From contig NZ_JADPVH010000003.1 of assembly GCF_026932795.1 (NCBI RefSeq), forward strand, positions 1 to 64,000: a stretch of DNA of 64,000 bases, written 5' to 3'. This stretch comes from Paenarthrobacter sp. Z7-10. GTDB lineage: Bacteria; Actinomycetota; Actinomycetes; Actinomycetales; Micrococcaceae. Positions 1 through 64,000 of this stretch are shown here, one piece after another; positions within the stretch are counted from its first letter, which is position 1, and the number at the start of each line of letters is the position of its first letter. The notes beneath the pieces were generated by a model. It was given only the letters and a program-made list of their open reading frames with translations. It had not been told where the DNA came from and ran no database searches. Made by a program: the position numbers and the translations under genes.

Positions 1-148
1 TACCGGACGTGACCTGACCGGGAAACCCGACCCTTGCGTAAAAGACGAACCCTTCCCCAAAAACGATGAACTACTTACTGCTGCTGATTCCATGGGTGCT
101 GCAACTCCCGATTAGTCGGGGGTGTTGCAACGTTCGCTAGAACTCGCC
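1..148. mobile_element. Possible end of an insertion sequence interrupting the GH13 gene
   Basis: The GH13 reading frame stops resembling its family exactly at about base 148. The bases on the far side contain a palindrome (CCCGATTAGTCGGG, 107-120) and the edge stretch at 121-148, which starts GGTGTTGCAACG and looks like a terminal inverted repeat of an insertion sequence. No transposase is visible because the window starts here. The identity as an IS end (possibly IS30-like) is inferred from the sharp break and the look of the edge. A deletion junction is the alternative. Confidence 0.35.
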
Positions 149-1073
149 TGGCCCATTGGCTGTCGTGATCAGTGGGCGGACGGCTTTTGAGCGCCGCCAC
201 CAGCGGCCGGGCGTCCTGGCGGGCCAGTGCGAGATACATCCGCTGCATCACATTAAAGTCGAACATCATGCTCAGTTCGTCCGCGTCCTTACCGCCGAAA
301 AATTTTTGCTGCTCGGGGTAAGGCAAATTGACCTCGCCAAGCAGGACGCCGTCGCCAACGCGTCTGCCGACGAAGCGCCGCAGCGCCTTCAGATACTGGT
401 GTGGATTGGGGAACTCTTCGCTGCGTTCGCCCAGTGTCTCCAGGAAGAAGGACACGGCGTCCACCCTGAACCCGTCCAGACCCAGATGCAGCCAGAATCC
501 GATCACTTTGGCGATCTCATCCCGGACCTTGGGGTTTTCCACATTCAGGTCCGGCTGGTACTTGTAGAACCGGTGCAGGTACCACTCACCTGTCGCATCG
601 TCCTGCGTCCAGATCGATTGTTCCTGATCGGGAAAGACAACTTGAGCCGAGGTGTCAGGCGGCGGATCGGAACGCCACACGTAGAAGTCGCGGTGCGGGC
701 TATCCGTGCTCTTCCGCGACGATACGAACCACGGATGGTGGTTTGAGGTGTGGTTGACCACCAGATCGGCGATCACCCGCAGCCCGCGGTCCTGTGCGGT
801 GCGCACGAACTCGACCAAATCCCCGAAGCTGCCCAGACGCGGGTCGACGCCGTAGAAGTCGGTGATGTCATAACCGTCGTCGCGGTCCTGGGTGGGGTAA
901 AACGGCATCAGCCAGATGCAGGTGACGCCGAGCTCGGCGAGGTAATCCACGCGTTGCGCAAGACCAGCGAAATCACCGCAGCCATCGCCGTCGGAGTCAA
1001 AAAAGGTCTCCACGTCCAGGCAATAGATAACGGCGTTCTTCCACCAGACGTCGGACGTGTCGGTGATCTTCAC
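75..1073 (-). pseudogene. GH13 alpha-amylase/trehalose synthase-like glycosidase, 3' truncated
   Basis: The family hydrolyses or rearranges alpha-glucosidic bonds (amylase, trehalose synthase, oligo-glucosidase). The (beta/alpha)8 barrel starts normally. Conserved region I is DLVVNH at residues 103-108, the nucleophile Asp205 lies in GLDGFRVDAV, and the acid/base Glu247 lies in LLGEVN. Region IV, the NHD motif holding the third catalytic Asp, should follow shortly after residue 309. Instead the frame runs into unrelated sequence and stops at 332 residues, against about 540-600 usual. The product should therefore be inactive. Start is GTG at 1073 with GAGG about 8 bases upstream. The remainder may lie beyond the window, separated by an insertion. 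Confidence 0.8.
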
Positions 1074-1453
1074 GATGTGTCCTCACTCTCGTCGTGCATG
1101 CGGCACGCTCTAGGTCTACCCGCCGGGGGCCCGTTCTGTCGAGGGACAGCGGCTGTCCGGACCGGTCGGGATTGGCTCGGGACCGGTCGGCGCTGGCTGG
1201 GATTGGCTCGAACTGGCTGGGATTGGCTCGGGACCGGTCGGCGCTGGTTGGGATTGGCTCGGGACCGGTCGGCGCTGGTTGGGATTGGCTCGCACTGGCT
1301 CGAACGAGTTCACCGGTGTGTGCTACTTGTTTTCCGGGCACCGACACCTGTAGACGGCGAGCCGGCCAGAACACAGGATGATGGCACAGGGCCCGACGGC
1401 GGCCCGGCACTGCGTCTTTTCGCAGCGCGGATCACGGGTGATTGGGGACCGGC
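1074..1453. other. Intergenic region with divergent promoters and a minisatellite
   Basis: This 380-base gap separates the GH13 gene (minus) from the lipoprotein gene (plus). It must hold both promoters. Its middle is filled by the 31-base tandem repeat at 1161-1306. I see no convincing gene in it. Confidence 0.6.
1161..1306. repeat. Imperfect 31-bp tandem repeat
   Basis: Units built on GGATTGGCTCGGGACCGGTC followed by GGCGCTGGTTG start at 1169, 1220 and 1251. A shortened 20-base unit lies at 1200-1219 and a diverged one starts at 1282. The core GGGACCGGTCGGCGCTG recurs once at about 62936-62952 near the other end of the window, so the motif is dispersed. Confidence 0.85.
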
Positions 1454-2277
1454 ATGAATAACAGGACTGCTCCACGCGGGATTATTTTGGCCGCGGCAGC
1501 GGCCTTAGCCCTTGCAGGTTGCGGCGGAGGCTCCGGCGCTGCCGGGACGCCGCCGCACCGGCCACCACTCCGTCGGTCAGCTCAGCTCCGTCTGCCAGTT
1601 CCGCTCCGTCGGCCTCTCCTGAAGCGAAGTCCTCGGACGCAGCGTCGGCCACCACGGGCAGCACGGCCCCCGTTTCCGCACCGACGGCTGCAAAGCCGTA
1701 TTCCAACGAGCAGCTGGCGGCCATGGTGACGAAGCTAAAGGATGCCAAGGGGCGGGCGTTTGCGGTGATTCCGGCCGCGCAATTGGACCAGGCGTTGGTG
1801 CTGGCCCGAAAGGTGCTCAAAACGGCCGATATCACGCCGAAGGCCTGTGCGGTGCTGGCGACCAATAATGCCCAGGTGCCGGAGGGCAGTACGTACGCGG
1901 CCGGGGCGAGCCTGTCCGCGTCGGACAAGACTGTCACCACGGTGACGGTTTTCGCCGTGAAGGATGTCGCCTCTATGGCGAGCCAGATGTCGGCGTCGAA
2001 GAAGGCCGTGTCACAGTGTTCCGTAGTCACCATCAGCATTGCCGGAAAAAAAGTTACGAGCAGGATCGTTCCGGTCGACGTCAGCACCAGTGGGGACGTT
2101 TCACTGGGCGCGCTAACCACCGAAACCTCAGCCGCTGGCGCGAAGGCAACGACGCTCAGCGTCAGTGGCATCAAGGGAAATTTGGCGGCCACGGCAGTTA
2201 AAACCGGTACTGCTGTTTCGAGTTCGGCCAGTGCGGAACTGGTCAAGCTCGTCAACTCGATTCTCGCCAACGGCTGA
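1454..2277 (+). pseudogene. Secreted lipoprotein, reading frame broken by a one-base shift
   Basis: The first frame (ATG at 1454) encodes a lipoprotein signal peptide: MNNRTAPRG, a hydrophobic Ala/Leu stretch, and lipobox LAGC followed by GGGSG. It then runs out of phase. The downstream frame, from about 1547 to the stop at 2277, encodes a Ser/Ala/Pro-rich linker and a compact domain of roughly 190 residues beginning SNEQLAAMVTKLKDAKG. The total length of 824 nt is one base short of a whole number of codons. Restoring one G in the GGG at 1544-1546 joins signal peptide and domain smoothly. The domain is not one I can name; it has two Cys and looks exported. This is either a sequencing deletion or a real, possibly reversible, frameshift. 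Confidence 0.7.
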
Positions 2278-2712
2278 CCAGGAGCCGACGGCTTCGGAAC
2301 CGGGAGAGTCCCGGCTCCGCCTGACCTCGTCTCCCTCCCGGTGCGGCGACCGGCATACCCGTTTTCACTTGGTCCGGCCTTCGGGTGGTGACGCTTGCGC
2401 CTGGTCGGGCCTTCGGGTGGTGACGCTTGCGCCTGGTCGGGCCTTCGGGTGGTGACGCTTGCGCCTGGTCGGGCCTTCGGGTGGTGACGCTTGCGCCTGG
2501 TTTTTCACCTTCTGTGGTTCGCAACGACGCGGTCGGAGGATCCGGTGCTTAAACGGCTGAGTGGTGGAGGCCCCCGCCAACCACCACTCACCCCCCAAGA
2601 AACGTGTATCCCGGCTGACGTCAGCGGCAGCAGGTTCACATATTCATGATTATTGCACGAACTAATGAAAATGTGGGCGGCGTGGCCACCGATACGACCG
2701 CCCGAGCAGGCG
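2278..2712. other. Intergenic region with a minisatellite, no gene seen
   Basis: This 435-base gap lies between the convergent ends of the lipoprotein gene and the membrane protein gene. It is dominated by four 32-base repeats at 2371-2498. The rest shows no supported gene. Confidence 0.7.
2371..2498. repeat. 32-bp tandem repeat, four copies
   Basis: Four head-to-tail units start at 2371, 2403, 2435 and 2467, each beginning GGTCGGGCCTTCGGGTGGTG and ending in ACGCTTGCGCCT. The copies are identical except for one base in the first (GGTCCGG). There are no spacers, so it is not a CRISPR array. Near-perfect identity suggests recent expansion. Confidence 0.95.
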
Positions 2713-3441
2713 TTAGAAGTGCTGTCCGCCGATGGAACGGGGACGGACAGCCTTCCGCCGGTCCGTCCGCAGCGCGATCCAGACCAGGGTGAGGCCTCCA
2801 GCCAAGGCGATGACGGAACCGTAGCTGAGGAAGTGACCGAGCGTCGTGACGGGCAGTGAGGGCAGCTCCAGCGCCGTTGCCGCCACGACCATACACAGGC
2901 CGGCGCAGATGAGGGCAGCCGCGGTGCGCCGCATTCCGGTGGCACCAGTCCTCGCACCCCGTCCCGTCGGCACAATCAGGCACGCCGCAGCGTAAACGGG
3001 GTAAAGCTTGCCGAGCAGGGCGTAGTCCGCCACTGTGCGCTGCCCCGTGTAGGCGGCCAAGCCGGTGCTGGAAACCGGCAGGTCGCTGAGCAGGAACAGA
3101 ACGAGGGTGCCGGCAGAGATCACAATCAGGATGCACAGACCGAGTGAGCCGCGGATGAGACGTTGGCTGCGGAGCGATCCATAGGCCACTGCCAGCTTTG
3201 ACGCCAGCACGAAAAAAATCGCATAAAGGGCGAATCGCAGCACTAGATTGGCTAGATTATGGCCACCGAGCACGGCATCCACCGGAAGATAAATAACGCG
3301 AAGGCTCAGCCCGACGGCGACGGCCGCGAGCACGAAGGCCCAGAACAGGCCCACATTTTTGCCGTTGACGGCAGCTGGCAGCCGCGACACCGCGCAGATC
3401 AGGCAGGCCGCCAGGGCCACCCATTGAAGTGCTGCGATCAT
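2713..3441 (-). CDS. Multi-pass membrane protein, MAB_1171c-like, paired with an HTH protein
   Basis: A 242-residue protein with about seven hydrophobic segments and a short basic cytoplasmic tail (ALRTDRRKAVRPRS). The N-terminal pattern (first helix, SRLPAA, then LGGHNLANLVLRF) resembles the actinobacterial MAB_1171c-type membrane proteins of unknown function. That assignment rests on pattern only. I chose the ATG at 3441 because it overlaps the stop of the upstream HTH gene in an ATGA arrangement, which indicates translational coupling. A longer start at 3456 exists but is less likely. The partner is the HTH protein, so the pair may sense and report a membrane signal (inference). Confidence 0.7.
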   Translation of the reverse strand: MIAALQWVALAACLICAVSRLPAAVNGKNVGLFWAFVLAAVAVGLSLRVIYLPVDAVLGGHNLANLVLRFALYAIFFVLASKLAVAYGSLRSQRLIRGSLGLCILIVISAGTLVLFLLSDLPVSSTGLAAYTGQRTVADYALLGKLYPVYAAACLIVPTGRGARTGATGMRRTAAALICAGLCMVVAATALELPSLPVTTLGHFLSYGSVIALAGGLTLVWIALRTDRRKAVRPRSIGGQHF

Positions 3442-4172
3442 CCGAGATTCTCCCAAAGTGCCATGGTTTGTTCGTTGTCTTGATCAATGCGCCGCAGCGT
3501 TTTACCTAACGCTTCCAGCCGGATCACGGACAGCGTCACCAATTCGGCATCCGGCAGCCTGCACAGCGCGTCCGCGCGGGCACCCGGAGGCCAGCCGGCT
3601 TCCTCCGGTGTCAGCAGTCCGGTGACCACCAGCCCGTTCGCGAGGCCGACGCCGGACAGGCGGGCGGCTGCCAAGGCGATGTCGGGCCGCAGCCGGTTGG
3701 CGCTCAGCTGCGCGGAGAAGTTCTGTGCCGCCATCCGAAGATCCGTCAGTATTCTTGGCCGCAGGTCCACCGTGTCGATGGCTGCGATCCAGTTGCGGAC
3801 GGACGTCGCGTGCGGCAACGGTCCCAGTGGCTGGGCTGGTGCCGAAGTTTGGAATTGGGCCGCGGCATTGCGGAGAAGAATCTGCTGAAGCAGGTCGATG
3901 TCGGAAATCTGGCTGATCAGCTCCGCGTCGGTGGGCGGCCGGGAACCGGCGGAAAGTTCCCGGTATCGGTCAAATCCGGCAAGCGACTGAAGGACATCCA
4001 GCTTAAGCGCCCGGCTGATGCTGATAACCGTGCTGACGGCGACCTTGCCCCGAACCAGCTGTTGCGCCAGGGTGGAGCGCTTGATGCCGGCCATGGAAGA
4101 AACCGCTGTCATGGTGGTCCCGGGCGTCACGACGTTCAGCCACTGCTGGAAAGCCTTGGCGGGCACGGACAT
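3438..4172 (-). CDS. Helix-turn-helix (XRE-like) regulatory protein
   Basis: A 244-residue soluble protein. Residues about 15-65 have the lambda-repressor-like pattern: TAVSSMAGIKRSTLAQQLVRG is the HTH with SxMAGIKRSTLA as turn and recognition helix, followed by VSTVISISRALKLDV. The C-terminal half is helical and not a family I recognise; it may bind a ligand or the membrane partner. Start at 4172 has GAGGAAAA about 6 bases upstream. The stop overlaps the start of the downstream membrane protein by four bases, so the two form one operon. Confidence 0.7.
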   Translation of the reverse strand: MSVPAKAFQQWLNVVTPGTTMTAVSSMAGIKRSTLAQQLVRGKVAVSTVISISRALKLDVLQSLAGFDRYRELSAGSRPPTDAELISQISDIDLLQQILLRNAAAQFQTSAPAQPLGPLPHATSVRNWIAAIDTVDLRPRILTDLRMAAQNFSAQLSANRLRPDIALAAARLSGVGLANGLVVTGLLTPEEAGWPPGARADALCRLPDAELVTLSVIRLEALGKTLRRIDQDNEQTMALWENLG

Positions 4173-4315
4173 GGGTGTTTTCCTCGGCGGTTGGGAGATT
4201 GCTGCCCTCTGATTTTACCCAGAGAAGTATCCCGTTTATGCTTGCAGGATTGGTCCCCCATTTTGCACACCCCCCAAGTGCGAAAAGGGGGACCATCTTT
4301 TTTGTGTCCTGGAGG

Positions 4316-5041
4316 TCAGCCTCTTGCGGGTTCTTCAGCCGGGTCCGCTGTCAGTTCCCGGTTTTCGTGCCGCCAGCGGAGGTGTCCGAAACAGGTCACG
4401 ACCGCGGTCAGTAGAGCAGAAATTGCCAGCCCCAGCCAAAGATGGACATGGAGCGCCGCCGCTCCAGCGAGGGCGCCGAGCAGGATAAGCGCGATGGCCA
4501 GAGCACGACGGAGCCAGAACTGTGAATTCCCACCGGCAAGCCGGGAATTGGAGGCCAAAGCGGTAATGGTGGAGGTGACCACCACCGTCGTCACATCCGT
4601 GACCTTGAGGTGCCTTGCGGTTGCCGCCTGGACCCCCATCATCAGTGCCAGCACCGAAGTGGTGATGCTCTCCCGGAGCAGGTTCCCAGGCACGGCCACG
4701 ACGCCCACAAACACGGCCAGTGCCGTGATGCCGCAGGTCACGGTCAGCAGTGCGGCCGAGGTGCGGTGCGACCAGCCGTCCGGCGCCCTGCGCAGCACCC
4801 GTCCGGCGCCTGCCGCGCCAAGCATGAAGCAAACCAACGCCAGGGCCGGACGCAGGATCGGCAGGTTGGTGCCGCCGGCAAAGGCCATGCCCAGCAGCAC
4901 CACGTTCCCCGTCATGTTTCCGGTGAAGACCCGATCCAATCCCAAATAGCCGACGGCATCCACAGCCCCGGTGGAGAAGGTCAGGATGAGCATCAGCACC
5001 AGGTGCAGCCGCCCGGTGGAGATGGAATATTTTGATTTCAT
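4316..5041 (-). CDS. DUF1275 (YoaK family) membrane protein
   Basis: A 241-residue protein with about six transmembrane helices. It shows the DUF1275 hallmarks: STGAVDAVGYLGLDRVFTGNMTGN near the N-terminus and MGVQAATARHL...DVTTVVVTSTITALA in the second half. The function of the family is unknown; membership is secure. Start is ATG at 5041, with a strong GGAGGAAT Shine-Dalgarno 7 bases upstream; an upstream in-frame ATG at 5113 would place the start inside the divergent promoter region. Monocistronic and divergent from the peptide importer operon. Confidence 0.88.
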   Translation of the reverse strand: MKSKYSISTGRLHLVLMLILTFSTGAVDAVGYLGLDRVFTGNMTGNVVLLGMAFAGGTNLPILRPALALVCFMLGAAGAGRVLRRAPDGWSHRTSAALLTVTCGITALAVFVGVVAVPGNLLRESITTSVLALMMGVQAATARHLKVTDVTTVVVTSTITALASNSRLAGGNSQFWLRRALAIALILLGALAGAAALHVHLWLGLAISALLTAVVTCFGHLRWRHENRELTADPAEEPARG

Positions 5042-5158
5042 GGGAAATTCCTCCTTCACACTCTTGTAATAAAGGTATACAAAGCTTAGGTTACTACTTG
5101 GGATTGTATGCAATACGTTCCCGGCACCGCACAGTTGTCACCTAACCATAGGAATTGC
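5042..5158. promoter_or_regulatory. AT-rich divergent promoter region with palindromes
   Basis: This short gap between the DUF1275 gene and the importer operon is much richer in A/T than its surroundings. It holds an inverted repeat TTGTA-9 nt-TACAA at 5064-5082 and a second, GTAT-GCA-ATAC, at 5106-5116. Either could be an operator, for example for the GntR protein encoded at the end of the importer operon (inference). Confidence 0.4.
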
Positions 5159-6829
5159 ATGCCGTCCTTACGCCGTCATCATCCAGGCCGCCGCCGGAGC
5201 GCCCGGTGCCTCGCCGTGCTGACCGCCACCGCCGCTCTGGCTGTCGGAGCCAGCGGCTGCCAGGCCATCCAACCGCTGCAGGCTGCTCCGGAGCGGGCCG
5301 ACATCACCTCCGTCCCTTCGGATGGGCACAAGGTCGTCAACGGAGGGGACCTTGTTATGGCCCTTTCCGCCGAGCCGGACCGTCTCGATCCCACCACCTC
5401 CTCCTCGCTGTACACCCGCTACGTCATGCAGACCATGTGCCAGAAGCTCTATGACATAGACGCCAAAGGCACCTTGGTTCCGCAGTTGGCCACCGCCCTT
5501 CCGTCGATCTCCAAGGATGGGCTGACTGTCACCATCCCGATACGCAGCGACGCCACCTTCGCGGACGGAACCAAATTCAATGCCGAAGCCGTCCGCATCA
5601 CCCTGGACCGCGGACTGCACCTCAAGGGATCGGGGCGCAAGAGCGAACTGGGCCCGATCAGCACCATCAGGGCCGCCGATCCGACGCATGTCCAGATAAC
5701 CTACAAAAAGCCCTTCGCTCCGCTTACCGCGGCGCTTGCGGATAGGGCAGGCATGATTCTTTCGCCTAAGGCCCTCGCCGACGAGGGGGCCAAGTTCGGT
5801 GACCATCCCGTCTGCGTTGGGCCGTTCAAGTTTGTGAACCGAGTCCCGCAGACTTCCATTTCGGTGCAGCGGGACCCGTTGTATTACGATGCCGAAAAAG
5901 TGCATCTGGACACCATCACTTACCGGATCATGACCGACTCCAACATCCGTGCCGCGAACCTGCGCTCGGGGGACGTCCAGGTGGCCGACTCGGTGTCTCC
6001 GCAGGACGTCGACGCTTTGATGCAGCAAGAAGACATCGGCGTGCTGCAGGTTGGGTCGCTGGGTTACCAGGGTCTGACCGTTAACATTGGCAACACCGAC
6101 GGTGTCGGGATGCCTTACGGCAGCATCGATACGCCGCTGGCCAAGAGCGCCCCGGTGCGGCGGGCATTGTCCATGTCAATTGACCGCAAAGCCTTGGTGA
6201 ATACGGTTTTCAACAACTGGTACCAGGCCGCCTGCTCGCCCATAGCGCCGTCCAGTCCCTTTGCCTCGGCGGCGAGCAAGGCCTGCCCGGAGTTCAATCC
6301 GGCCAAGGCCAAGGAGTTATTGAAGCAGGCAGGGGTAAGCACGCCCTACCCACTCAAGATGCTGGTCAGCAATACTCCCGACACCCTCCGGTTTGCCCAG
6401 GCCCTGCAGGCGGCCGTCGCGGAGGGAGGATTCAAGCTGACCGTCCAGCCGGTTGAATATTCCACCCTGTTGGACCTGCAGAACCGTGGCGAGTTCTCGC
6501 TGCTGCAGCTGGGCTGGTCGGGCCGGGTTGATCCGCACGGGAACATGTTCAACTTCCTCTCCACCGGCGGTGGCAACAACGTGGCCGGTTACAGCAGTCC
6601 GGAGACGGACAAGCTGTTAAAGGCCGCGGCGCAGACGAACGACGACGGCGAACGGGCCGCGCTTTACGGACAGGTGGTGAAGAAGGTTGCCCAGGACAAT
6701 CCGATCATCTACCTGTACCGGGTTCGCAGCCTCACCGCCTACAGCAAGAAGGTGGCCGGTATTGAAACCTATGCCGACGGCGTGGTGCACCTCAGAGACG
6801 CCGCTTTCGTGCAGCAGCAGAAGGGCTGA
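5159..6829 (+). CDS. ABC importer substrate-binding lipoprotein, peptide family (SBP_bac_5)
   Basis: A 556-residue extracytoplasmic receptor that would capture peptides (or glutathione-like compounds) and pass them to the permeases downstream. It has a basic N-terminus, a hydrophobic stretch and the lipobox GASGC. The mature part shows the family-5 pattern: LVMALSAEPDRLDPTTSSS, KTLYDIDAKG-like segment, WxxFNF-type region replaced by NMFNFLSTGGGNNVAGY, and PIIYLYR near the end. Start ATG 5159 was chosen for AGGA six bases upstream; an in-frame ATG at 5108 would add a non-signal extension. First gene of an operon with dppB/C-type permeases, gamma-glutamyltransferase, a fused ATPase and a GntR regulator. 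Confidence 0.9.
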   Translation: MPSLRRHHPGRRRSARCLAVLTATAALAVGASGCQAIQPLQAAPERADITSVPSDGHKVVNGGDLVMALSAEPDRLDPTTSSSLYTRYVMQTMCQKLYDIDAKGTLVPQLATALPSISKDGLTVTIPIRSDATFADGTKFNAEAVRITLDRGLHLKGSGRKSELGPISTIRAADPTHVQITYKKPFAPLTAALADRAGMILSPKALADEGAKFGDHPVCVGPFKFVNRVPQTSISVQRDPLYYDAEKVHLDTITYRIMTDSNIRAANLRSGDVQVADSVSPQDVDALMQQEDIGVLQVGSLGYQGLTVNIGNTDGVGMPYGSIDTPLAKSAPVRRALSMSIDRKALVNTVFNNWYQAACSPIAPSSPFASAASKACPEFNPAKAKELLKQAGVSTPYPLKMLVSNTPDTLRFAQALQAAVAEGGFKLTVQPVEYSTLLDLQNRGEFSLLQLGWSGRVDPHGNMFNFLSTGGGNNVAGYSSPETDKLLKAAAQTNDDGERAALYGQVVKKVAQDNPIIYLYRVRSLTAYSKKVAGIETYADGVVHLRDAAFVQQQKG

Positions 6830-6837
6830 CGCCGACC

Positions 6838-7791
6838 ATGATCCGATACATCTTCACCAAACTTTGGCAGTCGGCCCTGACCCTGGTCCTGGCCTCCGTC
6901 GTGGTCTTCATCGGTGTGCGGGCCTTGCCCGGCGATCCGGCGCTGGCGATGGCGGGGGAGGAGGCCAGCCCGGAGCAGCTGGCCGCCATCCGATCCCAGC
7001 TGGGATTGGATCAGTCCATTCCCGCCCAGTACTTCGCCTTCGTCGGCAAAATGCTGCATGGGGACCTGGGCAACTCCACCCGCACCGGGACTGCCGTGAG
7101 GGACCTGATCGGCACCACACTGCCGGTGACGCTGTGGCTCTCCGTCTACGCGATCGTGGTGGCCGTCCTCGTCGGCATCCTCTTTGGCGTGATCGCGGAA
7201 CGCTTCCGCGGCCGATGGCCGGAATGGCTGACGAACGGCTTCGCACTGATTGGGCTGTCCGTGCCGAACTTCTGGCTCGGCATTCTTGCCATCCTGTACC
7301 TCGCCGTCACTCTGGGCTGGTTCCCGGCCTCGGGCTATGTTGACGTCATCGCCAACCCATTGCGCGGGCTGTATTACCTGACCCTGCCGGCCCTGATCCT
7401 GGGTACCTCGCTGGCGGCGGTGATCATGCGCCAGACCCGGGCGTCGATGATTGAAACCATGAGCACCGACTATGTCCGCACGGCCAAGGCCAAGGGTCTG
7501 GGCGGCGGGCGGGTGCTGTTCCGCTACGGACTGCGCAACTCGCTGATTGTGGTGGTGACGATTGTAGGGCTTCAGCTGGGTGGGCTGATCTCCGGAGCCG
7601 TGGTGACCGAACGTATTTTTGCGCTGCCGGGCTTCGGTAAGCTCACCTTGGACGCCGTCTTCACCCGCGATTATCCGGTGATCCAAGCCGTGGTGCTGAT
7701 CATTACCCTCAGTTACATCGTGATCAATCTAGCGGTGGACGTGCTTTACTCCGTCGTCAATCCCCGCATCCGAGTCGGAGGAAACAACTAA
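6838..7791 (+). CDS. ABC importer permease, DppB/GsiC type
   Basis: A 317-residue inner-membrane permease with six helices. N-terminus MIRYIFTKLWQSALTLVLAS and the segment RALPGDPALAMAGEEAS are typical of DppB-like subunits. The EAA coupling loop is seen around DYVRTAKAKGLGGGRVLFRYGLRN. It forms the membrane channel with the next gene product. The stop overlaps the following ATG by one base (TAATG), indicating tight coupling. Confidence 0.93.
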   Translation: MIRYIFTKLWQSALTLVLASVVVFIGVRALPGDPALAMAGEEASPEQLAAIRSQLGLDQSIPAQYFAFVGKMLHGDLGNSTRTGTAVRDLIGTTLPVTLWLSVYAIVVAVLVGILFGVIAERFRGRWPEWLTNGFALIGLSVPNFWLGILAILYLAVTLGWFPASGYVDVIANPLRGLYYLTLPALILGTSLAAVIMRQTRASMIETMSTDYVRTAKAKGLGGGRVLFRYGLRNSLIVVVTIVGLQLGGLISGAVVTERIFALPGFGKLTLDAVFTRDYPVIQAVVLIITLSYIVINLAVDVLYSVVNPRIRVGGNN

Positions 7792-8687
7792 TGGCCATTA
7801 CTGTAGTTGATCCGCGCATCAACGTGGACGGGGCCGGTCTGGGATCGGGCCGGGGAAGAATCTGGAAATCACTGCGCGGCAATCCGCTCGGTATGGCCGG
7901 CGGAATTATGCTGGCGGTGGTGGTGCTGGTGGCCGTCTTTGCGCCGCTGATTGCCCCCTACGGACCCGCCGAGGTGCACTTTGCCACGCCGTTCCAGAAG
8001 CCCGGAACGGTGGGTTTCCTGTTGGGCACCGATGACCTGGGCCGGGACATCTTCTCCCGAATGGTCTTTGGGGTGCGTGCCTCGCTGGAGGTTGGGGCGT
8101 TGTGCGTGCTGCTGTCGGTACTGATCGGCACCCCGCTGGGGCTGCTGGCCGGTTACTGGAAGTGGCTGGATGCCATCGTCTCCCGGCTCACCGACGTCAC
8201 TCTCGCCTTCCCGTTCCTGATCATCGCCGTCGGCCTGGCCGCGATCAGCGGGCCCAGCCTGACCAACGCGGCCGTGGCCCTGGGGATCGCGCACATTCCC
8301 ACCATGATCCGGGTAGTGCGCGGCGAAACACTGCGGATCAAGGAGAGCGATTTCGTCCTGGGCGCCAAGACGATGGACGCCTCCGGGGTGCGGATCATCT
8401 TCCAGCACGTGATGCCCAACGCGGCCAGCGCCATTATCGTCCAGGCCACGGTAATTATGCCGGTGGCCGTGATCGGTGAGGCACTGCTGTCCTTTTTGGG
8501 TCTCGGCATCCAGCCGCCTACGCCCAGCCTGGGCATCATGCTCTCCGACGCGCAGCAGTACATTTTCCGCTCACCCACCGCCGCCATCTTCCCGGGCATC
8601 GGCATCGCGCTGATCTGCCTGGCCTTCAACCTGTTCGGCGACGCCCTGCGCGACGCCTTCGATCCGACCAACACCAGCCGAAAGTAA
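7791..8687 (+). CDS. ABC importer permease, DppC/GsiD type
   Basis: A 298-residue partner permease. The family signature GTDDLGRDIFSRMVFGVRASLEVG follows the first periplasmic loop, and the EAA loop is at SDFVLGAKTMDASGVRIIFQHVMPN. The segment ALLSFLGLGIQPPTPSLGIMLSD is typical of DppC proteins. It starts one base inside the stop codon of the DppB-type gene. It ends five bases before the gamma-glutamyltransferase start. Confidence 0.93.
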   Translation: MAITVVDPRINVDGAGLGSGRGRIWKSLRGNPLGMAGGIMLAVVVLVAVFAPLIAPYGPAEVHFATPFQKPGTVGFLLGTDDLGRDIFSRMVFGVRASLEVGALCVLLSVLIGTPLGLLAGYWKWLDAIVSRLTDVTLAFPFLIIAVGLAAISGPSLTNAAVALGIAHIPTMIRVVRGETLRIKESDFVLGAKTMDASGVRIIFQHVMPNAASAIIVQATVIMPVAVIGEALLSFLGLGIQPPTPSLGIMLSDAQQYIFRSPTAAIFPGIGIALICLAFNLFGDALRDAFDPTNTSRK

Positions 8688-8692
8688 TCCCC

Positions 8693-10621
8693 GTGACGTA
8701 TACAGTGCCCGATTCCTTCACCACCCGCCCGACATTGCAGGGCACTTTTGGCATGAGTGCCTCCACGCACTGGCTGGCCACCGCCTCGGCGCAAGCCGTG
8801 CTGGAGCGCGGCGGAAACGCGTTTGACGCAGCCGTGGCGACAGCCTTTGTGCTGCACGTCGTGGAGCCGCATCTCAATGGTCCAGGCGGGGACATGACAG
8901 GGGTCTTCACAACAGCGGAAAATCCGGGCGAACCGGTGGTGCTGATGGGGCAGGGACCGGCCCCGGCCGCCGCTACCCGCGAGCACTACCTGGCGGAGGG
9001 GCTGGAGCTGGTGCCCGGTGCCGGCGCGCTTGCCGCTGCAGTTCCGGGGGCGGTGGACGCCTGGCTGCTGCTGTTGCGCGACCACGGCAGTTGGGAGCTG
9101 GCCGACGTGCTCGCCTTCGCCATCGGCTACGCCCGCAACGGCCACCCGGTACTGGCGCGGGTGGGGACCACGATCGCGACGGTGGCGCAACTCTTCGCGG
9201 AACATTGGCCCACTTCCGCGGCGCTGTGGATGCCCGAGGGCCGTATTCCGGCCGAGGGCGAGATGGTGCGCAACGAAGCTTATGCACGCGTCCTGGACCG
9301 GTTGATTGCCGCCGGTGACAGCGGTGCTGCCGGGTCCGCCGCGGGTGTCCATGCGCCAGTACAAGCGGACGACGGCGGCACGACGGTGCAGACGACCGAC
9401 GGCAATGGACCAGTGCAGGCAATCGACGGCGGCTCGTCGGCGGGCCGCGAAGCGCGCATCGATGCGGCACGCAGGGAGTGGCGCGAAGGGTTTGTCGCCA
9501 AGTCCGCCGTCGACTTCCTGAAGAAACCGCACCGGCACTCCTCCGGTGCCGACCACGTTGGCGTGATGACAGAAGCCGACTTCGCGGCATTCCAGGCAGG
9601 CTATGAACCGGCCACCACGCTGGAATTCCGAGGCTGCACCATCGCGAAGACCGGTCCGTGGGGCCAGGGCCCGGCGCTGCTGCAGACGCTGGCCATTCTG
9701 GACGGTTTCCCGGATGAATGCCTGGACCCCTCCACCGCGTTGGGCGCGCACACCATCCTGGAAGCGCAGAAGTTGGCCATCGCGGACCGTGACTCCTACT
9801 ACGGTGACGCGGACGTGGCGATGGATTACCTGCTCAGCGCGGACTACGCGGCCGAGCGCCGGGCGCTCATCTCCGAGCAGGCCTCGCACGAGTACCGGCC
9901 GGGAACGGTGGCCGGTCAGCGTCCATTCGTTCCGCCGCTGCGCACCGAATACCTGCCCCCGGCGCTCGCCGGCCGCGGTGACACCACCTTCGCCGGCGTG
10001 GGTGAGCCAACCGTCATGGCTACCGGAGAGACCCGCGGGGACACCTGCCATATCGACGTGGTGGATCAGTGGGGCAATATGATTTCGGCCACCCCATCGG
10101 GCGGCTGGCTGCAGTCCTCGCCAACCATTCCCGAACTGGGCTTTTGCCTGGGCTCGCGCCTGCAGATGACCTGGCTGGAGGAGGGCGCACCCTCGACCCT
10201 GGCTCCGGGTAAGCGTCCGCGCACCACGCTGACGCCCACCCTGGTGCTCAAGGACGGGAAGGCTGTTGCCGCCGTCGGCTCCCCTGGCGGTGACCAACAG
10301 GATCAGTGGCAGCTGCTGTATCTGCTGCGCACCATTGTGGGTGGCTATACCCCGCAGCAGGCCGTAGACGCTCCGGCCCTGCACACCACCTCGGTGCCCG
10401 GATCCTTCTGGCCCCGGACCTGGACCCCCGGCGGTGCCGTGGTGGAGGACCGGCTGGGCGAAGAGGTCATTGCCGACCTGGAGCGTCGGGGCCATGTCAT
10501 CACCCGTGCCGGCGATTGGGCGCTGGGCCGGCTCTCCTCCGTGGTCCGCGACCCGGAAACCGGGGTATTGAAAGCATCAGCGAATCCGAGAGGTGCGCAG
10601 GGATATGCAGCAGGACGCTAA
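8693..10621 (+). CDS. Gamma-glutamyltransferase (glutathione hydrolase family), cytoplasmic
   Basis: Cleaves gamma-glutamyl bonds of glutathione and related peptides. The N-terminal part has GMSASTHWLATASAQAVLERGGNAFDAAVA; GGNAxDAA is the family hallmark. The autoprocessing/catalytic threonine is Thr451 in DTCHIDVVDQWGN, equivalent to the usual TTHxSVVDxxGN with the second Thr replaced by Cys. The 642 residues exceed the usual 550-590 mainly through a Gly/Ala/Thr-rich insert at about residues 206-250 (VHAPVQADDGGTTVQTTDG...). There is no signal peptide, so it should act on imported peptides in the cytoplasm. Start is GTG at 8693. It sits inside the importer operon, which points to gamma-glutamyl substrates. 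Confidence 0.88.
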   Translation: MTYTVPDSFTTRPTLQGTFGMSASTHWLATASAQAVLERGGNAFDAAVATAFVLHVVEPHLNGPGGDMTGVFTTAENPGEPVVLMGQGPAPAAATREHYLAEGLELVPGAGALAAAVPGAVDAWLLLLRDHGSWELADVLAFAIGYARNGHPVLARVGTTIATVAQLFAEHWPTSAALWMPEGRIPAEGEMVRNEAYARVLDRLIAAGDSGAAGSAAGVHAPVQADDGGTTVQTTDGNGPVQAIDGGSSAGREARIDAARREWREGFVAKSAVDFLKKPHRHSSGADHVGVMTEADFAAFQAGYEPATTLEFRGCTIAKTGPWGQGPALLQTLAILDGFPDECLDPSTALGAHTILEAQKLAIADRDSYYGDADVAMDYLLSADYAAERRALISEQASHEYRPGTVAGQRPFVPPLRTEYLPPALAGRGDTTFAGVGEPTVMATGETRGDTCHIDVVDQWGNMISATPSGGWLQSSPTIPELGFCLGSRLQMTWLEEGAPSTLAPGKRPRTTLTPTLVLKDGKAVAAVGSPGGDQQDQWQLLYLLRTIVGGYTPQQAVDAPALHTTSVPGSFWPRTWTPGGAVVEDRLGEEVIADLERRGHVITRAGDWALGRLSSVVRDPETGVLKASANPRGAQGYAAGR

Positions 10622-12494
10622 GTCAGGAAACGCCCGAGACGGCGGAGATGGCGGAAGTATGGGGATGACAGGGCAGCCGGGAAACTTCGGCCAGAGTGCG
10701 GTTACTGTCGGCGCGCAGAAGCAAGCAGTCCCGGAGCAGGCGCCCCTGCTCCAGGTCCGTAATCTTCAGGTGCGCTTTGGCGAGACCGCGCCGGCTGTGC
10801 TGCACGGAGTCAGTTTCGACATGCAGCGCGGCGAACGGGTGGCCATCGTCGGTCAATCCGGTTCCGGTAAATCCACCACCATCGGCGCAATACTGGGGCT
10901 GCTGCCCGGAAATGGGCGCGTATCCGGCGGCGCCATTCTGCTCGACGGCCAGGACCTTGCCACCGCCACAGACGCCTCGCTGCGGGGAATCCGAGGCAAG
11001 CGCATGGGCCTGGTTCCGCAGGACCCGATGTCCAACCTGAATCCGGCCATGAAGGTGGGGGCTCAAATTGCGGATACCCTGGCCAGCAACGGTCTGAAGG
11101 GACGCGCGGCCGTAAAGCGCAGGGCCGTGGAACTGATGACCGAAGCTGGCATTCCGGACGCGGCACGCCGCTATGGACAGTACCCGCACGAATTCTCCGG
11201 CGGTATGCGCCAGCGCGTGCTGATCGCCATCTCGCTTGCCGGCGAGCCGGACCTGCTGATTGCCGATGAGCCCACCTCCGCCCTGGACGTGACGGTGCAG
11301 CGGCAGATCCTGAACCACCTGCAGACCCTAGTGGATGCCCGCGGAACCTCGCTGCTGTTCATCACACACGACCTGGGGCTCGCGGCGGATCGCACAGACC
11401 GGATCATTGTCATGGCGGACGGGCGCATCGTGGAGATGGGAACGCCGGCTCAGATCCTGCTCGACCCACAAGAGGATTACACCAAGCGCCTGGTCGCGGC
11501 GGCACCTTCGGTCACCGCGTCAGGAGCGCGTGAACCGGTCCTTCCGGACCTGGCATACGGAACCGGCTCCAGTGCGGAATCCGTTTCGCCTTCAGGGACG
11601 CCTTCAGGGACGCCTTCAGGGACGCTTTCAGGGACGGAACGGCGGACAGCGTCAGGGACAGCGACGCTGACGGGGAATGGGCCCGGGGTGCCGGCTGTTG
11701 CCACCGGGCCGGAACCGATCCTGGTGCTGAACCATCTGGTCAAAGAGTTCAATCTGCGTGGGCAGCGCGGCAGCACCGTCCGTGCCGTGGACGACGTGTC
11801 CTTTAGCGTCGCGCGCGGCACTACAACCGCCGTCGTCGGCGAATCCGGATCGGGCAAAACCACCGTGGCACGAATCATCCTGGGGCTGGAGGAGCCCACC
11901 AGCGGCGAAGCGCTGATCACCGGACGGAGCATCACGGCCAGCAGCGGGGCAAGCCGGCGCTCGCTGCGCCGCAAGGTCCAGCCCGTATTCCAGGACCCGT
12001 ACGGCTCGCTGGATCCGACGTTCAGCATTGAACGGCTGATTGACGAACCACTGCGCGTCTTCAAGGTCGGCAGCCGGGTCAGCCGCCAGCACCGCGTCGC
12101 CCAACTTCTGGATCATGTGGCGCTGCCCCGCACGGTGGCCCAGCGCCGGCCAAACGAGCTGTCCGGCGGACAGCGCCAGCGCGTGGCCATCGCCCGCGCG
12201 CTGGCGCTGGAACCGGAGCTGCTGATCTGTGATGAGGCAGTGTCCGCCCTGGATGTGCTGGTGCAGGACCAGATCCTGACCCTGCTTGCGGACCTGCAGG
12301 AACGGTTGGGGCTGACCTACCTGTTCATTACCCACGACCTGGCCGTGGTGTGGCAGATCGCGCACCATGTGGTGGTGATGAAGTCCGGTAAGGTTCTCGA
12401 GGACGGTACTGCTGACCAGGTATTCCTGGCTCCGGAGGCCGACTACACGAAGGAACTACTTGGAGCCATCCCCGGTGCCGCATTCGCCAGCTAA
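10605..12494 (+). CDS. Fused double ATPase of the peptide ABC importer (DppD-DppF/GsiA type)
   Basis: Two complete ABC ATPases in one chain energise the importer. First half: Walker [10 protein letters not shown], signature FSGGMRQR, Walker [13 protein letters not shown]. Second half: [29 protein letters not shown]. The linker carries a 12-base repeat ([15 protein letters not shown], 11585-11640). Fusion of both ATPases is also seen in E. coli GsiA of the glutathione importer. The start is uncertain: ATG 10605 overlaps the gamma-glutamyltransferase stop, GTG 10593 is longer, and ATG 10665 has the best-spaced GGAAG. The first ABC domain begins at about base 10750, so all choices keep it whole. 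Confidence 0.92.
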
Positions 12495-13164
12495 CCCGGA
12501 CGCCGCCCCGAAGCAGCGGGTCCAGGACGCCATCCGGCATGACATCATCTTCGGCACGCTGCCCGCCGGAGCCCGGATCACGGAGGCAGCCCTGGCTACG
12601 AAATACGGGATCTCACGGGTGCCCGTCCGGGAGGCGCTGCACGCCCTGGAGGCGGAAGGATTCGTCGAATCGAAGCCGTATGCGGGATCAACCGTGTGTG
12701 CGATCCCGGTCGATGACGCCGACGATCTGTTCGCCGTCCGCGAGGCGCTGGAAGCGGCCACCGCCCGGCGGGCGGCGAAGCGTGCCGCCGGGCAGTTCAG
12801 CGCCGGAGCCCCGGATGGGCAGTGGTGGAAAACCCGAAAGGAACTGGCCGCAATCCTCGACGAGGGTGACGCTGCGATTGGCAATGGCCGCCCCGACCTG
12901 CTGCCCGAACTGAACATCCGCTTCCACCTGGGGATCGCCGAGCTCAGTGGCAGCCCCTCACTGACTGCTCTGTTGCGCCAGATTGCCGGAAAAATCGAGT
13001 GGCTGTACGCCTCTGACCTGAATTCGAGGGGAAAACAGTCTTGGGGTGAACACCGCACCGTGATGGCTGCCATTGACGCAGGGAACGTACCAGAGGCGGA
13101 GCAAGTCATGGGCGTGCATGTGCATCGCTCCCGGACCGGATACCTCAGCCGGTTCGCCGGGTAG
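12460..13164 (+). CDS. GntR-family regulator (FadR/FCD type)
   Basis: A 234-residue transcriptional regulator. The winged HTH is at residues about 20-75 (QRVQDAIRHDIIFGTLPAGARITEAALATKYGISRVPVREALHALEAEGFV). The all-helical FCD ligand domain follows, with candidate metal-binding His in NIRFHLGIAEL, WGEHRTVM and VHVHRSR. TTG start at 12460 lies inside the end of the ATPase gene (35-base overlap), so it is the last gene of the importer operon. It probably controls that operon in response to a peptide or amino-acid ligand (inference). Residues ~100-125 are poorly conserved in appearance. Confidence 0.85.
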   Translation: MEPSPVPHSPANPDAAPKQRVQDAIRHDIIFGTLPAGARITEAALATKYGISRVPVREALHALEAEGFVESKPYAGSTVCAIPVDDADDLFAVREALEAATARRAAKRAAGQFSAGAPDGQWWKTRKELAAILDEGDAAIGNGRPDLLPELNIRFHLGIAELSGSPSLTALLRQIAGKIEWLYASDLNSRGKQSWGEHRTVMAAIDAGNVPEAEQVMGVHVHRSRTGYLSRFAG

Positions 13165-13504
13165 GTGCCGGTTAGATCCGGGTCGCCACCGCGGGCCGAC
13201 CTCCTGCCTTACTGGACTGTGACCGCAGCGGTCATACTAAAACTGACGCTGTAGGTCGATCGAGTGGTAGTCGTGACGTGATTCGGCGGCGGTAATCGTG
13301 TTTGTCCCGGTCCGCAGCAGGTGACCGGCACATTGACGGTCACCGAATGCGCATTGGACCAGGGGTATTATTTCGGAACTTCTTCCAATCGGTGTCAGGC
13401 CGGCGGCGAAAACCGCTAATCCCGGACGGACTTGAGTAGGACAATCGCCGCAGCGGTGTGGTTCCTGAGGGTGTGCGCCGACGGCCACTGCGGCTGGTGC
13501 CTGC
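13165..13504. other. Intergenic region with a possible decayed gene end
   Basis: A 340-base gap between the tail-to-tail GntR and nuclease genes. On the minus strand, just before a stop at 13237, the translation LRTGTNTITAAESRHDYHSIDLQ resembles the last strands of a carbohydrate-binding module (LxxGxNxI...DyxSIDl). The upstream part is not intact. I see no functional gene. Confidence 0.3.
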
Positions 13505-14764
13505 CTATTCGCAGCCCACGCCGTCGCCGTCGCGGTCCAGCTTGGAACTGTAGCCGGGCTCGCCCACGTGGATCGGGGCGGCTCCGGCCGCTCGCACCGC
13601 GGTGCAATTCTTGTAGTAGACCGACGACGGTGCCGGTGCGGGCGCGGGGGCAGGCTGTGCGACCGGCGGTGCGGGAGCAGGCTGCGCGACCGGCGGCGCG
13701 GGAGCCGGTGCCGGGGCCGGTACCGCTTGGACGGGCGCAGCCGGTGCCGGCTGGGCCGGCTGGGCCGGCTGGGCGGGTGCGGGGATCGGTGCGACTACGA
13801 CGGGCGCCGATTGATTCGTAGGCGCGAGGGTGTTTGCGCAGTTGGCCAGAATTCGGGCCATGGCATCATGCTCGGCTGCCGTGACCCACAATTTGTAGGT
13901 CGCCTTGACCGAAATCTGCCGCGCCACGTAGGGGCAACGGTAGGACTTGTTCGCTGGCAGCCAGCTGGCCGCGTCGCTGTCGCTCTTTTGCAGATTGGCC
14001 GGACCGTCCACGGCGAGCAGATTCAGCGGGTCGTTGCCCAGTGAGGTGCGCTGCCCCGGGGTCAGTTGCTGCGCGCCCGTCTGCCAGGCATCGCTCAGAG
14101 CAACGACGTGATCAATCTGTACGGCACTGCTGGTGGCAACGCCGCGCTGAAAGGGGATGATCGTTGCGGTGTAGGGATCATGCAGAGTGCCGGTCAAGAT
14201 GACGCAGTTGTGCGTCCCGGGTTTAACGGTCAGCGACTTCAGGTCCCGCCGGAGGATGTCATTGCGCGTGTCGCATCCATTGTGATCCACATCGGCCCAG
14301 GCCTGGCCAAATTGATCCCGGGAGTAGCCGGTTTTGGGTGCGCGGCCCTTAACGGGCAGGGTGGCCAGCAGGTTCAGCGCGGTGGTGCTGTAGGCAGGCT
14401 GGTTTTTGACTGGTGCGGCACCGACCTGGGCGACCGCAACGGTATCGGAGTCCAGTGGCTCCGTGTCCGGCGGCTGTGTCTGGGCCGTCGCGAGCGACAG
14501 AGCGGACGGGGCGGACGACGACGAATCCTGGGCTGCCGGTGCCGCCGACGGATTGGCGGCGGTCTGGTGACCCTGTATGGTGGCCGGGCTGGCGGCGGCT
14601 GCGCCGGTATCGTGCGTTATCGCGGCCTCCCGCACGGCGGCGGCCCCGGACCCGCCGCATCCGGTCAGCAAAAGGAGCAGTCCGACGGACAACGAAGCGG
14701 ATTTCCAACCGGAAAATGCCTGGTTGAAATTGGTGCGGCCAGATGGCAGGCGTAATTGATTCAA
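13505..14764 (-). CDS. Secreted HNH nuclease lipoprotein with Excalibur calcium domain
   Basis: About 419 residues. The N-terminus has a hydrophobic segment ending in lipobox LLTGC. After a Ser/Ala/Pro linker comes a DUF1524/GmrSD C-terminal-type HNH domain: QIDHVVALSDAWQTGA, then GNDPLNLLAVDGPANLQKSDSD and YRCPYVARQISVK. A Pro/Ala repeat linker (PAPPVAQPAPAP...) leads to an Excalibur domain: YYKNCTAVRAAG...GYSSKLDRDGDGVGCE with the DxDxDGxxCE calcium loop. This suits a cell-surface nuclease used on environmental DNA or RNA (inference). I chose TTG at 14764, directly after GGGGGAAAG; a GTG at 14830 gives 441 residues but has no ribosome site. Confidence 0.85.
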   Translation of the reverse strand: MNQLRLPSGRTNFNQAFSGWKSASLSVGLLLLLTGCGGSGAAAVREAAITHDTGAAAASPATIQGHQTAANPSAAPAAQDSSSSAPSALSLATAQTQPPDTEPLDSDTVAVAQVGAAPVKNQPAYSTTALNLLATLPVKGRAPKTGYSRDQFGQAWADVDHNGCDTRNDILRRDLKSLTVKPGTHNCVILTGTLHDPYTATIIPFQRGVATSSAVQIDHVVALSDAWQTGAQQLTPGQRTSLGNDPLNLLAVDGPANLQKSDSDAASWLPANKSYRCPYVARQISVKATYKLWVTAAEHDAMARILANCANTLAPTNQSAPVVVAPIPAPAQPAQPAQPAPAAPVQAVPAPAPAPAPPVAQPAPAPPVAQPAPAPAPAPSSVYYKNCTAVRAAGAAPIHVGEPGYSSKLDRDGDGVGCE

Positions 14765-15112
14765 CTTTCCCCCAATAAAGTGTGCTGCGATTAGCAACAG
14801 GATATAGGTCCGGAACCGATTCTGGGACACGAAACGGCTGCAGATTCTTAATCACGTGAAGCGTGCATGCGCCTGCCCTGTTCCCCGTGGTCTGTTCGTC
14901 CGGAATTAGGGCATTCCGGAAATCTCAGGCGCAGCAGGCGAAAAGGGGAACGGGCGAAATATCCGCCCCGGGATGGCATTGCCGGGAATCCAAACTGCTT
15001 GCCTTCCCCGGGCGCACAATCGGTGCTGGATTTTGCAGCGCAAATGATACTGACAGCACCCTACATCGGGGCTAGCATGTACTCCTGAACCAGAGAATAG
15101 GAAGTCCATCCC

Positions 15113-15511
15113 ATGGGCGAAATGTTGGACAATGGAGTCGCTGCGTCCCCGAATGCGAAGAATGTTTTCGGCCAACTGCTGCTGCAGCGGCTAACCGACG
15201 CCCGGGCACATGTGGCACGCCTGAACGAAGAAATCCGGGAGGTGACGCTGGCCCGTCGGGACACTCCTGCGGACGATGAGCACGACCCGGAGGGGTCAAC
15301 GGTAACCCTGGAGCGGGAGCACGATGTGGCACTTCTGCTCAGCGCCGAAGGCCAGGTTGCGGAGCTGATCGAGGCCCAGTCCCGATTGGCCAAGGGGACC
15401 TACGGCAGCTGCGAACGATGCGGGCAGCCCATCCCCCGTGAGCGGCTGGCCGTACGGCCAGAAGTGAGGTTCTGCGTGCCCTGTGCCAGCATACGGTCCA
15501 AGGAACGCTGA
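15113..15511 (+). CDS. DksA/TraR-type C4 zinc-finger protein
   Basis: A 132-residue RNA-polymerase-secondary-channel type protein. The N-terminal half is a coiled-coil-like helix (residues 17-50 and 63-93). The C-terminal zinc finger has Cys100, Cys103, Cys121 and Cys124 in GSCERCGQPIP...RFCVPCA. The coiled-coil tip shows acidic DTPADDEHDPEG. DksA-like proteins modulate transcription under stress, with or without ppGpp; the role here is inferred. A possible link is the alarmone synthetase gene at 55339-56457. ATG 15113 has AGGAAG about 9 bases upstream. Confidence 0.85.
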   Translation: MGEMLDNGVAASPNAKNVFGQLLLQRLTDARAHVARLNEEIREVTLARRDTPADDEHDPEGSTVTLEREHDVALLLSAEGQVAELIEAQSRLAKGTYGSCERCGQPIPRERLAVRPEVRFCVPCASIRSKER

Positions 15512-15525
15512 CTCCGGCCGGCTGA

Positions 15526-15545
15526 CCGCCGCGGCCGGCCGGCGG
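15526..15545. terminator. Possible stem-loop between convergent genes
   Basis: CCGCCG at 15526-15531 pairs with CGGCGG at 15540-15545, in the 39-base gap between the DksA-like stop and the convergent lipoprotein stop. No T-run follows on either strand. Its role as a bidirectional terminator is inferred from position. Confidence 0.35.
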
Positions 15546-15550
15546 CCCAC

Positions 15551-16105
15551 CTACCGTTTGGTTTCCCCGGTGATCGGTGCAGGCACGATGTCGCGCCCGC
15601 CCAGGGATCCGGGGAGCTGCAGATACCCCGTCCGGACCGTTACGTGCTGCGGGCAGAGTCCGCCGGCAGGAATAGCCGTGCCGGCGACGGTGATGACGAT
15701 CGTGTCCGGTTCTTCCTCGAACCGGAACCGCACCGGCTCGTTGCAGGCCCGGATGGTGCTGGAAAGGTAAATTCGGTTGGTGTCCGGATCGACGTGCAAC
15801 AGCCGCCACGGCAGGGACACCTCGTCAGGACGTAGTTCCGGGCCGGCTGCTTCCACTGGCAAGAGCTGGTATCTCGAAGGGTTAAAGGACTCCGCCCCCG
15901 ACGGACCCGACGGCGGGATATTTGGGCTGGTAGGGCTCTCAGCCGGGGGACCTGAGTTGGTGCTGCCCACAACTGGACGAGAGCTGGTGATGCCCGGGCT
16001 GTTCCCCGGCCGGTCGGCGCACCCGCCCAGTGCCGCCCCCAACGTTGCTGCCACTCCGACCATGGCCATAGTGATCCAAAGCCGTTCGCCGAACTTTCCG
16101 AGCAT
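15551..16105 (-). CDS. Hypothetical lipoprotein
   Basis: A 184-residue exported protein with signal peptide and lipobox LGAALGGC. A Pro/Ser/Thr-rich spacer runs to about residue 75. The remaining 110 residues form a probable beta domain (YQLLPVEAAGPELRPDEV...IYLSSTIRACNEPVRFRFEEEPDTIVITVAGT...GGLCPQHVTVRTGYLQLPGSLGGRD) with two Cys that could form a disulphide. I do not recognise the family. It has no operon partners: the neighbour at 15113 is convergent and the one at 16290 divergent. Confidence 0.7.
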   Translation of the reverse strand: MLGKFGERLWITMAMVGVAATLGAALGGCADRPGNSPGITSSRPVVGSTNSGPPAESPTSPNIPPSGPSGAESFNPSRYQLLPVEAAGPELRPDEVSLPWRLLHVDPDTNRIYLSSTIRACNEPVRFRFEEEPDTIVITVAGTAIPAGGLCPQHVTVRTGYLQLPGSLGGRDIVPAPITGETKR

Positions 16106-16289
16106 GGGTTTGATCTTAGCGAGTCAAATGCTGTTCGATGTGGTCAATGCGGTCCGCTGTCACATCCCCTCCTGGCACACCGCTCCGATACGAAATTGGC
16201 GGCGGCTTCCCGGTCTATCCGGCGGGGTAGGGTGGAAGCGGAATTTTGTGGCCGCACCCACCTTGGGCGCCGAATGGAAAGGCAAACGG

Positions 16290-17309
16290 ATGACACGCGC
16301 AGTGACCACTCCTGACCTTGCGATAGTTCCCGGACCCAACGAGAATCTGGCGCAGGCTGCCGCGGCGGGAGGTGGGAACCTGGGTCCGCTGTCGGAGGCG
16401 ACAACGGGTCTGATTGTGGGAGGACGGATCAGTGCAGCGGAACTGTCGCGCCAGCTGACGGAACATCCGGGGATTGGATGGGTGCAGCTGCCGTCCGCGG
16501 GGATTGAGGCATATGCCGCGGCGATCGCGGACCACCCGGAACTGGCATGGACCAGTGCCAAGGGTACTTACGCGCGGCCGGTGGCAGAGCACGTGCTGGC
16601 CCTGACGCTGGCTTTGCTGCGCCGGCTGCCGGAAAGGGTCCGGGCGAGCAGTTGGGGCACGCAAGCGGGAGTGTCGCTGTTTGGCGCCCACGTGGTGGTC
16701 CTGGGAGCCGGCGGCATTGCCATCGAAATCATCCGTTTGTTCCGCATCTTCGGTGTCCGCATTACGGTGGTTCGGAATGGGCCAGAGCGGGTGGTTGAGG
16801 CGGACCGAACGATATCGATGGCTGCTCCGGCCGCCAATGCGGACTTGCCGGATGCGTCAGCAGGCGCGGAGCCGCCTAACTCCGGCATCGGCGCGGCGGA
16901 GCACGGCGTTCCACTGGGCGAGGTGCTGGCCGACGCCGATGTCGTTGTGGTGGCAGCGGCTCTTACGGCCGGGACCAGGGGCATGGTCGGTGCTGCGGAG
17001 CTGGGCCGGATGAAGCCGGGCAGCGTCCTGATCAATATCGCCCGCGGCGCGCTCGTCGATACCGACGCATTGGTTCAGGCGCTCGCGGCCGGCGCTTTGG
17101 CTGGGGCCGGCCTGGATGTGACAGATCCGGAACCCCTTCCGGATCGGCATCCGCTGTGGGCCGAGCCGAACGCGCTTATCACCCCGCACACGGCCAATAC
17201 GCAGGAGATGGCGCGGCCGCTGATCGCCGCCCGGGTGCAGGAAAACGTCCGGCGATGGGCAGCGGGGGAGGAGCTTGAGGGGCTGGTGGACCCGGCAGCT
17301 GGTTACTAG
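16290..17309 (+). CDS. D-isomer-specific 2-hydroxyacid dehydrogenase
   Basis: A 339-residue NAD(P)-dependent enzyme that interconverts 2-oxo and D-2-hydroxy acids. Rossmann motif GAGGIAIEIIRLF lies near residue 138; a normal fold would show GxGxxG, here G-A-G-G-I-A. The catalytic triad is visible as Arg in INIARGALVD, Glu in DVTDPEPLPDRHPLW and His in ITPHTAN. A low-complexity insert (ANADLPDASAGAEPPNSGIGAAEHG) occupies the loop where cofactor phosphate specificity is usually set. ATG 16290 follows GGAAAGG; upstream in-frame codons do not resemble the family. The exact substrate is not evident. Confidence 0.85.
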   Translation: MTRAVTTPDLAIVPGPNENLAQAAAAGGGNLGPLSEATTGLIVGGRISAAELSRQLTEHPGIGWVQLPSAGIEAYAAAIADHPELAWTSAKGTYARPVAEHVLALTLALLRRLPERVRASSWGTQAGVSLFGAHVVVLGAGGIAIEIIRLFRIFGVRITVVRNGPERVVEADRTISMAAPAANADLPDASAGAEPPNSGIGAAEHGVPLGEVLADADVVVVAAALTAGTRGMVGAAELGRMKPGSVLINIARGALVDTDALVQALAAGALAGAGLDVTDPEPLPDRHPLWAEPNALITPHTANTQEMARPLIAARVQENVRRWAAGEELEGLVDPAAGY

Positions 17310-17498
17310 TCCCTTGGTCCTCCGGCATCCTGGCTGGCCACCTGCGGCAAAGGACCTTTCTCAACTCCAGCGGCGTGCCCACCGCCACCAGCTGTATGGC
17401 GAAGTTCACCCGTCCCTTCCCCCAAAGCGCGGAACAATGCCTCGAGCGGATACGCTGGTGCTGGCTCGAGCGGCCGCAATACAAGCCGGAAGCGGACG

Positions 17499-19070
17499 GT
17501 GCGCATGGAGATTTTGACGGTGATCATTGGCCTGATGCTGGCCACTGTGCTAGCCGTAGGTCTGGGGGACCGTATCCGATTGCCGTATCCGGTGCTGATG
17601 ATCATCCTTGCTGCGGGTGCCGCCTTCATTCCCGGTTTTCCCGAGGTGCGAATCGATCCCGAACTGATTCTGCCGCTGTTCCTGCCTCCGCTGCTTTTTG
17701 CCACCGCGCTGAAAACTTCGTGGTCGGTTTTCCGGGTACGCTGGCGCAGCATTGTGCTGCTGGCCATTGCGCTGGTGGTGCTGACGACGGCGGCGATCGC
17801 CGGTGCGGCCTGGTTGCTGATCCCGAGCATCGGGATTCCGGCAGCCATCGCCCTTGGTGCGATGGTGGCACCGCCTGATCCGGTTGCGGTGGCGTCCATA
17901 GCCGGCCGGGTCCGAATGCCGCGCGCGCTCAGCAGCGTGCTGCAAAGCGAAGGCCTCTTCAACGATGCCATGGCGATCGTAATTTTCCAGGCTGCGGTGG
18001 CGGCGTCACTCGCCGGCCAGGACCTCAATCTCCTTCTTTTGGGTTTGCTTTTGGCCGGTTCTGTCGGCGCCGTGCTGGTGGGACTGGTGGCGGGCTGGCT
18101 GACCAAGAAACTCATGCACTTCATCACCGCTCCGGTGGGCCGGAGCGCGGTGACTCTGGTCGTCCCGTTTGCCGTCTATATCACCGCCGACTCGGTACAT
18201 GCCTCAGGCGTCGTCGCCGTCGTCGTCACGGCCCTCGAAATCCGCCGCAACGCCCACCCCGAAGCCGCCGAGGAAAGGGTGACAGGGAATGCCTTTTGGG
18301 ATGTCGTGGAACTGCTGGTGACCGGCATTGCTTTCGGTCTGGTGGGGTTGGAGGTGCGCCAGGTGCTCCAGGACGAGAGCACGCGTTTGGGCACCCTGCT
18401 CGGCCCCGCCTTGCTTCTGTGCGCACTGACCTTCGCCGTCCGGGCTGCGTGGCTTGGCTTGCTGGTGCTGCCGAGCAGGCGGCGTGGAGCGCACGCGCCG
18501 CCATCCGATGCGAGGGACGTTGTGGTACTGACCTGGTGTGGGATGCGCGGTCTGGCCACGCTGGCGCTGGCGCTTGCATTGCCGGCGAACCTCTCCAACG
18601 GAACGCCATTCCCGGGACGCGGGGAGATCGTCGTACTGGCGGTTTCGGTCCTGCTGGCCACGCTCGTACTGCCCGGTTTGACGCTGCCATGGCTTATGCG
18701 GATCCTTCGGATTTCCGAAGGGCCGGAGGCGGCGCAGGACTCTGAGCGGGAACTGGCAAGCCGGGCCGAGAAGGCGGCGATGGATGCCATCGAGGACTCC
18801 GACTTACTGGACGATGTGCCGGAAAAACGGATTACCTGGATCAAATCCAGGCTGCTGCACCTGCATACGGAGCTGGTGGACATGCACAGCGAGCCGGTCA
18901 AGGAGGAGCAGGCCGAATTCCGCGACTGGGCCATCGCTGTGCAGACTTTGGCCCTGGATGCTGCCCGGAACGAAATGGTGCAGGCCCGCAGTGAAGCGGG
19001 AACTGACCCGGAAGCGGTGGACCGGGTGCTGCGGCGGCTGGATCTTCGCACCATGCTTGCCCCGGACTGA
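17499..19070 (+). CDS. Na+/H+ antiporter, CPA1 (NhaP/NHE) family
   Basis: A 523-residue membrane protein with 11-13 helices that would exchange cytoplasmic Na+ (or K+) for protons. The ion-site motif is in QSEGLFNDAMAIVIF (Asn-Asp pair), preceded by APPDPVAVASIAGR as in CPA1 proteins. The C-terminal ~100 residues are cytoplasmic and helical (EKAAMDAIEDSDLLDDVPEKRITWIKSRLL), typical of actinobacterial members. GTG 17499 has GGAAG at good distance; ATG 17505 is the alternative. It stands alone and is followed by a strong stem-loop. Confidence 0.92.
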   Translation: MRMEILTVIIGLMLATVLAVGLGDRIRLPYPVLMIILAAGAAFIPGFPEVRIDPELILPLFLPPLLFATALKTSWSVFRVRWRSIVLLAIALVVLTTAAIAGAAWLLIPSIGIPAAIALGAMVAPPDPVAVASIAGRVRMPRALSSVLQSEGLFNDAMAIVIFQAAVAASLAGQDLNLLLLGLLLAGSVGAVLVGLVAGWLTKKLMHFITAPVGRSAVTLVVPFAVYITADSVHASGVVAVVVTALEIRRNAHPEAAEERVTGNAFWDVVELLVTGIAFGLVGLEVRQVLQDESTRLGTLLGPALLLCALTFAVRAAWLGLLVLPSRRRGAHAPPSDARDVVVLTWCGMRGLATLALALALPANLSNGTPFPGRGEIVVLAVSVLLATLVLPGLTLPWLMRILRISEGPEAAQDSERELASRAEKAAMDAIEDSDLLDDVPEKRITWIKSRLLHLHTELVDMHSEPVKEEQAEFRDWAIAVQTLALDAARNEMVQARSEAGTDPEAVDRVLRRLDLRTMLAPD

Positions 19071-19137
19071 TCCGTACCTAGGAACTATCCGTCCTTACCG
19101 CCCGATCCGCACCTCCAGCTCCGGCCAGGCCGCCCTT

Positions 19138-19182
19138 CCCCGCTTATGCGGTGCTGCCCGGCCCACCACCGCGTAAGCGGGG
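19138..19182 (+). terminator. Strong stem-loop downstream of the antiporter gene
   Basis: CCCCGCTTATGCGGTG (19138-19153) pairs with CACCGCGTAAGCGGGG (19167-19182) with one mismatch around a 13-base loop. No T-run follows, which is common for actinobacterial terminators. It lies 67 bases after the antiporter stop. Confidence 0.6.
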
Positions 19183-19280
19183 TAGGGCCGCCGGTACGGG
19201 TAGGTCCGCCGGTGCGGGCCGAACCGTTCCGATCCGGTCCTCGGCGCCCCAGCTGGCACCCAGAAACTTCAAAGAATCCA

Positions 19281-19309
19281 TTGAACGTGACGCAGATTAC
19301 TGTTAGCGT
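19281..19309 (+). promoter_or_regulatory. Promoter candidate for the Ssu-type importer operon
   Basis: TTGAAC (-35) and TAGCGT (-10) are separated by exactly 17 bases, a good fit to a housekeeping sigma factor promoter. Transcription would begin near 19316, giving a leader of about 143 bases. Confidence 0.5.
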
Positions 19310-19326
19310 CGAGTTCATAAAGTGAT

Positions 19327-19385
19327 GATGAACCCACGATGTGGGCATCAGGGACAGGTCCTCTCCCCAAGGGGAGTGCACGACC
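19327..19385 (+). promoter_or_regulatory. Structured 5' leader of the importer operon
   Basis: Two hairpins follow each other. The first is GATG-aa-CCCAC-gat-GTGGG-CATC (19327-19349). The second has outer stem GGTC/GACC (19357-19360 with 19382-19385) and inner stem CTCCCC-aa-GGGGAG (19363-19376). The arrangement could be a riboswitch or attenuator, but I could not match it to a known class (guanidine-I, TPP and ZTP consensus bases are absent). Confidence 0.35.
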
Positions 19386-19458
19386 GCATCAAGTGGCCGC
19401 GATCCGGCCCCCGCAGTCCACGGTAGGTCTTCAGTCAAATGTGCTTGGGAGAGTACCA

Positions 19459-20316
19459 ATGAAAGAGTCTGTGGCTTCAGGGCCGTCTGAGTACGCGGTG
19501 GATGAGTACGCGGTGGAACTGAGCGGATGCACCAAAGAGTTTGCCATGCCGGGTGGCGGAAGCTATTTCGCCGTGCGGGACATCAATCTCAGGGTCGAGC
19601 CGGGGCGCTTCGTGTCGATCGTGGGGCCCACCGGCTCCGGTAAATCCACGATTCTCAGTATGGCTGCAGGATTGCTGGAACCCACCGCGGGGAACGTTCG
19701 CAGCTACGGAACACCTGTCCAGGGTGTGAACAGGCGCGCGTCGTACATGTTCCAGCAGGATGCCCTGCTGCCGTGGAAGTCAGTGATCGACAACGTGAGC
19801 CTGGGCCTGACGATGGCCGGAGTATCCAAAACCGAGGCCTACTCCGAGGCCCGCCGGTGGCTCGAAAAGGTGGGATTGAAGAACTTTGCCGACCGGTATC
19901 CGCATCAGCTCAGTGGTGGCATGCGCAAGCGCACGGCCGTTGCCCAGGCCTGGATTGTCGATCCGGACATTCTGCTGATGGACGAGCCCTTCTCCGCACT
20001 CGACGTGCAGACCCGCCAGATCATGGAAAACGAGCTGCTGCAGCTGTGGCAGGAATCGGGTAAGGCGGTGGTTTTCATTACCCACGACCTGGATGAGGCC
20101 ATTGCCCTCTCCGATGAGGTGGTGATCCTGGGCGCCGGCCCCGGCAGCACGGTGGTGGGGAGCTACGAAATTTCGATTCCGCGGCCGCGGGACCTGCTGG
20201 ACATCCGCGACGATCCGCAATTCATCGAGCTGCACCGCGAGATCTGGGGCCGGCTGAAGATCGAGGTTTCCAAGACGTACGAGGCGGCACTGGCAGAAGA
20301 CGGAGAAGTCGCATGA
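19459..20316 (+). CDS. ABC transporter ATPase, SsuB/TauB family
   Basis: A 285-residue ATPase that powers uptake of a small organic anion. Walker A GPTGSGKST, Q-loop FQQDALLPWKS, signature LSGGMRKRT, Walker B ILLMDEPFSALD and switch His in FITHDLDEAI are all present. LPWKSV and the downstream order (ATPase, permease, NMT1-type receptor) place it in the nitrate/sulfonate/taurine family. Start is the ATG at 19459; in-frame codons further upstream fall in the structured leader. The stop overlaps the permease start by four bases (ATGA). Confidence 0.92.
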   Translation: MKESVASGPSEYAVDEYAVELSGCTKEFAMPGGGSYFAVRDINLRVEPGRFVSIVGPTGSGKSTILSMAAGLLEPTAGNVRSYGTPVQGVNRRASYMFQQDALLPWKSVIDNVSLGLTMAGVSKTEAYSEARRWLEKVGLKNFADRYPHQLSGGMRKRTAVAQAWIVDPDILLMDEPFSALDVQTRQIMENELLQLWQESGKAVVFITHDLDEAIALSDEVVILGAGPGSTVVGSYEISIPRPRDLLDIRDDPQFIELHREIWGRLKIEVSKTYEAALAEDGEVA

Positions 20317-21191
20317 CTATGACTGGATCGAAGGAAAGTCCCAAATCGGTGCACACCTCTCCGGACGGCGCCAGGGGCCAGCTGACACGTGGCCGCTCCG
20401 GCAAGAGCGCCGGGCGAAAGCCGGGGATGTCGGCGCTGACTATGCGGACAGCACAGCTGGTGCTCGCGCTGGTAGTATTGGGTGGCTGGGAGCTGTTGGG
20501 CCGTGCCGGCATAATTGACGAGTTCTTTTTCCCGCTTCCCTCCGACATCCTCGCCACCGTCTGGGTCTGGATCTCCACTGGTTACGTGTTTCCGCACCTG
20601 CTGATCACGATGGAGGAATCGATACTGGCATTCATCGTCGGTGCCGGCGTGGGTCTGTTCCTGGGATTCCTGCTGGCGCGGGTCCGTTTTCTGGAGCGGC
20701 TGCTCGATCCCTTCCTGCAGATGTTCAACGCACTGCCCCGGGTGGTCCTGGCTCCGATCTTCCTGCTCTGGTTTGGCTTGGGCATCTGGTCCAAGGTGGC
20801 CTTCGGATTCACCTTGGTCTTCTTCATCGTCTTCTTCAACACCCTCGAAGGCGTCAAGGGTGTGGATCGCGTACTCGTGGATAACGCCCGGATGCTTGGA
20901 GCCACCGAGAAGCAGCTGCTGCGCCATGTATTCATCCCCAGCGCCTTGACCTGGATTTTCTCCAGTCTGCACATCAGCGTGGGCTTCGCGATCACCGGCG
21001 CCGTGGTGGGGGAGTATCTTGGCGCTTCGGCCGGCGTCGGTTATGCCATTGCCCAGGCGCAGGGCGTTTTCGATACCCGTGGCGTGTTCGCCGGGATGTT
21101 CATCCTGATGTTTGCAGTGCTGGTCATCGATCTGTTGGTCAACCGCCTTGAGAAACACCTGCTCAAGTGGCGTCCAAGCCGTTCGGCCTGA
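20313..21191 (+). CDS. ABC transporter permease, SsuC/TauC family
   Basis: A 292-residue membrane protein with about six helices after a 45-residue basic N-terminal extension. The BPD_transp_1 coupling loop is seen at VDRVLVDNARMLGATEKQLLRHVFIPSALTWI. FNALPRVVLAPIFLLWFGLG is the conserved segment of this subfamily. It starts by ATGA overlap with the ATPase gene, so the two subunits are made together. Confidence 0.92.
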   Translation: MTMTGSKESPKSVHTSPDGARGQLTRGRSGKSAGRKPGMSALTMRTAQLVLALVVLGGWELLGRAGIIDEFFFPLPSDILATVWVWISTGYVFPHLLITMEESILAFIVGAGVGLFLGFLLARVRFLERLLDPFLQMFNALPRVVLAPIFLLWFGLGIWSKVAFGFTLVFFIVFFNTLEGVKGVDRVLVDNARMLGATEKQLLRHVFIPSALTWIFSSLHISVGFAITGAVVGEYLGASAGVGYAIAQAQGVFDTRGVFAGMFILMFAVLVIDLLVNRLEKHLLKWRPSRSA

Positions 21192-21261
21192 CCCAACGCC
21201 TGATCCACTTTTACTCAATATTCACCTGCTGGACCACTCACCTGCCTTGAAAGGGACCATC

Positions 21262-22347
21262 ATGAAAAAATGCGACAACCGACGGGGACGCCTTGTCCGT
21301 TCGATCAAGCCGCTCGCGCTCATCGCGGGTCTGGCCCTGGCGCTGTCGGCCTGCGGCTCGCCGTCGGCCGCTCCGCCCGGGCAGGCTGGAGGTGGCAGCG
21401 CGGCCGCCGAAGGAAGCGGCGACAAGGTGGTCGTTGGCGTCGGTGGCCAGACGCTGCTGACCTATCTGCCCACCACGCTGGCCCAGCAGCTCGGTTATTA
21501 CAAGGATGAGGGCGTGAACGTGGAACTGCAGGATCTGCAGGGCGGATCCAAGGCGCTGACGGCGATGATCGGGGGCAGCACGCAGGTCACCAGTGGTTAC
21601 TACGAGCACACCATCCAGATGCAGGCGAAGAACCAGTCCATCAAAGCATTTGTGAATATGAACCTCTCCTCCGGCCTGGCCCTGGTGGTTGCGCCGAAGA
21701 ATGAAGGAACCATCAAATCCATTGCGGATCTGAAGGGAAAGAACGTCGGTGTGACATCGCCGGGTTCCTCGACAGATATGTTCGTGAAATACGTGCTCGC
21801 GAAAAACGGCATGAAGACTACCGACGCGTCGGTTTCAGCCATTGGGGCGGGTTCCTCCGCCGTGGCCGCCGTCGAGCGCGGACAGGTGGATGCCGCCGTC
21901 ATGCTGGAACCGGATCTGACCGTCCTGGCGACGCGGATCGGCAAGAAGCCGGTGGTGCTGCAGGATGTCCGTACCCTTGAAGGCCTGAAGGCAGTTTTCG
22001 GCACGGACGCATGGCCGTCGTCGAGCCTGTATGTCAAGACCGACTGGCTGGCGAAGAACGGTGACACGGCGGCCAAGATGGCCAAGGCCATCACCCGCAC
22101 GCTGAAGTACATCGATGAGCACTCGGGCGCCGAAATTGCCGCCAAGATGCCCAAGGCGTTCGCGGGCGGAAACATGGAACAGTATGCCTCGGTCATTGAG
22201 GATCTCAAGAAGACGCTGAGCAAGGATGGCGTCTTCAGCGAAGCCGGCACGCAGGCCGTGCTGAAGACCCAGCGTGTGGCCAATCCTGAGGTGGGGGACA
22301 AGGACATCAAGCTGGCAGACACCTACACCAATGAGTTCACGCAGTAG
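21262..22347 (+). CDS. ABC transporter substrate-binding lipoprotein, NMT1/TauA-like
   Basis: A 361-residue surface receptor. It has a Lys/Arg-rich N-terminus, hydrophobic core and lipobox LALSAC. The mature part matches the NMT1/SsuA fold: VGVGGQTLLTYLPTTLAQQLGYYKDEGVNVELQDLQGGSKALTAMIGGSTQVTSGYYEH and the central VGVTSPGSSTDMFVKYVLAKNGM segment. The ligand cannot be read from sequence; the linked CoA-transferase and lyase suggest a carboxylic acid rather than a sulfonate. ATG 21262 follows AAGGGA by 7 bases. Confidence 0.9.
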   Translation: MKKCDNRRGRLVRSIKPLALIAGLALALSACGSPSAAPPGQAGGGSAAAEGSGDKVVVGVGGQTLLTYLPTTLAQQLGYYKDEGVNVELQDLQGGSKALTAMIGGSTQVTSGYYEHTIQMQAKNQSIKAFVNMNLSSGLALVVAPKNEGTIKSIADLKGKNVGVTSPGSSTDMFVKYVLAKNGMKTTDASVSAIGAGSSAVAAVERGQVDAAVMLEPDLTVLATRIGKKPVVLQDVRTLEGLKAVFGTDAWPSSSLYVKTDWLAKNGDTAAKMAKAITRTLKYIDEHSGAEIAAKMPKAFAGGNMEQYASVIEDLKKTLSKDGVFSEAGTQAVLKTQRVANPEVGDKDIKLADTYTNEFTQ

Positions 22348-22419
22348 CTTCTTCCCAGGGAACTGCCTGCGGGACGTTTTTTGCCTGACCAACCGATGCG
22401 GAATATAGGAGAACAGCTC

Positions 22420-23295
22420 ATGACCGTGTTGGATGAGCCGCTGCCTGAGCTGGAGGCAATGCCAACGGCCGAAATGACACCCGGATGGTCGGCGGATAAG
22501 TCCGGGGAAAAGGGCGATGCGGGGCGCAAATTGTCCGCAGGCATTAAGCCGTTGCTGGTGCTGGGGAAAATCCGCGGCATCCTGGATGCCTTCAGCCTGA
22601 CCCGGCCGGCGCTCACACTATCCGAAATCCGGACGGCCACCGGATATCCAACCTCCACCGTGCAGCGGCTGGTGGCGAATCTGGTGGCCGAGGAGTTCCT
22701 GGATCGGGAGGGCGACAAGTTCCGCATTGGCGTCAATTTTGCATATTGGGCCGCACCCGCCACCCGTGGGCTCGATGAGCTGGACGTGATTCGCCCGGTA
22801 TTGAACGCGCTGCGCGATACGACCGGGGAAACGACGTCGATTTTCCGGTTGGAAGGCAACCGCCGGGTCTGCGTCGCGATGGCTGAAACCCGGCATTCGC
22901 TGCGCCGGGAGATGCATGTCGGAAAGATCATGGCTGCGCATGCGGGCTCGGCCGGGAAGGTGTTGCTGGCGTGGAACCCGGCAGTGGCGAACGCAGCCAT
23001 GGCCGCCACGCTGGAGCGTCTGACCGAGCACACCATCACGGACCCGGCGCGGCTGCGGGCCGAGCTGGACCAAACCCGGCGGGAAGGATACTCGGTGACT
23101 TCCGATGAGCGGGACGAAGGAGCCACGGGAATCGCCGCGCCGATTTTCAATTCCATGGGTGATCTGATGGGGGCCCTGAGCGTGAGTGGTCCCTCGTTCC
23201 GGGTAACCGACGCAAAGTGGCACGAATGGATTGATCCGTTGGCGGCGGCTGCGGAGCAGGCAACGCGGCTCATTGGTGGCCGCCTGCCGAATTGA
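22420..23295 (+). CDS. IclR-family transcriptional regulator
   Basis: A 291-residue regulator. The winged HTH is at about residues 47-105 (VLGKIRGILDAFSLTRPALTLSEIRTATGYPTSTVQRLVANLVAEEFLDRE). The effector domain follows with GKIMAAHAGSAGKVLLAW and the conserved GYSVTSDERDEGATGIAAPIF. IclR proteins often govern catabolism of aromatic or hydroxy acids. It lies between the importer genes and the CoA-transferase gene, so it probably controls this cluster. Start ATG 22420 has AGGAGA about 8 bases upstream; an upstream TTG (22381) is less likely. Confidence 0.88.
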   Translation: MTVLDEPLPELEAMPTAEMTPGWSADKSGEKGDAGRKLSAGIKPLLVLGKIRGILDAFSLTRPALTLSEIRTATGYPTSTVQRLVANLVAEEFLDREGDKFRIGVNFAYWAAPATRGLDELDVIRPVLNALRDTTGETTSIFRLEGNRRVCVAMAETRHSLRREMHVGKIMAAHAGSAGKVLLAWNPAVANAAMAATLERLTEHTITDPARLRAELDQTRREGYSVTSDERDEGATGIAAPIFNSMGDLMGALSVSGPSFRVTDAKWHEWIDPLAAAAEQATRLIGGRLPN

Positions 23296-23388
23296 GCTTT
23301 ACCCCCGGACGTTGCCGCCGCTGGACATGGCACCGTCCGACCCTCCGGAGGAGCCGGAATTAGACGTCAGATTCTGTAAAGGAGCAAG

Positions 23389-24642
23389 ATGCGCGCTGAA
23401 AATGATATTGCGCCGTTGGCTGGTATCCGCGTGCTGGAACTGGGCAACTACATTGCCGCCCCGACGGCCGGCAGGATGCTTGCGGACTTCGGGGCCGAGG
23501 TCATCAAGGTGGAGCGGCCGGGAACTGGTGACGAGCTGCGGAACTGGCGGCTTTACTCCGGCACCACCTCAATGCTCTTCCGCACCATCAACCGCAACAA
23601 GAAGTCGATCGTGCTGGATTTGAAGACGGATGCCGGGCGCCGGCACGTGCTGGAACTGGTGAAACACTGCGACGTGCTGTTGGAAAACTTCCGACCGGGA
23701 ACCCTGGAAAAGTGGGGGATTGGACCGGAGGTGCTCAGTGTGGCTAATCCGGACCTGATCATCACCCGTGTTTCGGCGTTTGGACAGACCGGTCCGCTGT
23801 CGCAGCGTCCGGGCTTCGCAGCCGTAGCCGAGGCATTGGGTGGCTTCCGGGAACTGGTGGGCGATCCGGACCGGCCACCGGTCCGGGTTGGAGTGTCCAT
23901 TGGAGATTCCATCGCCGGTCTCTATGCGGCTTTTGGTTCGGTGATGGCACTGTTCCAGCGCGAAGTGCGCCGAGGGAACACCGAAGACGCCCTGGCGCTG
24001 CACGAGCGGGTCATTGACGTTGCGCTGAACGAATCGATGCTTTCGATGATGGAGTCGCTGATCCCCGACTTTGAGGCTTACGGCCGGACGCGGGAACGTA
24101 CCGGAGGCCGGATGGAGGGCATCGCGCCGTCCAATGCCTACGTCTGCCGCGGTGGCGCCAGCATAGTCATTGCCGGCAACGGGGATTCGATCTTCCAGCG
24201 CTACATGGAAGTAATCGGCAGGCCGGACCTGGCCGCGGATCCCAGCCTGCGGTCCAACCGTGCCAGATGGGAACGACGGGACGAACTGGATGCAGCGATC
24301 GGTGAATGGACCGGCCGGCATACGGCGGCCGAGGCGTTGACAATCCTGGAGAGCGCCGGAGTTCCGGGTGGACCAATCTATACAGCGGAAGATATTTGTG
24401 CCGATCCACAGTATGCTGCCCGCAACATGATTCAGCGATTTCCCGTCTCCAGCGGAACGGAAATCTTTGAAAATGTCGGGTTCCCGGGCATTGTGCCGGT
24501 CATCGGCGGTAAGTCATTGCCGATCCGGAGCCTCGGCCCGGATTTAGGGCAACATACCCGGGAGGTATTTTCCGAACTGCTTGGCATGGACGAGGCGGAG
24601 ATTGACGCCTTGGTGGCGGAAACGGAAGAGGTGCTGCTGTGA
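23389..24642 (+). CDS. Class III CoA-transferase (CaiB/BaiF family)
   Basis: A 417-residue enzyme that moves CoA between carboxylic acids. The N-terminus GIRVLELGNYIAAPTAGRMLADFGAEVIKVERPGTGDELR is characteristic. The catalytic aspartate is Asp173 in SIGDSIAGLYAAFG, with YxAAxG-like continuation. Family members include succinyl-CoA:hydroxymethylglutarate, formyl-CoA:oxalate and carnitine transferases; the next gene (HMG-CoA lyase) favours a hydroxy-dicarboxylate acceptor (inference). ATG 23389 has AAAGGAG at 6 bases. The stop overlaps the lyase GTG start by four bases. Confidence 0.9.
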   Translation: MRAENDIAPLAGIRVLELGNYIAAPTAGRMLADFGAEVIKVERPGTGDELRNWRLYSGTTSMLFRTINRNKKSIVLDLKTDAGRRHVLELVKHCDVLLENFRPGTLEKWGIGPEVLSVANPDLIITRVSAFGQTGPLSQRPGFAAVAEALGGFRELVGDPDRPPVRVGVSIGDSIAGLYAAFGSVMALFQREVRRGNTEDALALHERVIDVALNESMLSMMESLIPDFEAYGRTRERTGGRMEGIAPSNAYVCRGGASIVIAGNGDSIFQRYMEVIGRPDLAADPSLRSNRARWERRDELDAAIGEWTGRHTAAEALTILESAGVPGGPIYTAEDICADPQYAARNMIQRFPVSSGTEIFENVGFPGIVPVIGGKSLPIRSLGPDLGQHTREVFSELLGMDEAEIDALVAETEEVLL

Positions 24643-25589
24643 CATTCAGCTATGAACCCATTGCCGCCCTGCGTGACGTCACACTGCGTGACGGGCTGCA
24701 ACTCACCGGGAAGATGCTCTCCACAGGGCGCAAGCTCGAGATCATCCGCCGGCTTCTGGACGTGGGCGTACCCGCTCTGGAAATCGGGTCCATGGCCAGA
24801 CCGGACCTGGTCCCGCCGATGGCTAACACCTTGGAGGTCATCGCCGAACTGACCGAGGCAGAACTGCAGCAGTGCTGGATCTGGGTTGCCACGCCGCGCC
24901 ACGTCGAAAAGGCGGCGGCTGCGGGGGCAAAGAATTTCCAATACTGTTTTTCGGCCTCGGATTCACACAACTTGGCCAATATCGGCCGGACCACCGAGCA
25001 GAGCCTGGCGGCGATGCCGGATTCCGTGGAGTTGAGCCGGCAGGCCGGAGGCAATATCCAGCTCTGCATCGCCACCTCATTCACCTGCCCTTTCGAGGGG
25101 GCGATTCCACCCGACAAGGTCATCCGGATCGCAAACGATGCCCGGGCGGCGGGTGCATCCGACGTCGTTATTTGCGACACGCTGGGACAGGCAGCACCAA
25201 CACAGGTCAGCGAGCTGATCACCCGGGTTAAGGCCGAGACCCCGCAACGGGAGATAGTCTTCCACGGCCATGACACGTGGGGACAGGGGGTCGCTAACTC
25301 ACTCGCGGCGATCTCCGCCGGAGCCACCATGGTGGACGGTGCGTTGGGCGGCCTGGGCGGCTGCCCCTTCGCGCCCGGCGCGAGCGGTAACAGCTCCAGT
25401 GAGGATTTGCTCTTCGCCACCCGCCCAACCTGGCTTAGCCCTGCGATCTTCGGCGATCTGGTGACGTTGTCCGAGCAGTTGCTGGCCGAACTCGATGAGC
25501 CGAACAGGTCCCGCGCACTGCAGGGTGCCCGATCAAACGCCGAGGCCTTCGAATGGTCCATGAAGTACAAGGCCCCGGTGCCGGACTGA
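24639..25589 (+). CDS. Hydroxymethylglutaryl-CoA lyase (HMG-CoA lyase family)
   Basis: A 316-residue TIM-barrel lyase that splits HMG-CoA to acetoacetate and acetyl-CoA. All key residues are present with spacing identical to the human enzyme: Arg17-Asp18 (LRDGLQ), His209 and His211 (FHGHDTWGQG), Cys242 (GLGGCPFAPGASGN) and Asn251. CPFEG at 150-154 is a second hallmark. GTG start overlaps the CoA-transferase stop, with GAAGAGG upstream. No leucine-degradation (liu) genes are nearby, so the substrate probably arrives as a free acid and is activated by the CoA-transferase (inference). A related 3-hydroxyacyl-CoA cannot be excluded. Confidence 0.9.
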   Translation: MTFSYEPIAALRDVTLRDGLQLTGKMLSTGRKLEIIRRLLDVGVPALEIGSMARPDLVPPMANTLEVIAELTEAELQQCWIWVATPRHVEKAAAAGAKNFQYCFSASDSHNLANIGRTTEQSLAAMPDSVELSRQAGGNIQLCIATSFTCPFEGAIPPDKVIRIANDARAAGASDVVICDTLGQAAPTQVSELITRVKAETPQREIVFHGHDTWGQGVANSLAAISAGATMVDGALGGLGGCPFAPGASGNSSSEDLLFATRPTWLSPAIFGDLVTLSEQLLAELDEPNRSRALQGARSNAEAFEWSMKYKAPVPD

Positions 25590-25638
25590 GCGGACGGCCT
25601 CATTAGGACGCCCGGCCCCGGCCGGGAAGACTGATGCA

Positions 25639-27009
25639 ATGACCACTTCACGGGCCACGGGACTCGCCACCACCGCCTTGAGCCTTGGCACGGCACTGAA
25701 TCCACTGAACTCATCCATGATCGCCGTGGCCCTGGTGGTGCTGCGCGGCGATTTCCATTTGGATGTGGCCACAGTCACCTGGGTCATCACGGCTTTCTAC
25801 CTGGCCTCCGCTGCCGCCCAGCCCCTGATGGGGCGGTTGGCGGACCGGTTTGGCCCCAGGCGTCTGTTCAGTTTCGGCATGGTGCTGGTGGGCGTGACCT
25901 GTGCGCTGGCTCCGTTCTCCGCCAATTTCACCCTGGTCTGCATAGCCCGGGTCTTCATGGCGGTGGGAACGGCGACTGCGTTCCCCAGTGCGGTGGTGAT
26001 GGTCTCCGTCTTGTGCCGACAGGCCGGCATCAGCCCCGTCCGTCCGCTCGGACATATTCAAATGGCCAATACCGCCGGCGCTGCCATCGGCCCCGTCGTC
26101 GGCGGTCTGCTGGTGAGTCTGGTGGGCTGGCAAGCGCTGTTCTACATCAACGTTCCACTGGCCGCCGCCGCGCTGCTGGCCGTCCGCCGTTTCGCTCCGG
26201 CCGACGGCGAACGCGAACGAGGTCCGTTCCGCCAACTGCTGCGCGACTCGGACATACCCGGCATCCTGTCCTTCGTTGGGGCGCTCGTGTTGGTAATGAT
26301 GTCGCTGCTGGATGTGTTGCCAGGACTCCGGTGGCTGCTGCTGGCGGCCGGAACCGCCGTCGCCGGTCTTTTTGCCTGGCGTGAACTGCGGACCCGCACA
26401 CCCTTTCTGAACCTGCGGCTGTTGGGCCGGAACAGACCGCTGCTGCTGGTCTACGTCAGCTTTGCGGTTTTCAATGGCGTTTATTACTTCGCCTTCTTCG
26501 GATTGCCGCAACTTCTGCAACAGTCCGCCGGTTACAGCGCCGGTGTGGTGGGGGTACTGATGCTGCCGCTCGCCGCCGTTTCTGTGGTCGCCACGCCTTT
26601 CGCCGTGCGCGCCATTGACCGTTGGGGTGTGCGCAGGGTGATGATTGCCGGCGTCGTCGCCCTTGGAGTTGCCGCCGGGGTGCTCGGACTGCTGACACTA
26701 TCCGCGGCCATTCCGCTGGTTTTGGGCCTGACCGCGCTGATGGGCATCCCCTACAGCGTGGTCAGCATCGCCTCCAATCAGGGGATGTTCGTGTCGGCAC
26801 GACCGCAGGATCGGGGAGTGGCGGCTGGAATCTTCCAGACTTTCCGCTACCTGGGCGCCATCTCCGCAACAGTGATGATCGGAATCTTCTACGGCAGCGG
26901 CGTGAGCCCGGCCAATTGGGGGCGAATGGTGGTAGTGATGCTGCTGCTGAGCGTTGTCGCCCTGGGGCTGACGCTGCTGTGGCGCCCGGGCCGCGACACG
27001 ACCGAGTAA
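25639..27009 (+). CDS. MFS transporter, DHA2-like
   Basis: A 456-residue protein with 12 or more helices. LNSSMIAVALVVLRGDFHLDVATVTWVITAFYLASAAAQPLMGRLADRFGPRRLF holds the MFS motif A (GRLADRFGPRR). It resembles drug/metabolite exporters of the EmrB/QacA group, but is somewhat short for 14 helices. It starts 50 bases after the HMG-CoA lyase gene on the same strand and could import or export the cluster's substrate or product (inference). Confidence 0.82.
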   Translation: MTTSRATGLATTALSLGTALNPLNSSMIAVALVVLRGDFHLDVATVTWVITAFYLASAAAQPLMGRLADRFGPRRLFSFGMVLVGVTCALAPFSANFTLVCIARVFMAVGTATAFPSAVVMVSVLCRQAGISPVRPLGHIQMANTAGAAIGPVVGGLLVSLVGWQALFYINVPLAAAALLAVRRFAPADGERERGPFRQLLRDSDIPGILSFVGALVLVMMSLLDVLPGLRWLLLAAGTAVAGLFAWRELRTRTPFLNLRLLGRNRPLLLVYVSFAVFNGVYYFAFFGLPQLLQQSAGYSAGVVGVLMLPLAAVSVVATPFAVRAIDRWGVRRVMIAGVVALGVAAGVLGLLTLSAAIPLVLGLTALMGIPYSVVSIASNQGMFVSARPQDRGVAAGIFQTFRYLGAISATVMIGIFYGSGVSPANWGRMVVVMLLLSVVALGLTLLWRPGRDTTE

Positions 27010-27231
27010 GGCCGGATCGCCCGACCCCGCTTTCTTCGGATCGCCCGACCCCTTCGGATCCAGTGAGCGGTTCGTGCGCAATACAGCGCTGAGACGAGCA
27101 TGAAGTGCTCACTGGATGATTTTCCAACATGCCGACCGGAGTTTCCCCTGCGTTCGGCTGTTGTCTGGTTGGATGGGTACTACTGAGAGGGACACTGGAG
27201 GCACCGCTTCCACCCAACCACAAAGGCTGTA

Positions 27232-28173
27232 ATGGAATTCATCGAGGCCGAACACCCCCGGCCACGCCATTTCTTACTACATCTAAGCGATACCCATCTG
27301 GTGGGCGGTTCTGATCCGCTGCACGGAGTGGTTGACAGTGAGGCCCGGCTGCGGCAATTGCTGACAGAGGTCCAGGCCTCAGGAGCCAGACCGGAGGCGG
27401 TCATCCTGACGGGGGACCTGGCGGACAAAGGGGATCCGGCCGCCTATGCCAAGCTCCGGGCCATATTGGAACCGGCCTGCCGCGCCATGGGTGCGGAAAT
27501 CATCTGGGCGATGGGTAACCACGATAATCGGGCGCACTTCCGCGCCGGCCTGCTGGACCAGCCGGCCGACACCACACCGGTGGACCGGACGTACTATCTC
27601 AATGGTCTGCGGATCATCACTCTGGATACCTCGGTGCCGGGCTTCCATCATGGCGAACTCAGCGACGCGCAGCTGGAATGGCTGGCCGGCGAACTGGCCA
27701 CGCCGGCGCCGGACGGGACGATCCTGGCCCTGCACCATCCGCCGGTGCCCAGTGTGCTGGACCTGGCCGTACTGGTGGAGCTGCGGGGACAGCCCGCGCT
27801 GGCGAAGGTGCTGCGCGGATCAGATGTGCGCACCATCCTGGCCGGCCACCTGCATTATTCGACCACGGCAATGTTTGCCGGCATTTTGGTGTCCGTAGCT
27901 TCGGCGGCCTGCTACACCCAGGACCTCAACGTTCCGGTCGGTGGCACACGGGGTCAGGACGGCGCGCAGGCCTTCAATCTGGTGCATGTTTACGAGCACA
28001 CCGTGGTCCATTCGGTAGTTCCATTGGGCAGTGCCCCGACCGTGGGAGAGCAGGTGAGCGCGGCGGAGACTCAGCGGCGGCTGACCGCGGCGGGCATCCA
28101 CATACCCGAAAGCGTCGGGCGTACCGCTGGGGCCAAGACCGAGGCCCGGAATTCGATCGTGACCTCGCGCTGA
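27232..28173 (+). CDS. Metallophosphoesterase, cAMP phosphodiesterase (CpdA) type
   Basis: A 313-residue class III phosphodiesterase. The dinuclear metal site is complete: Asp20-X-His22 (LSDTHL), Asp62 in GDLAD, GNHD at 95-98, HH in ALHHPP and GHLHYS. Class III enzymes such as CpdA hydrolyse 3',5'-cAMP; some use other phosphodiesters. ATG 27232 is preceded by a 222-base gap with short duplicated motifs. Monocistronic. Confidence 0.88.
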
Positions 28174-28199
28174 ACGGTGACCGCCGCGCTCATCTGGCC

Positions 28200-29054
28200 C
28201 TAAGACTTACGGATCGCGCCGAGTGCCGGAGCGGGGACGGGGAACAGGCTGCGCGGATCCTGCAGCAAGGCCGGAAAACGGAAGGCGGAGCGCTCCAGCA
28301 GGCCGCTGAAATCGACCGGGCGTGTCAGCAAGCCGGGACTGGTTTCCTCGGTGGGACCGGTGATGATGCCGGCCGCGAACCGCAGGCCTCCCTGCAGCGG
28401 AACCGCCACCGTATCGCCCGCCGCCATCGAGGAGATGAACGCTGACACCTGGCGCTGCCACTTCGGCGAGGAGCGTCCATTGGGTGCCAGCCGGGCCAGC
28501 GGAATGTGCTCCAACGTCTCGCCCTCGATGCCATCGGCAGGGTCCAGGTTGCCGGCGTCCCCGGCGTTCCCGGTCGCCATCCGCAGAACCCAGATCCGCT
28601 CCGCTTCGGGGTCTCGGGGCAGGATCACCGTGGGGGGTTCCGGCCAGACATAGTCCAGTACACCGGGATCGTCCGCAAACAGCGGGCCGTAAAATTCCGG
28701 CGCCTTCCGGATCAGGTTGGAGCGGTGGCTGCGATGCACGTCGGGATCGCCCAGCCAGGGCGGCATCACCGCGCCCGGTTCCGACGCCTGTGGTGCGAAT
28801 TCGATGATGTTCCCCTTCGTGCTGTCCGCTCCGCCCCGGTCGGTCCATTCATCGGCCATCGCGACGCCATACAGCGTCAGTGCCGGGATGTGGCCCATCC
28901 ACATCCGAACGGCCGGGTGGGAGCGCCAGCCGTAGTCGGGTATCACCAGGGCACGCAGGATCTGCAGCGTTTCCACCCGTTGCTTGCCCAACCGGCTCCG
29001 GTCCAGCGTCGCGGCTGAGCGGGCGAAATCCGGGTACGGAAGGAAGGTCTGCAC
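28200..29054 (-). CDS. Pyr_excise-domain protein (MSMEG_6728-like)
   Basis: A 284-residue protein whose N-terminal half resembles the pyrimidine-dimer DNA glycosylase (Pyr_excise) family: MQTFLPYPDFARSAATLDRSRLGKQRVETLQIL, then WRSHPAVRMWMGH. In the T4 enzyme the N-terminus provides the catalytic amine, and the segment LDRSRLGKQRVE is conserved. The C-terminal half has no clear assignment. Actinobacterial members are annotated as MSMEG_6728 family with unproven DNA-repair activity. The GTG start is immediately after the TAG of the upstream Stealth gene, so the two are cotranscribed. Confidence 0.75.
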   Translation of the reverse strand: MQTFLPYPDFARSAATLDRSRLGKQRVETLQILRALVIPDYGWRSHPAVRMWMGHIPALTLYGVAMADEWTDRGGADSTKGNIIEFAPQASEPGAVMPPWLGDPDVHRSHRSNLIRKAPEFYGPLFADDPGVLDYVWPEPPTVILPRDPEAERIWVLRMATGNAGDAGNLDPADGIEGETLEHIPLARLAPNGRSSPKWQRQVSAFISSMAAGDTVAVPLQGGLRFAAGIITGPTEETSPGLLTRPVDFSGLLERSAFRFPALLQDPRSLFPVPAPALGAIRKS

Positions 29055-30554
29055 CTACTGTTCCCAGGGCGCCTTCATCGGATAGTACTTCTCCAGGAAG
29101 TCCGTCACCAGCACGGCCCGTTCATCCGCGGCGACCTCCGGGAAGCTGCCATCGTTGAGGCAAAAGAAGTCAACATTCCGTTTGGCCAGCAGCCGGGGAA
29201 GATAGGTCAGGCCCGAGCGCATGGTGGTGTCGATGTAGCGGACCTTAGCATCGGTTTGGGTGACGGCCTGGCCGGTGAGCAGCGCGTAGTAGTGATACAG
29301 CGAGTTGGTTACCGATATATTGTCAGCGGCGCGGAAGGTGCTCGCGGCCGTGGCGGCAAATTCGGCTGGAAACTCCCGTTCCATCTCCAACATCACGCTG
29401 CGGCGCAGCGGCGCGGCGGCATGCTCCAGATGCCGGGTGGTGATCCGGCCAAACCTGTTCCACAGCAGTTTGCGGTTGACCCGCGCCGCATTTTCGAAGC
29501 CGCTTCGCTCTGCGGCGTTCTCACCCAGACCGATCCGGGTATCGGCTTGGATGAACTTGGTGATCCCGCCCGGGGTGTAGAACATATCGGGGCTGACCGG
29601 CCGGCCAAAAAACATGTCGTCATTGGAATACAGAAAGTGCTCGGCCAAGCCCTCAATGTGGTGCAGCTGGCACTCCACCGCCTGTGAATTATGGGTCGGC
29701 AGCACCGACGGGTCCGCGAAGAACTCCTCGCTGCGCACCACTGTCACGGTGGGGTGGTCGGCCAGCCAGGCCGGCACCGGGGAGTCGGTGGCGATAAAAA
29801 TCCGCCGGATCCACGGGGCGTACATATAGATGGAGCGCAGCGCGTACTTGAGTTCGTCGATTTGGCGGAAACGGGCCTCGTTGTCGTCGCCTTCACCGAG
29901 CACGACGCCGGTCTGCCGGGCCAGGCGGGCGGCCTGGTATTCCGGCGAGCTGCCGTCAACCCAACTGAACACCAGATCGATGTCAAAGCGGATGTCCGTG
30001 GCATGGTCGGCGAACATGTTCTCGATGGTGGGCCATTGGTGGCCGTAACGTTCCACCGTACCGCGCACCGCCTCCGCGTTGGGCAGGATGCGCCGGGTCA
30101 GGGAATTCTCCATCGGCAGTACCAGGGTTTCGCCCTCAAAGCTCCACAGTTCCAGCTGGACACCCAGCGACGGACCGTATGCCAGCCCGCCTTCAGGTTC
30201 CACCCGGGGACGGTAAAGCCGCAGGATGCGCGCCTTCCGGTTGCGTGCCAGTTCGCCGTCCGCCACCAGCAGCGAGGACTTTTTCTTTGCGTCGACCGTA
30301 ATCGCGTAGAACGGCTCGTTCACGCAGGCCGCGGCCAACGCCCGGCGCAGTTTTTTGCGCGACTTCCAGTCCACCGCAATCACCGGGCGTTCGTTATTGC
30401 CGCGCACCAGCAGGTAGGTGATCCCCGCATCCTCCAGCGCAGCGCGGATAAACAGCAGATCCTCCACGATGGCCTGGTACGGGGTGCGGTCCAAGTTCCG
30501 AAGTGCATAGCGGCCCTGATACTGAATGACGTCCGGCCGGTTGGTCAGCCGCAC
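29055..30554 (-). CDS. Stealth-family sugar-phosphate transferase
   Basis: A 499-residue Stealth protein, a family that transfers hexose-1-phosphate from UDP-sugars to surface glycans. CR1 is DIDLVFSWVDGSSPEY at 191-206; CR2 spans ARFRQIDELKYALRSIYMYAPWIRRIFIATDS; CR3 is FLYSNDDMFFGRPVSPDMFY; CR4 lies near the C-terminus. The first 180 residues form an N-terminal domain of unknown role (EDAGITYLLVRGNNERPVIAVDW), seen in some actinobacterial members. GTG 30554 is the only standard start; the frame stays open further upstream without a start codon and no clear ribosome site is seen, so the N-terminus is uncertain. Confidence 0.87.
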   Translation of the reverse strand: MRLTNRPDVIQYQGRYALRNLDRTPYQAIVEDLLFIRAALEDAGITYLLVRGNNERPVIAVDWKSRKKLRRALAAACVNEPFYAITVDAKKKSSLLVADGELARNRKARILRLYRPRVEPEGGLAYGPSLGVQLELWSFEGETLVLPMENSLTRRILPNAEAVRGTVERYGHQWPTIENMFADHATDIRFDIDLVFSWVDGSSPEYQAARLARQTGVVLGEGDDNEARFRQIDELKYALRSIYMYAPWIRRIFIATDSPVPAWLADHPTVTVVRSEEFFADPSVLPTHNSQAVECQLHHIEGLAEHFLYSNDDMFFGRPVSPDMFYTPGGITKFIQADTRIGLGENAAERSGFENAARVNRKLLWNRFGRITTRHLEHAAAPLRRSVMLEMEREFPAEFAATAASTFRAADNISVTNSLYHYYALLTGQAVTQTDAKVRYIDTTMRSGLTYLPRLLAKRNVDFFCLNDGSFPEVAADERAVLVTDFLEKYYPMKAPWEQ

Positions 30555-30782
30555 GACGGCGGCAGGGGAGGTCTCTTCAACCAGGTCGCGGTCGTCGCCG
30601 AGGGCAGGGCTGCCGAAATATACGTCGTGCTGGGCGGTTTCGTCCGTAATGGGAATCTCCGTGGCTCTTGTCGATGCAGATAAAGATGCGCGTGTTAGGC
30701 GCGGGTGTTAACTGCATGATAGCCCGGGCACCCCCTGCCTGGTGTCTTCCCCGTGTCCGAATGGCGTGAGAGCATGGCAGAC

Positions 30783-31295
30783 ATGTTGCCTTCCGAGTTG
30801 CTCAGCGATGCCTTTCGCCGGATTTCTGATTCCGTTGTCTCCGTGCTGGACACGTTGGGCCCGGATGACCTCAACCGCAGACCCGGGGGAAGCGGCAATT
30901 CAATCAGCTGGCTGATCTGGCACCTAACCCGTGTGCAGGATGACCACGTGGCGGAAGTTTCCGGACAGGAGCAGGTTTGGACCGCCGGCGGTTTCGTGGA
31001 CCGTTTCGGATTTAGGCTCAGCGTGGCGGATACCGGCTACGGGCACAGTGCCAGCCAGGTTTCCGCCGTCACCGTTGACTCCGGAACATTGCTGCTGGAC
31101 TACCACCGGGCGGTGGCGGACCAGACGCTGGGATTTGTGCGCAGTCTCGGCGCCGCTGATCTGGACCGGATAGTGGATGAGCGGTGGGATCCTCCCGTGA
31201 CATTGGGAGTGCGGCTGATCAGCGTCGTGGGCGATTGCCTGAAACACGCCGGACAGGCTGCCTATATCCGCGGCTTGCCTTCCCCTCCGGTCTGA
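30783..31295 (+). CDS. DinB/DUF664-family protein
   Basis: A four-helix-bundle protein of about 170 residues. The three expected metal-ligand His are visible: SWLIWHLTRVQDDH (first), LLDYHRAV (second region) and DCLKHAGQAAYIRG (third). Related actinobacterial enzymes use mycothiol as thiol cofactor. The start is uncertain: ATG 30783 has GAGAG 10 bases upstream, while ATG 30774 and GTG 30753 are longer. The 3' end overlaps the convergent DUF2254 gene by 34 bases. Confidence 0.8.
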   Translation: MLPSELLSDAFRRISDSVVSVLDTLGPDDLNRRPGGSGNSISWLIWHLTRVQDDHVAEVSGQEQVWTAGGFVDRFGFRLSVADTGYGHSASQVSAVTVDSGTLLLDYHRAVADQTLGFVRSLGAADLDRIVDERWDPPVTLGVRLISVVGDCLKHAGQAAYIRGLPSPPV

Positions 31296-32743
31296 GCGGG
31301 GAGCGGACTGCCTGGCAGCGCACTGGCTGGCAGCGGATTGCCTGGCAGCGCACTATTCGGAGCGAGCGGCGTGGCTCCCTGCGTCGTTTCCGCACCGATG
31401 GTGCGTGCCCAACGGCGGACGACGTCGAGGTGAACCGGCAGTGCAGAATGGTTCAGGTCGGCCAGCAGCGAAACCAGCCGGGCCGGCACCTGCGCGGCGT
31501 CAGATCCATAGTGCCAAACTTCCCCTACGGCCAGGTCGAGGAAGTCCGCGTAACTGTACTGCGGGACGGTCAGACGCAGAACGCCGTCGTCGTCCAGCCA
31601 GCGCCCAGTCGGCAGGTGGCGGCTGCCCAGCTGTCGGAGCAGGTCGTGCAGCACGTCCAGCCCCTGGCAGGCGGTGGTGGGATCGTTCACAGCTGGTGAC
31701 AGTGCCCGTTCAATGATGTCCACCAACTGCCGGAAGCTGAAGGCCAGATCCTGTTCGGTAGTGCGTTCATGGTCTTGCGCGAGGTGCGCGAGGATCTCCG
31801 CTTGAAGTTCGCGCCGCCGGTCCGGATCGGGCCGTTGTGAACCGGGTGCAGGACTGACCGCGAACAAGGTTGCGTTGGCGGGGAGGAAGTCGCCGACCCG
31901 CAGCGTGAGCTTCAGTTCCAAGCTGGCCTCTGCGGCCAGCCGAACGAGCGCTGACTCGTTGACCGACACCACCACTCCGGCCCTGGGCGCGGCAACAGTC
32001 CACGCAGGCCCGGGAGCCGGCTCCGGCTCCGTTTCTTCCGCGACGGTCTCCGGGAGGGCCGGCTCCGTTTCTTCCGCGGTGGCCTGCGGGATGGCCCGCT
32101 CCCGCCCCGTTTCGGGCGCGGCAGTCTGTCCGTTGGCCGGCTCTGAGTCCGTTTCGGCCGGATAGCGCCGGTCCAGCGTCGAACGCGCCTCGGCGCCGAT
32201 TTCGGCCAGAATCGTGGAAACCCGGATCATGTTGGAGATCCTGGCAAGGTAGCCGATGAAGAGGCCTACACTGGCGAGTACAAATCCGAAGGCCACGCTC
32301 ACCGCGATCCGCGGGACGAATCCTTCATGCGCGCTGGTCCCCAGCACTGCCCGCTGGACCACCATGGCGAAGACGAAGGTGGCAATGAAGATACCAAGGG
32401 CATAACGGACGGTTCGGTCACGGAGGAAAATGCGCAGCACACGTGGTGAGAACTGGCCGCTGGTCAGCTGGAGCACCACGATGGTGATGGAGAAAACCAG
32501 CCCGGTGAACGAGATCATGGCACCAGTAATGGCGGAAAGGAATGCCCTGGCGGCCTCGGGCGGTCCGGGAAAAAGGAACGACCCCCCGCCCCGGCCTGCA
32601 AGTGAATGATCGAGTGCGGTCAGGCCAATGGCCAGCGCAATGGAGATAACGACGCACGCGGCCGGAACGAGCCAGAATGTTGACTGGACGGTATCCCGGA
32701 GCCGCGACCACGAGGCGTAGCCGATGCGCCCCGGACCGCTCAC
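31262..32743 (-). CDS. DUF2254 membrane protein
   Basis: A 493-residue inner-membrane protein with four N-terminal helices (FWLVPAACVVISIALAIGL; FLSAITGAMISFTGLVFSITIVVLQLTSGQFSPRVL; YALGIFIATFVFAMVV; VAFGFVLASVGLFIGYLARI). The motif LTSGQFSPRVLRxFLRDRxVRYALG is diagnostic. Between the helices and the soluble domain lies a Glu/Thr/Pro-rich duplicated insert (ATAEETEPALPETVAEETEPEPAP). The soluble C-terminal domain is normal (FSFRQLVDIIERALSPAVNDPTTACQGLD). Its tail SALPGNPLPASALPGSPLPA is a tandem duplication. Function unknown. GTG start overlaps the DoxX stop (GTGA). Confidence 0.85.
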   Translation of the reverse strand: MSGPGRIGYASWSRLRDTVQSTFWLVPAACVVISIALAIGLTALDHSLAGRGGGSFLFPGPPEAARAFLSAITGAMISFTGLVFSITIVVLQLTSGQFSPRVLRIFLRDRTVRYALGIFIATFVFAMVVQRAVLGTSAHEGFVPRIAVSVAFGFVLASVGLFIGYLARISNMIRVSTILAEIGAEARSTLDRRYPAETDSEPANGQTAAPETGRERAIPQATAEETEPALPETVAEETEPEPAPGPAWTVAAPRAGVVVSVNESALVRLAAEASLELKLTLRVGDFLPANATLFAVSPAPGSQRPDPDRRRELQAEILAHLAQDHERTTEQDLAFSFRQLVDIIERALSPAVNDPTTACQGLDVLHDLLRQLGSRHLPTGRWLDDDGVLRLTVPQYSYADFLDLAVGEVWHYGSDAAQVPARLVSLLADLNHSALPVHLDVVRRWARTIGAETTQGATPLAPNSALPGNPLPASALPGSPLPAQTGGEGKPRI

Positions 32744-33174
32744 GCGGGGGTGGAAACGGAAGTGGTCTTGTGTTTACGATCCAGAATCAGGGCTGCGGCG
32801 ATGCCGAGCATCCAGACGTCCTTGCTGACCGGGGTGCCCGCCTGTGAGGGGCGGATGCCGTCCGCTTCGGTCAGGGCAGGGGTCTTGAAGTACATCCGCA
32901 ACAGCGAGGCGGAGAACCCGGCCAATACCAGTCCCGCGAGCCGGCTGGGGATAAAAGGGGTGAGCAGCGCTGCGCCGACTGAAATTTCGCCCAGGCTCAG
33001 GAGCTTGCCGAACTGGTCGGCTTCCATGTTCTTTAGTGCCGGGAAGGCATTCGCCGCCATCGACTTCAGGCCCTCGGCGTTGTCGTGGTCCAGATGCAAT
33101 TTGCCGATGCCCGAATTCAGGATAAAGGCTCCGGTGGCCAGGCGCATGGCGGCGTGGCTGAGGTTGATTGGCAT
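32740..33174 (-). CDS. DoxX-like small membrane protein
   Basis: A 144-residue protein with four hydrophobic segments. The N-terminus (AAMRLATGAFILNSGIGKL) and the second-helix region (LGEISVGAALLTPFIPSRLAGLVLAGFSASLLRMYF) fit the DoxX fold. DoxX proteins are linked to redox homeostasis, but the role here is open. ATG 33174 has AAGGAGC 5 bases upstream. Coupled with the DUF2254 gene by a four-base overlap. Confidence 0.72.
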   Translation of the reverse strand: MPINLSHAAMRLATGAFILNSGIGKLHLDHDNAEGLKSMAANAFPALKNMEADQFGKLLSLGEISVGAALLTPFIPSRLAGLVLAGFSASLLRMYFKTPALTEADGIRPSQAGTPVSKDVWMLGIAAALILDRKHKTTSVSTPA

Positions 33175-33241
33175 GGGTGCTCCTTGCGTGATGGATTCCG
33201 GGCGGCTGAATTACCTGCGCGCTTATTCCACCCTACAAAGG

Positions 33242-34093
33242 TTAGCCGCCCAGCACACTGCTTTTCAGTGCGGAACCCGATTCGGAAACCTGCTCTGCTA
33301 TCCACTGCAGGATTTCGGCTCCGGCCAGGACCCCGCCGAGGGCGGTGACATGCAAATTCGCTCCGCGATAGTCAAGTTCCGCCAGTTCCCCGTGCGCCGG
33401 CCGGATGGCAAGGTCGGCGTCATCGAGCATCTGCTGATCCAGCAGCGAGTCACCAGCCGCGATCACCAAAGCCGCGCCGGTCCGCCGTCGTACTTCCGCC
33501 ACTGCCGCCTGCTTGCTCACCGGTTCCGGCACGCAATACAGCTTCCGCCCCTGCAGCGACACCCGCCAGCCGACCGTGCGGCAACGCTGTTCCAGCGCAG
33601 GAACAAATTCCGCGGGCAGTGTTTCGCGATCCACTATGGCGTAGACGAAACGGTCTTCGGCGATGCGCAGGTTGAGAATCCAGGCGCCGAAGGCAGGGTC
33701 GGACAGGAAACCGTGCACCACCGGCAGTGGCGCGCAGTCAGCGGCGGTGCGGCGCGCGATCCGCGACTGCCAGGAAGCATCCGGTTCACCGCGGTACAGC
33801 AGTACGCCTCCGTTGCTCGTGACGGCATACTCCGGCGGTGGTCCCGGCAGCTGCACGCGCCGGTACTGCGCCATGGTTCGGGTGGTCACTGGCACGAAGG
33901 TCGCCTCAGTCGCCAGACTGCGCAGCAGCTGCTGCGCAGTCAGGGTCATAAACGATATCGGAAGGCCTTGGTACAGCTCCACCACCACGAGGGAAGGGGC
34001 CAGCTCGTCCGGGGTCTGCAGCCAGAACGCTTTGGGTGAATAGATCAGGGTACGGTCCAGATCGCAGGCGACGACGACGTGGCCGGCCGTCAT
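33242..34093 (-). CDS. HAD-family phosphatase of the Ter biosynthetic module
   Basis: A 283-residue HAD hydrolase. The nucleophile motif is CDLDRTLIYS (Asp11 and Asp13 by position). The C-terminal acidic motif is AAGDSLLDQQMLDDADLAI, and a Lys precedes it (SKQAAVAEVRRRTG). Cof-like cap region in the middle. HAD phosphatases of this kind recur next to PRTase/StiP and CitE genes in Ter gene clusters, where they are predicted to dephosphorylate a nucleotide-like intermediate. Start ATG 34093 follows AGGAGC. It is the last gene of the Ter operon, 51 bases after the large fusion gene. Confidence 0.82.
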   Translation of the reverse strand: MTAGHVVVACDLDRTLIYSPKAFWLQTPDELAPSLVVVELYQGLPISFMTLTAQQLLRSLATEATFVPVTTRTMAQYRRVQLPGPPPEYAVTSNGGVLLYRGEPDASWQSRIARRTAADCAPLPVVHGFLSDPAFGAWILNLRIAEDRFVYAIVDRETLPAEFVPALEQRCRTVGWRVSLQGRKLYCVPEPVSKQAAVAEVRRRTGAALVIAAGDSLLDQQMLDDADLAIRPAHGELAELDYRGANLHVTALGGVLAGAEILQWIAEQVSESGSALKSSVLGG

Positions 34094-34144
34094 GGCGCGC
34101 TCCTGACGGCGCGACAGCGCGGCGCGAATCTCACGGTGTGCTCC

Positions 34145-37123
34145 TCACAGTGCGGCCACCACGGCCTTGCCATCCACGCCAGTAGCTCCCTTCGTGAGCA
34201 CGGGGTGGATCAGTCCCACGCAGCTGTAGGGCAGCCCCGGCACCGGCACGATGTCCACACCGCGTTGCCCGGCAAGCAGCAAAACATGGGCAATATCCGT
34301 GCCCGCGTCCGGGTTCACCAGCACTTTCCACGGCACCCGGCGCAGCAGCACCCGGGTGGTTTCCCCGACGCCGGGCTTGACCAGATTCACATTGTTGATG
34401 CCGTACTCCTGGCTCAGCCGCTGCACCGTGTCCCATCCGGTCCAGCTGGGCGAGCGGTCCTCGGACGCAGCCCGCCGCAGGCCGCGCTCGACGGCGGACA
34501 CGGCATCGGGAAAATGCCTGCTTACCGCGTCCAGGAAATCCGTTGAAACGTCGCTGTCGGCAAGTTCCCGGTAGAACTTTGCGCCATGGAAATCGTCCCG
34601 GGCAATGAAATCGCGGTTATAGACCGTGCGCGACACCAGACCGGAGACGGTGGAATTCAGGCAGGCGGACGGGATCAGGAAATCCTCCCGTGTACCGTAG
34701 ATGCCCGCGCAGTGCCCCGGATCGGCCAGCACCGCCAAATCGGCACCGAAGCTGATGCCGTCCGTCTGCGCAAATGACTGCAGCGCGGCGGAGAGCTCAC
34801 GCGCAATAGCGCCCTTCCCCGTCCAGCCGTCCACAAAAATCACCTGCGCCGGGTCATGCCGGAGCGCCAGGTATCGCAGTGCAGTCTGATCCAGGCCAAC
34901 ACCGCGGACAATGCTCATGGTGTAGTGCGGAATGTCGAGGCCGTGGACCGTCCGGGCCCAGCGCCGCATCAGTATGCCGACGGGTGTCCCGGCCCGCGCC
35001 AGCGACACAAAAACAGGGCGCTGGCGCCGTGCGGCCAGAGCGAGTTCCGTGACGACGCCCACCGCCTCCGCAATCCGGGCGGAGGAGCGGGCCAGCGCTT
35101 CGCGGTACAGCTCCTGATACTCAGCGGACGGGGTGTACTCCACCGGCAGGGACTCGGCGTAATTGGCCGCCCCGGTCTGGATTGCGTGTTCGCGCTGGGC
35201 CGTCGGCGCCTCCAAGGCCAGATCGCCCAAGTCCTTCAGCAGCCAGCTTACGTCCTCGGGCGGGTAGGAGCCGAACTGCGGGCCCGTCAGGGGTTGGGGG
35301 AGGCCTGGAACCGGAGTGGCCGCCGTGGCTCGGGGCGTCCGGGCGGATGCGGCCAGCGGAAGCAGGACGACGACGACCTGGCGGCAGAGGGTGCTGAGGG
35401 CATCGGTGATGCTGCCCGGCCCGGTCAGGGCCGTACGGTCGGTTCCCGGTTCGGGCAGCAGCACGATGGTTGTGAAATGGCTGCCGGACCGGCTGAGGTT
35501 GTAGGCAAACCGTGTCCCGGCTCCGTCCTCGGTGGCGTCGAGACTGGAAAAATTTATGGCGGTGGCTACGGCATAGTCGGGCCGGTCCATCGGCACTATG
35601 GGCGACCGCGTGCTGGTGGAGAAGCGCACCCGCGCATTTCGCAGTTCCGCACTGAGCTGCTGTGCCACCAGCAGGGGCAGATGGATGAACTCTTCGGTTC
35701 CCAGCACCAGAATGGACGGATCCACGGGTTCGGTGCCGGAATCCGGCAGAACCGCAGGGTGGGCACCGAGGTGTGCCGCGATTTGCCCCGCCAGGGCCGC
35801 CGCGGCTGGCTCGGCATCCCCTGCCGAGGATGCCGCGTTGCCGAACCGGTCGCTGCGCAGCAGGGTGACAGAGCTCGTTGCAGGCTGCAGGAAACGGATC
35901 CGACCACGTTGTTGCCTAGCCTCGGAAGTGGGCGCGGCGGACGGCGGCGGGGCAACGGATCCGACCGGGTGCAGGTCGTCCAGCAGGCTCTGTGTCCGGG
36001 CGAGAATGTCCGCCTCAAGCTGGATGCGTCCCGTCCCCAGCGCGACAACCCGGACATCTATGCCCAGCTCGGCGGCCAGTCCGTCCAGCCGGAATCGATC
36101 CTCGTCACTGCGGAGATCCACCAGGGCCGCGACGACGTACGCCGGATGCGGGTCCGCCGCATGCAACTCCCGGATGGTATTCATGACGGTGGAACCCGTG
36201 CTGAGCTCGTCATCGACCAAGACCACCGCTCCGCCCCGTCTCAGCGGAACGGTGTCCATGGGCAGTAGCCGGTGTGCAGTGGCGTGCGAATGCCCTTCCT
36301 CAAAGCCGGCGTACGCTTCGGCGTCTTCGGCGAGGTGTCGGGTGGAATGCAGATAATAGGAGCCGATGGACTCCGCGACGAGGCGGCCCAGCCCGGTGGC
36401 GGTCTCGGCATAGCCAATGGTCACAATCTCAGGGCAACTGCGCCGCAGTCCCGCCAGGGTCTGCCGGAGCGCGGTCAGCCTATCCCGGATCGTTCGGCCG
36501 GTGACTCGATTCCAGCCGGCGGTGTCAGGGTTGCCCGGTCCGCCCCCGCCTGCGCCAGCGGCATTCGGGTGGCCCTGGCCGCCCCCGTTCGCGACTCTCC
36601 CATTGCCGCCCCCGCCTGCGCCAGCGGCATTCGGGTGGCCCTGGCCGCCCCCGTTCGCGACTCTCCCATTGCCGCCCCCGCTCGCGCCGCCGCCCCCGCT
36701 CGCGCCGCCGCCACCGCTCGCGCCGCCGTTCGCGCCGCCGTCCAGGCCGCTCCCGTTCGCGCCGCCGTCGTCCGCGAAGCCAGGATTGGCGTCGTCGACC
36801 TGACGCAGAATGGACGAAAGCTCCGCGGCAGAATTCCGGGCCTGCAGGATGCGGGCAGCATCGGCGGGCACATCCGCGACGGCGTCGAGCTGTTCGGCGA
36901 CGAGGACACCGAGCAGTTCGCCAGCTGCCAGAGCCAGCGCGGGTTCGGTGGGGACGTGCTTGGCAAGGACGCGCGAGACCAGCAGATGCGCGCGCTTGGG
37001 GTTCCGGCGCAATGCCAGGCCGACCAGCTCCTGCACCGGAATCAGACTTGCGGCGGCGTCCGTTTCGATGGCCACCCCCAGCTCCCGGTGCACGAAGTCC
37101 CCGGTCCAGCTGCGCCCACTCAT
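34145..37123 (-). CDS. Four-part fusion: PRTase, TRSP, StiP/PRTase_1 and PELOTA domains
   Basis: A 992-residue fusion of domains usually found on separate Ter-cluster proteins. Residues about 1-100 and 200-390 form a phosphoribosyltransferase with PRPP loop VVLVDDELSTGST (Asp304-Asp305). TRSP follows at about 400-600, with its name-giving motif T505-R-S-P508 in STRSPIVPMDRPDY. The StiP/PRTase_1 domain begins FGSYPPEDVSWLLKDL near 612 and runs to about 890. The end (NLVKPGVGETTRVLLRRVP...GLPYSCVGLIHP) is PELOTA-like, a probable RNA-binding fold. A Gly/Asn-rich insert at about 110-205 splits the first domain and contains two 66-base repeats. It is predicted to build a nucleoside-like metabolite. 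It overlaps the CitE-like gene by four bases (ATGA). Confidence 0.82.
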   Translation of the reverse strand: MSGRSWTGDFVHRELGVAIETDAAASLIPVQELVGLALRRNPKRAHLLVSRVLAKHVPTEPALALAAGELLGVLVAEQLDAVADVPADAARILQARNSAAELSSILRQVDDANPGFADDGGANGSGLDGGANGGASGGGGASGGGGASGGGNGRVANGGGQGHPNAAGAGGGGNGRVANGGGQGHPNAAGAGGGGPGNPDTAGWNRVTGRTIRDRLTALRQTLAGLRRSCPEIVTIGYAETATGLGRLVAESIGSYYLHSTRHLAEDAEAYAGFEEGHSHATAHRLLPMDTVPLRRGGAVVLVDDELSTGSTVMNTIRELHAADPHPAYVVAALVDLRSDEDRFRLDGLAAELGIDVRVVALGTGRIQLEADILARTQSLLDDLHPVGSVAPPPSAAPTSEARQQRGRIRFLQPATSSVTLLRSDRFGNAASSAGDAEPAAAALAGQIAAHLGAHPAVLPDSGTEPVDPSILVLGTEEFIHLPLLVAQQLSAELRNARVRFSTSTRSPIVPMDRPDYAVATAINFSSLDATEDGAGTRFAYNLSRSGSHFTTIVLLPEPGTDRTALTGPGSITDALSTLCRQVVVVLLPLAASARTPRATAATPVPGLPQPLTGPQFGSYPPEDVSWLLKDLGDLALEAPTAQREHAIQTGAANYAESLPVEYTPSAEYQELYREALARSSARIAEAVGVVTELALAARRQRPVFVSLARAGTPVGILMRRWARTVHGLDIPHYTMSIVRGVGLDQTALRYLALRHDPAQVIFVDGWTGKGAIARELSAALQSFAQTDGISFGADLAVLADPGHCAGIYGTREDFLIPSACLNSTVSGLVSRTVYNRDFIARDDFHGAKFYRELADSDVSTDFLDAVSRHFPDAVSAVERGLRRAASEDRSPSWTGWDTVQRLSQEYGINNVNLVKPGVGETTRVLLRRVPWKVLVNPDAGTDIAHVLLLAGQRGVDIVPVPGLPYSCVGLIHPVLTKGATGVDGKAVVAAL
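36541..36674. repeat. 66-bp direct repeat inside the fusion gene
   Basis: Two copies of a 66-base unit lie in tandem. The shared segment starting CCCGCCTGCGCCAGCGG occurs at 36545 and again at 36611. They encode (N)GRVANGGGQGHPNAAGAGGGG twice. A shorter CTCGCGCCGCC-type minisatellite follows at about 36680-36740. The block is in frame. Confidence 0.9.
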
Positions 37124-38331
37124 GACATCCCCGCTTCCAGCAGGTCAACGTACGTAATGTTCTCGGCGGCCACCCCGAACACGGCGGCCCGCCGCGCAGT
37201 GGCCGCTGCCCAGCCCTGGTGCGGCTTCATTTCATTCATCTTGTTCCGGTATGGCGAGGCCTTCGCCCCGCCGTCGCCCTGGCCCAGGATTTCTCCGGCG
37301 TCGAGGTATTCCTCATGGCTGATGACGGACATGGCGTGCACCAGCGGCACGTGCGAGGGGTGAATGACGGTCTTGCCCAACAGGCCGTTCGCCTGGTCAA
37401 GAGCAATCTCGCGCATCAGCGAGTCGAGGTTCCCCAGCAGCAGGCGCTGTCGCAGTTCCACGTCCTCGGCCGCGGCGAAGGGAGTGGCACGCAGCAGGGG
37501 ACGAAGCAGTCGCTCGGTGTTGGCGTAGTGCTCCCAGACGGGACCTGAAATCACGAATCCGTCCTCAGGCCGTCCCAGCAGATTGACGATGTCGCCGATC
37601 ATCGACGCCACCACTGACACGTCGTAGACGGTCAGATCCCGGGTGCGGCGAAGGCCGAAGGCGCTGCACATATCCGTGGCACCGAGCCGAACTGCCAGGA
37701 TGTCCTCCCGGTTGGCCTGCAAAACCCGACGGATGTTGGCCAGCGCAGCGGATCGGGTTTCAGCATGGATCATTACGGGGGATTCCAGGATGGGCATCAG
37801 CCGAAGCCGGCGGCGGGAGCTTGTTCGGCCTTGGCCGTGCTCGTTGTGGATCCGGTGCAGAGCATCCATGTACTGCTGGGCGATGCCTGACTCATTTTCA
37901 AACTTTGGCGCCACGAACCCGGCCAGGACGTTCAAGGATTCGCCGCAGCGCTGCGCCAGTCGCACCATCTGCTCCGGTGTGCGGACCCGGATGAAGAGCA
38001 GCGGCGTCTGGGCTGAATCCGGGGTGCTGTCCGACGCTGCTGTCAACATGCGGCGATGCAGCTGGGACAGGGTCTGAACCACGTTGGTTTCGGCATCGTC
38101 AACGGCACTGTCCGCGATGGAATCCTCCAGGCACAGGACCATGCTCATGCAGCCGCGCAGCGCCTGTTTGCGAATGTCCGCCGCCAGCTGCGGACGGTCC
38201 GCGGGGCAGTACAGGGTGGCGCCCAAAGCGGTGGCCAACAATGCCGGGTCGGATTCCGGGCTCAAGGTCCGTGGGCGGATGTGGAACAGCCGGCTGGTCT
38301 GTTCCTCGGACAGGAAGGCGAAATGCCGCAT
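37120..38331 (-). CDS. HpcH/HpaI aldolase / citrate lyase-like (CitE-like) protein, Ter-associated
   Basis: A 403-residue TIM-barrel protein of the CitE-like superfamily, which cleaves or forms C-C bonds with CoA thioesters. Mg-binding acidic residues are visible in VLCLEDSIADSA and LMPILESPVMI; RLGATDMCSAFG and LLGKTVIHPSHVPLV are family hallmarks. In Ter gene clusters a protein of this type accompanies the PRTase/StiP genes and is predicted to modify the same metabolite. ATG 38331 follows GAGGATTTCC. It overlaps the downstream fusion gene by four bases. Confidence 0.87.
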   Translation of the reverse strand: MRHFAFLSEEQTSRLFHIRPRTLSPESDPALLATALGATLYCPADRPQLAADIRKQALRGCMSMVLCLEDSIADSAVDDAETNVVQTLSQLHRRMLTAASDSTPDSAQTPLLFIRVRTPEQMVRLAQRCGESLNVLAGFVAPKFENESGIAQQYMDALHRIHNEHGQGRTSSRRRLRLMPILESPVMIHAETRSAALANIRRVLQANREDILAVRLGATDMCSAFGLRRTRDLTVYDVSVVASMIGDIVNLLGRPEDGFVISGPVWEHYANTERLLRPLLRATPFAAAEDVELRQRLLLGNLDSLMREIALDQANGLLGKTVIHPSHVPLVHAMSVISHEEYLDAGEILGQGDGGAKASPYRNKMNEMKPHQGWAAATARRAAVFGVAAENITYVDLLEAGMS

Positions 38332-38339
38332 GGAAATCC

Positions 38340-39338
38340 TCAGCTCCGGTTCCGCTGCCGGGCAGCTCGGGCCGTCATGGTGTAACCGAACTCCTGCCAG
38401 AGCGCGGCGTCGGGCGAATCTGCCGGGACCGCCTCGGCACGCAGTTCAAGCAAGCCGCCAACCTGCAGCAGCGCCAGCACAAACATCCCGTCGTGGTTGG
38501 GCGCCGCCACGCTGGCCGTGGCGCCGTCGAACAACTGCACTCCCAGCGGCTGCGGCCCGCGGCCGATGAAAAGGGCCCGCCGCAGATCGCGGACATGCCG
38601 CAGGGCCACCACCGCATCCGCCTCGACATATCCCACCAGGGGCCGGTGGCCGGAAGTGTCAATCGGGGTGCCGGCAAAACTGCCATCGACGGTGAGCGCG
38701 CCGGTGGTGAAATCGCTGCCTTCCCAGACCAGGGCCGACGTTCCGGTGATGATCAAACTGCCGACGGCGGACTGCCGGGCGTTAAGCCGGATCACGGGAT
38801 GGGCGCCGTCCAACTGCTTCACTTCAGCGATGCCGGGCGCTGGGAAAAGCCGCCCAGCCGAAGTGTCCGCGCGGCCATTGAGGACGGTGTCGGAGGCCGC
38901 GGCTGGATTCATCCCGGAGTTAGAAGCTGGGGCGTGCGGCCGTGTGCCCGGTGAAGTGGCGCCGGGCGGAGTCCGGCTCAGGCTGAGTCCGGCGCCGGTG
39001 GATCTGCCGGTGTCCGCCGCGGGGGAGCTGTTCTGAGGGCGGCTCAGGCTGAGTCCGGCGCCGGTGGATGTGCCGGTGTCCGCCGCGGGCGAGCTGTTCT
39101 GAGGGCGGCTTAGGCTGAGTCCGGCGCCGGTGGATGTGCCGGTGTCCGCCGCGGGCGAGCTGTTCTGAGGGCGGCTTAGGCTGAGTCCGGCGCCCGGGGA
39201 CTTAGCGGAGGGTTCGGCGACGGGCCGCGTCTGGTCCGGCTGGGACGCAGCGGACGGTTGGGGCGACGACGGGACGGACTTCACCCGTCGCCGCAGGTAG
39301 CGAAGGTCCGCACGGGTGCCGGACCGGTTCAGCGGCAC
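38340..39338 (-). CDS. Ter-operon protein with tandem 22-residue repeats, function unknown
   Basis: A 332-residue protein. After a basic start (MPLNRSGTRADLRYLRRRVK) come three perfect-to-near-perfect 22-residue repeats containing GAGLSLSRPQNSSPAADTG and a fourth partial copy. The last ~185 residues form a folded domain (VKQLDGAHPVIRLNARQSAVGSLIITGTSALVWEGSDFTTGALTV...LGVQLFDGATASVAAPNHDGMFVLALLQVGG) that I cannot assign. The repeat core GLSLSR resembles the NLSLTK strand at the N-terminus of the TerD proteins in the same operon. GTG 39338 starts three bases after the TerD-like stop at 39342. Confidence 0.7.
   Translation of the reverse strand: MPLNRSGTRADLRYLRRRVKSVPSSPQPSAASQPDQTRPVAEPSAKSPGAGLSLSRPQNSSPAADTGTSTGAGLSLSRPQNSSPAADTGTSTGAGLSLSRPQNSSPAADTGRSTGAGLSLSRTPPGATSPGTRPHAPASNSGMNPAAASDTVLNGRADTSAGRLFPAPGIAEVKQLDGAHPVIRLNARQSAVGSLIITGTSALVWEGSDFTTGALTVDGSFAGTPIDTSGHRPLVGYVEADAVVALRHVRDLRRALFIGRGPQPLGVQLFDGATASVAAPNHDGMFVLALLQVGGLLELRAEAVPADSPDAALWQEFGYTMTARAARQRNRS
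38981..39178. repeat. 66-bp tandem repeat, three copies
   Basis: Units starting GGCTGAGTCCGGCGCCGGTG occur at 38981, 39047 and 39113, with a partial fourth at 39179. They are in frame in the unknown Ter-operon protein and encode 22-residue repeats. Copies differ by only a few bases, so the expansion is recent. Confidence 0.95.
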
Positions 39339-39341
39339 CGG

Positions 39342-39893
39342 CTACAGGCCGATCCGGAAGTCGGCGGCCACACCGCGGAGTCCGGTGGTGTAGCCCTGAC
39401 CGAGGGCCCGGAATTTCCAGTCCTGGCGGTGGCGGTACAGTTCGCCGAACATCATGGCGGTGATGTTCCCACCTGGATTGAGGGGAACATCGAAGCGTAC
39501 GAGCTCACGGTTATCTCCGGTGGCTACCCGGATGTAGGCCTGCCGCACGGCCGAAAACGTCCCTGGTCCCCGGATCTCCGGATCAACGTAAACGATGAAT
39601 GCAATCTTGGCGACCTCCTCCGGCACAAGTCCCAGGTCCACGTCGATCTGCTCCTGGTCTTCATTCCCAGCGAACATCACAGACCCGTCCGGGCTGGCCA
39701 ATTGGTTGAAAAAGACCAGATGGTCGTCCGAAACGGCGAGCCCGGCCGCGTTGCACATTACCGCCAGCGGCACCAGTTCCGCCTGCGGGCCCCTGCCGTG
39801 GACGCTGGTCCACCCCAGTCCGACCAAGAGTGTCTTCAGTCCGGGATTTTCAGCCGTCAGCGCCGCATTGGCCCCGGCCACCAGGTTCCCCAT
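39342..39893 (-). CDS. Divergent TerD-family protein lacking the calcium motifs
   Basis: A 183-residue TerD-fold protein. It keeps LKTLLVGLGW, HLVFFNQLASPDGSV, IDVDLGLVPEEVAKIAFIVYVDP, ELVRFDVPL and the terminal WKFRALGQGYTTGLRGVAADF. It lacks the LDLDASA stretch (ELVPLAVMC here) and the GDNxTGxGxGDDE loop (GNEDQEQ here), both of which bind calcium in TerD. It may therefore act as a calcium-independent partner of the canonical TerD proteins (inference). Start overlaps the upstream gene by one base (TGATG). Confidence 0.82.
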   Translation of the reverse strand: MGNLVAGANAALTAENPGLKTLLVGLGWTSVHGRGPQAELVPLAVMCNAAGLAVSDDHLVFFNQLASPDGSVMFAGNEDQEQIDVDLGLVPEEVAKIAFIVYVDPEIRGPGTFSAVRQAYIRVATGDNRELVRFDVPLNPGGNITAMMFGELYRHRQDWKFRALGQGYTTGLRGVAADFRIGL

Positions 39894-40399
39894 CAGCGGC
39901 CGTCCAGGGTCAGCGATGAGGGCGCGAATTTGTCATTAAGGAAGCGTCCATGCGTGGAGAGCTCGGCAATGGCACCGACCCGGACCTGGTTCAGCAGGTC
40001 CCGTGAAATTGCTTCCAAAGTAGTCAGCTGTTCGGCCAAAAGCTGCGTCCCGCGGGAATCGGCGCCGCGTTCCTTATCGCTGAGCGCCAGGAACGCATGC
40101 AGCGGCGTGGGGATATAGCTGCAGATGATCGCGCTGAGCAGTACCCGCTGCTCGGTGGACGCGCCCTGATCCGCGACGGCGGCGACGACGGTGCGCAGAA
40201 CGTCGTCGACCTGCCGCAGCTGTGAGGAAATCAGCGCGGGCAGCTGCGCACCGGCCCGCCGGACCTCGGACCGGAGTGCGTCGAGGGCACGCGCCGTCTG
40301 CGCGTCCTCCGACTCCACCTCTGCTTCATGGCTCGCCGCCACGACGCCCGGCGGTGCCGGGGCGTTCTTAAACAGGGAACCAACAATCTTGCCAATCAC
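39893..40399 (-). CDS. XpaC-like helical protein, TelA partner candidate
   Basis: A 168-residue, largely helical soluble protein. Its C-terminal pattern (SYIPTPLHAFLAL...LLAEQLTTLEAISRDLLNQVRVGAIAELSTHGRFLNDKF) resembles the C-terminal region of XpaC, a protein that often accompanies TelA. The N-terminal transmembrane helices of XpaC are missing. The match is by pattern only. It lies 32 bases downstream of telA and overlaps the next TerD-like gene by one base. Confidence 0.6.
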   Translation of the reverse strand: MIGKIVGSLFKNAPAPPGVVAASHEAEVESEDAQTARALDALRSEVRRAGAQLPALISSQLRQVDDVLRTVVAAVADQGASTEQRVLLSAIICSYIPTPLHAFLALSDKERGADSRGTQLLAEQLTTLEAISRDLLNQVRVGAIAELSTHGRFLNDKFAPSSLTLDGR

Positions 40400-40431
40400 C
40401 GTTGACCGCCTACTAGTGGATACGGGAAATT

Positions 40432-41625
40432 TTAGCCGGTCTGATTCTGCTGGGCACGGTCCAGGTACGGCTTGGCTTTCTGCAGCCCCGACTCCAGCGC
40501 GAGGACAGTCCCTTCCATGTTCTGCGCCGCCTTGGACCGGAATGTATCGATCGCATCCATGGTGGCAAAGACGTTGTCGAAAGCCTTTTGCAGGGTTTCG
40601 ACGCTGACGCCGGAGCTGGACGCCTGTTCGTGGATGCGCACAGTCTGGTCCTTGAGCATCTCACTGGTGCTCAGGATCATGTTGTTCGTGGTGGTGTTGA
40701 TGGCGTCGATCTGGTCCAATACCATCTTCTGGTTCGCCAGCGCCTGGGCCACGATAACGGCGGTCCGCAGCGCCGAGATCGTGGTGGTCCGGGCCCGCTC
40801 CACACCCTTGATCAGTTCCAGGTTGTTCTTGCGGATCAGGTCCATGGCCAGATAGCCCTGGACCGAGACCGCCAGTTGGGTCAGGATGTCCTGGTGGCGC
40901 TGGCGGATCGGAAACAGCACGTCCGCCTCCAGCTTCTGTGCCTCATCGATGCGCCCGGCCGCCCGGGTCTGGTCAATGCGCTCCACGCAGGCGGCGTCGA
41001 GGGCCTTGGCGAAGACCGCATACTCACTGAGGCCCTGCATGGTCTCCCACAACTGGACCTTCTCGCCCGCCAGCGAAGCGTTGTCCTTGAGCAGTTCGTC
41101 CTGCCCGGTCATCAGCGACTTAATGATCTTGTCCAGCTGGGTCTGCGCGGATTCGTACTTCTGGAAGTACTTGGCCAGTTTGTTTCCACCTGGTATGAAG
41201 CCCAGGATCTTGCGGCCAACGCCGAGGTCCGCCTGGTTCGGCGTCAGGTCCTCCACTGTGGACCGAAGCTCGCCAAGGGTGTTGGCGACGGACATCTGCG
41301 CATTATTCTTGGTTTTTTTGGCCCCGGCCACGGACGTCGAGGAGCGTTCCAACAGGCGGCTGGAGTAGCCACTTGACGCGGTAATCTCCGAACCGCCCAG
41401 CTTGGAGATGCCGTCCACTTTGGATGTGAACTCCGGGCTGCGCGGATCGATTTTGGCGATGTCGGCAACGAAATCGCGGGCCTGGCGGGCAATTTCCGCC
41501 TGCCGCTCGGCTGGAACCGGAACCATTCCCGGGGCGTCGTCGGGCTCCACAATGGCCGGCGCGTCGGGGGCCCGCAGCACCAGGGCAGCGTCATTGGTGT
41601 CCGGAGGAGTCAGCGGTGAAGTCAT
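40432..41625 (-). CDS. telA: TelA/KlaA-family toxic anion resistance protein
   Basis: A 397-residue mostly helical cytoplasmic protein of the TelA family, associated with tellurite and other toxic-anion or envelope stress. Diagnostic segments are LGVGRKILGFIPGGNKLAKYFQKYESAQTQLDKIIKSLMTGQDELLKDNASL and VQGYLAMDLIRKNNLELIKGVERARTTTISALRTAV. GFIPGGNKL and RKNNxELIxGVxRAxxTT are the family hallmarks. The biochemical activity is unknown. It sits between the canonical TerD genes and the XpaC-like gene. Confidence 0.92.
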   Translation of the reverse strand: MTSPLTPPDTNDAALVLRAPDAPAIVEPDDAPGMVPVPAERQAEIARQARDFVADIAKIDPRSPEFTSKVDGISKLGGSEITASSGYSSRLLERSSTSVAGAKKTKNNAQMSVANTLGELRSTVEDLTPNQADLGVGRKILGFIPGGNKLAKYFQKYESAQTQLDKIIKSLMTGQDELLKDNASLAGEKVQLWETMQGLSEYAVFAKALDAACVERIDQTRAAGRIDEAQKLEADVLFPIRQRHQDILTQLAVSVQGYLAMDLIRKNNLELIKGVERARTTTISALRTAVIVAQALANQKMVLDQIDAINTTTNNMILSTSEMLKDQTVRIHEQASSSGVSVETLQKAFDNVFATMDAIDTFRSKAAQNMEGTVLALESGLQKAKPYLDRAQQNQTG

Positions 41626-41711
41626 GATTTACAAGCCTGTTCTACTGGTAGCGGCGGCCGCCCTCTGCCGCATGGGCCACGGGCAGCCGCATGGTTACTG
41701 CGGGCGGCTGG

Positions 41712-42302
41712 TCAGCCCAGGACCACGCCAAAGTCGTTGGCGATTCCTGCCAGCCCGGTGGCGTAACCCTGGCCGACGGCCTTGAATTTCCAGTCGGCGC
41801 CGTTGCGGTAGATTTCCGCGAACACCATCGACGTTTCCGGTGCGGCGTCCTCGCTGAGGTCGAACCGGACGATTTCATCGTCCGTGGTTTCGTTGACCAC
41901 CCGACAGTAGGCGCCACGGACCTGGCCGAAGTTCTGCCGCCGGGCATCGGCTTTGTCGATGGAGACAACAATGACAACGCGTTCGACGTCGGCAGCCACC
42001 TTGGTCAAATCGATCAGGATCTGTTCGTCGTCACCGGCGCCCTCGCCGGAACGGTTGTCTCCCTTGTGCACCACGGAGCCGTCCGCTGCCTGCGGCTGGT
42101 TGTAGAAAATGAAATCCGCCGACGAGCGAACCTTCCCATCGGCCGCGACCAGCAGGGCGGAAGCGTCAAGGTCAAAGGCCTCACCGCTGGTGGTGCGCGG
42201 ATCCCAGCCAAGACCAACCAGCGCCTGCGCCAAACCAGGGTCGGCCTTGGTCAGGGAGAGATTGTTCCCTTTTTCGAGTGTCAGTCCTGCCATTGAAACC
42301 AC
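41712..42302 (-). CDS. terD: TerD-family calcium-binding stress protein (copy 1)
   Basis: A 196-residue TerD protein. N-terminal strand LTLEKGNNLSLTKADPGL, then FDLDASALLV and the second calcium loop GDNRSGEGAGDDEQI are intact; the protein ends WKFKAVGQGYATGLAGIANDFGVVL. TerD proteins bind calcium and are thought to form membrane-associated assemblies with TerC under metal or phage stress. It is about 75% identical by eye to the neighbour at 42333, so they are tandem duplicates. Confidence 0.95.
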   Translation of the reverse strand: MVSMAGLTLEKGNNLSLTKADPGLAQALVGLGWDPRTTSGEAFDLDASALLVAADGKVRSSADFIFYNQPQAADGSVVHKGDNRSGEGAGDDEQILIDLTKVAADVERVVIVVSIDKADARRQNFGQVRGAYCRVVNETTDDEIVRFDLSEDAAPETSMVFAEIYRNGADWKFKAVGQGYATGLAGIANDFGVVLG

Positions 42303-42332
42303 TCCTTCACATTAGGTCTGGAAACGGGCAAA

Positions 42333-42914
42333 TCAGCTTAAGGTAATGCCGAAATCGGTGGCGATGCCATGCAGACCGGTGGCGTAGCCCTGGCCCACGG
42401 CCCTGAACTTCCATTCTGCGCCGTTGCGGTAGATCTCAGCGAAGATCATCGAGGTTTCGGCCGCGGCGTCCTCGCTGAGGTCATAACGGACCACTTCCTG
42501 CTCGGAGTCCTGGTTGACGACCCGGCAGAAAGCATCGCGCACCTGGCCGAAGTTCTGGTTCCGGGCGTCCGCCTGGTCGATCGAGACTACGATGACAACG
42601 CGTTCCACATCGGGCGCCAGCAGGCTCAGGTCGATCAGGATCTGCTCGTCGTCGCCCTCCCCCTCGCCGGTGCGGTTATCGCCCTGGTGAACCACCGAAC
42701 CGTCCTTGGTCTGAAGCTGGTTGTAAAAGATGAAGTCGTCCTGGGACCGGACTTTTCCATTGGATCCCACCAGCAGCGCGGAGGCATCCAGGTCGAAGGG
42801 CTCTCCGCTGGTGGTGCGGGGGTCCCAGCCGAGACCCACCATCGCACGCCGGAGACCGGGATCGGCCTTCGTGAGAGACAGGTTGTTGCCTTTGGTCAGG
42901 GTAAGACTTACCAC
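42333..42914 (-). CDS. terD: TerD-family calcium-binding stress protein (copy 2)
   Basis: A 193-residue canonical TerD. LTKGNNLSLTKADPGL, FDLDASALLVGSNGKV and GDNRTGEGEGDDEQI are all present, so both calcium sites should work. The C-terminus WKFRAVGQGYATGLHGIATDFGITL matches copy 1. It is separated from copy 1 by 30 bases and from the TerZ-like gene by 58. Confidence 0.95.
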   Translation of the reverse strand: MVSLTLTKGNNLSLTKADPGLRRAMVGLGWDPRTTSGEPFDLDASALLVGSNGKVRSQDDFIFYNQLQTKDGSVVHQGDNRTGEGEGDDEQILIDLSLLAPDVERVVIVVSIDQADARNQNFGQVRDAFCRVVNQDSEQEVVRYDLSEDAAAETSMIFAEIYRNGAEWKFRAVGQGYATGLHGIATDFGITLS

Positions 42915-42972
42915 TGGAGGGGTTCCTTTACATCCGGGAGTTGAGGGGACCGTGAGTTGGAGACCATTGAGG

Positions 42973-43563
42973 CTAAAGGGCTTTGGCTGCCGGGCCGATG
43001 AGGTCCATGGCGGTGCGGCCGTTGGCCCGCTCCCCGATGGCCTTGAATGACCAGCCGGAACCTTCGCGGGAAACCTTGGCCATGATCATCGCGGTGTGGC
43101 TGCCGGAATCCGTCAGCTGATAACGTGCCACTTCCGGAGTTCCGGCGGAAGAGTCATCCACCAGCCGGCAGAAGGCGTTTTCCACCTGGTCAAAGGTCTG
43201 CTGGCTGTAACTGCTGATGACAAACACTATTTGTGTCACGGCCTGCGATACCGCCGAAAGGTCCACCAGAATCGTTTCGTCGTCACCCTCACCAGCTCCC
43301 GTGAGGTTATCTCCGGTATGCGTGGCGGAGCGGTCTTTGCTGGCAAGCTGTTGAAACCAGACCACGTCCACGGCCTTGGCGGTTGCGTCAAAGAAGATAG
43401 CGGAAGCATCCAAATCAACTTCAGCCGTCTTGGCGCGGCCGAAGAGCCCGCGCTTAACGGGAGCGGCCGAGTCCCAACCCAGCCCCATCCGCACTTTCGT
43501 CAGGGCACCGCCGTCGTTCTTGGTCAACGATAAAGACTGGCCTTTTTGCAAACTCAATGCCAT
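42973..43563 (-). CDS. TerD/TerZ-family protein (copy 3, divergent)
   Basis: A 196-residue TerD-fold protein with intact calcium motifs: LQKGQSLSLTKND, VDLDASAIFFDA and GDNLTGAGEGDDETI. It differs from copies 1 and 2 by a basic insert after the first strand (APVKRGLFGRAKTAE) and a C-terminus ERANGRTAMDLIGPAAKAL instead of the usual GYATGL ending. This profile resembles TerZ-type proteins. It is the second gene of the operon, 35 bases after the TerC gene. Confidence 0.9.
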   Translation of the reverse strand: MALSLQKGQSLSLTKNDGGALTKVRMGLGWDSAAPVKRGLFGRAKTAEVDLDASAIFFDATAKAVDVVWFQQLASKDRSATHTGDNLTGAGEGDDETILVDLSAVSQAVTQIVFVISSYSQQTFDQVENAFCRLVDDSSAGTPEVARYQLTDSGSHTAMIMAKVSREGSGWSFKAIGERANGRTAMDLIGPAAKAL

Positions 43564-43598
43564 GGTTTCCGCCTCTTCTGTCGGTGTGGAACGGTCTT

Positions 43599-44714
43599 TC
43601 AGGATGAAACTCTAACGTCCGGGGATTCCTTCTCCCCGGTCAGGCGCCTATTGCGGGCAATCGATGAAAGCAAGGCCGCGAGAATGAAGACGACACCGAT
43701 CAGCCCGGTGATGACCTCGCTGATTTCAATGCTGATCGTGAGCAAAAGAATAACCGCCAAAGCCCCGATCGCCCAGTGCGCTCCATGGTCCAGGAAAACA
43801 TACTCGTCCAAGGTGCCCTGCCGGACCAGGTAAACGGTCAGTGAGCGGACAAAGATTGCGCCGATCAGACCAAGACCCAAGGCAATAATGATCGGATCGG
43901 AAGTGATGGCAAAGGCGCCGATAACGCCGTCGAAGGAGAATGAAGCATCAATAACTTCAAGGTAGAGGAAAAGGGCGAAAGCGGCCTTTCCCACTGCCTT
44001 CACCGCACCCTTGTTGCCGGCGATCTTGGCCGCGGCGGCCTCCACTTCTTCGGGCTCAATCTCCCGGTCGCCGTCGTCCTCGACGTTGAACAGCGAATCC
44101 AGCCCCGTGACAAGGAAGTAGGCGACCATCCCGAGTATTCCGGAGACCAGCACCTGCCCCTGCTTCGCGCCACCAAGCTGAGCGAATACAACCAAGGCAA
44201 CCAGCCCCACGACCAGCGCCGCGCTGTTGAATTTGCCCACCTTTGCCAGCGGCTTTTCCAGGAATCCGAGCCAGCGGATGTCCCGTTCCTCGAACATGAA
44301 ATCCAGGAAAATCATCAACAGGAAGATACCGCCGAAAGCCGCGATCTGCGGATGCGCTTCGTGCAGCAGGTAGCCGTAAGATCCCGGGGTGTGGACATCA
44401 CCCTTTTCAAGCGCAAGGTTCACGGCCTCAACGGGATTCAGTTTGGCCGTCACGCCGACGATGAGAAGCGGGAACAGGACACGCATGCCCAGCACGGCTA
44501 TAACAATGCCGACGGTCAGGAAGATCTTTTGCCAGAAATCGCTCATTTTTTCGAGGATGCGGGCATTGACCACCGCGTTATCGAAGCTGAGACTGACTTC
44601 CAGGACGCCGAGAATGGCGCAAAGAATCAGGGCGTTAGGGCCACCGTAAAGGAAAGCAATAACCAGCGCGACGACGGAGATCGCCATCGACCAGCCAAAA
44701 GTCTTGACAAACAC
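43599..44714 (-). CDS. TerC-family membrane protein (DUF475)
   Basis: A 371-residue membrane protein with about nine helices. LSFDNAVVNARIL and SFDGVIGAFAITSDP carry the conserved Asp residues of the TerC/DUF475 superfamily, which handles Mn2+ or other divalent metals in characterised members. A charged cytoplasmic loop (EDDGDREIEPEEVEAAAAKI) sits in the middle. GTG 44714 has GAAGGAG about 11 bases upstream. First gene of the Ter operon, preceded by a hairpin-bearing leader. Confidence 0.93.
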   Translation of the reverse strand: MFVKTFGWSMAISVVALVIAFLYGGPNALILCAILGVLEVSLSFDNAVVNARILEKMSDFWQKIFLTVGIVIAVLGMRVLFPLLIVGVTAKLNPVEAVNLALEKGDVHTPGSYGYLLHEAHPQIAAFGGIFLLMIFLDFMFEERDIRWLGFLEKPLAKVGKFNSAALVVGLVALVVFAQLGGAKQGQVLVSGILGMVAYFLVTGLDSLFNVEDDGDREIEPEEVEAAAAKIAGNKGAVKAVGKAAFALFLYLEVIDASFSFDGVIGAFAITSDPIIIALGLGLIGAIFVRSLTVYLVRQGTLDEYVFLDHGAHWAIGALAVILLLTISIEISEVITGLIGVVFILAALLSSIARNRRLTGEKESPDVRVSS

Positions 44715-44737
44715 GCTTCGTCGGGCTCCTTCGGGTG

Positions 44738-44767
44738 CTGTCTCCGCGGTTGACCGCGGGAAGACAG
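44738..44767 (-). promoter_or_regulatory. Hairpin in the Ter operon leader
   Basis: On the minus strand CTGTCT-tc-CCGCGG-TCAA-CCGCGG-AGACAG forms a 12-bp stem with one 2-base bulge and a four-base loop. It ends about 24 bases before the TerC start, overlapping the ribosome-site approach. No U-run follows, so it is not a simple terminator. A regulatory RNA element controlling TerC is possible; known Mn2+ riboswitch bases (yybP-ykoY) were not recognised. Confidence 0.45.
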
Positions 44768-44900
44768 GTAGGGCGTCCCAGGGTCGTTTCCCCCGAGACC
44801 TAGCTACATTATCTATGCTGCCCTGCCCGCTTCCTAATCGTTTTACCCCTTTCGGGAGAAAAATAAGCTGCCGGCGAAAGCGCCTGGATGCCGTGGCAGC

Positions 44901-45677
44901 TCAACTTCGAGTGCGTGGCCAACTGCCGGCCAGACCACTGATGAGCGCGTCGAGGCCGAGCGAGAATGCGCTGTCGCTGGGTCCCAGGACTCGATTCCCT
45001 TTTTCGTCCCCGGCTCCATTCGCGCTTGCCGTGCGCCGGCCGACGGCGGTGCTGAACAGTGGGGCGGTGGTGGCCAAAGCGCCGGTGTCGAAGATGCCCT
45101 CGGGTGCGGTGACATCGTAGGCGGAGCCAAAAATAAAGGATTCCAGCGCCACGATTGCATCCACTATCCGTTCCTGCGGCCATCCCTCGGCCACGAACCC
45201 CGCCGTGACGGCCTCGTACATGGTGACGGTGCGCGGCGCGTTCGTCACAGGCAGGACGGCGATCACAGGGATCAGCGGGGTATGCCGGGCAAAAACATCG
45301 CGGTAAGACCAGGCCCAGCGACGCACGGCCGATTCCCATGATTGAGTGGCGAACCCGCTGACATCCACTCCCGCCATCAGATGGTCCTCCACCAAAACCA
45401 GGACATCCGCTTTGGCCGCTACGTGGTTGTACAGCGCCGAGGGAGCGACGCCCAGCCGGCGTGCAAGCGCGGACATGGTGAGCCCTTTATACCCCTGCAA
45501 TTCGATGAGCTTCAGGGCGGCCCGGGTGATCTGTTCCGTATCCAGGACGGCCTTGGACGGCCGGCCCGCGCGCCGCCGTGGCATCACCGGCGGAACAGGC
45601 GGTTCTTGTCGGCGCGACCGGGCCGGGGGAGAGTCCGCGCCGTCATGCTGCGTCGCTGCCGGGAAAGCTGCGGTCAT
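44901..45677 (-). CDS. TetR-family regulator
   Basis: A 258-residue regulator. After a Pro/Arg-rich lead, the HTH lies at about residues 43-90: ITRAALKLIELQGYKGLTMSALARRLGVAPSALYNHVAAKADVL. The C-terminal ligand domain resembles the TetR_C group (WAWSYRDVFARHTPLIPVIAV, EGWPQERIVDAIVALESFIFGSAYD). ATG 45677 was chosen for AGGAGA 7 bases upstream; a longer frame starts at 45809 but would run through the operator palindrome. Divergent from the amine oxidase gene, its likely target. Confidence 0.88.
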   Translation of the reverse strand: MTAAFPAATQHDGADSPPARSRRQEPPVPPVMPRRRAGRPSKAVLDTEQITRAALKLIELQGYKGLTMSALARRLGVAPSALYNHVAAKADVLVLVEDHLMAGVDVSGFATQSWESAVRRWAWSYRDVFARHTPLIPVIAVLPVTNAPRTVTMYEAVTAGFVAEGWPQERIVDAIVALESFIFGSAYDVTAPEGIFDTGALATTAPLFSTAVGRRTASANGAGDEKGNRVLGPSDSAFSLGLDALISGLAGSWPRTRS

Positions 45678-45792
45678 CAATGGTCTCCTGCTGGCTGGTG
45701 GCCGAACGTGCACGTGCGGGAATCTGCCGCTGGCAGACATTATTCCACCGGGGCACTTCCGCAATTGCCACTTTGGCGCTAGAGTCGACAAG

Positions 45793-45811
45793 AAATGAAC
45801 GAAATTCATTT
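45793..45811. promoter_or_regulatory. Operator-like palindrome between TetR and amine oxidase genes
   Basis: AAATGAA-cgaaa-TTCATTT is a perfect 7-bp inverted repeat with a 5-base spacer. It lies 40 bases before the amine oxidase start and 116 before the TetR start. Size and position fit a TetR operator (inference). Confidence 0.55.
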
Positions 45812-45850
45812 AGGCACTCCGGTCAAGGACCGATCAACGGGAAGGACATC

Positions 45851-47359
45851 ATGCGCACCTTGGAACGCGACGTCGTCGTCATTGGAGCCGGCCCTTCTGG
45901 CCTTACCGCGGCCTGGCAGCTGCGGAAGGCCGGCCTGAGCGTGGCAGTACTGGAAGCACGCGACAGGGTCGGCGGGCGTACTTGGACCAACGTCATCGAC
46001 GGCGCCACGCTGGAAATCGGCGGACAATGGGTTTCCCCGGACCAGGAGGGCCTGATCGGCCTGCTGGACGAACTGGGGCTGCAGACGTTCGAGCGGTACC
46101 GAACCGGGGATTCGGTCTACATCGCCGCGGACGGCACGCGGACCCGCTTTACCGGTGACATGTTTCCGGTTGGGGCCCGGACGGCAGGGGAAATGGAGTC
46201 CCTGATCGCCAAACTGGACGCGCTGGCCGCGGAGATCGGCGCGGAAGAGCCGTGGGCGCATCCCAAAGCCCGTGAGCTGGATACTGTCTCGTTCCACGCT
46301 TGGCTCCGGCAGTATTCCAATGATGAGGAGGCGTGCAACAACATCGGCCTGTTTATTGCCGGCGGCATGCTCACCAAACCCGCCCACGCGTTTTCAGCAC
46401 TGCAGGCGGTGTTGATGGCCGCTTCCGCTGGCTCTTTCTCCAACCTCGTCGACGAGGATTTCATCCTGGACAAACGGGTGGTGGGCGGCATGCAGCAGGT
46501 CTCCCAACTGATGGCTGCGCAAATAGGTGAGGACGTGGTGCTCAATTCCCCAGTCCGCACCCTTCGCTGGGCGCCTGCGCAGACGGCCGACGACGGCGGT
46601 ACGGCCGGAAGCAGCAGCGGAACCTCGGGCGCTGTCAGCGTACCCGGTAGCGGTGTCACCGCCGTGTCCGACGCCGCCACGGTGCACGCCCGCTACGCCA
46701 TCATGGCGGTGCCGCCGAACCTGTACTCGCGCGTATCTTTCGAGCCCCCACTGCCACGCCGCCAGCATCAGATGCACCAGCATCAGTCACTGGGTCTGGT
46801 GATCAAGGTCCACGCCGTCTACAGCACGCCATTCTGGCGCTCGGATGGACTTTCCGGAACCGGGTTCAGTGCCTCCTCGCTGGTTCAGGAGGTTTATGAC
46901 AACACGAACCACCAGGACGTCCGCGGGACGCTGGTGGGATTCATCTCCGACGAAAAGGCTGACTATGCCTTCTCGCTTTCCCCGGACGAGCGCCGCGCGG
47001 AAATCCTGCACTCACTGGCTGGATTCCTCGGGGATGCGGCCCTGACGCCGGAGGTCTACTACGAGTCCGACTGGGGCTCCGAGGAATGGACCCGGGGCGC
47101 CTACGCCTCCAGCTACGACCTCGGCGGCCTGCATCGTTATGGCGCGGACCAGCGCAAACCCGTGGGTCCGATCTACTGGTCCAGTTCGGATCTCGCCGCG
47201 GAGGGATACCAGCACGTGGACGGAGCGGTGCGGATGGGGCAGATCACGGCCGCACGCATCGTGGCGGCCGAGTCAGCCCGCAGTTCCGACGTTCACGCCG
47301 TCGAAGATACCCAATGTGTGGAAGCCGACGATCGGCGCTCCTATCCGGTCGGGAACTGA
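45851..47359 (+). CDS. Flavin monoamine oxidase family protein
   Basis: A 502-residue FAD-dependent amine oxidase. The dinucleotide-binding motif is VVVIGAGPSGLTAAWQLRKAGLSVAVLEARDRVGGRTWT at residues 8-46. GGQWVSPDQEGL follows, and the C-terminal FAD contact is EGYQHVDGAVRMGQITA. Substrates of the family include putrescine, tyramine and other monoamines. A Gly/Ser/Thr-rich insert (DDGGTAGSSSGTSGAVSVPGSGV) sits at about residue 250. ATG 45851 follows GGGAAGG. Confidence 0.9.
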   Translation: MRTLERDVVVIGAGPSGLTAAWQLRKAGLSVAVLEARDRVGGRTWTNVIDGATLEIGGQWVSPDQEGLIGLLDELGLQTFERYRTGDSVYIAADGTRTRFTGDMFPVGARTAGEMESLIAKLDALAAEIGAEEPWAHPKARELDTVSFHAWLRQYSNDEEACNNIGLFIAGGMLTKPAHAFSALQAVLMAASAGSFSNLVDEDFILDKRVVGGMQQVSQLMAAQIGEDVVLNSPVRTLRWAPAQTADDGGTAGSSSGTSGAVSVPGSGVTAVSDAATVHARYAIMAVPPNLYSRVSFEPPLPRRQHQMHQHQSLGLVIKVHAVYSTPFWRSDGLSGTGFSASSLVQEVYDNTNHQDVRGTLVGFISDEKADYAFSLSPDERRAEILHSLAGFLGDAALTPEVYYESDWGSEEWTRGAYASSYDLGGLHRYGADQRKPVGPIYWSSSDLAAEGYQHVDGAVRMGQITAARIVAAESARSSDVHAVEDTQCVEADDRRSYPVGN

Positions 47360-47378
47360 GCATCGGCAACTGACCATC

Positions 47379-47434
47379 GGCGTAGGGCGTAGGGCGTAGG
47401 GCGTAGGGCGTAGGGCGTAGGGCGTAGGGCGTAG
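47379..47434. repeat. 7-bp tandem repeat, eight copies
   Basis: GGCGTAG is repeated eight times without variation between the stops of the convergent amine oxidase and DUF5997 genes. Likely a variable-number repeat prone to slippage. Confidence 0.97.
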
Positions 47435-47519
47435 GGCCGCAGGGTCCGGCAGGCAGGGCGCCCGCAACAACGCCGGGTGCGCTGTTCCGCTGGGACTTCG
47501 TGATACAGATCCGTGACCG

Positions 47520-47909
47520 TCAGCTTTGGGGTCGGCGTGCGGAGTCACGATTCCGGGCCAACTTGGCCTCCTCGCGCGCCTTCGCATGCACGGCACGCTC
47601 GGTGACCAACCACGGTGGCGGAGCTTGCAGCAGCGCTGTGATGTCCGCCGTCGTGAGCGGTTCCGTGACACCGCCACGGGTCAAGCCACCGATCGAGACG
47701 TTCAGCTTCTGCGCCACGACCGGACGGGGATGCGGACCGTTTCGCCGCAATTCTTCAAGCCACTCGGGCGGGGAAGACTGCAGGGCCTGAAAGTCTTCGC
47801 GGCTGATGTCTTTGTCCCGGAATTCCGTGGGGGCTGCGGGGAGGTAAATTCCCAGTTTCTTGGCGGCTGTGGCCGGCTTCATGGCCTGCGGCGAGGTTTC
47901 GGGACTCAT
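47520..47909 (-). CDS. DUF5997 family protein
   Basis: A 129-residue cytoplasmic protein of the actinobacterial DUF5997 family: KPATAAKKLGIYLPAAPTEF, SREDFQALQSSPPEWLEELRRNGPHPRPVVAQKLNVSIGGLTRGGVTEPLTTADI. Function unknown. In actinobacteria these genes commonly lie divergent to a LysR-substrate-domain gene, as here (48077). Confidence 0.85.
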   Translation of the reverse strand: MSPETSPQAMKPATAAKKLGIYLPAAPTEFRDKDISREDFQALQSSPPEWLEELRRNGPHPRPVVAQKLNVSIGGLTRGGVTEPLTTADITALLQAPPPWLVTERAVHAKAREEAKLARNRDSARRPQS

Positions 47910-48076
47910 AAATCAAGAGTAGCCGCTGGCACAGGATTGCTGATTCCCTGATGCACTGATGCACTTGATGCCCTCATGCCCTCATGCCCTCATGCCTGAT
48001 GGCGGCTGTTGCCGGGGTGCCGGTTCCGTCCGCCCGTGCCGGGTCGCGGCCCACGCCGGTGCGCTACTGTAAGCAC

Positions 48077-48898
48077 GTGCCTGAATCCCGTGTATTGACC
48101 GTGTCCTTTGTGCCGGGGGTCACACCCGGAAAATGGGTCCGCCGATGGGAAGAACGGATGCCTCAGGTTCCCCTCGTGGCCGTACCCGTCAGCGAGGCCG
48201 AGCAGGTGCGGGTGCTGCACACCGGCAGGGCAGACATGGGTTTTGTCCGGCTCCCGGTGGATCGCGAGGGACTGAGCCTGATTCCGTTGTATGCCGAAAT
48301 TCCCGTCGTCGTTGCACCGAAGGACCACGAGGTAGCCGTTTTTGATGAGGTGCCTGTCACGGAGCTGGCCGCCGAGTATTTGCTGCAGGACCCGGAACTG
48401 TTTCCCGAATGGCGCGACATCTCGGACGAAATCCACTCGGGAACCCGCCTTCCATTACCGCCGATTGGCTCGTTGGACGAAGCCCTGGACCTGGTGGAAG
48501 CCGGAACCGGCATCCTGATCCTGCCAATGTCTGTCGCCCGGCAGTTCAGCCGCAAGACCCTGCGCTATCGGCCGGTAACCGGTATTGCACCGTCGCAGGT
48601 CGGCCTGGCGTGGCCGGCCGGGGAGCCCGATCCGGTGCTCGAAGAGTTTATTGGCGTGGTTCGCGGACGGTCGGCACTGAGCTCGCGCCAACCCTCGGTG
48701 CAGGCTGCCCAAGATGCTGCCCCCAAAAAGGTTCGAGGCGACAAAGCGGGAACTGGCGGAAAGTCCGCAGTCCAGCGTGGCGCCGGCGGTGGCAAATCCG
48801 GGACGAGGTCCTCTGGTGCGAAGTCGACCGGTGCGAAGTCTGGCGGTGCAAAGTCCGGGAATTCAAGATCTGGTCAGGGCAAGCGCGGCCGCCGCTAA
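48077..48898 (+). CDS. LysR-type effector-domain protein without HTH
   Basis: A 273-residue protein consisting of a LysR substrate-binding (periplasmic-binding-like) domain: VLTVSFVPGVTPGKWVRRWEERMPQVPLVAVPV, GRADMGFVRLPVDREGLSLIPLYAE and DEALDLVEAGTGILILPMSVARQF. There is no N-terminal winged HTH. The last ~55 residues are a basic, repetitive tail (SGAKSTGAKSGGAKSGN...GKRGRR) that could bind nucleic acid. GTG 48077 is the start that begins right at the domain. Pairs with the divergent DUF5997 gene. Confidence 0.78.
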   Translation: MPESRVLTVSFVPGVTPGKWVRRWEERMPQVPLVAVPVSEAEQVRVLHTGRADMGFVRLPVDREGLSLIPLYAEIPVVVAPKDHEVAVFDEVPVTELAAEYLLQDPELFPEWRDISDEIHSGTRLPLPPIGSLDEALDLVEAGTGILILPMSVARQFSRKTLRYRPVTGIAPSQVGLAWPAGEPDPVLEEFIGVVRGRSALSSRQPSVQAAQDAAPKKVRGDKAGTGGKSAVQRGAGGGKSGTRSSGAKSTGAKSGGAKSGNSRSGQGKRGRR

Positions 48899-48953
48899 CC
48901 CACTTCCCGAAACCGCATCTAGGCCGCTAAACCCCAGCAACTCTGCTCGGGTT

Positions 48954-49490
48954 TCACGGGGCTGGTGGGGTTTCGGCGGAGCGTGGGTCCGAAGTTGGTG
49001 GGGTTTCGGCGGAGGGGAAAGGGCCCGGGTCTGGAATCTCGCTCCGGGCCTGAACGGTTGCGCGCACCATGTCGCGCATAAAGCGCTCCGCCAATTGCCG
49101 CTCCTGCGGGCTGTAGTCCGTCAGCGCCGCGTCCAGACGGGCGGCCAGCGGACTGAACAGGGCGCTGCCCACCTCTCGGGCATGACTTGTCATGCTGAGC
49201 TGTACCTGCCGCCTGTCCGTTTCGCTGCGCCGCCGGGTCAGATGGCCCGCACGGTCCAACCGATCCACCAGTGCCGTCGTCGCTGGAGAACTCAGATTCA
49301 GTGCTTCACCCAACCGTCCGGGAGTCACGGGGCCCTCTGATCGGGACGCCTGCACCAGAAAGGCCAGGGCATTTAAATCCGTGCGGTGCAGTGCGTGTGT
49401 GCTGCTGACCTGCTCCACGTAGCGCTCCGTTTCCACGGTGAACTCCTGAAGCAAGGTTAGAAGTTCAAGGTTGGGCCTTGCCTTTGTCAT
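48954..49490 (-). CDS. MarR-family regulator
   Basis: A 178-residue winged-helix regulator. The DNA-binding part is LNALAFLVQASRSEGPVTPGRLGEALNLSSPATTALVDRLDRAGHLTRRRSETDRRQVQLSMT, with the wing RRRSETDRRQ. The C-terminal tail has a duplicated SAETPP motif, encoded by a short direct repeat. Divergent from the MMPL transporter, which it probably represses. Confidence 0.9.
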   Translation of the reverse strand: MTKARPNLELLTLLQEFTVETERYVEQVSSTHALHRTDLNALAFLVQASRSEGPVTPGRLGEALNLSSPATTALVDRLDRAGHLTRRRSETDRRQVQLSMTSHAREVGSALFSPLAARLDAALTDYSPQERQLAERFMRDMVRATVQARSEIPDPGPFPSAETPPTSDPRSAETPPAP

Positions 49491-49534
49491 GTATCCATCT
49501 TCCTACGGTTGGACTTTGATCAGCATCCTTGTAG

Positions 49535-49564
49535 TATCTCCATGATAAAGATGTTCTATATCTT
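49535..49564. promoter_or_regulatory. MarR operator-like palindromes
   Basis: Two adjacent inverted repeats: TATC-tccat-GATA (49535-49547) and AAGAT-gttctat-ATCTT (49548-49564). They lie in the 88-base AT-rich gap between the MarR and MMPL genes, where a MarR dimer would block both promoters. Confidence 0.5.
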
Positions 49565-49578
49565 AGCTAAAGGGAACG

Positions 49579-51879
49579 GTGGACCCGATGAATGGCAAGG
49601 ACTGGATGCCCAAACGCTGGCTGCGGATCCTGCTGCCTCTGGTGTTGATCATCGCCTGGCTCGGCGCCGCAAGCTTCGGTGGGCCCACCTTCGGCAAACT
49701 TTCGGCAGTTTCCAGCAACGACCAGGCGAGTTTCCTGCCAGCCAGTGCCGAGTCCACCGAGGCCCGCGAGTGGCAGCAAAGATTCCTCGATTCCAGTGCC
49801 ATACCCGCCATTGTCCTGGTGACCTCGGATAGTGAAATGTCCCGTGACACATTGGCCGGATATGCCGGGTTGGAAAAGAAGCTGGGTGCCGTAGCGGGCG
49901 TTGAGAAACCGGTGGCTCCCGCTGCCACTGTCGTTGCGGGCCCTATTCCCTCCACGGATCGGAAGGCTGTCGAATTCCTTGTTCCCGTGGCGGATACGAA
50001 CAACATCAAAACCGTCGTGGCGGATCTGCGGGCAGTGGTTGCGGACAACCTGAGGGCCGGCGACACCGCATATGTGACAGGTCCGGCGGGGCTCACCGCC
50101 GACTTGGTTAGTTCGTTTAGCGGGATCGACGGCGTGCTGCTGCTGGTGGCACTGGTGGCTGTCTTCGTGATTTTGCTGGCGGTCTACCGATCACTGGTGC
50201 TGCCGATACTGGTCCTGCTGACCTCGGTCTTCGCGCTGAGCGCGGCGATTCTATTGGTCTACGCCTTTGCCAGCTGGGACTGGATCAAACTCAGTGGCCA
50301 GAGTCAGGGCATCCTGAGCATCCTGGTCATCGGTGCAGCGACGGATTACTCACTGCTGCTGGTTTCCCGCTACCGGGAGGCACTGCATCAGGTGCAGTCA
50401 AGATGGGCGGCATTGGGCCGGGCAATGCGGGCGGCCTGGGAGCCGATTCTGGCCTCCGGGACCACTGTCATTCTTGCCCTGTTGTGCCTGCTGGTCTCCG
50501 ATCTGAATTCAAACCGGAGTCTGGGCCCGATTGCAGCCATCGGCATCGTCTTTTCCCTGCTTTCCTCACTGACCTTCCTTCCCGCTCTCCTCGTGGTTTT
50601 TGGACGGGTGGCATTCTGGCCGTTCCGCCCACTTCCCGGTCAGGCGAATGGGCAGGTCGGCTCGGCACGCCCTGGCAGCAAACACCGGGCCGGCGCATCT
50701 GAGTTGGACACCCCGCGCGGACTGCAGGGGATCAGCGGTCTTTGGAGGGGAGTCGGTACACTGATTTCCCGCCGACCCCGAGCGACCTGGATTGTGGCCC
50801 TGGTGATCCTGTTGGCCGCAAGTGCCGGGGTTTTGCAGCTGCACGCCAACGGCGTCCCCCAGTCCGATGTCATCCTGGCGAAGAGCGACGCGGTGGACGG
50901 ACAGAAGGCCCTGGCACAGCATTTCGATGCCGGCAGCGGCAGTCCCGTGGTCATTATTGCCGACCAGGCCAAGGCGACCCAAGTTTTGGCCGCGGCCAAG
51001 GGCCAGGACGGCATTACTTCGGCGGCCCTCTATTCCTCCGGTGGACGACCTGCGCCCGCCCCAGACGCGGCCGGGTCCAAATCTGCGAAACCGGCAGTGG
51101 TCAGGGATGGCAAGGTCCTGATCAACGCCACGCTCAGCGCCCAGGCGGACTCCGCGGCAGCGGAACAAGTGGTGACGGACCTGCGTCAGTCCCTGCCGTC
51201 GTCGGACCCCTCAGTACTGGTGGGCGGCGTGACCGCCATAGCGCTGGACACCAACACGACGGCGCAAAGCGATTTGCTGAAGATCATCCCGCTGGTGCTG
51301 GCGGTGATCTTGGTGATTCTGATGCTGCTGCTGCGCTCCGTGGTTGCGCCCGTGCTGCTGATTCTCAGTGTGGTGCTTTCCTACGCGGCCTCGCTGGGCG
51401 TCTCCGCCCTGGTCTTCAATCACCTTTTCCACTTCCCCGGAGCCGACGCAGCCGTTCCCTTGTTCGGGTTCGTTTTCCTCGTGGCACTGGGTGTGGACTA
51501 CAACATTTTCCTGATGACCCGGGTGCGGGAGGAATCCATCGGGCGAGGTACCCGGCCCGGAATCCTGCACGGGCTGGGAGTGACTGGAGGCGTGATTACC
51601 TCAGCGGGTGTCGTGCTGGCAGCCACCTTCGCCGCGCTGGGTATAATCCCCATCCTCTTCCTGGTTCAGATCGCTTTCATCGTGGCATTCGGCGTGCTGC
51701 TGGATACCATCCTCGTGCGCTCGCTGCTGGTTCCGGCGCTGGCCTACGATCTGGGTCCGGTCATTTGGTGGCCATCCCGACTGGGTCGTCCGGCGCATGC
51801 CGTGGCCGCCGCCGAAACCACTGCCGTTAGCTGGCCGTCGCCAACCCGGACCGGCGGGCCGAAGAGCGAGCGGCCTTAA
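49579..51879 (+). CDS. MMPL/RND-superfamily exporter
   Basis: A 766-residue membrane protein with two MMPL repeats, each with a large extracytoplasmic loop and about six helices. First repeat: LLVALVAVFVILLAVYRSLVLPILVLLTS and VIGAATDYSLLLVSRYREAL; second: LVFLVALGVDYNIFLMTRVREES. The GxxxDYxxxxxxRxRE signatures carry the proton-relay Asp. MmpL proteins export lipids or drugs. GTG 49579 has AGGGA close upstream; ATG 49588 is nine bases further in. Confidence 0.92.
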   Translation: MDPMNGKDWMPKRWLRILLPLVLIIAWLGAASFGGPTFGKLSAVSSNDQASFLPASAESTEAREWQQRFLDSSAIPAIVLVTSDSEMSRDTLAGYAGLEKKLGAVAGVEKPVAPAATVVAGPIPSTDRKAVEFLVPVADTNNIKTVVADLRAVVADNLRAGDTAYVTGPAGLTADLVSSFSGIDGVLLLVALVAVFVILLAVYRSLVLPILVLLTSVFALSAAILLVYAFASWDWIKLSGQSQGILSILVIGAATDYSLLLVSRYREALHQVQSRWAALGRAMRAAWEPILASGTTVILALLCLLVSDLNSNRSLGPIAAIGIVFSLLSSLTFLPALLVVFGRVAFWPFRPLPGQANGQVGSARPGSKHRAGASELDTPRGLQGISGLWRGVGTLISRRPRATWIVALVILLAASAGVLQLHANGVPQSDVILAKSDAVDGQKALAQHFDAGSGSPVVIIADQAKATQVLAAAKGQDGITSAALYSSGGRPAPAPDAAGSKSAKPAVVRDGKVLINATLSAQADSAAAEQVVTDLRQSLPSSDPSVLVGGVTAIALDTNTTAQSDLLKIIPLVLAVILVILMLLLRSVVAPVLLILSVVLSYAASLGVSALVFNHLFHFPGADAAVPLFGFVFLVALGVDYNIFLMTRVREESIGRGTRPGILHGLGVTGGVITSAGVVLAATFAALGIIPILFLVQIAFIVAFGVLLDTILVRSLLVPALAYDLGPVIWWPSRLGRPAHAVAAAETTAVSWPSPTRTGGPKSERP

Positions 51880-51886
51880 GCTGGCT

Positions 51887-51946
51887 CGCAGCCGCAGCCG
51901 CAGCCGCAGCCGCAGCCGCAGCCGCAGCCGCAGCCGCAGCCGCAGC
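51887..51946. repeat. 6-bp tandem repeat, ten copies
   Basis: CGCAGC is repeated ten times without variation in the gap between the convergent MMPL gene (stop 51879) and the exported protein gene (stop 51972). Likely slippage-prone. Confidence 0.97.
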
Positions 51947-51971
51947 CACTGCCCCAGCCGCAGTCGCCGGC

Positions 51972-52550
51972 TTAGGGGTGGGCCGGTGCCTTGGCTATCC
52001 GAGCCAGTATGGCCTTTGCCCGTTTCTGGATCTTGTCACCGTAGCCGCCATTCAGGGCGGTGTCCTTAATCTTTTGTGCGGCTGAATCCCGATCGGGTGC
52101 GGCTGCTGCCTCGAGTGCCTTGAGATCCGCTTGCAGGTTCTGGGGCAATTTGGCGAATGCCTGCGGGTGCGAGATGAGAGCGAAGGCCAGAACATGGGCG
52201 CGATCACCGAAATTGTCCTTAGCTTGAACCTCAACCCGGAGCTCACGTGCCAAATGCCGGAGGTAGCCGTTTTTGGCGTGTTTTCCCGCCGCCTTGGCGG
52301 AGGACTTGGCTGCCGCGGACCCTGCCCCTGCCCCGGCCCCTGCCTTTGCAGCTGCCGCAGCCCCGATTCCGGCGGCGGCCGACGACGGCGTCCCCGACGC
52401 GGGTGCCGAGGGTCCCCGTGTAGCAGCGGATGCGGACGTCACGCCAAAAATTGCGGCGCCGATAAGGGCGGCTCCCGTGCCGGTGGCGATGATTCGTGCG
52501 GGCCAGCGTTTGGAAGCGCTTGGCGCTTTATGTGTTTCCGAGGTGATCAT
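51972..52550 (-). CDS. Exported Ala-rich hypothetical protein
   Basis: A 192-residue protein. The N-terminus MITSETHKAPSASKRWPARIIATGTGAALIGAAIFGVTSASAA is a secretion signal. A Gly/Ala-rich low-complexity stretch (AAAKAGAGAGAGSAAAK) leads to a helical domain (RHLARELRVEVQAKDNFGDRAHVLAFALISHPQAFAKLP...KRAKAILARIAKAP). I do not recognise the family. ATG 52550 has AGGAGA 5 bases upstream. Confidence 0.72.
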   Translation of the reverse strand: MITSETHKAPSASKRWPARIIATGTGAALIGAAIFGVTSASAATRGPSAPASGTPSSAAAGIGAAAAAKAGAGAGAGSAAAKSSAKAAGKHAKNGYLRHLARELRVEVQAKDNFGDRAHVLAFALISHPQAFAKLPQNLQADLKALEAAAAPDRDSAAQKIKDTALNGGYGDKIQKRAKAILARIAKAPAHP

Positions 52551-52718
52551 GACGTCTCCTATTCGGTGGTTCAGTAATACACCTTGCACCTTGAATACAC
52601 CATGGACCTGCGAAAACGCCTGGGCCGTTTGGCGGATTGCGGTCAACGTATGTTGGGGCTGTCCTCGCGGGGGGCCCGACACTTTTGTCCAGGCGGTCCA
52701 TTGGACGACGGTGCACGG

Positions 52719-53054
52719 TCAGCTGTTGTCCGGTTTAACGATGCTGGCCTCGTCTTCCTCTAAAGCAGGTTCCTGCTGCCGGTCCGCCTCAATTCCGGCG
52801 GAGCCGTTGCCGGCTTCGTCGCTTTGCACCGCGGTTCCGCCCTTCTGTGCGGGGGAAGCGGCCTCTTCGTTGAGTTGGCGGTCCACGGTTCGCGCGAATG
52901 CCTTTCCGCTGTCTGCCGGTGCGGCATCGCCATGCCATTCGGCGCCGCCCGAGCCTGACTCCCCGGTGGCTCGCTCCTGTGTCCGCTCACTCCCGGGTCC
53001 GGGCTTGGAAGGCGCGGAATTTGCCTCTTCGCGGCCATCTTCTTCAGCATCCAT
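52719..53054 (-). CDS. Small acidic hypothetical protein
   Basis: A 111-residue, highly hydrophilic protein starting MDAEEDGREEANSAPSKPGPGSERTQ, rich in Glu, Ala, Gly and Ser and probably disordered. No family recognised. No Shine-Dalgarno is seen; TACTCT ends six bases before the ATG and could be a -10 box for leaderless translation, common in actinobacteria. Support is limited to codon bias and composition. Confidence 0.5.
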   Translation of the reverse strand: MDAEEDGREEANSAPSKPGPGSERTQERATGESGSGGAEWHGDAAPADSGKAFARTVDRQLNEEAASPAQKGGTAVQSDEAGNGSAGIEADRQQEPALEEDEASIVKPDNS

Positions 53055-53256
53055 GAGGCAAGAGTAGTCCTGCGCGGCGGGACATAGCGAGACCGTGACT
53101 GCAGTGCCGGGAAACGGCTGCTCATGCATCCGGCGTTCCATCTTTTCCAGTCCGCTGGTACGTTGGCGGGAATGGACGGCCGGCGACGACGACGGGACAG
53201 TGGATCGGTCCCAGGCAAGTGACGGCATGGCGCAGGGAGAAGGAGAAACTGAACCG

Positions 53257-53613
53257 ATGGACAGCACGAACAACATGGACAGCACGAAAAACATGGAAGA
53301 TGCAGGAAACGAGTCGGATGAGCAGGGCGACACGTCCGGTCAGCAGGCCAGCGGCGGTCCGGAAGGGCAGGCCGGCGCCGGGCCCGAGGAAGAGAATCCA
53401 CTGGCCCACCTGGATCCGGACCAGGTCGCCGCGGGACCAGATGGAGCCAAGGACAAGGTGCTGTTCAACGATCCCAGCGCCGATCCACTGTGGAATCCTT
53501 CATTGGAGCCCGACCCCGCCGCCGATCCATTGTCCGGCCGGACAGATTCCGGCGCGGACTCCGAGTCGGGACAGGAGGACACCGCCGGAGGCGATCAGCG
53601 TACCGCGGATTAG
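53257..53613 (+). CDS. Small acidic hypothetical protein with duplicated start
   Basis: A 118-residue hydrophilic, acidic protein. MDSTNNMDSTKNM at the start is a short duplication. The later part has NPLAHLDPDQVAAGPDGAKDKVLFNDPSADPLWNPSLEPDPAADPLSG, which is repetitive in DPxADPL. Probably disordered; no family recognised. GGGAGAAGGAG lies upstream of ATG 53257; ATG 53227 is an alternative start. Its stop overlaps the next gene, on the other strand, by four bases. Confidence 0.55.
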   Translation: MDSTNNMDSTKNMEDAGNESDEQGDTSGQQASGGPEGQAGAGPEEENPLAHLDPDQVAAGPDGAKDKVLFNDPSADPLWNPSLEPDPAADPLSGRTDSGADSESGQEDTAGGDQRTAD

Positions 53614-54131
53614 CGTCCCTGTTCCCGAAATCGTTCGGGGACAGTGCTGAGCAGGATTTTATGGATCTCGCTGATCTGTTCTTTCGCGCGTCCGTCCAGC
53701 CTTTCCAGCTCACTGGCATCCAGCCTGCTGTCCGCAGCGGCCAGCAGGAGCAGCGTTTCCCAGAGCAGGCGTTTGCCCTGCACCGCTGTCTCCAACGTTT
53801 CAAGTTCGAGTTGACCGCTAAAGCTCCCCCGGGAGCGAAGCGGATTGAGCGGATTGACCTTGGAGAGCTGCGCGCCGATCCAAGCAAGCGGCTGCTTTCC
53901 GGCCGGCATCGCCAAACCCAGCCGGGCGGCCAAAGACTCGAGGTCGGTCTTGTCCGCATCCACCTCCTGGGTCAGTCGAGCCAGCGTACTTGCGTGCGAA
54001 GAGTGTTTCCACACCTTGGTGGCCTGCTCAAACAACCGCACACCCGATGCCGCGGCCACAATGTGGCTGTGAAGGTAATTACCCAGGACACCTTCGTCGG
54101 AGCCGTTCCTGGATTGCTGCCTGTCGTTCAT
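53610..54131 (-). CDS. Hypothetical helical protein
   Basis: A 173-residue, all-helical soluble protein (LGNYLHSHIVAAASGVRLFEQATKVW, LARLTQEVDADKTDLESLAARLGL, LETAVQGKRLLWETLLLLAAADSRL, LDGRAKEQISEIHKILL). The pattern is that of a helical bundle, perhaps ferritin-like, but I see no clear metal-ligand set. A strong AGGAGGAAT Shine-Dalgarno precedes ATG 54131. Confidence 0.75.
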   Translation of the reverse strand: MNDRQQSRNGSDEGVLGNYLHSHIVAAASGVRLFEQATKVWKHSSHASTLARLTQEVDADKTDLESLAARLGLAMPAGKQPLAWIGAQLSKVNPLNPLRSRGSFSGQLELETLETAVQGKRLLWETLLLLAAADSRLDASELERLDGRAKEQISEIHKILLSTVPERFREQGR

Positions 54132-54278
54132 GGATTCCTCCTGTAGTGCTGCCGGCCGGATGGAACGAAGCGGACGGCAACGCTCCCGCAACCCATGTTC
54201 CGGCAAACGCCCGCTGATGGCTACAGTGCGGCATCGGTGCTCCCAGCTGACAGAACCGGTTTTCCTGCACTGGCGTGC

Positions 54279-55261
54279 TTACTTCTCTGCAAGCGGCCGA
54301 CGTGCCAACCAGGCCGCGACGGCAGCTCCGGAGATGTTGTGCCAGACGGAGAAGACGGCCAAAGGGAGGGCGGCCAGCGGCGAAAAATGTGCCGTGGCCA
54401 GGGTGGCAGCCAAACCCGAGTTCTGCATTCCCACCTCAAACGCGAGGGCACGCCGGGCCCGGGCATCCAAGCGTCCCAGCTTGCCCGCTAGGTAACCCAG
54501 GCCCAGTCCGAATCCGTTGTGCAGGACCACGGCCAGGAAGACGATGCCGCCGGCTGCGAGGATTTTCGATGCGCTTCCAGCCACCACAATGGCCACAATC
54601 ACGGAGATCACGACGGCGGATATCCACGGCAAGGCGGGCAGTACAGCGCGGACCCACCGCTGCAGGAAGAGCCGCGCCAGCAATCCGGCCACAACCGGCA
54701 CCAGGACGGTCTTGACAATGTCCAGCACCATGGCGCCGGCGTCGACGTGCAGAAATGACCCGGCCAGGAACAGGGTCGGCGCCGGGGTGACCAGCGGAGC
54801 TATCAGCGTGGACACCGTGGACACGGCGACCGAGAGCGCAACGTCGCCCTTGGCCAGGAACGCCATCACGTTCGACGCGGTGCCACTCGGTGCGCAGCCC
54901 ACCAGAATGACGCCGGCGGCCAGGCGGGTTCCAGATGCAGAACAACGGCAATCAGCCAGCCGGCGCCCGGCATGATGACGTAGTGCGCCACCAGCCCCAA
55001 GCCGACGGCCCACGGGCGCTTCGCCACCGATGAGAAGTCCGGCAGGGTCAGCGCCAGGCCCATGCAGAACATGATGATGCCCAACAGATAGGGGACCGCC
55101 GGCGCCGCAGGCTTAAAGGCGCCCGGCAGCAAAAAACCCAGGACGCCTGCCACAATGACCAGGATGGGGAAGACGGTGACGGCCCAGCGTGCCGTGCGGG
55201 TTTGGGCGTCCGCGTCAGGTCTCAGTGGAGATTCAGGGGATGTTTTAGTTGCCTCAAGCAT
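54279..55261 (-). pseudogene. Bile acid:sodium symporter (BASS) family protein, frameshifted
   Basis: A membrane carrier of the BASS family, split by a one-base shift. The first part (from ATG 55261) runs MLEATKTSPESPL... through LLGIIMFCMGLALTLPDFSSVAKRPWAVGLGLVAHYVIMPGAGWLIAVVLHLEP. The matching second part resumes in another frame at RLAAGVILVGCAPSGTASNVMAFLAKGDVALSV and ends WLARRPLAEK at 54279. GCAPSGTASNVM is the BASS signature. The shift lies near 54921-54934; the total length of 983 nt is one base short of a whole number of codons. With the base restored, about 327 residues match the family length. Real inactivation or an assembly indel. Confidence 0.82.
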
Positions 55262-55338
55262 GCATCAATAGTGGCATCGGCGCCCGTCGGCCGGGCAAAA
55301 GGTGACCGGCGGGAGGGCAAATATGTCGCCCGTTTCCG

Positions 55339-56457
55339 TCAGCCCTGCGCCTCCGCCCGCCCAGCTTGGCGGTACCGGTTGATCTGCTGGAAGCGCCGCT
55401 GCAGGCTCTCCCGGCGGGGTTTGCTGTCCGCGGAGAGCGGTTCCGCCGTCAGCTCGATGTGTTCGGTGCCAAAGCGCCACAGCAGCAGGTCATCGAGCAG
55501 CCGGTCCGGCCCTGGCGAATAGCGGTGATCGAGGGCCCTGCGGACGGCGCTGATGGTCTGTGACTGGAGCAGATCCACCAGTTCAATGGTCCGGGTGAGG
55601 CCATGGGCGGCCAGCAGCTCCGCGGCCCAGCCCCAATCGTCGTCGGACTTGCGGTCCACGTGTGGCAGCAGAGTCTGCCAGACCTGCTTGATCCGGTTCG
55701 GCGTCAGTGGCACTGCCCCCTCGCCGTCGTTGTCCCAGAAGCTGGTGACTGTCTCATAGCGGTCGTGCAGCTCGGAAAACGCCGATTCCACCGTCTCCAG
55801 CATTGCTGCGGTGGCCGTGAACTGGCGGTCAAAATACGGGCTCCAGGCGCGCCGGTCCTGTGCCTTGAAGCGGATATCATGCTCGATTTCGCTCCAGGCG
55901 TGTGCAAAAACGGTGCGGATCTGGCATTCGAAGAAGTAGCTGCCGTTGGGCTTTCCCGCCGGATCCACCATCTTCTGGAAGGCCTTGACCACGTCGTTCT
56001 GGATGGTGCGCAGGATCAGGTGCCGGCTGGAGTAGCCGTAGGTGCCGGACTCGATGGAACCGATGTCCTTTTCCCGATCACCGCGGCAATCGAAGATCGT
56101 GCGCTGGCGCTTGATCAGGTTCGCCACCTGCGCATTGTCTCCGGGCAGGGTGGTAATGACGCGCACGCCGACCATGTCAGTGAGGTTGCGCAACGGTTCC
56201 GGAAACTGCAGCGCAGGCAGCGCACCCGGGACGGCCTTGACCATCCGGGAGGCCTTTTCGCGGAACGATTCGACGGACTTCGTGCGGCTGGTGACAAAGA
56301 GCGGATGGGTTCCCGAATCAGTAAAAATATCCCGGATGCTGGATTCCACCTCACGGGTGACAAATTCCAGATGCGGCCGGAGGCGATCGTATTCGGCGCT
56401 GCTTGCGGCCACGGCAGGGCGGAGCTGCTCGTCCAGCCTTTCCCAATGACTGCTCAT
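55339..56457 (-). CDS. Small alarmone synthetase / GTP pyrophosphokinase (RelA_SpoT domain)
   Basis: A 372-residue protein with one ppGpp-synthetase domain and no hydrolase, TGS or ACT domain. Motifs: FREKASRM, LTDMVGVRVITT (Mg-binding Asp), TYGYSSRHLI (guanine-stacking Tyr) and FECQIRTVFAHAWSEIEHDIRFK (catalytic Glu and the EQIRT-AW-EH pattern of small synthetases). The C-terminal ~130 residues extend beyond the domain and have no assignment. It would make (p)ppGpp or pppApp from ATP and GTP/ATP. A DksA-like protein is encoded at 15113. Confidence 0.88.
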   Translation of the reverse strand: MSSHWERLDEQLRPAVAASSAEYDRLRPHLEFVTREVESSIRDIFTDSGTHPLFVTSRTKSVESFREKASRMVKAVPGALPALQFPEPLRNLTDMVGVRVITTLPGDNAQVANLIKRQRTIFDCRGDREKDIGSIESGTYGYSSRHLILRTIQNDVVKAFQKMVDPAGKPNGSYFFECQIRTVFAHAWSEIEHDIRFKAQDRRAWSPYFDRQFTATAAMLETVESAFSELHDRYETVTSFWDNDGEGAVPLTPNRIKQVWQTLLPHVDRKSDDDWGWAAELLAAHGLTRTIELVDLLQSQTISAVRRALDHRYSPGPDRLLDDLLLWRFGTEHIELTAEPLSADSKPRRESLQRRFQQINRYRQAGRAEAQG

Positions 56458-56537
56458 GCTGCCTTTCCGGATCTGTGCTCTGCGGTGTACCTACGCTAAC
56501 ACCGCAGCTGAAGGCTTCGACTGGATAGGCTCTAAGG

Positions 56538-57272
56538 ATGAAACCGTTCCTGCTGCTGGCCACTCGTGCAGAAGAGGCCGCGGCCGACGACGAATACCTG
56601 GCTTTTCTGCGGGCCGGTGCCCTGACGGCGGGGGAGCTGGTGCGGATCCGGCTTGAAGCGGGTTCCCTGCCCGAACTGGACCTTGCCGAATTCTCCGGTG
56701 TTATCGTCGGCGGGAGCCCCTTCAACTCAAGCGATCCCGCCGACGGGAAGAGCGCCGTGCAGCTGCGGGTGGAAGCGTATCTAACGGGCCTGCTGGATGA
56801 GATTGTGCGGCAGGATTTTCCGTTCCTCGGAGCCTGCTATGGCGTTGGAACGCTGGGAACGCACCAGGGTGCCCGGGTGGATCGGCTGTTCGGCGAACCC
56901 ATCGGCCCGGTTCAGATCACACTGACGGAGGACGGCGTCCGGGACCCGATGCTGCATGGGCTGCCCAGAGCATTCCAGGCTTTCGTTGGGCATAAGGAGG
57001 CCTGCTCGGCGCTGCCAGCGCACGCCACCCTGCTGGCCTCTTCAGCCACCTGCCCGGTACAGATGTTCCGGATCAAACACAATCTCTACGCCACCCAATT
57101 TCATCCGGAGCTGGACGTCGCGGGACTTTTGACCCGCATTGACGCCTACCGGAACGCAGGCTACTTTCCGCCGGACCAGGTGGAACAAGTGCGTGCCACC
57201 GCCCGATCCGCGGCGGTGGACCAGCCCGGGGCGATCCTGCGGAATTTTGTGCAGAGGTATCGTCGTCCCTGA
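56538..57272 (+). CDS. Class I glutamine amidotransferase (GMP synthase-like)
   Basis: A 244-residue stand-alone amidotransferase domain. Nucleophile Cys100 in FLGACYGVGTLG; catalytic His189 and Glu191 in TQFHPELDV. VIVGGSPFNSSDP is the oxyanion segment. Such proteins transfer glutamine nitrogen or, in related forms, hydrolyse gamma-glutamyl compounds (a PuuD-like or GuaA-like origin is possible). It ends 44 bases before the esterase gene. Confidence 0.87.
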   Translation: MKPFLLLATRAEEAAADDEYLAFLRAGALTAGELVRIRLEAGSLPELDLAEFSGVIVGGSPFNSSDPADGKSAVQLRVEAYLTGLLDEIVRQDFPFLGACYGVGTLGTHQGARVDRLFGEPIGPVQITLTEDGVRDPMLHGLPRAFQAFVGHKEACSALPAHATLLASSATCPVQMFRIKHNLYATQFHPELDVAGLLTRIDAYRNAGYFPPDQVEQVRATARSAAVDQPGAILRNFVQRYRRP

Positions 57273-57316
57273 ATGGATGCGCCGAATCACTCCTACCGGC
57301 CAGGAGGCTGAATCAG

Positions 57317-58135
57317 ATGCACCGCTATACCTACGGCCCGGATGCAAGCCAGTACGCCGACCTGTATCTGCCGGACAGGCAGCGCTGCCAAGGCGTCGCT
57401 GTGGTCATTCACGGCGGCTATTGGCGCTCCGGGTATGCGGCGGACCTTGGTGCGCCGCTGGCACAGGATTTGGCTGCGCACGGGATTGTCGCCTGGAATC
57501 TGGAATACCGTCGTGCCGGTAATGGCGGAGGCTGGCCGGAGACCTTTGAGGATGTGGCGGCAGGCATCGACAAACTGGGCGATGCCGCAGCCGAACATGG
57601 CCTGGACCTGTCCAAGGTCGTGGCATTGGGGCACTCCGCTGGAGGTCAACTGGCGGTCTGGGCGGGAGGTCGAAGCCAGCTGCCTCCCGAAGCCCCGGGA
57701 GCCGCGGACCGGAACGCGGGCAGCGTGCCGCTGACCGCCGTCGTCAGCCAATCCGGCGTGCTGGATCTGCGGCAGGCGATGGCGCTGAACCTGAGCAACG
57801 GAGCGGTGCTGAATTTTTTGGGCGGCTCCCCGGCCAAGGACCCACAGCGTTACCGGATGGCCGATCCGCTGCAGGCGGTTCCCCTGCGCGTGCCGGTCTC
57901 TGCCGTCTACGCGGCGCAGGACATCACCGTCCCGCCCAGCCAGTCCAAGGCCTATGTCGAAGCGGACAAGGCGGCGAGGTCCGCCGCCAGGGGCGAAGAC
58001 GGTGGGCGCGGGTCCCGAGACGGATGGTCGACGGCGGAACTCGTCCGGGTGCCGGGGGACCACTTCGATCTGATCGACGTTCGGAGCGCCGCCTACGCCG
58101 TATGCCGCGAACTCGTTCAAAAGTGTCTGTCATAG
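57317..58135 (+). CDS. Alpha/beta hydrolase, formamidase/esterase type
   Basis: A 272-residue hydrolase. Nucleophile Ser107 in VALGHSAGGQLA; oxyanion motif HGGYWRSGY at 32-40; acid and base near YAAQDITVPPSQSK and GDHFDLID. HGGYW-x-xG and the overall size resemble eukaryote-type kynurenine formamidase and related carboxylesterases. The substrate cannot be determined. ATG 57317 lies 10 bases after AGGAGG. Confidence 0.82.
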   Translation: MHRYTYGPDASQYADLYLPDRQRCQGVAVVIHGGYWRSGYAADLGAPLAQDLAAHGIVAWNLEYRRAGNGGGWPETFEDVAAGIDKLGDAAAEHGLDLSKVVALGHSAGGQLAVWAGGRSQLPPEAPGAADRNAGSVPLTAVVSQSGVLDLRQAMALNLSNGAVLNFLGGSPAKDPQRYRMADPLQAVPLRVPVSAVYAAQDITVPPSQSKAYVEADKAARSAARGEDGGRGSRDGWSTAELVRVPGDHFDLIDVRSAAYAVCRELVQKCLS

Positions 58136-58236
58136 CCTGCTCCGGCCCTTGCCTGTTCAGCGGTTCTGGGCAAGGATTCTCACGTGAGCCTTTCCCGCAG
58201 TGCAGCGATCCGGCAGCCGGACCGTAGGGTGGGACA

Positions 58237-59259
58237 ATGCTGACAGTCATCGGTGAGGCTCTGATTGACGAAGTGGTGCGCGGGTCCGGAGCCGTTGAAA
58301 CCCACGTTGGCGGCAGCCCGATGAACGTGGCCGTGGGACTTGCCCGGCTGGGGCATGCCGTGCAGTTCCTGGGCCGCATAGGTCAGGATCCGTATGGCAC
58401 GCTGATTTCGGCGCACCTGCACGGCAATTCCGTGCTGGTGCCCCTGGCCCGGGTCTTTGGGACCACCAGCGTCGCCCGGGCGTCATTGGGAGCCGACCAC
58501 GCGGCCAGCTACGACTTCGATCTTGACTGGGAACTGCCCGGCTTCGATCCCGAGCCGAACGGAACGCACCGCGGCCTGCTGCAGGCCACCACATTGCTTC
58601 ACACCGGATCGATCGCCAGCATGCTCCAGCCTGGTTGCAGCCAGGTGTTTAAAGCGGTGCTGGTCGCCCGTCCCCATGCCACGATTGCCTATGATCCCAA
58701 CTGCCGCCCGACCATCGTGGCCGATGTGGACTACGCCCGCAACCAGGCCGAGCAGTTCGTCCGGCTGGCGGATGTGGTGAAGGCCTCCGATGAGGACCTG
58801 CGCTGGCTCTACCCGGCCTTGGATCCGCTGCAGGCGGCCCGCAACTGGCTGCGCATTGGCGGCGCCGCCGATGGGCCCGCCGTCGTCGTCGTCACCATGG
58901 GCGCGGACGGACCGTGGGCTGTCAATGCGGCGGGGGAAACGCACACCAAGGTACCGCCGGCGGAGGTCGTGGACACGGTGGGGGCCGGCGATTCCTTTAT
59001 GGCCGCATTGCTTTCCACGCTGGTGGACCGGGAACTTGATGGTGCGCAGCGCCGCGAAGCGCTCAGGTCGCTGAGCGCCGGGGACCTCACTGAGATACTT
59101 CGATACGCCGCGGCGGCCGCGGCCGTTACGGTCTCCCGGGCCGGCGCCGACCCGCCCCGGCGTGCGGATCTCCAGCTTCAGCACCAGTCCCAGCATTCCC
59201 GGCAGCAGCACCAATTGCAGCAGTCCCTACCCCAGCAAAACCAGTCCCGGGACAACTAA
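58237..59259 (+). CDS. PfkB-family sugar kinase with Gln-rich tail
   Basis: A 340-residue kinase of the ribokinase/fructokinase family. [16 protein letters not shown] is PfkB signature 1; the catalytic base is in [15 protein letters not shown]. It probably phosphorylates fructose or a similar sugar. The last ~28 residues ([18 protein letters not shown]...) form a Gln/His-rich low-complexity extension that normal members lack. ATG 58237. Confidence 0.88.
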
Positions 59260-59294
59260 GTTCCAGCGTTGAGAGAACAGGAAGAAGACCACAG

Positions 59295-59819
59295 ATGCCC
59301 TTACATGACCCGTACGACGACCTCCCCGCAGTTCCGGACTTCAGCGTCAGCAGCGAATCGTTCAAGGATGGTGGGGAGCTCCCGGCAGCGCAGCGCAACG
59401 CTGGTGCCGAGGGCCAGGACGTTTCCCCGCAGCTTTCCTGGAGCGGCTTCCCGCCGGAGACTAAGAGTTTCGCAGTGACAATGTACGATCCGGATGCGCC
59501 CACAGCGAGCGGATTCTGGCATTGGGCGGCATTTAATATCCCAGTCTCGGTGACCTCGCTGGCCGCCGGCGCGGGTGGTCATGATGCATCCGGGATGCCC
59601 GATGGCACCCAGCAGCTTAAGAACGACGGCGGCTTTCCCGGCTTCATGGGTGCCGCGCCGCCGCCTGGGCATCACGAGCACCGCTACATGGTGACGGTGC
59701 ACGCCGTAGGCGTGGAAAGCCTTGATATTCCAGCCGATGCCACCCCTGCGGTCCTGGGATTCAATCTTTTCACCCATACCCTGGCCCGGGCCCGGATTAC
59801 CGGCACATTCGGTCGCTGA
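59295..59819 (+). CDS. YbhB/YbcL PEBP-family protein
   Basis: A 174-residue phosphatidylethanolamine-binding-protein-like (Raf kinase inhibitor-like) protein. [42 protein letters not shown] contains the PEBP core DPDAPxxSGFxHWxxxNIP. GYGGPxPP-type region appears as [16 protein letters not shown]. Function of bacterial members is not settled. ATG 59295. Confidence 0.92.
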
Positions 59820-59980
59820 CACCAGCCGATGGCCCGGTTTTGGCGCTCGATCCTGCGTGCTCGTGGCGCCGGCCACGCGGTGGGCTGTCGGGGTGCAACG
59901 GACTGATTTGGCCTTCGGCTGCGCCGCTCGGAATCTTCCTCCCGCATCGGTCCGTCGCCCCGGGACGCTAGCCTAGACCA

Positions 59981-60784
59981 ATGCGGTTAATCGCCAGTGA
60001 CGTGGACGGAACTATTCTGGGACGGAATGGGAAGATCAGTGCGCGCACCGTGGCCGCGTTTGATGCCGCGCAGGCTGCCGGCATAGAAATAGTGTTTGTT
60101 ACCGGTCGTCCGCCGCGGTGGCTGGACCCGCTGCGCCACCAGATAGGCCACGAGGGCGCCGTGATCTGTTCCAACGGAGCCGTGCTGTATGACTTGGCCC
60201 GGGAGCAGGTCATTTCCTCTCACCTGGTTCCGCGGCGGACCATGCTTGAGGCGCGCGCCATCATTCGGAAGCTGGTTCCGGCTGCCTGTTTCGCCGCGGA
60301 AACGCTGGGCGGCTTCCATCTGGAAGCCGGTTTCCTGCAGCCGGGGTCGGTGGAGCTGCTCGGGGACACATTCCCTGGACCGTTGGAGGATTCGATCGAG
60401 GAGGACTGCGGCGTGGTGAAGTTCCTGGCCACGACCCGAGAGGGCAGCGCTGATGAATTTATGGCCCTGATCCGGCCTGCCGTGGGGCAGTTGATGTCCG
60501 TGACTCACTCCGCACCTACCACTGCATTGCTCGAGATGGGTCCGCACGGCATTAATAAGGCGGTTACCCTAGCGCAGTTCGCTGCATCCCTGGGGATCGA
60601 CGCCAAGGACGTGGTGGCCTTCGGGGACATGCCCAACGATATTGAGATGCTGTGTTGGGCCGGCGCCGGATACGCCATGGCCAGCGGCCACGGGGAGGCG
60701 CTGGCTGCGGCAAACTTGCGGGCACCGCAATTGGACGACGACGGCGTTGCCCAGATTCTGGAGGCCCGGCTCGCCGGGTTGTAG
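59981..60784 (+). CDS. Cof-type HAD-IIB phosphatase
   Basis: A 267-residue phosphatase. Nucleophile motif SDVDGTIL (Asp7, Asp9); motif II VTGRPPR; NKAVTL supplies the conserved Lys; DVVAFGDMPNDIEMLCWAG is motif III. Cap domain of type C2. Typically dephosphorylates sugar phosphates, FMN or PLP. Six bases separate it from the glycerophosphodiesterase, so the two are cotranscribed. Confidence 0.92.
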   Translation: MRLIASDVDGTILGRNGKISARTVAAFDAAQAAGIEIVFVTGRPPRWLDPLRHQIGHEGAVICSNGAVLYDLAREQVISSHLVPRRTMLEARAIIRKLVPAACFAAETLGGFHLEAGFLQPGSVELLGDTFPGPLEDSIEEDCGVVKFLATTREGSADEFMALIRPAVGQLMSVTHSAPTTALLEMGPHGINKAVTLAQFAASLGIDAKDVVAFGDMPNDIEMLCWAGAGYAMASGHGEALAAANLRAPQLDDDGVAQILEARLAGL

Positions 60785-60790
60785 CTCCCC

Positions 60791-61552
60791 TTGACCTATC
60801 TGGATTCGCCGGTACCGGTCGCGATCGCGCACCGCGGCTATTCACGCGACGGCTTGGAGAACTCGATCGCTGCCTTCCGTGCCGCCGTCGACCTTGGCTT
60901 TACCTACGTGGAGACCGACCTCCACACGAGCGCGGACGGCGTGCTGCTGGTATTCCACGACGCGCGGCTTGACCGTGTGACCGATGGCCATGGGGAGATT
61001 GCCGCGCTGACAGCGGCCCAGCTGGCGCAGGTTCGGATCGATGGACGGGAAAGCATTCCGCGTTTGACCGAGCTGGTCACGGCGCTGCCGGGCGTGCGGA
61101 TCAACCTGGACGTCAAGGATGTTGCCTCGGTGGAGCCGTTGGTGGCTGCGATAGAGGAATATGGCCTTCACAGCCGCATCTGCGTCGCATCGTTCTCCGA
61201 CAAACGCCGTCGGGCGGTACTGCGAAGGCTTTCACGACCCACTGCCAGCTCCGCCGGAAGGACCTCGACCGCCGCCTTCGCGCTGCTGGGTCCGTGGCTG
61301 CCCAAAACGCTGCTGGGTCGGATTCTGCGCGATGTCGATTGTCTGCAGCTGCCCTTGCGCTACAAGTCCTTCCACCTGGTTACGCGCCGATCCGTGGCCC
61401 GGGCGCACGCGTTAGGCCTGAAGGTCCACGTCTGGACCATCAACGAGCCTGCACAAATGCATGCCCTGTTCGACCTGGGTGTGGACGGTGTAATGACCGA
61501 CCGGGCGGACCTTCTGGCCGATGGCATGCGTGATCGCGGGTATTGGACCTAA
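60791..61552 (+). CDS. Glycerophosphodiester phosphodiesterase
   Basis: A 253-residue GDPD TIM barrel. HRG-type motif AHRGYSRDGLENSIAAF, metal ligands ETDLHTSADGVLLVFHD (Glu, Asp, His), and LDVKDVASV for the second set. It releases glycerol-3-phosphate from phospholipid head groups. The start is TTG at 60791, at the beginning of the conserved sequence; no strong ribosome site is visible, consistent with coupling to the phosphatase upstream. Confidence 0.88.
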   Translation: MTYLDSPVPVAIAHRGYSRDGLENSIAAFRAAVDLGFTYVETDLHTSADGVLLVFHDARLDRVTDGHGEIAALTAAQLAQVRIDGRESIPRLTELVTALPGVRINLDVKDVASVEPLVAAIEEYGLHSRICVASFSDKRRRAVLRRLSRPTASSAGRTSTAAFALLGPWLPKTLLGRILRDVDCLQLPLRYKSFHLVTRRSVARAHALGLKVHVWTINEPAQMHALFDLGVDGVMTDRADLLADGMRDRGYWT

Positions 61553-61790
61553 GCCGGGGCGTGCCAGAATTCCCGATGGCTCGATGGCACGCGGAAATAT
61601 GCACCGTATTTGTGGCGACTCCGCGGCCGGCGATGGCGTTGCCGATATGGATCCTGCTGGAGTGGGTCCAGGGCGGGAGGACTTACCCTGTGCCTTGCTC
61701 TCTGGAGGGTCTGGCCGGGAAAGGCCTTCACACAGCGGCAGGGATGGTCGCTAATGCCTAATCCCACTGCCCGGCTGGCAGGATGGAGGA

Positions 61791-62906
61791 ATGCGGATTC
61801 TGATTGCGCCGGACAAGTTCAAAGGCACCCTTACTGCTGTCGAGGCTGCAGCTGCCATGGCGGAAGGCGCGCTGCGGGTTTACCCCGAGGCCACCGTCAC
61901 CACAATCCCGGTTGCGGACGGCGGCGAGGGAACAGTTGAAGCGGCAGTGGCTGCGGGGTTTGAGGAGAAGCTGAACGCCGTTGTCGGACCGATCCTGAAG
62001 CCCGTCGCTGCAGTGTGGGCTTTCAACCCGACTGGATTCGTTGCCGTCATCGAATCGGCTCAGGCTAGCGGCTATCTGCTTACTGAACCGACGCCGGAGA
62101 ACGCACTGCGGGCCCATTCATACGGCTGTGGGCAGTTGATAGCCGCAGCTTTGGATGCCGGCGCCACCGAGCTGATCGTCGGACTGGGTGGCTCTGCCAT
62201 GTCGGATGCGGGAACGGGCGCGCTGCGGGCGCTGGGGCTGCGGCTCTTGGATGTGAACGGAAATCTGGTTCCCCTCGGCGGTGGCTCCCTGGTCGACGTC
62301 GTCGCAGTCGACGCGTCGGCGTTGGATCCACGGTTGGCCACGGCCCGAATCCGGCTCGCTGTCGACGTGGATAATCCGCTGTACGGCCTCGACGGTGCGG
62401 CTTACGTTTTTGCTCCGCAGAAGGGCGCGGACGCGGAAGGTGTGGAGTTACTCGATGCCGGCCTGCGTAACCTTGCATCGGTGGTCTGCTCTGCCACAGG
62501 AAATGACATCAACGCCCCCGGTGCCGGTGCGGCGGGTGGTTTTCCCTCGATGTTCCTGGCTTATTCGCCAGCGACCATTGAGGGCGGTTTTGACCTGGTG
62601 GCTGAACTGACCGGGCTGAGGGCTGCTCTGGGTCAAGCGGACCTGGTCATCACAGGCGAAGGATCGCTGGACGCCCAATCAATGGCCGGGAAAGCCCCCA
62701 TTGGGGTGGCGGATGCTGCCCGTAGCCTGGGAATTCCCGTCGTTGCGGTTGCCGGTCGGATTGCCGTGTCACAGGGGGAACTGGCCAGCCACGGCATCGT
62801 TTCGGCGGTCAGTGCCACGGATGTGGCTCGCTCATCGGAGTTGGCACAGCTCCACGCTGCCCGGTACGTCACGCTGGCCACCGCCGAGGCGCTGAACGGA
62901 ATCTGA
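61791..62906 (+). CDS. Glycerate kinase (GckA/GlxK family)
   Basis: A 371-residue kinase. ILIAPDKFKGTLTAVEAAAAMAEG, PVADGGEGTVEA, GLGGSAMSDAGTGALRALG and LVITGEGSLDAQSMAGKAPIGVA are hallmarks of the GlxK glycerate kinase family, which makes 2- or 3-phosphoglycerate. ATG 61791 follows ATGGAGGA. A 238-base gap before it contains no supported gene. Confidence 0.93.
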   Translation: MRILIAPDKFKGTLTAVEAAAAMAEGALRVYPEATVTTIPVADGGEGTVEAAVAAGFEEKLNAVVGPILKPVAAVWAFNPTGFVAVIESAQASGYLLTEPTPENALRAHSYGCGQLIAAALDAGATELIVGLGGSAMSDAGTGALRALGLRLLDVNGNLVPLGGGSLVDVVAVDASALDPRLATARIRLAVDVDNPLYGLDGAAYVFAPQKGADAEGVELLDAGLRNLASVVCSATGNDINAPGAGAAGGFPSMFLAYSPATIEGGFDLVAELTGLRAALGQADLVITGEGSLDAQSMAGKAPIGVADAARSLGIPVVAVAGRIAVSQGELASHGIVSAVSATDVARSSELAQLHAARYVTLATAEALNGI

Positions 62907-62929
62907 ACCCGGGTTGGGACCGCATTGAT

Positions 62930-62956
62930 CGGGTTGGGACCGGTCGGCGCTGCCCG
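62930..62956. repeat. Single dispersed copy of the 31-bp repeat motif
   Basis: GGTTGGGACCGGTCGGCGCTG lies between the convergent glycerate kinase and permease stops, and GGTTGGGACC also occurs 20 bases earlier. The core GGGACCGGTCGGCGCTG is identical to the unit repeated at 1161-1306. Confidence 0.8.
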
Positions 62957-62958
62957 GC

Positions 62959-64000
62959 TCACAGTTCAGCGCCGAAGGAATCAGGGCCCTTGGCGTCGGG
63001 TGCCGGACCGTCGGGAGCCTGCGCATCGGTTGCTGTGCCGCGCCATTTGGCCAGGGCATTCATGCCGTGATAGATCACGAGCGCCGAAGCAGTACCCAGT
63101 GCAATGCCGGCAAATTGAAGGGTGCCCACGGTCCAGGTGTAATCCGCAATGCCGATGATCAGGGCGACCGCTGCAGTGGTCATGTTCACCGGATTGGAGA
63201 AGTTAACGCGGTTCTGCACCCAGATCCGGACACCGAGGACGCCGATCATGCCATAGAGCATGGTGGCGGCGCCGCCGAGCACCCCGGCCGGAACTGTGGC
63301 AATGAGCGCTCCGAATTTGGGCGAGAAGCTCAAGATCAAAGCTGCTGCTGCAGCGACCCAATAGGCGGCAGTGGAGTAAACCTTGGTTGCGGCCATGACA
63401 CCGATGTTTTCGGCATAGGTGGTGGTACCGGAGCCTCCGCCGAACCCGGCCAGAGTTGTCGCCAGCCCATCGGCCAAGAGTGCCCGGCCTGCCACTGGAT
63501 CCAGATTCCGCCCAGTCATCAGTGCCACGGACTTGACGTGACCTATATTTTCCGCGACCAGCACCAGCACCACCGGAACGAACAGTCCAACCACGGCCAA
63601 GTGGAAGACCGGAAACTGGAACTGCGGCAACCCGATCCACGAGGCTGCGGCCAGGGCGCTGAAATCGACTTCGCCACGGAGCAGGGCCACCAGATATCCC
63701 ACCACCACTCCGACCAAGATGGACAGCCGGCCCAGTATGCTGCGGAAGAGCACGCTGACCAGCAGAATGACCAGCAGGGTAACGAGTGCAGTGACAGGGG
63801 CTGCGTCGAAATTGGCTTTGGCTGCCGGTGCCAGATTCAGTCCGATCAGCGCCACGATGGTACCGGTGACGGCTGGCGGCATCAGCCGGTTTATCCAACC
63901 TGCTCCGAACCGCTGGACCACCAAGCCGACGCCGGCCAGGACCACGCCCGCCATCACCACCCCGCCAAGCGCGCCGCCAACATCGAACTGCTTCTGGGCG
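62959..64000 (-). CDS. Uracil/xanthine permease (NCS2 family), 5' end beyond the window
   Basis: Partial: the C-terminal 345 or so residues lie in the window and the frame is open to base 64000. NCS2 hallmarks: LVLVAENIGHVKSVAL (transport Glu and His), GGSGTTTYAENIGVMAATKVYST (signature), and GGAATMLYGMIGVLGVRIWVQNRVNF. Proton-coupled uptake of uracil or xanthine. A charged C-terminal tail (ATDAQAPDGPAPDAKGPDSFGAEL). The gene is convergent with glycerate kinase. Confidence 0.92.
   Translation of the reverse strand, partial: AQKQFDVGGALGGVVMAGVVLAGVGLVVQRFGAGWINRLMPPAVTGTIVALIGLNLAPAAKANFDAAPVTALVTLLVILLVSVLFRSILGRLSILVGVVVGYLVALLRGEVDFSALAAASWIGLPQFQFPVFHLAVVGLFVPVVLVLVAENIGHVKSVALMTGRNLDPVAGRALLADGLATTLAGFGGGSGTTTYAENIGVMAATKVYSTAAYWVAAAAALILSFSPKFGALIATVPAGVLGGAATMLYGMIGVLGVRIWVQNRVNFSNPVNMTTAAVALIIGIADYTWTVGTLQFAGIALGTASALVIYHGMNALAKWRGTATDAQAPDGPAPDAKGPDSFGAEL

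Follow-up and report, generated by a model that had tools for sequence, protein, structure and literature searches.

Recurrent fusion of two neighbouring Ter-module proteins into a single chain that probably holds two phosphoribosyltransferase-fold enzymes

The Ter module is predicted to make a nucleoside-like metabolite by means of two phosphoribosyltransferases (PRTases) and a HAD enzyme (PMC5512222, PMC7824862, PMC8115787), and a nucleotide-like signal has been proposed as the product of its two PRTases and HAD enzymes (PMC5512222, PMC7824862); the literature searched yielded no demonstrated reaction for any Ter-module enzyme. In its enterobacterial plasmid form, for instance in Klebsiella pNDM-MAR (L023), the module consists of an ATP-grasp protein, PRTase_2-TRSP, a HAD enzyme, StiP-PELOTA, and a C-C lyase. 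A core of PRTase, StiP, HAD, and lyase has stayed intact in Actinomycetota, Bacillota, Pseudomonadota, and Deinococcota. A jumbo phage has three of these, PRTase, HAD, and StiP, and no annotated lyase. The module of Acinetobacter phage ME3 (L024/L135) contains PRTase_2, HAD, StiP, and PELOTA, its TRSP region being too diverged for profile detection.

The DNA analysed here, hereafter the window, is a stretch of 64,000 nucleotides from Paenarthrobacter sp. Z7-10 (contig NZ_JADPVH010000003.1). A single open reading frame on its minus strand (34145–37123) encodes a 992-residue protein in which the Pfam families PRTase_2, TRSP, StiP, and PELOTA_1 follow one another, all four far above the curated Pfam cut-offs that served as threshold. 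An earlier note, made from the sequence alone, had predicted these four domains, in this order, on one chain, and had allowed that only one of them might prove real; the profile search bears out the full architecture. PRTase_2 occupies residues 33–365 (36029–37027; 5e-56) and has an APRT-like fold. The PRPP motif that the note had placed at about residues 298–312 is the loop VLVDDELSTGST, which includes D304 and D305 and ends at T312. TRSP spans residues 426–566 (35426–35848; 1.6e-21) with the motif S504-T-R-S-P508, for which the predicted position, 505–508, was exact. StiP covers residues 618–867 (34523–35272; 9e-101), with a RAGxP loop at 710–714 and the PRPP-like loop FVDGWTGKG at 763–771; its opening FGSY, expected near 612, begins at 617. 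PELOTA_1, with the motif KPGxxExTRxLLRRxP, extends over residues 894–973 (34205–34444; 5e-33), so that it starts slightly before the predicted residue of about 905. Overall, the note located the motifs to within about ten residues. These domains, like the neighbouring genes named below, all lie on the minus strand. When the whole protein was compared by sequence with the PDB, only a Gly-rich linker found matches, and PADLOC returned no match to a defence model.

The genomic setting agrees with the Ter operon that the note had proposed. Reading along the minus strand from 44714, the genes are a DUF475/TerC membrane protein (43599–44714; 3e-124, TerC 2e-16), three TerD genes (42973–43563, 2e-48; 42333–42914, 3e-81; 41712–42302, 1e-78), TelA (40432–41625; 2e-87), a 168-residue gene, and a TerD-domain protein (39342–39893; 1e-47). 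There follow a 332-residue protein that has three 22-residue repeats and no Pfam match (38340–39338), a C-C bond lyase with a citrate-lyase-like TIM barrel of the HpcH/HpaI type (37120–38331; PF15617, 9e-114), the fusion gene, and, 51 nt further downstream, a candidate HAD-IIB-type phosphatase (33242–34093) whose matches to HAD-IIB subfamilies, at an E-value of about 1e-3, fall below the cut-off. The ATG start of the fusion gene overlaps the stop of the lyase gene by 4 bp (ATGA), and the whole series from DUF475/TerC to the HAD candidate likely forms one operon. With PRTases, a C-C lyase, and a sub-threshold HAD beside TerD, TerC, and TelA, the interval 33242–44714 has the composition that defines a Ter biosynthetic module. 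Tandem repeats of 66 bp (22 residues), mutually unrelated, occur in two genes of the operon: one (36540–36688) makes up part of a Gly-rich insert in PRTase_2, and the other (38974–39194) is a Ser/Pro-rich stretch of the 332-residue protein. A few kilobases past the operon, on the same strand, lies a Stealth-family protein with all four Stealth regions (29055–30554).

The window thus shares with Klebsiella pNDM-MAR the PRTase_2-TRSP, StiP-PELOTA, HAD, and lyase families beside TerD and TerC, but the Klebsiella plasmid encodes them as two proteins with the HAD gene between, together with an ATP-grasp. No match to the Ter ATP-grasp family PF15632 exceeded the cut-off in the window's genome, and an ATP-grasp annotation is likewise absent from the Gram-positive plasmid loci examined; since these Gram-positive modules are without it, their final product may not be chemically the same as the enterobacterial one. 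Closer counterparts are a Mycolicibacterium alvei plasmid (L022), Tsukamurella (L136), and Lactococcus pFI430 (L141), which have the window's gene order from the lyase to the HAD-position gene but keep PRTase_2-TRSP and StiP-PELOTA as separate genes that overlap by 4 bp. Fusions from Streptomyces (L002, L031–L036) have the same four domains on one chain. They differ in having shorter PRTase_2 regions, with no insert as long as the window's, and they form a separate clade with a long-standing fusion of its own.

Comparison with split relatives shows what was joined. The note held that in many Ter clusters the domains are separate proteins; they are indeed separate elsewhere, but as two proteins and not four, because all complete split loci examined are divided into PRTase_2-TRSP and StiP-PELOTA. 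The fusion joins two neighbouring proteins. In Gram-positive split loci the order is lyase, PRTase_2-TRSP, StiP-PELOTA, HAD-position gene, and the split pair is adjacent, usually with a 4-bp overlap (ATGA or GTGA); in the nearest congeners the two genes overlap by 17 nt. In proteobacteria and Deinococcus the pair usually flanks the HAD gene, an arrangement that would explain why fusions are seen only in Actinomycetota.

The junction itself (about residues 586–617; 35273–35368) records the event. Counted from the final strand of TRSP up to FGSY, it measures 81 nt in the window and 109 nt in the split congeners (L026/L027), and this 28-nt shortening indicates that two genes were merged into one frame. 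Across its codons (residues about 588–617) the StiP frame contains no ATG, GTG, or TTG, so that a stand-alone StiP protein would lack an ordinary start there. The missing start codon and the shortened overlap segment also make it less likely that the fusion stems from a frameshift in the assembly.

Several relatives depart from the paired arrangement. A plasmid of Streptomyces sp. NBC_01471 (L140) carries a stand-alone StiP-PELOTA gene (5965–7095) with neither a PRTase_2-TRSP partner nor annotated Ter genes nearby (13 kb covered); it adjoins an alcohol-dehydrogenase-type gene and a gluconokinase. Three loci of another actinobacterial family (L018, L019, L020; f18) have a distant StiP-like family next to a PRTase_2-like gene, and in L018 the loop reads VDGWTSGGG and the PELOTA-like tail is degenerate. 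A locus labelled Sporosarcina beigongshangi (L041) holds a module almost identical to that of G422, a genome of the window's own family, which suggests a mislabelled or contaminated sequence or a very recent transfer.

The fusion is widespread in actinobacteria. Full-length StiP matches outside the window number 15 in a sample drawn evenly from the phylum, and 13 of them are fused. The 80 nearest genome loci, a set biased to near relatives, include 79 informative ones, and in 74 of these, mostly from Streptomyces, a single frame encodes both TRSP and StiP. Fusions occur across Streptomyces, Nocardia-like, and some Micrococcales genomes, and all sampled Streptomyces loci with the full module keep the fusion. 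Within the window's genus, three of four other sampled genomes carry the module, split in each case, and two strains of Subtercola boreus have the fused and the split form. On a maximum-likelihood tree built from 643 columns, the window's row adjoins four split rows representing two congeners; six changes of state are needed, five of them forced by well-supported branches, and none of the bootstrap trees comes down to just one change. The fusion is thus recurrent: standard in Streptomyces, it has come and gone repeatedly in the actinobacteria, with counts that do not separate gain from loss. The note had held that its reading would fall if the fusion proved both common and well described. This one is common (74/79), but no account of the four-domain fusion was found in the literature searched, an absence that is weak evidence with the primary 2012 paper on the module outside its scope. 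The Ter module, the two-PRTase idea, and the link between PRTase and PELOTA have been proposed before; this analysis adds figures for the recurrence of the fusion, its origin by the merging of frames, structural arguments against calling StiP a protease, and the similarity of TRSP to PRTase_2.

What the fusion says about function depends on how this history is read. Overlapping neighbours might fuse and split by small indels without functional effect, so that the fused state means nothing beyond adjacency. Five or more state changes on the tree, the two forms in the Subtercola boreus strains and within the window's genus, and a difference of only 28 nt being enough all suit such a neutral account. 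We nevertheless find it somewhat unlikely, because the state is long-standing and kept in all sampled Streptomyces loci with the full module, and because recurrent fusions always join the same two genes and, in the loci examined, never involve the lyase or HAD genes, which lie just as close. The note had taken the fusion to mean that the domains act in sequence on one substrate. Flipping of the fusion state among close relatives is good evidence that the two halves act together and weak evidence for tight channelling; with at least five flips, the pair evidently functions whether split or fused, which supports the interaction of two proteins but not obligatory channelling.

The two halves of the protein were modelled apart for structure prediction. 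In these models the Gly-rich, low-complexity insert of PRTase_2 (about residues 116–202; 36518–36778) appears disordered (pLDDT < 50), and residues 591–600 of the linker have a pLDDT of 47. The PRPP loop of PRTase_2 is canonical: D304, D305, T309, G310, and, one residue on, T312 are conserved at 91–100%. Its top Foldseek matches are adenine PRTases (probability 1.00), and with a DDxxxTGxT loop in a modelled PRTase fold the domain is predicted to be a type I phosphoribosyltransferase. TRSP aligned with PRTase_2 in hhalign at a score of 28.8 against a shuffled maximum of 18.1 (0/200), with a probability of only 29.5%. The aligned part is the first half of PRTase_2, a strand-loop-helix plus the STR motif, and profile comparison found no similarity of TRSP to generic PRTases. 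TRSP is possibly a degenerate half of PRTase_2 that has lost the PRPP loop.

StiP is named as a cysteine protease in Pfam and in RefSeq annotation, and if the name were right the fusion would put a PRTase on one chain with a protease of processing or regulatory function. The model of the domain, of high confidence (pLDDT 90.7, pTM 0.90), matches instead PyrR/HPRT-type PRTases (Foldseek probability 0.96–1.00; TM-score to the target only 0.3–0.5). Nearly all the specific matches (probability at least 0.96) are of this type for StiP and of the L7Ae type for PELOTA, and the 50 fold matches listed for StiP include PRTases and no cysteine protease. PLP enzymes, which head the StiP fold search, were rejected at a TM-score of about 0.2 and an rmsd of about 20 Å. 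At the profile level StiP scores 34.2 with HPRT-type PRTases against a shuffled maximum of 22.9 (60 shuffles; hhalign probability 50%), in register over both loops. UPRT, considered as closest relative for its shared RAG loop, reaches 24.6, below the HPRT-type score, and direct comparison of StiP with PRTase_2 is weak (3%, with 2 of 200 shuffles as high). No profile similarity was found to a transglutaminase, the one cysteine-protease-like fold compared as a control. Nor did we find a conserved catalytic cysteine: the best columns reach 67% and 64% among 36 non-redundant sequences, and the cysteine in the SACLNS motif, a candidate for this role, is missing from the Klebsiella and ME3 phage members. 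On this evidence a protease is highly improbable; StiP probably has a PRTase fold, and the chain would hold two PRTase-fold enzymes.

The fold that PRTase_2 (APRT-like) and StiP (PyrR/HPRT-like) have in common is that of adenine and hypoxanthine PRTases and PyrR. StiP differs from those proteins in its shortened DGWTGKG loop and its low sequence identity (10–20%). Its RAGxP and FVDGWTGKG motifs are invariant or nearly so. A canonical two-acid PRPP loop was not found in StiP: VDGWTGKG keeps the first Asp, the Thr, and the Gly, has Gly for the second acid, and is two residues shorter than DDxxxTGxT. With the loop shortened and the second acid gone, the substrate may differ, and judging from this variant StiP may not use PRPP.

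PELOTA_1 brings in a possible link to RNA. All 42 matches in a profile search of the PDB are of the L7Ae/eL8/Snu13/S12/p38 type (best 2.8e-4), and Foldseek retrieves 2hvy_D and 5oql_W at probability 1.00, so that the modelled domain is an L7Ae-like, putatively RNA-binding fold. It shares with the kink-turn binders L7Ae, eL8, and Snu13 both the fold and a KxGxxExxR-type motif, and K28, E33, and R36 are invariant in the PELOTA alignment (A4). PELOTA_1 differs from them in being bacterial and fused to StiP, and in its NE pair, in which the Glu is invariant but the Asn is not conserved. In L7Ae the Asn-Glu pair contacts the sheared G.A pairs of the kink-turn. RNA binding by PELOTA is plausible from the fold, and the note had raised the possibility that the domain presents an RNA. 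A stronger version would have PELOTA bind a kink-turn-like RNA (or tRNA or the ribosome), with the two PRTase domains modifying RNA or exchanging one base. The L7Ae likeness in sequence and structure speaks for it, as do the match of KPGxxExTRxLLRR to the L7Ae motif KxGxNExxKxxER, the presence of PELOTA in nearly all StiP proteins sampled, and the precedent of PyrR, an RNA-binding protein of PRTase fold (PMC5512222). Against it stand the replacement of the Asn, in most sequences by Gly or Ala, and the citrate-lyase-like lyase and HAD phosphatase, which fit small-molecule chemistry; the docking study available (PMC5571608) is modelling only. We consider this version unlikely. More speculative still, and quite doubtful, is a three-lobed PRTase machine with an active PRTase_2, a decayed TRSP derived from it, and a StiP with an unusual loop, in which the L7Ae-type domain delivers to RNA and two phosphoribosyl transfers or base exchanges on an RNA-bound substrate generate a stress or phage-defence signal.

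The reading we prefer, at a probability of roughly two in three, sees the protein as a bifunctional enzyme that serves biosynthesis in the Ter nucleoside-like-metabolite module and was formed from fused PRTase_2-TRSP and StiP-PELOTA genes. In such an enzyme PRTase_2 would use PRPP to phosphoribosylate a base-like acceptor that the lyase would supply or trim, and StiP, with its variant loop, would carry out a second phosphoribosyl transfer or an exchange. TRSP, itself non-catalytic, would be the half that partners PRTase_2, PELOTA would probably lend binding to RNA or to a nucleotide-like ligand, and the HAD enzyme would dephosphorylate the product, presumably read by the TerD, TelA, and TerC stress proteins of the same operon. 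With the fusion, two enzymes that already work together would be held close to each other at a fixed stoichiometry.

Records of plasmids and chromosomes with the Ter module number in the thousands, with 2,567 matching plasmid records. The PRTase fold of StiP and the lack of a conserved cysteine suggest that the widely propagated label 'cysteine protease StiP' misleads annotators and should change. For biochemistry, the natural fusion offers a single construct with both predicted PRTases of the module.
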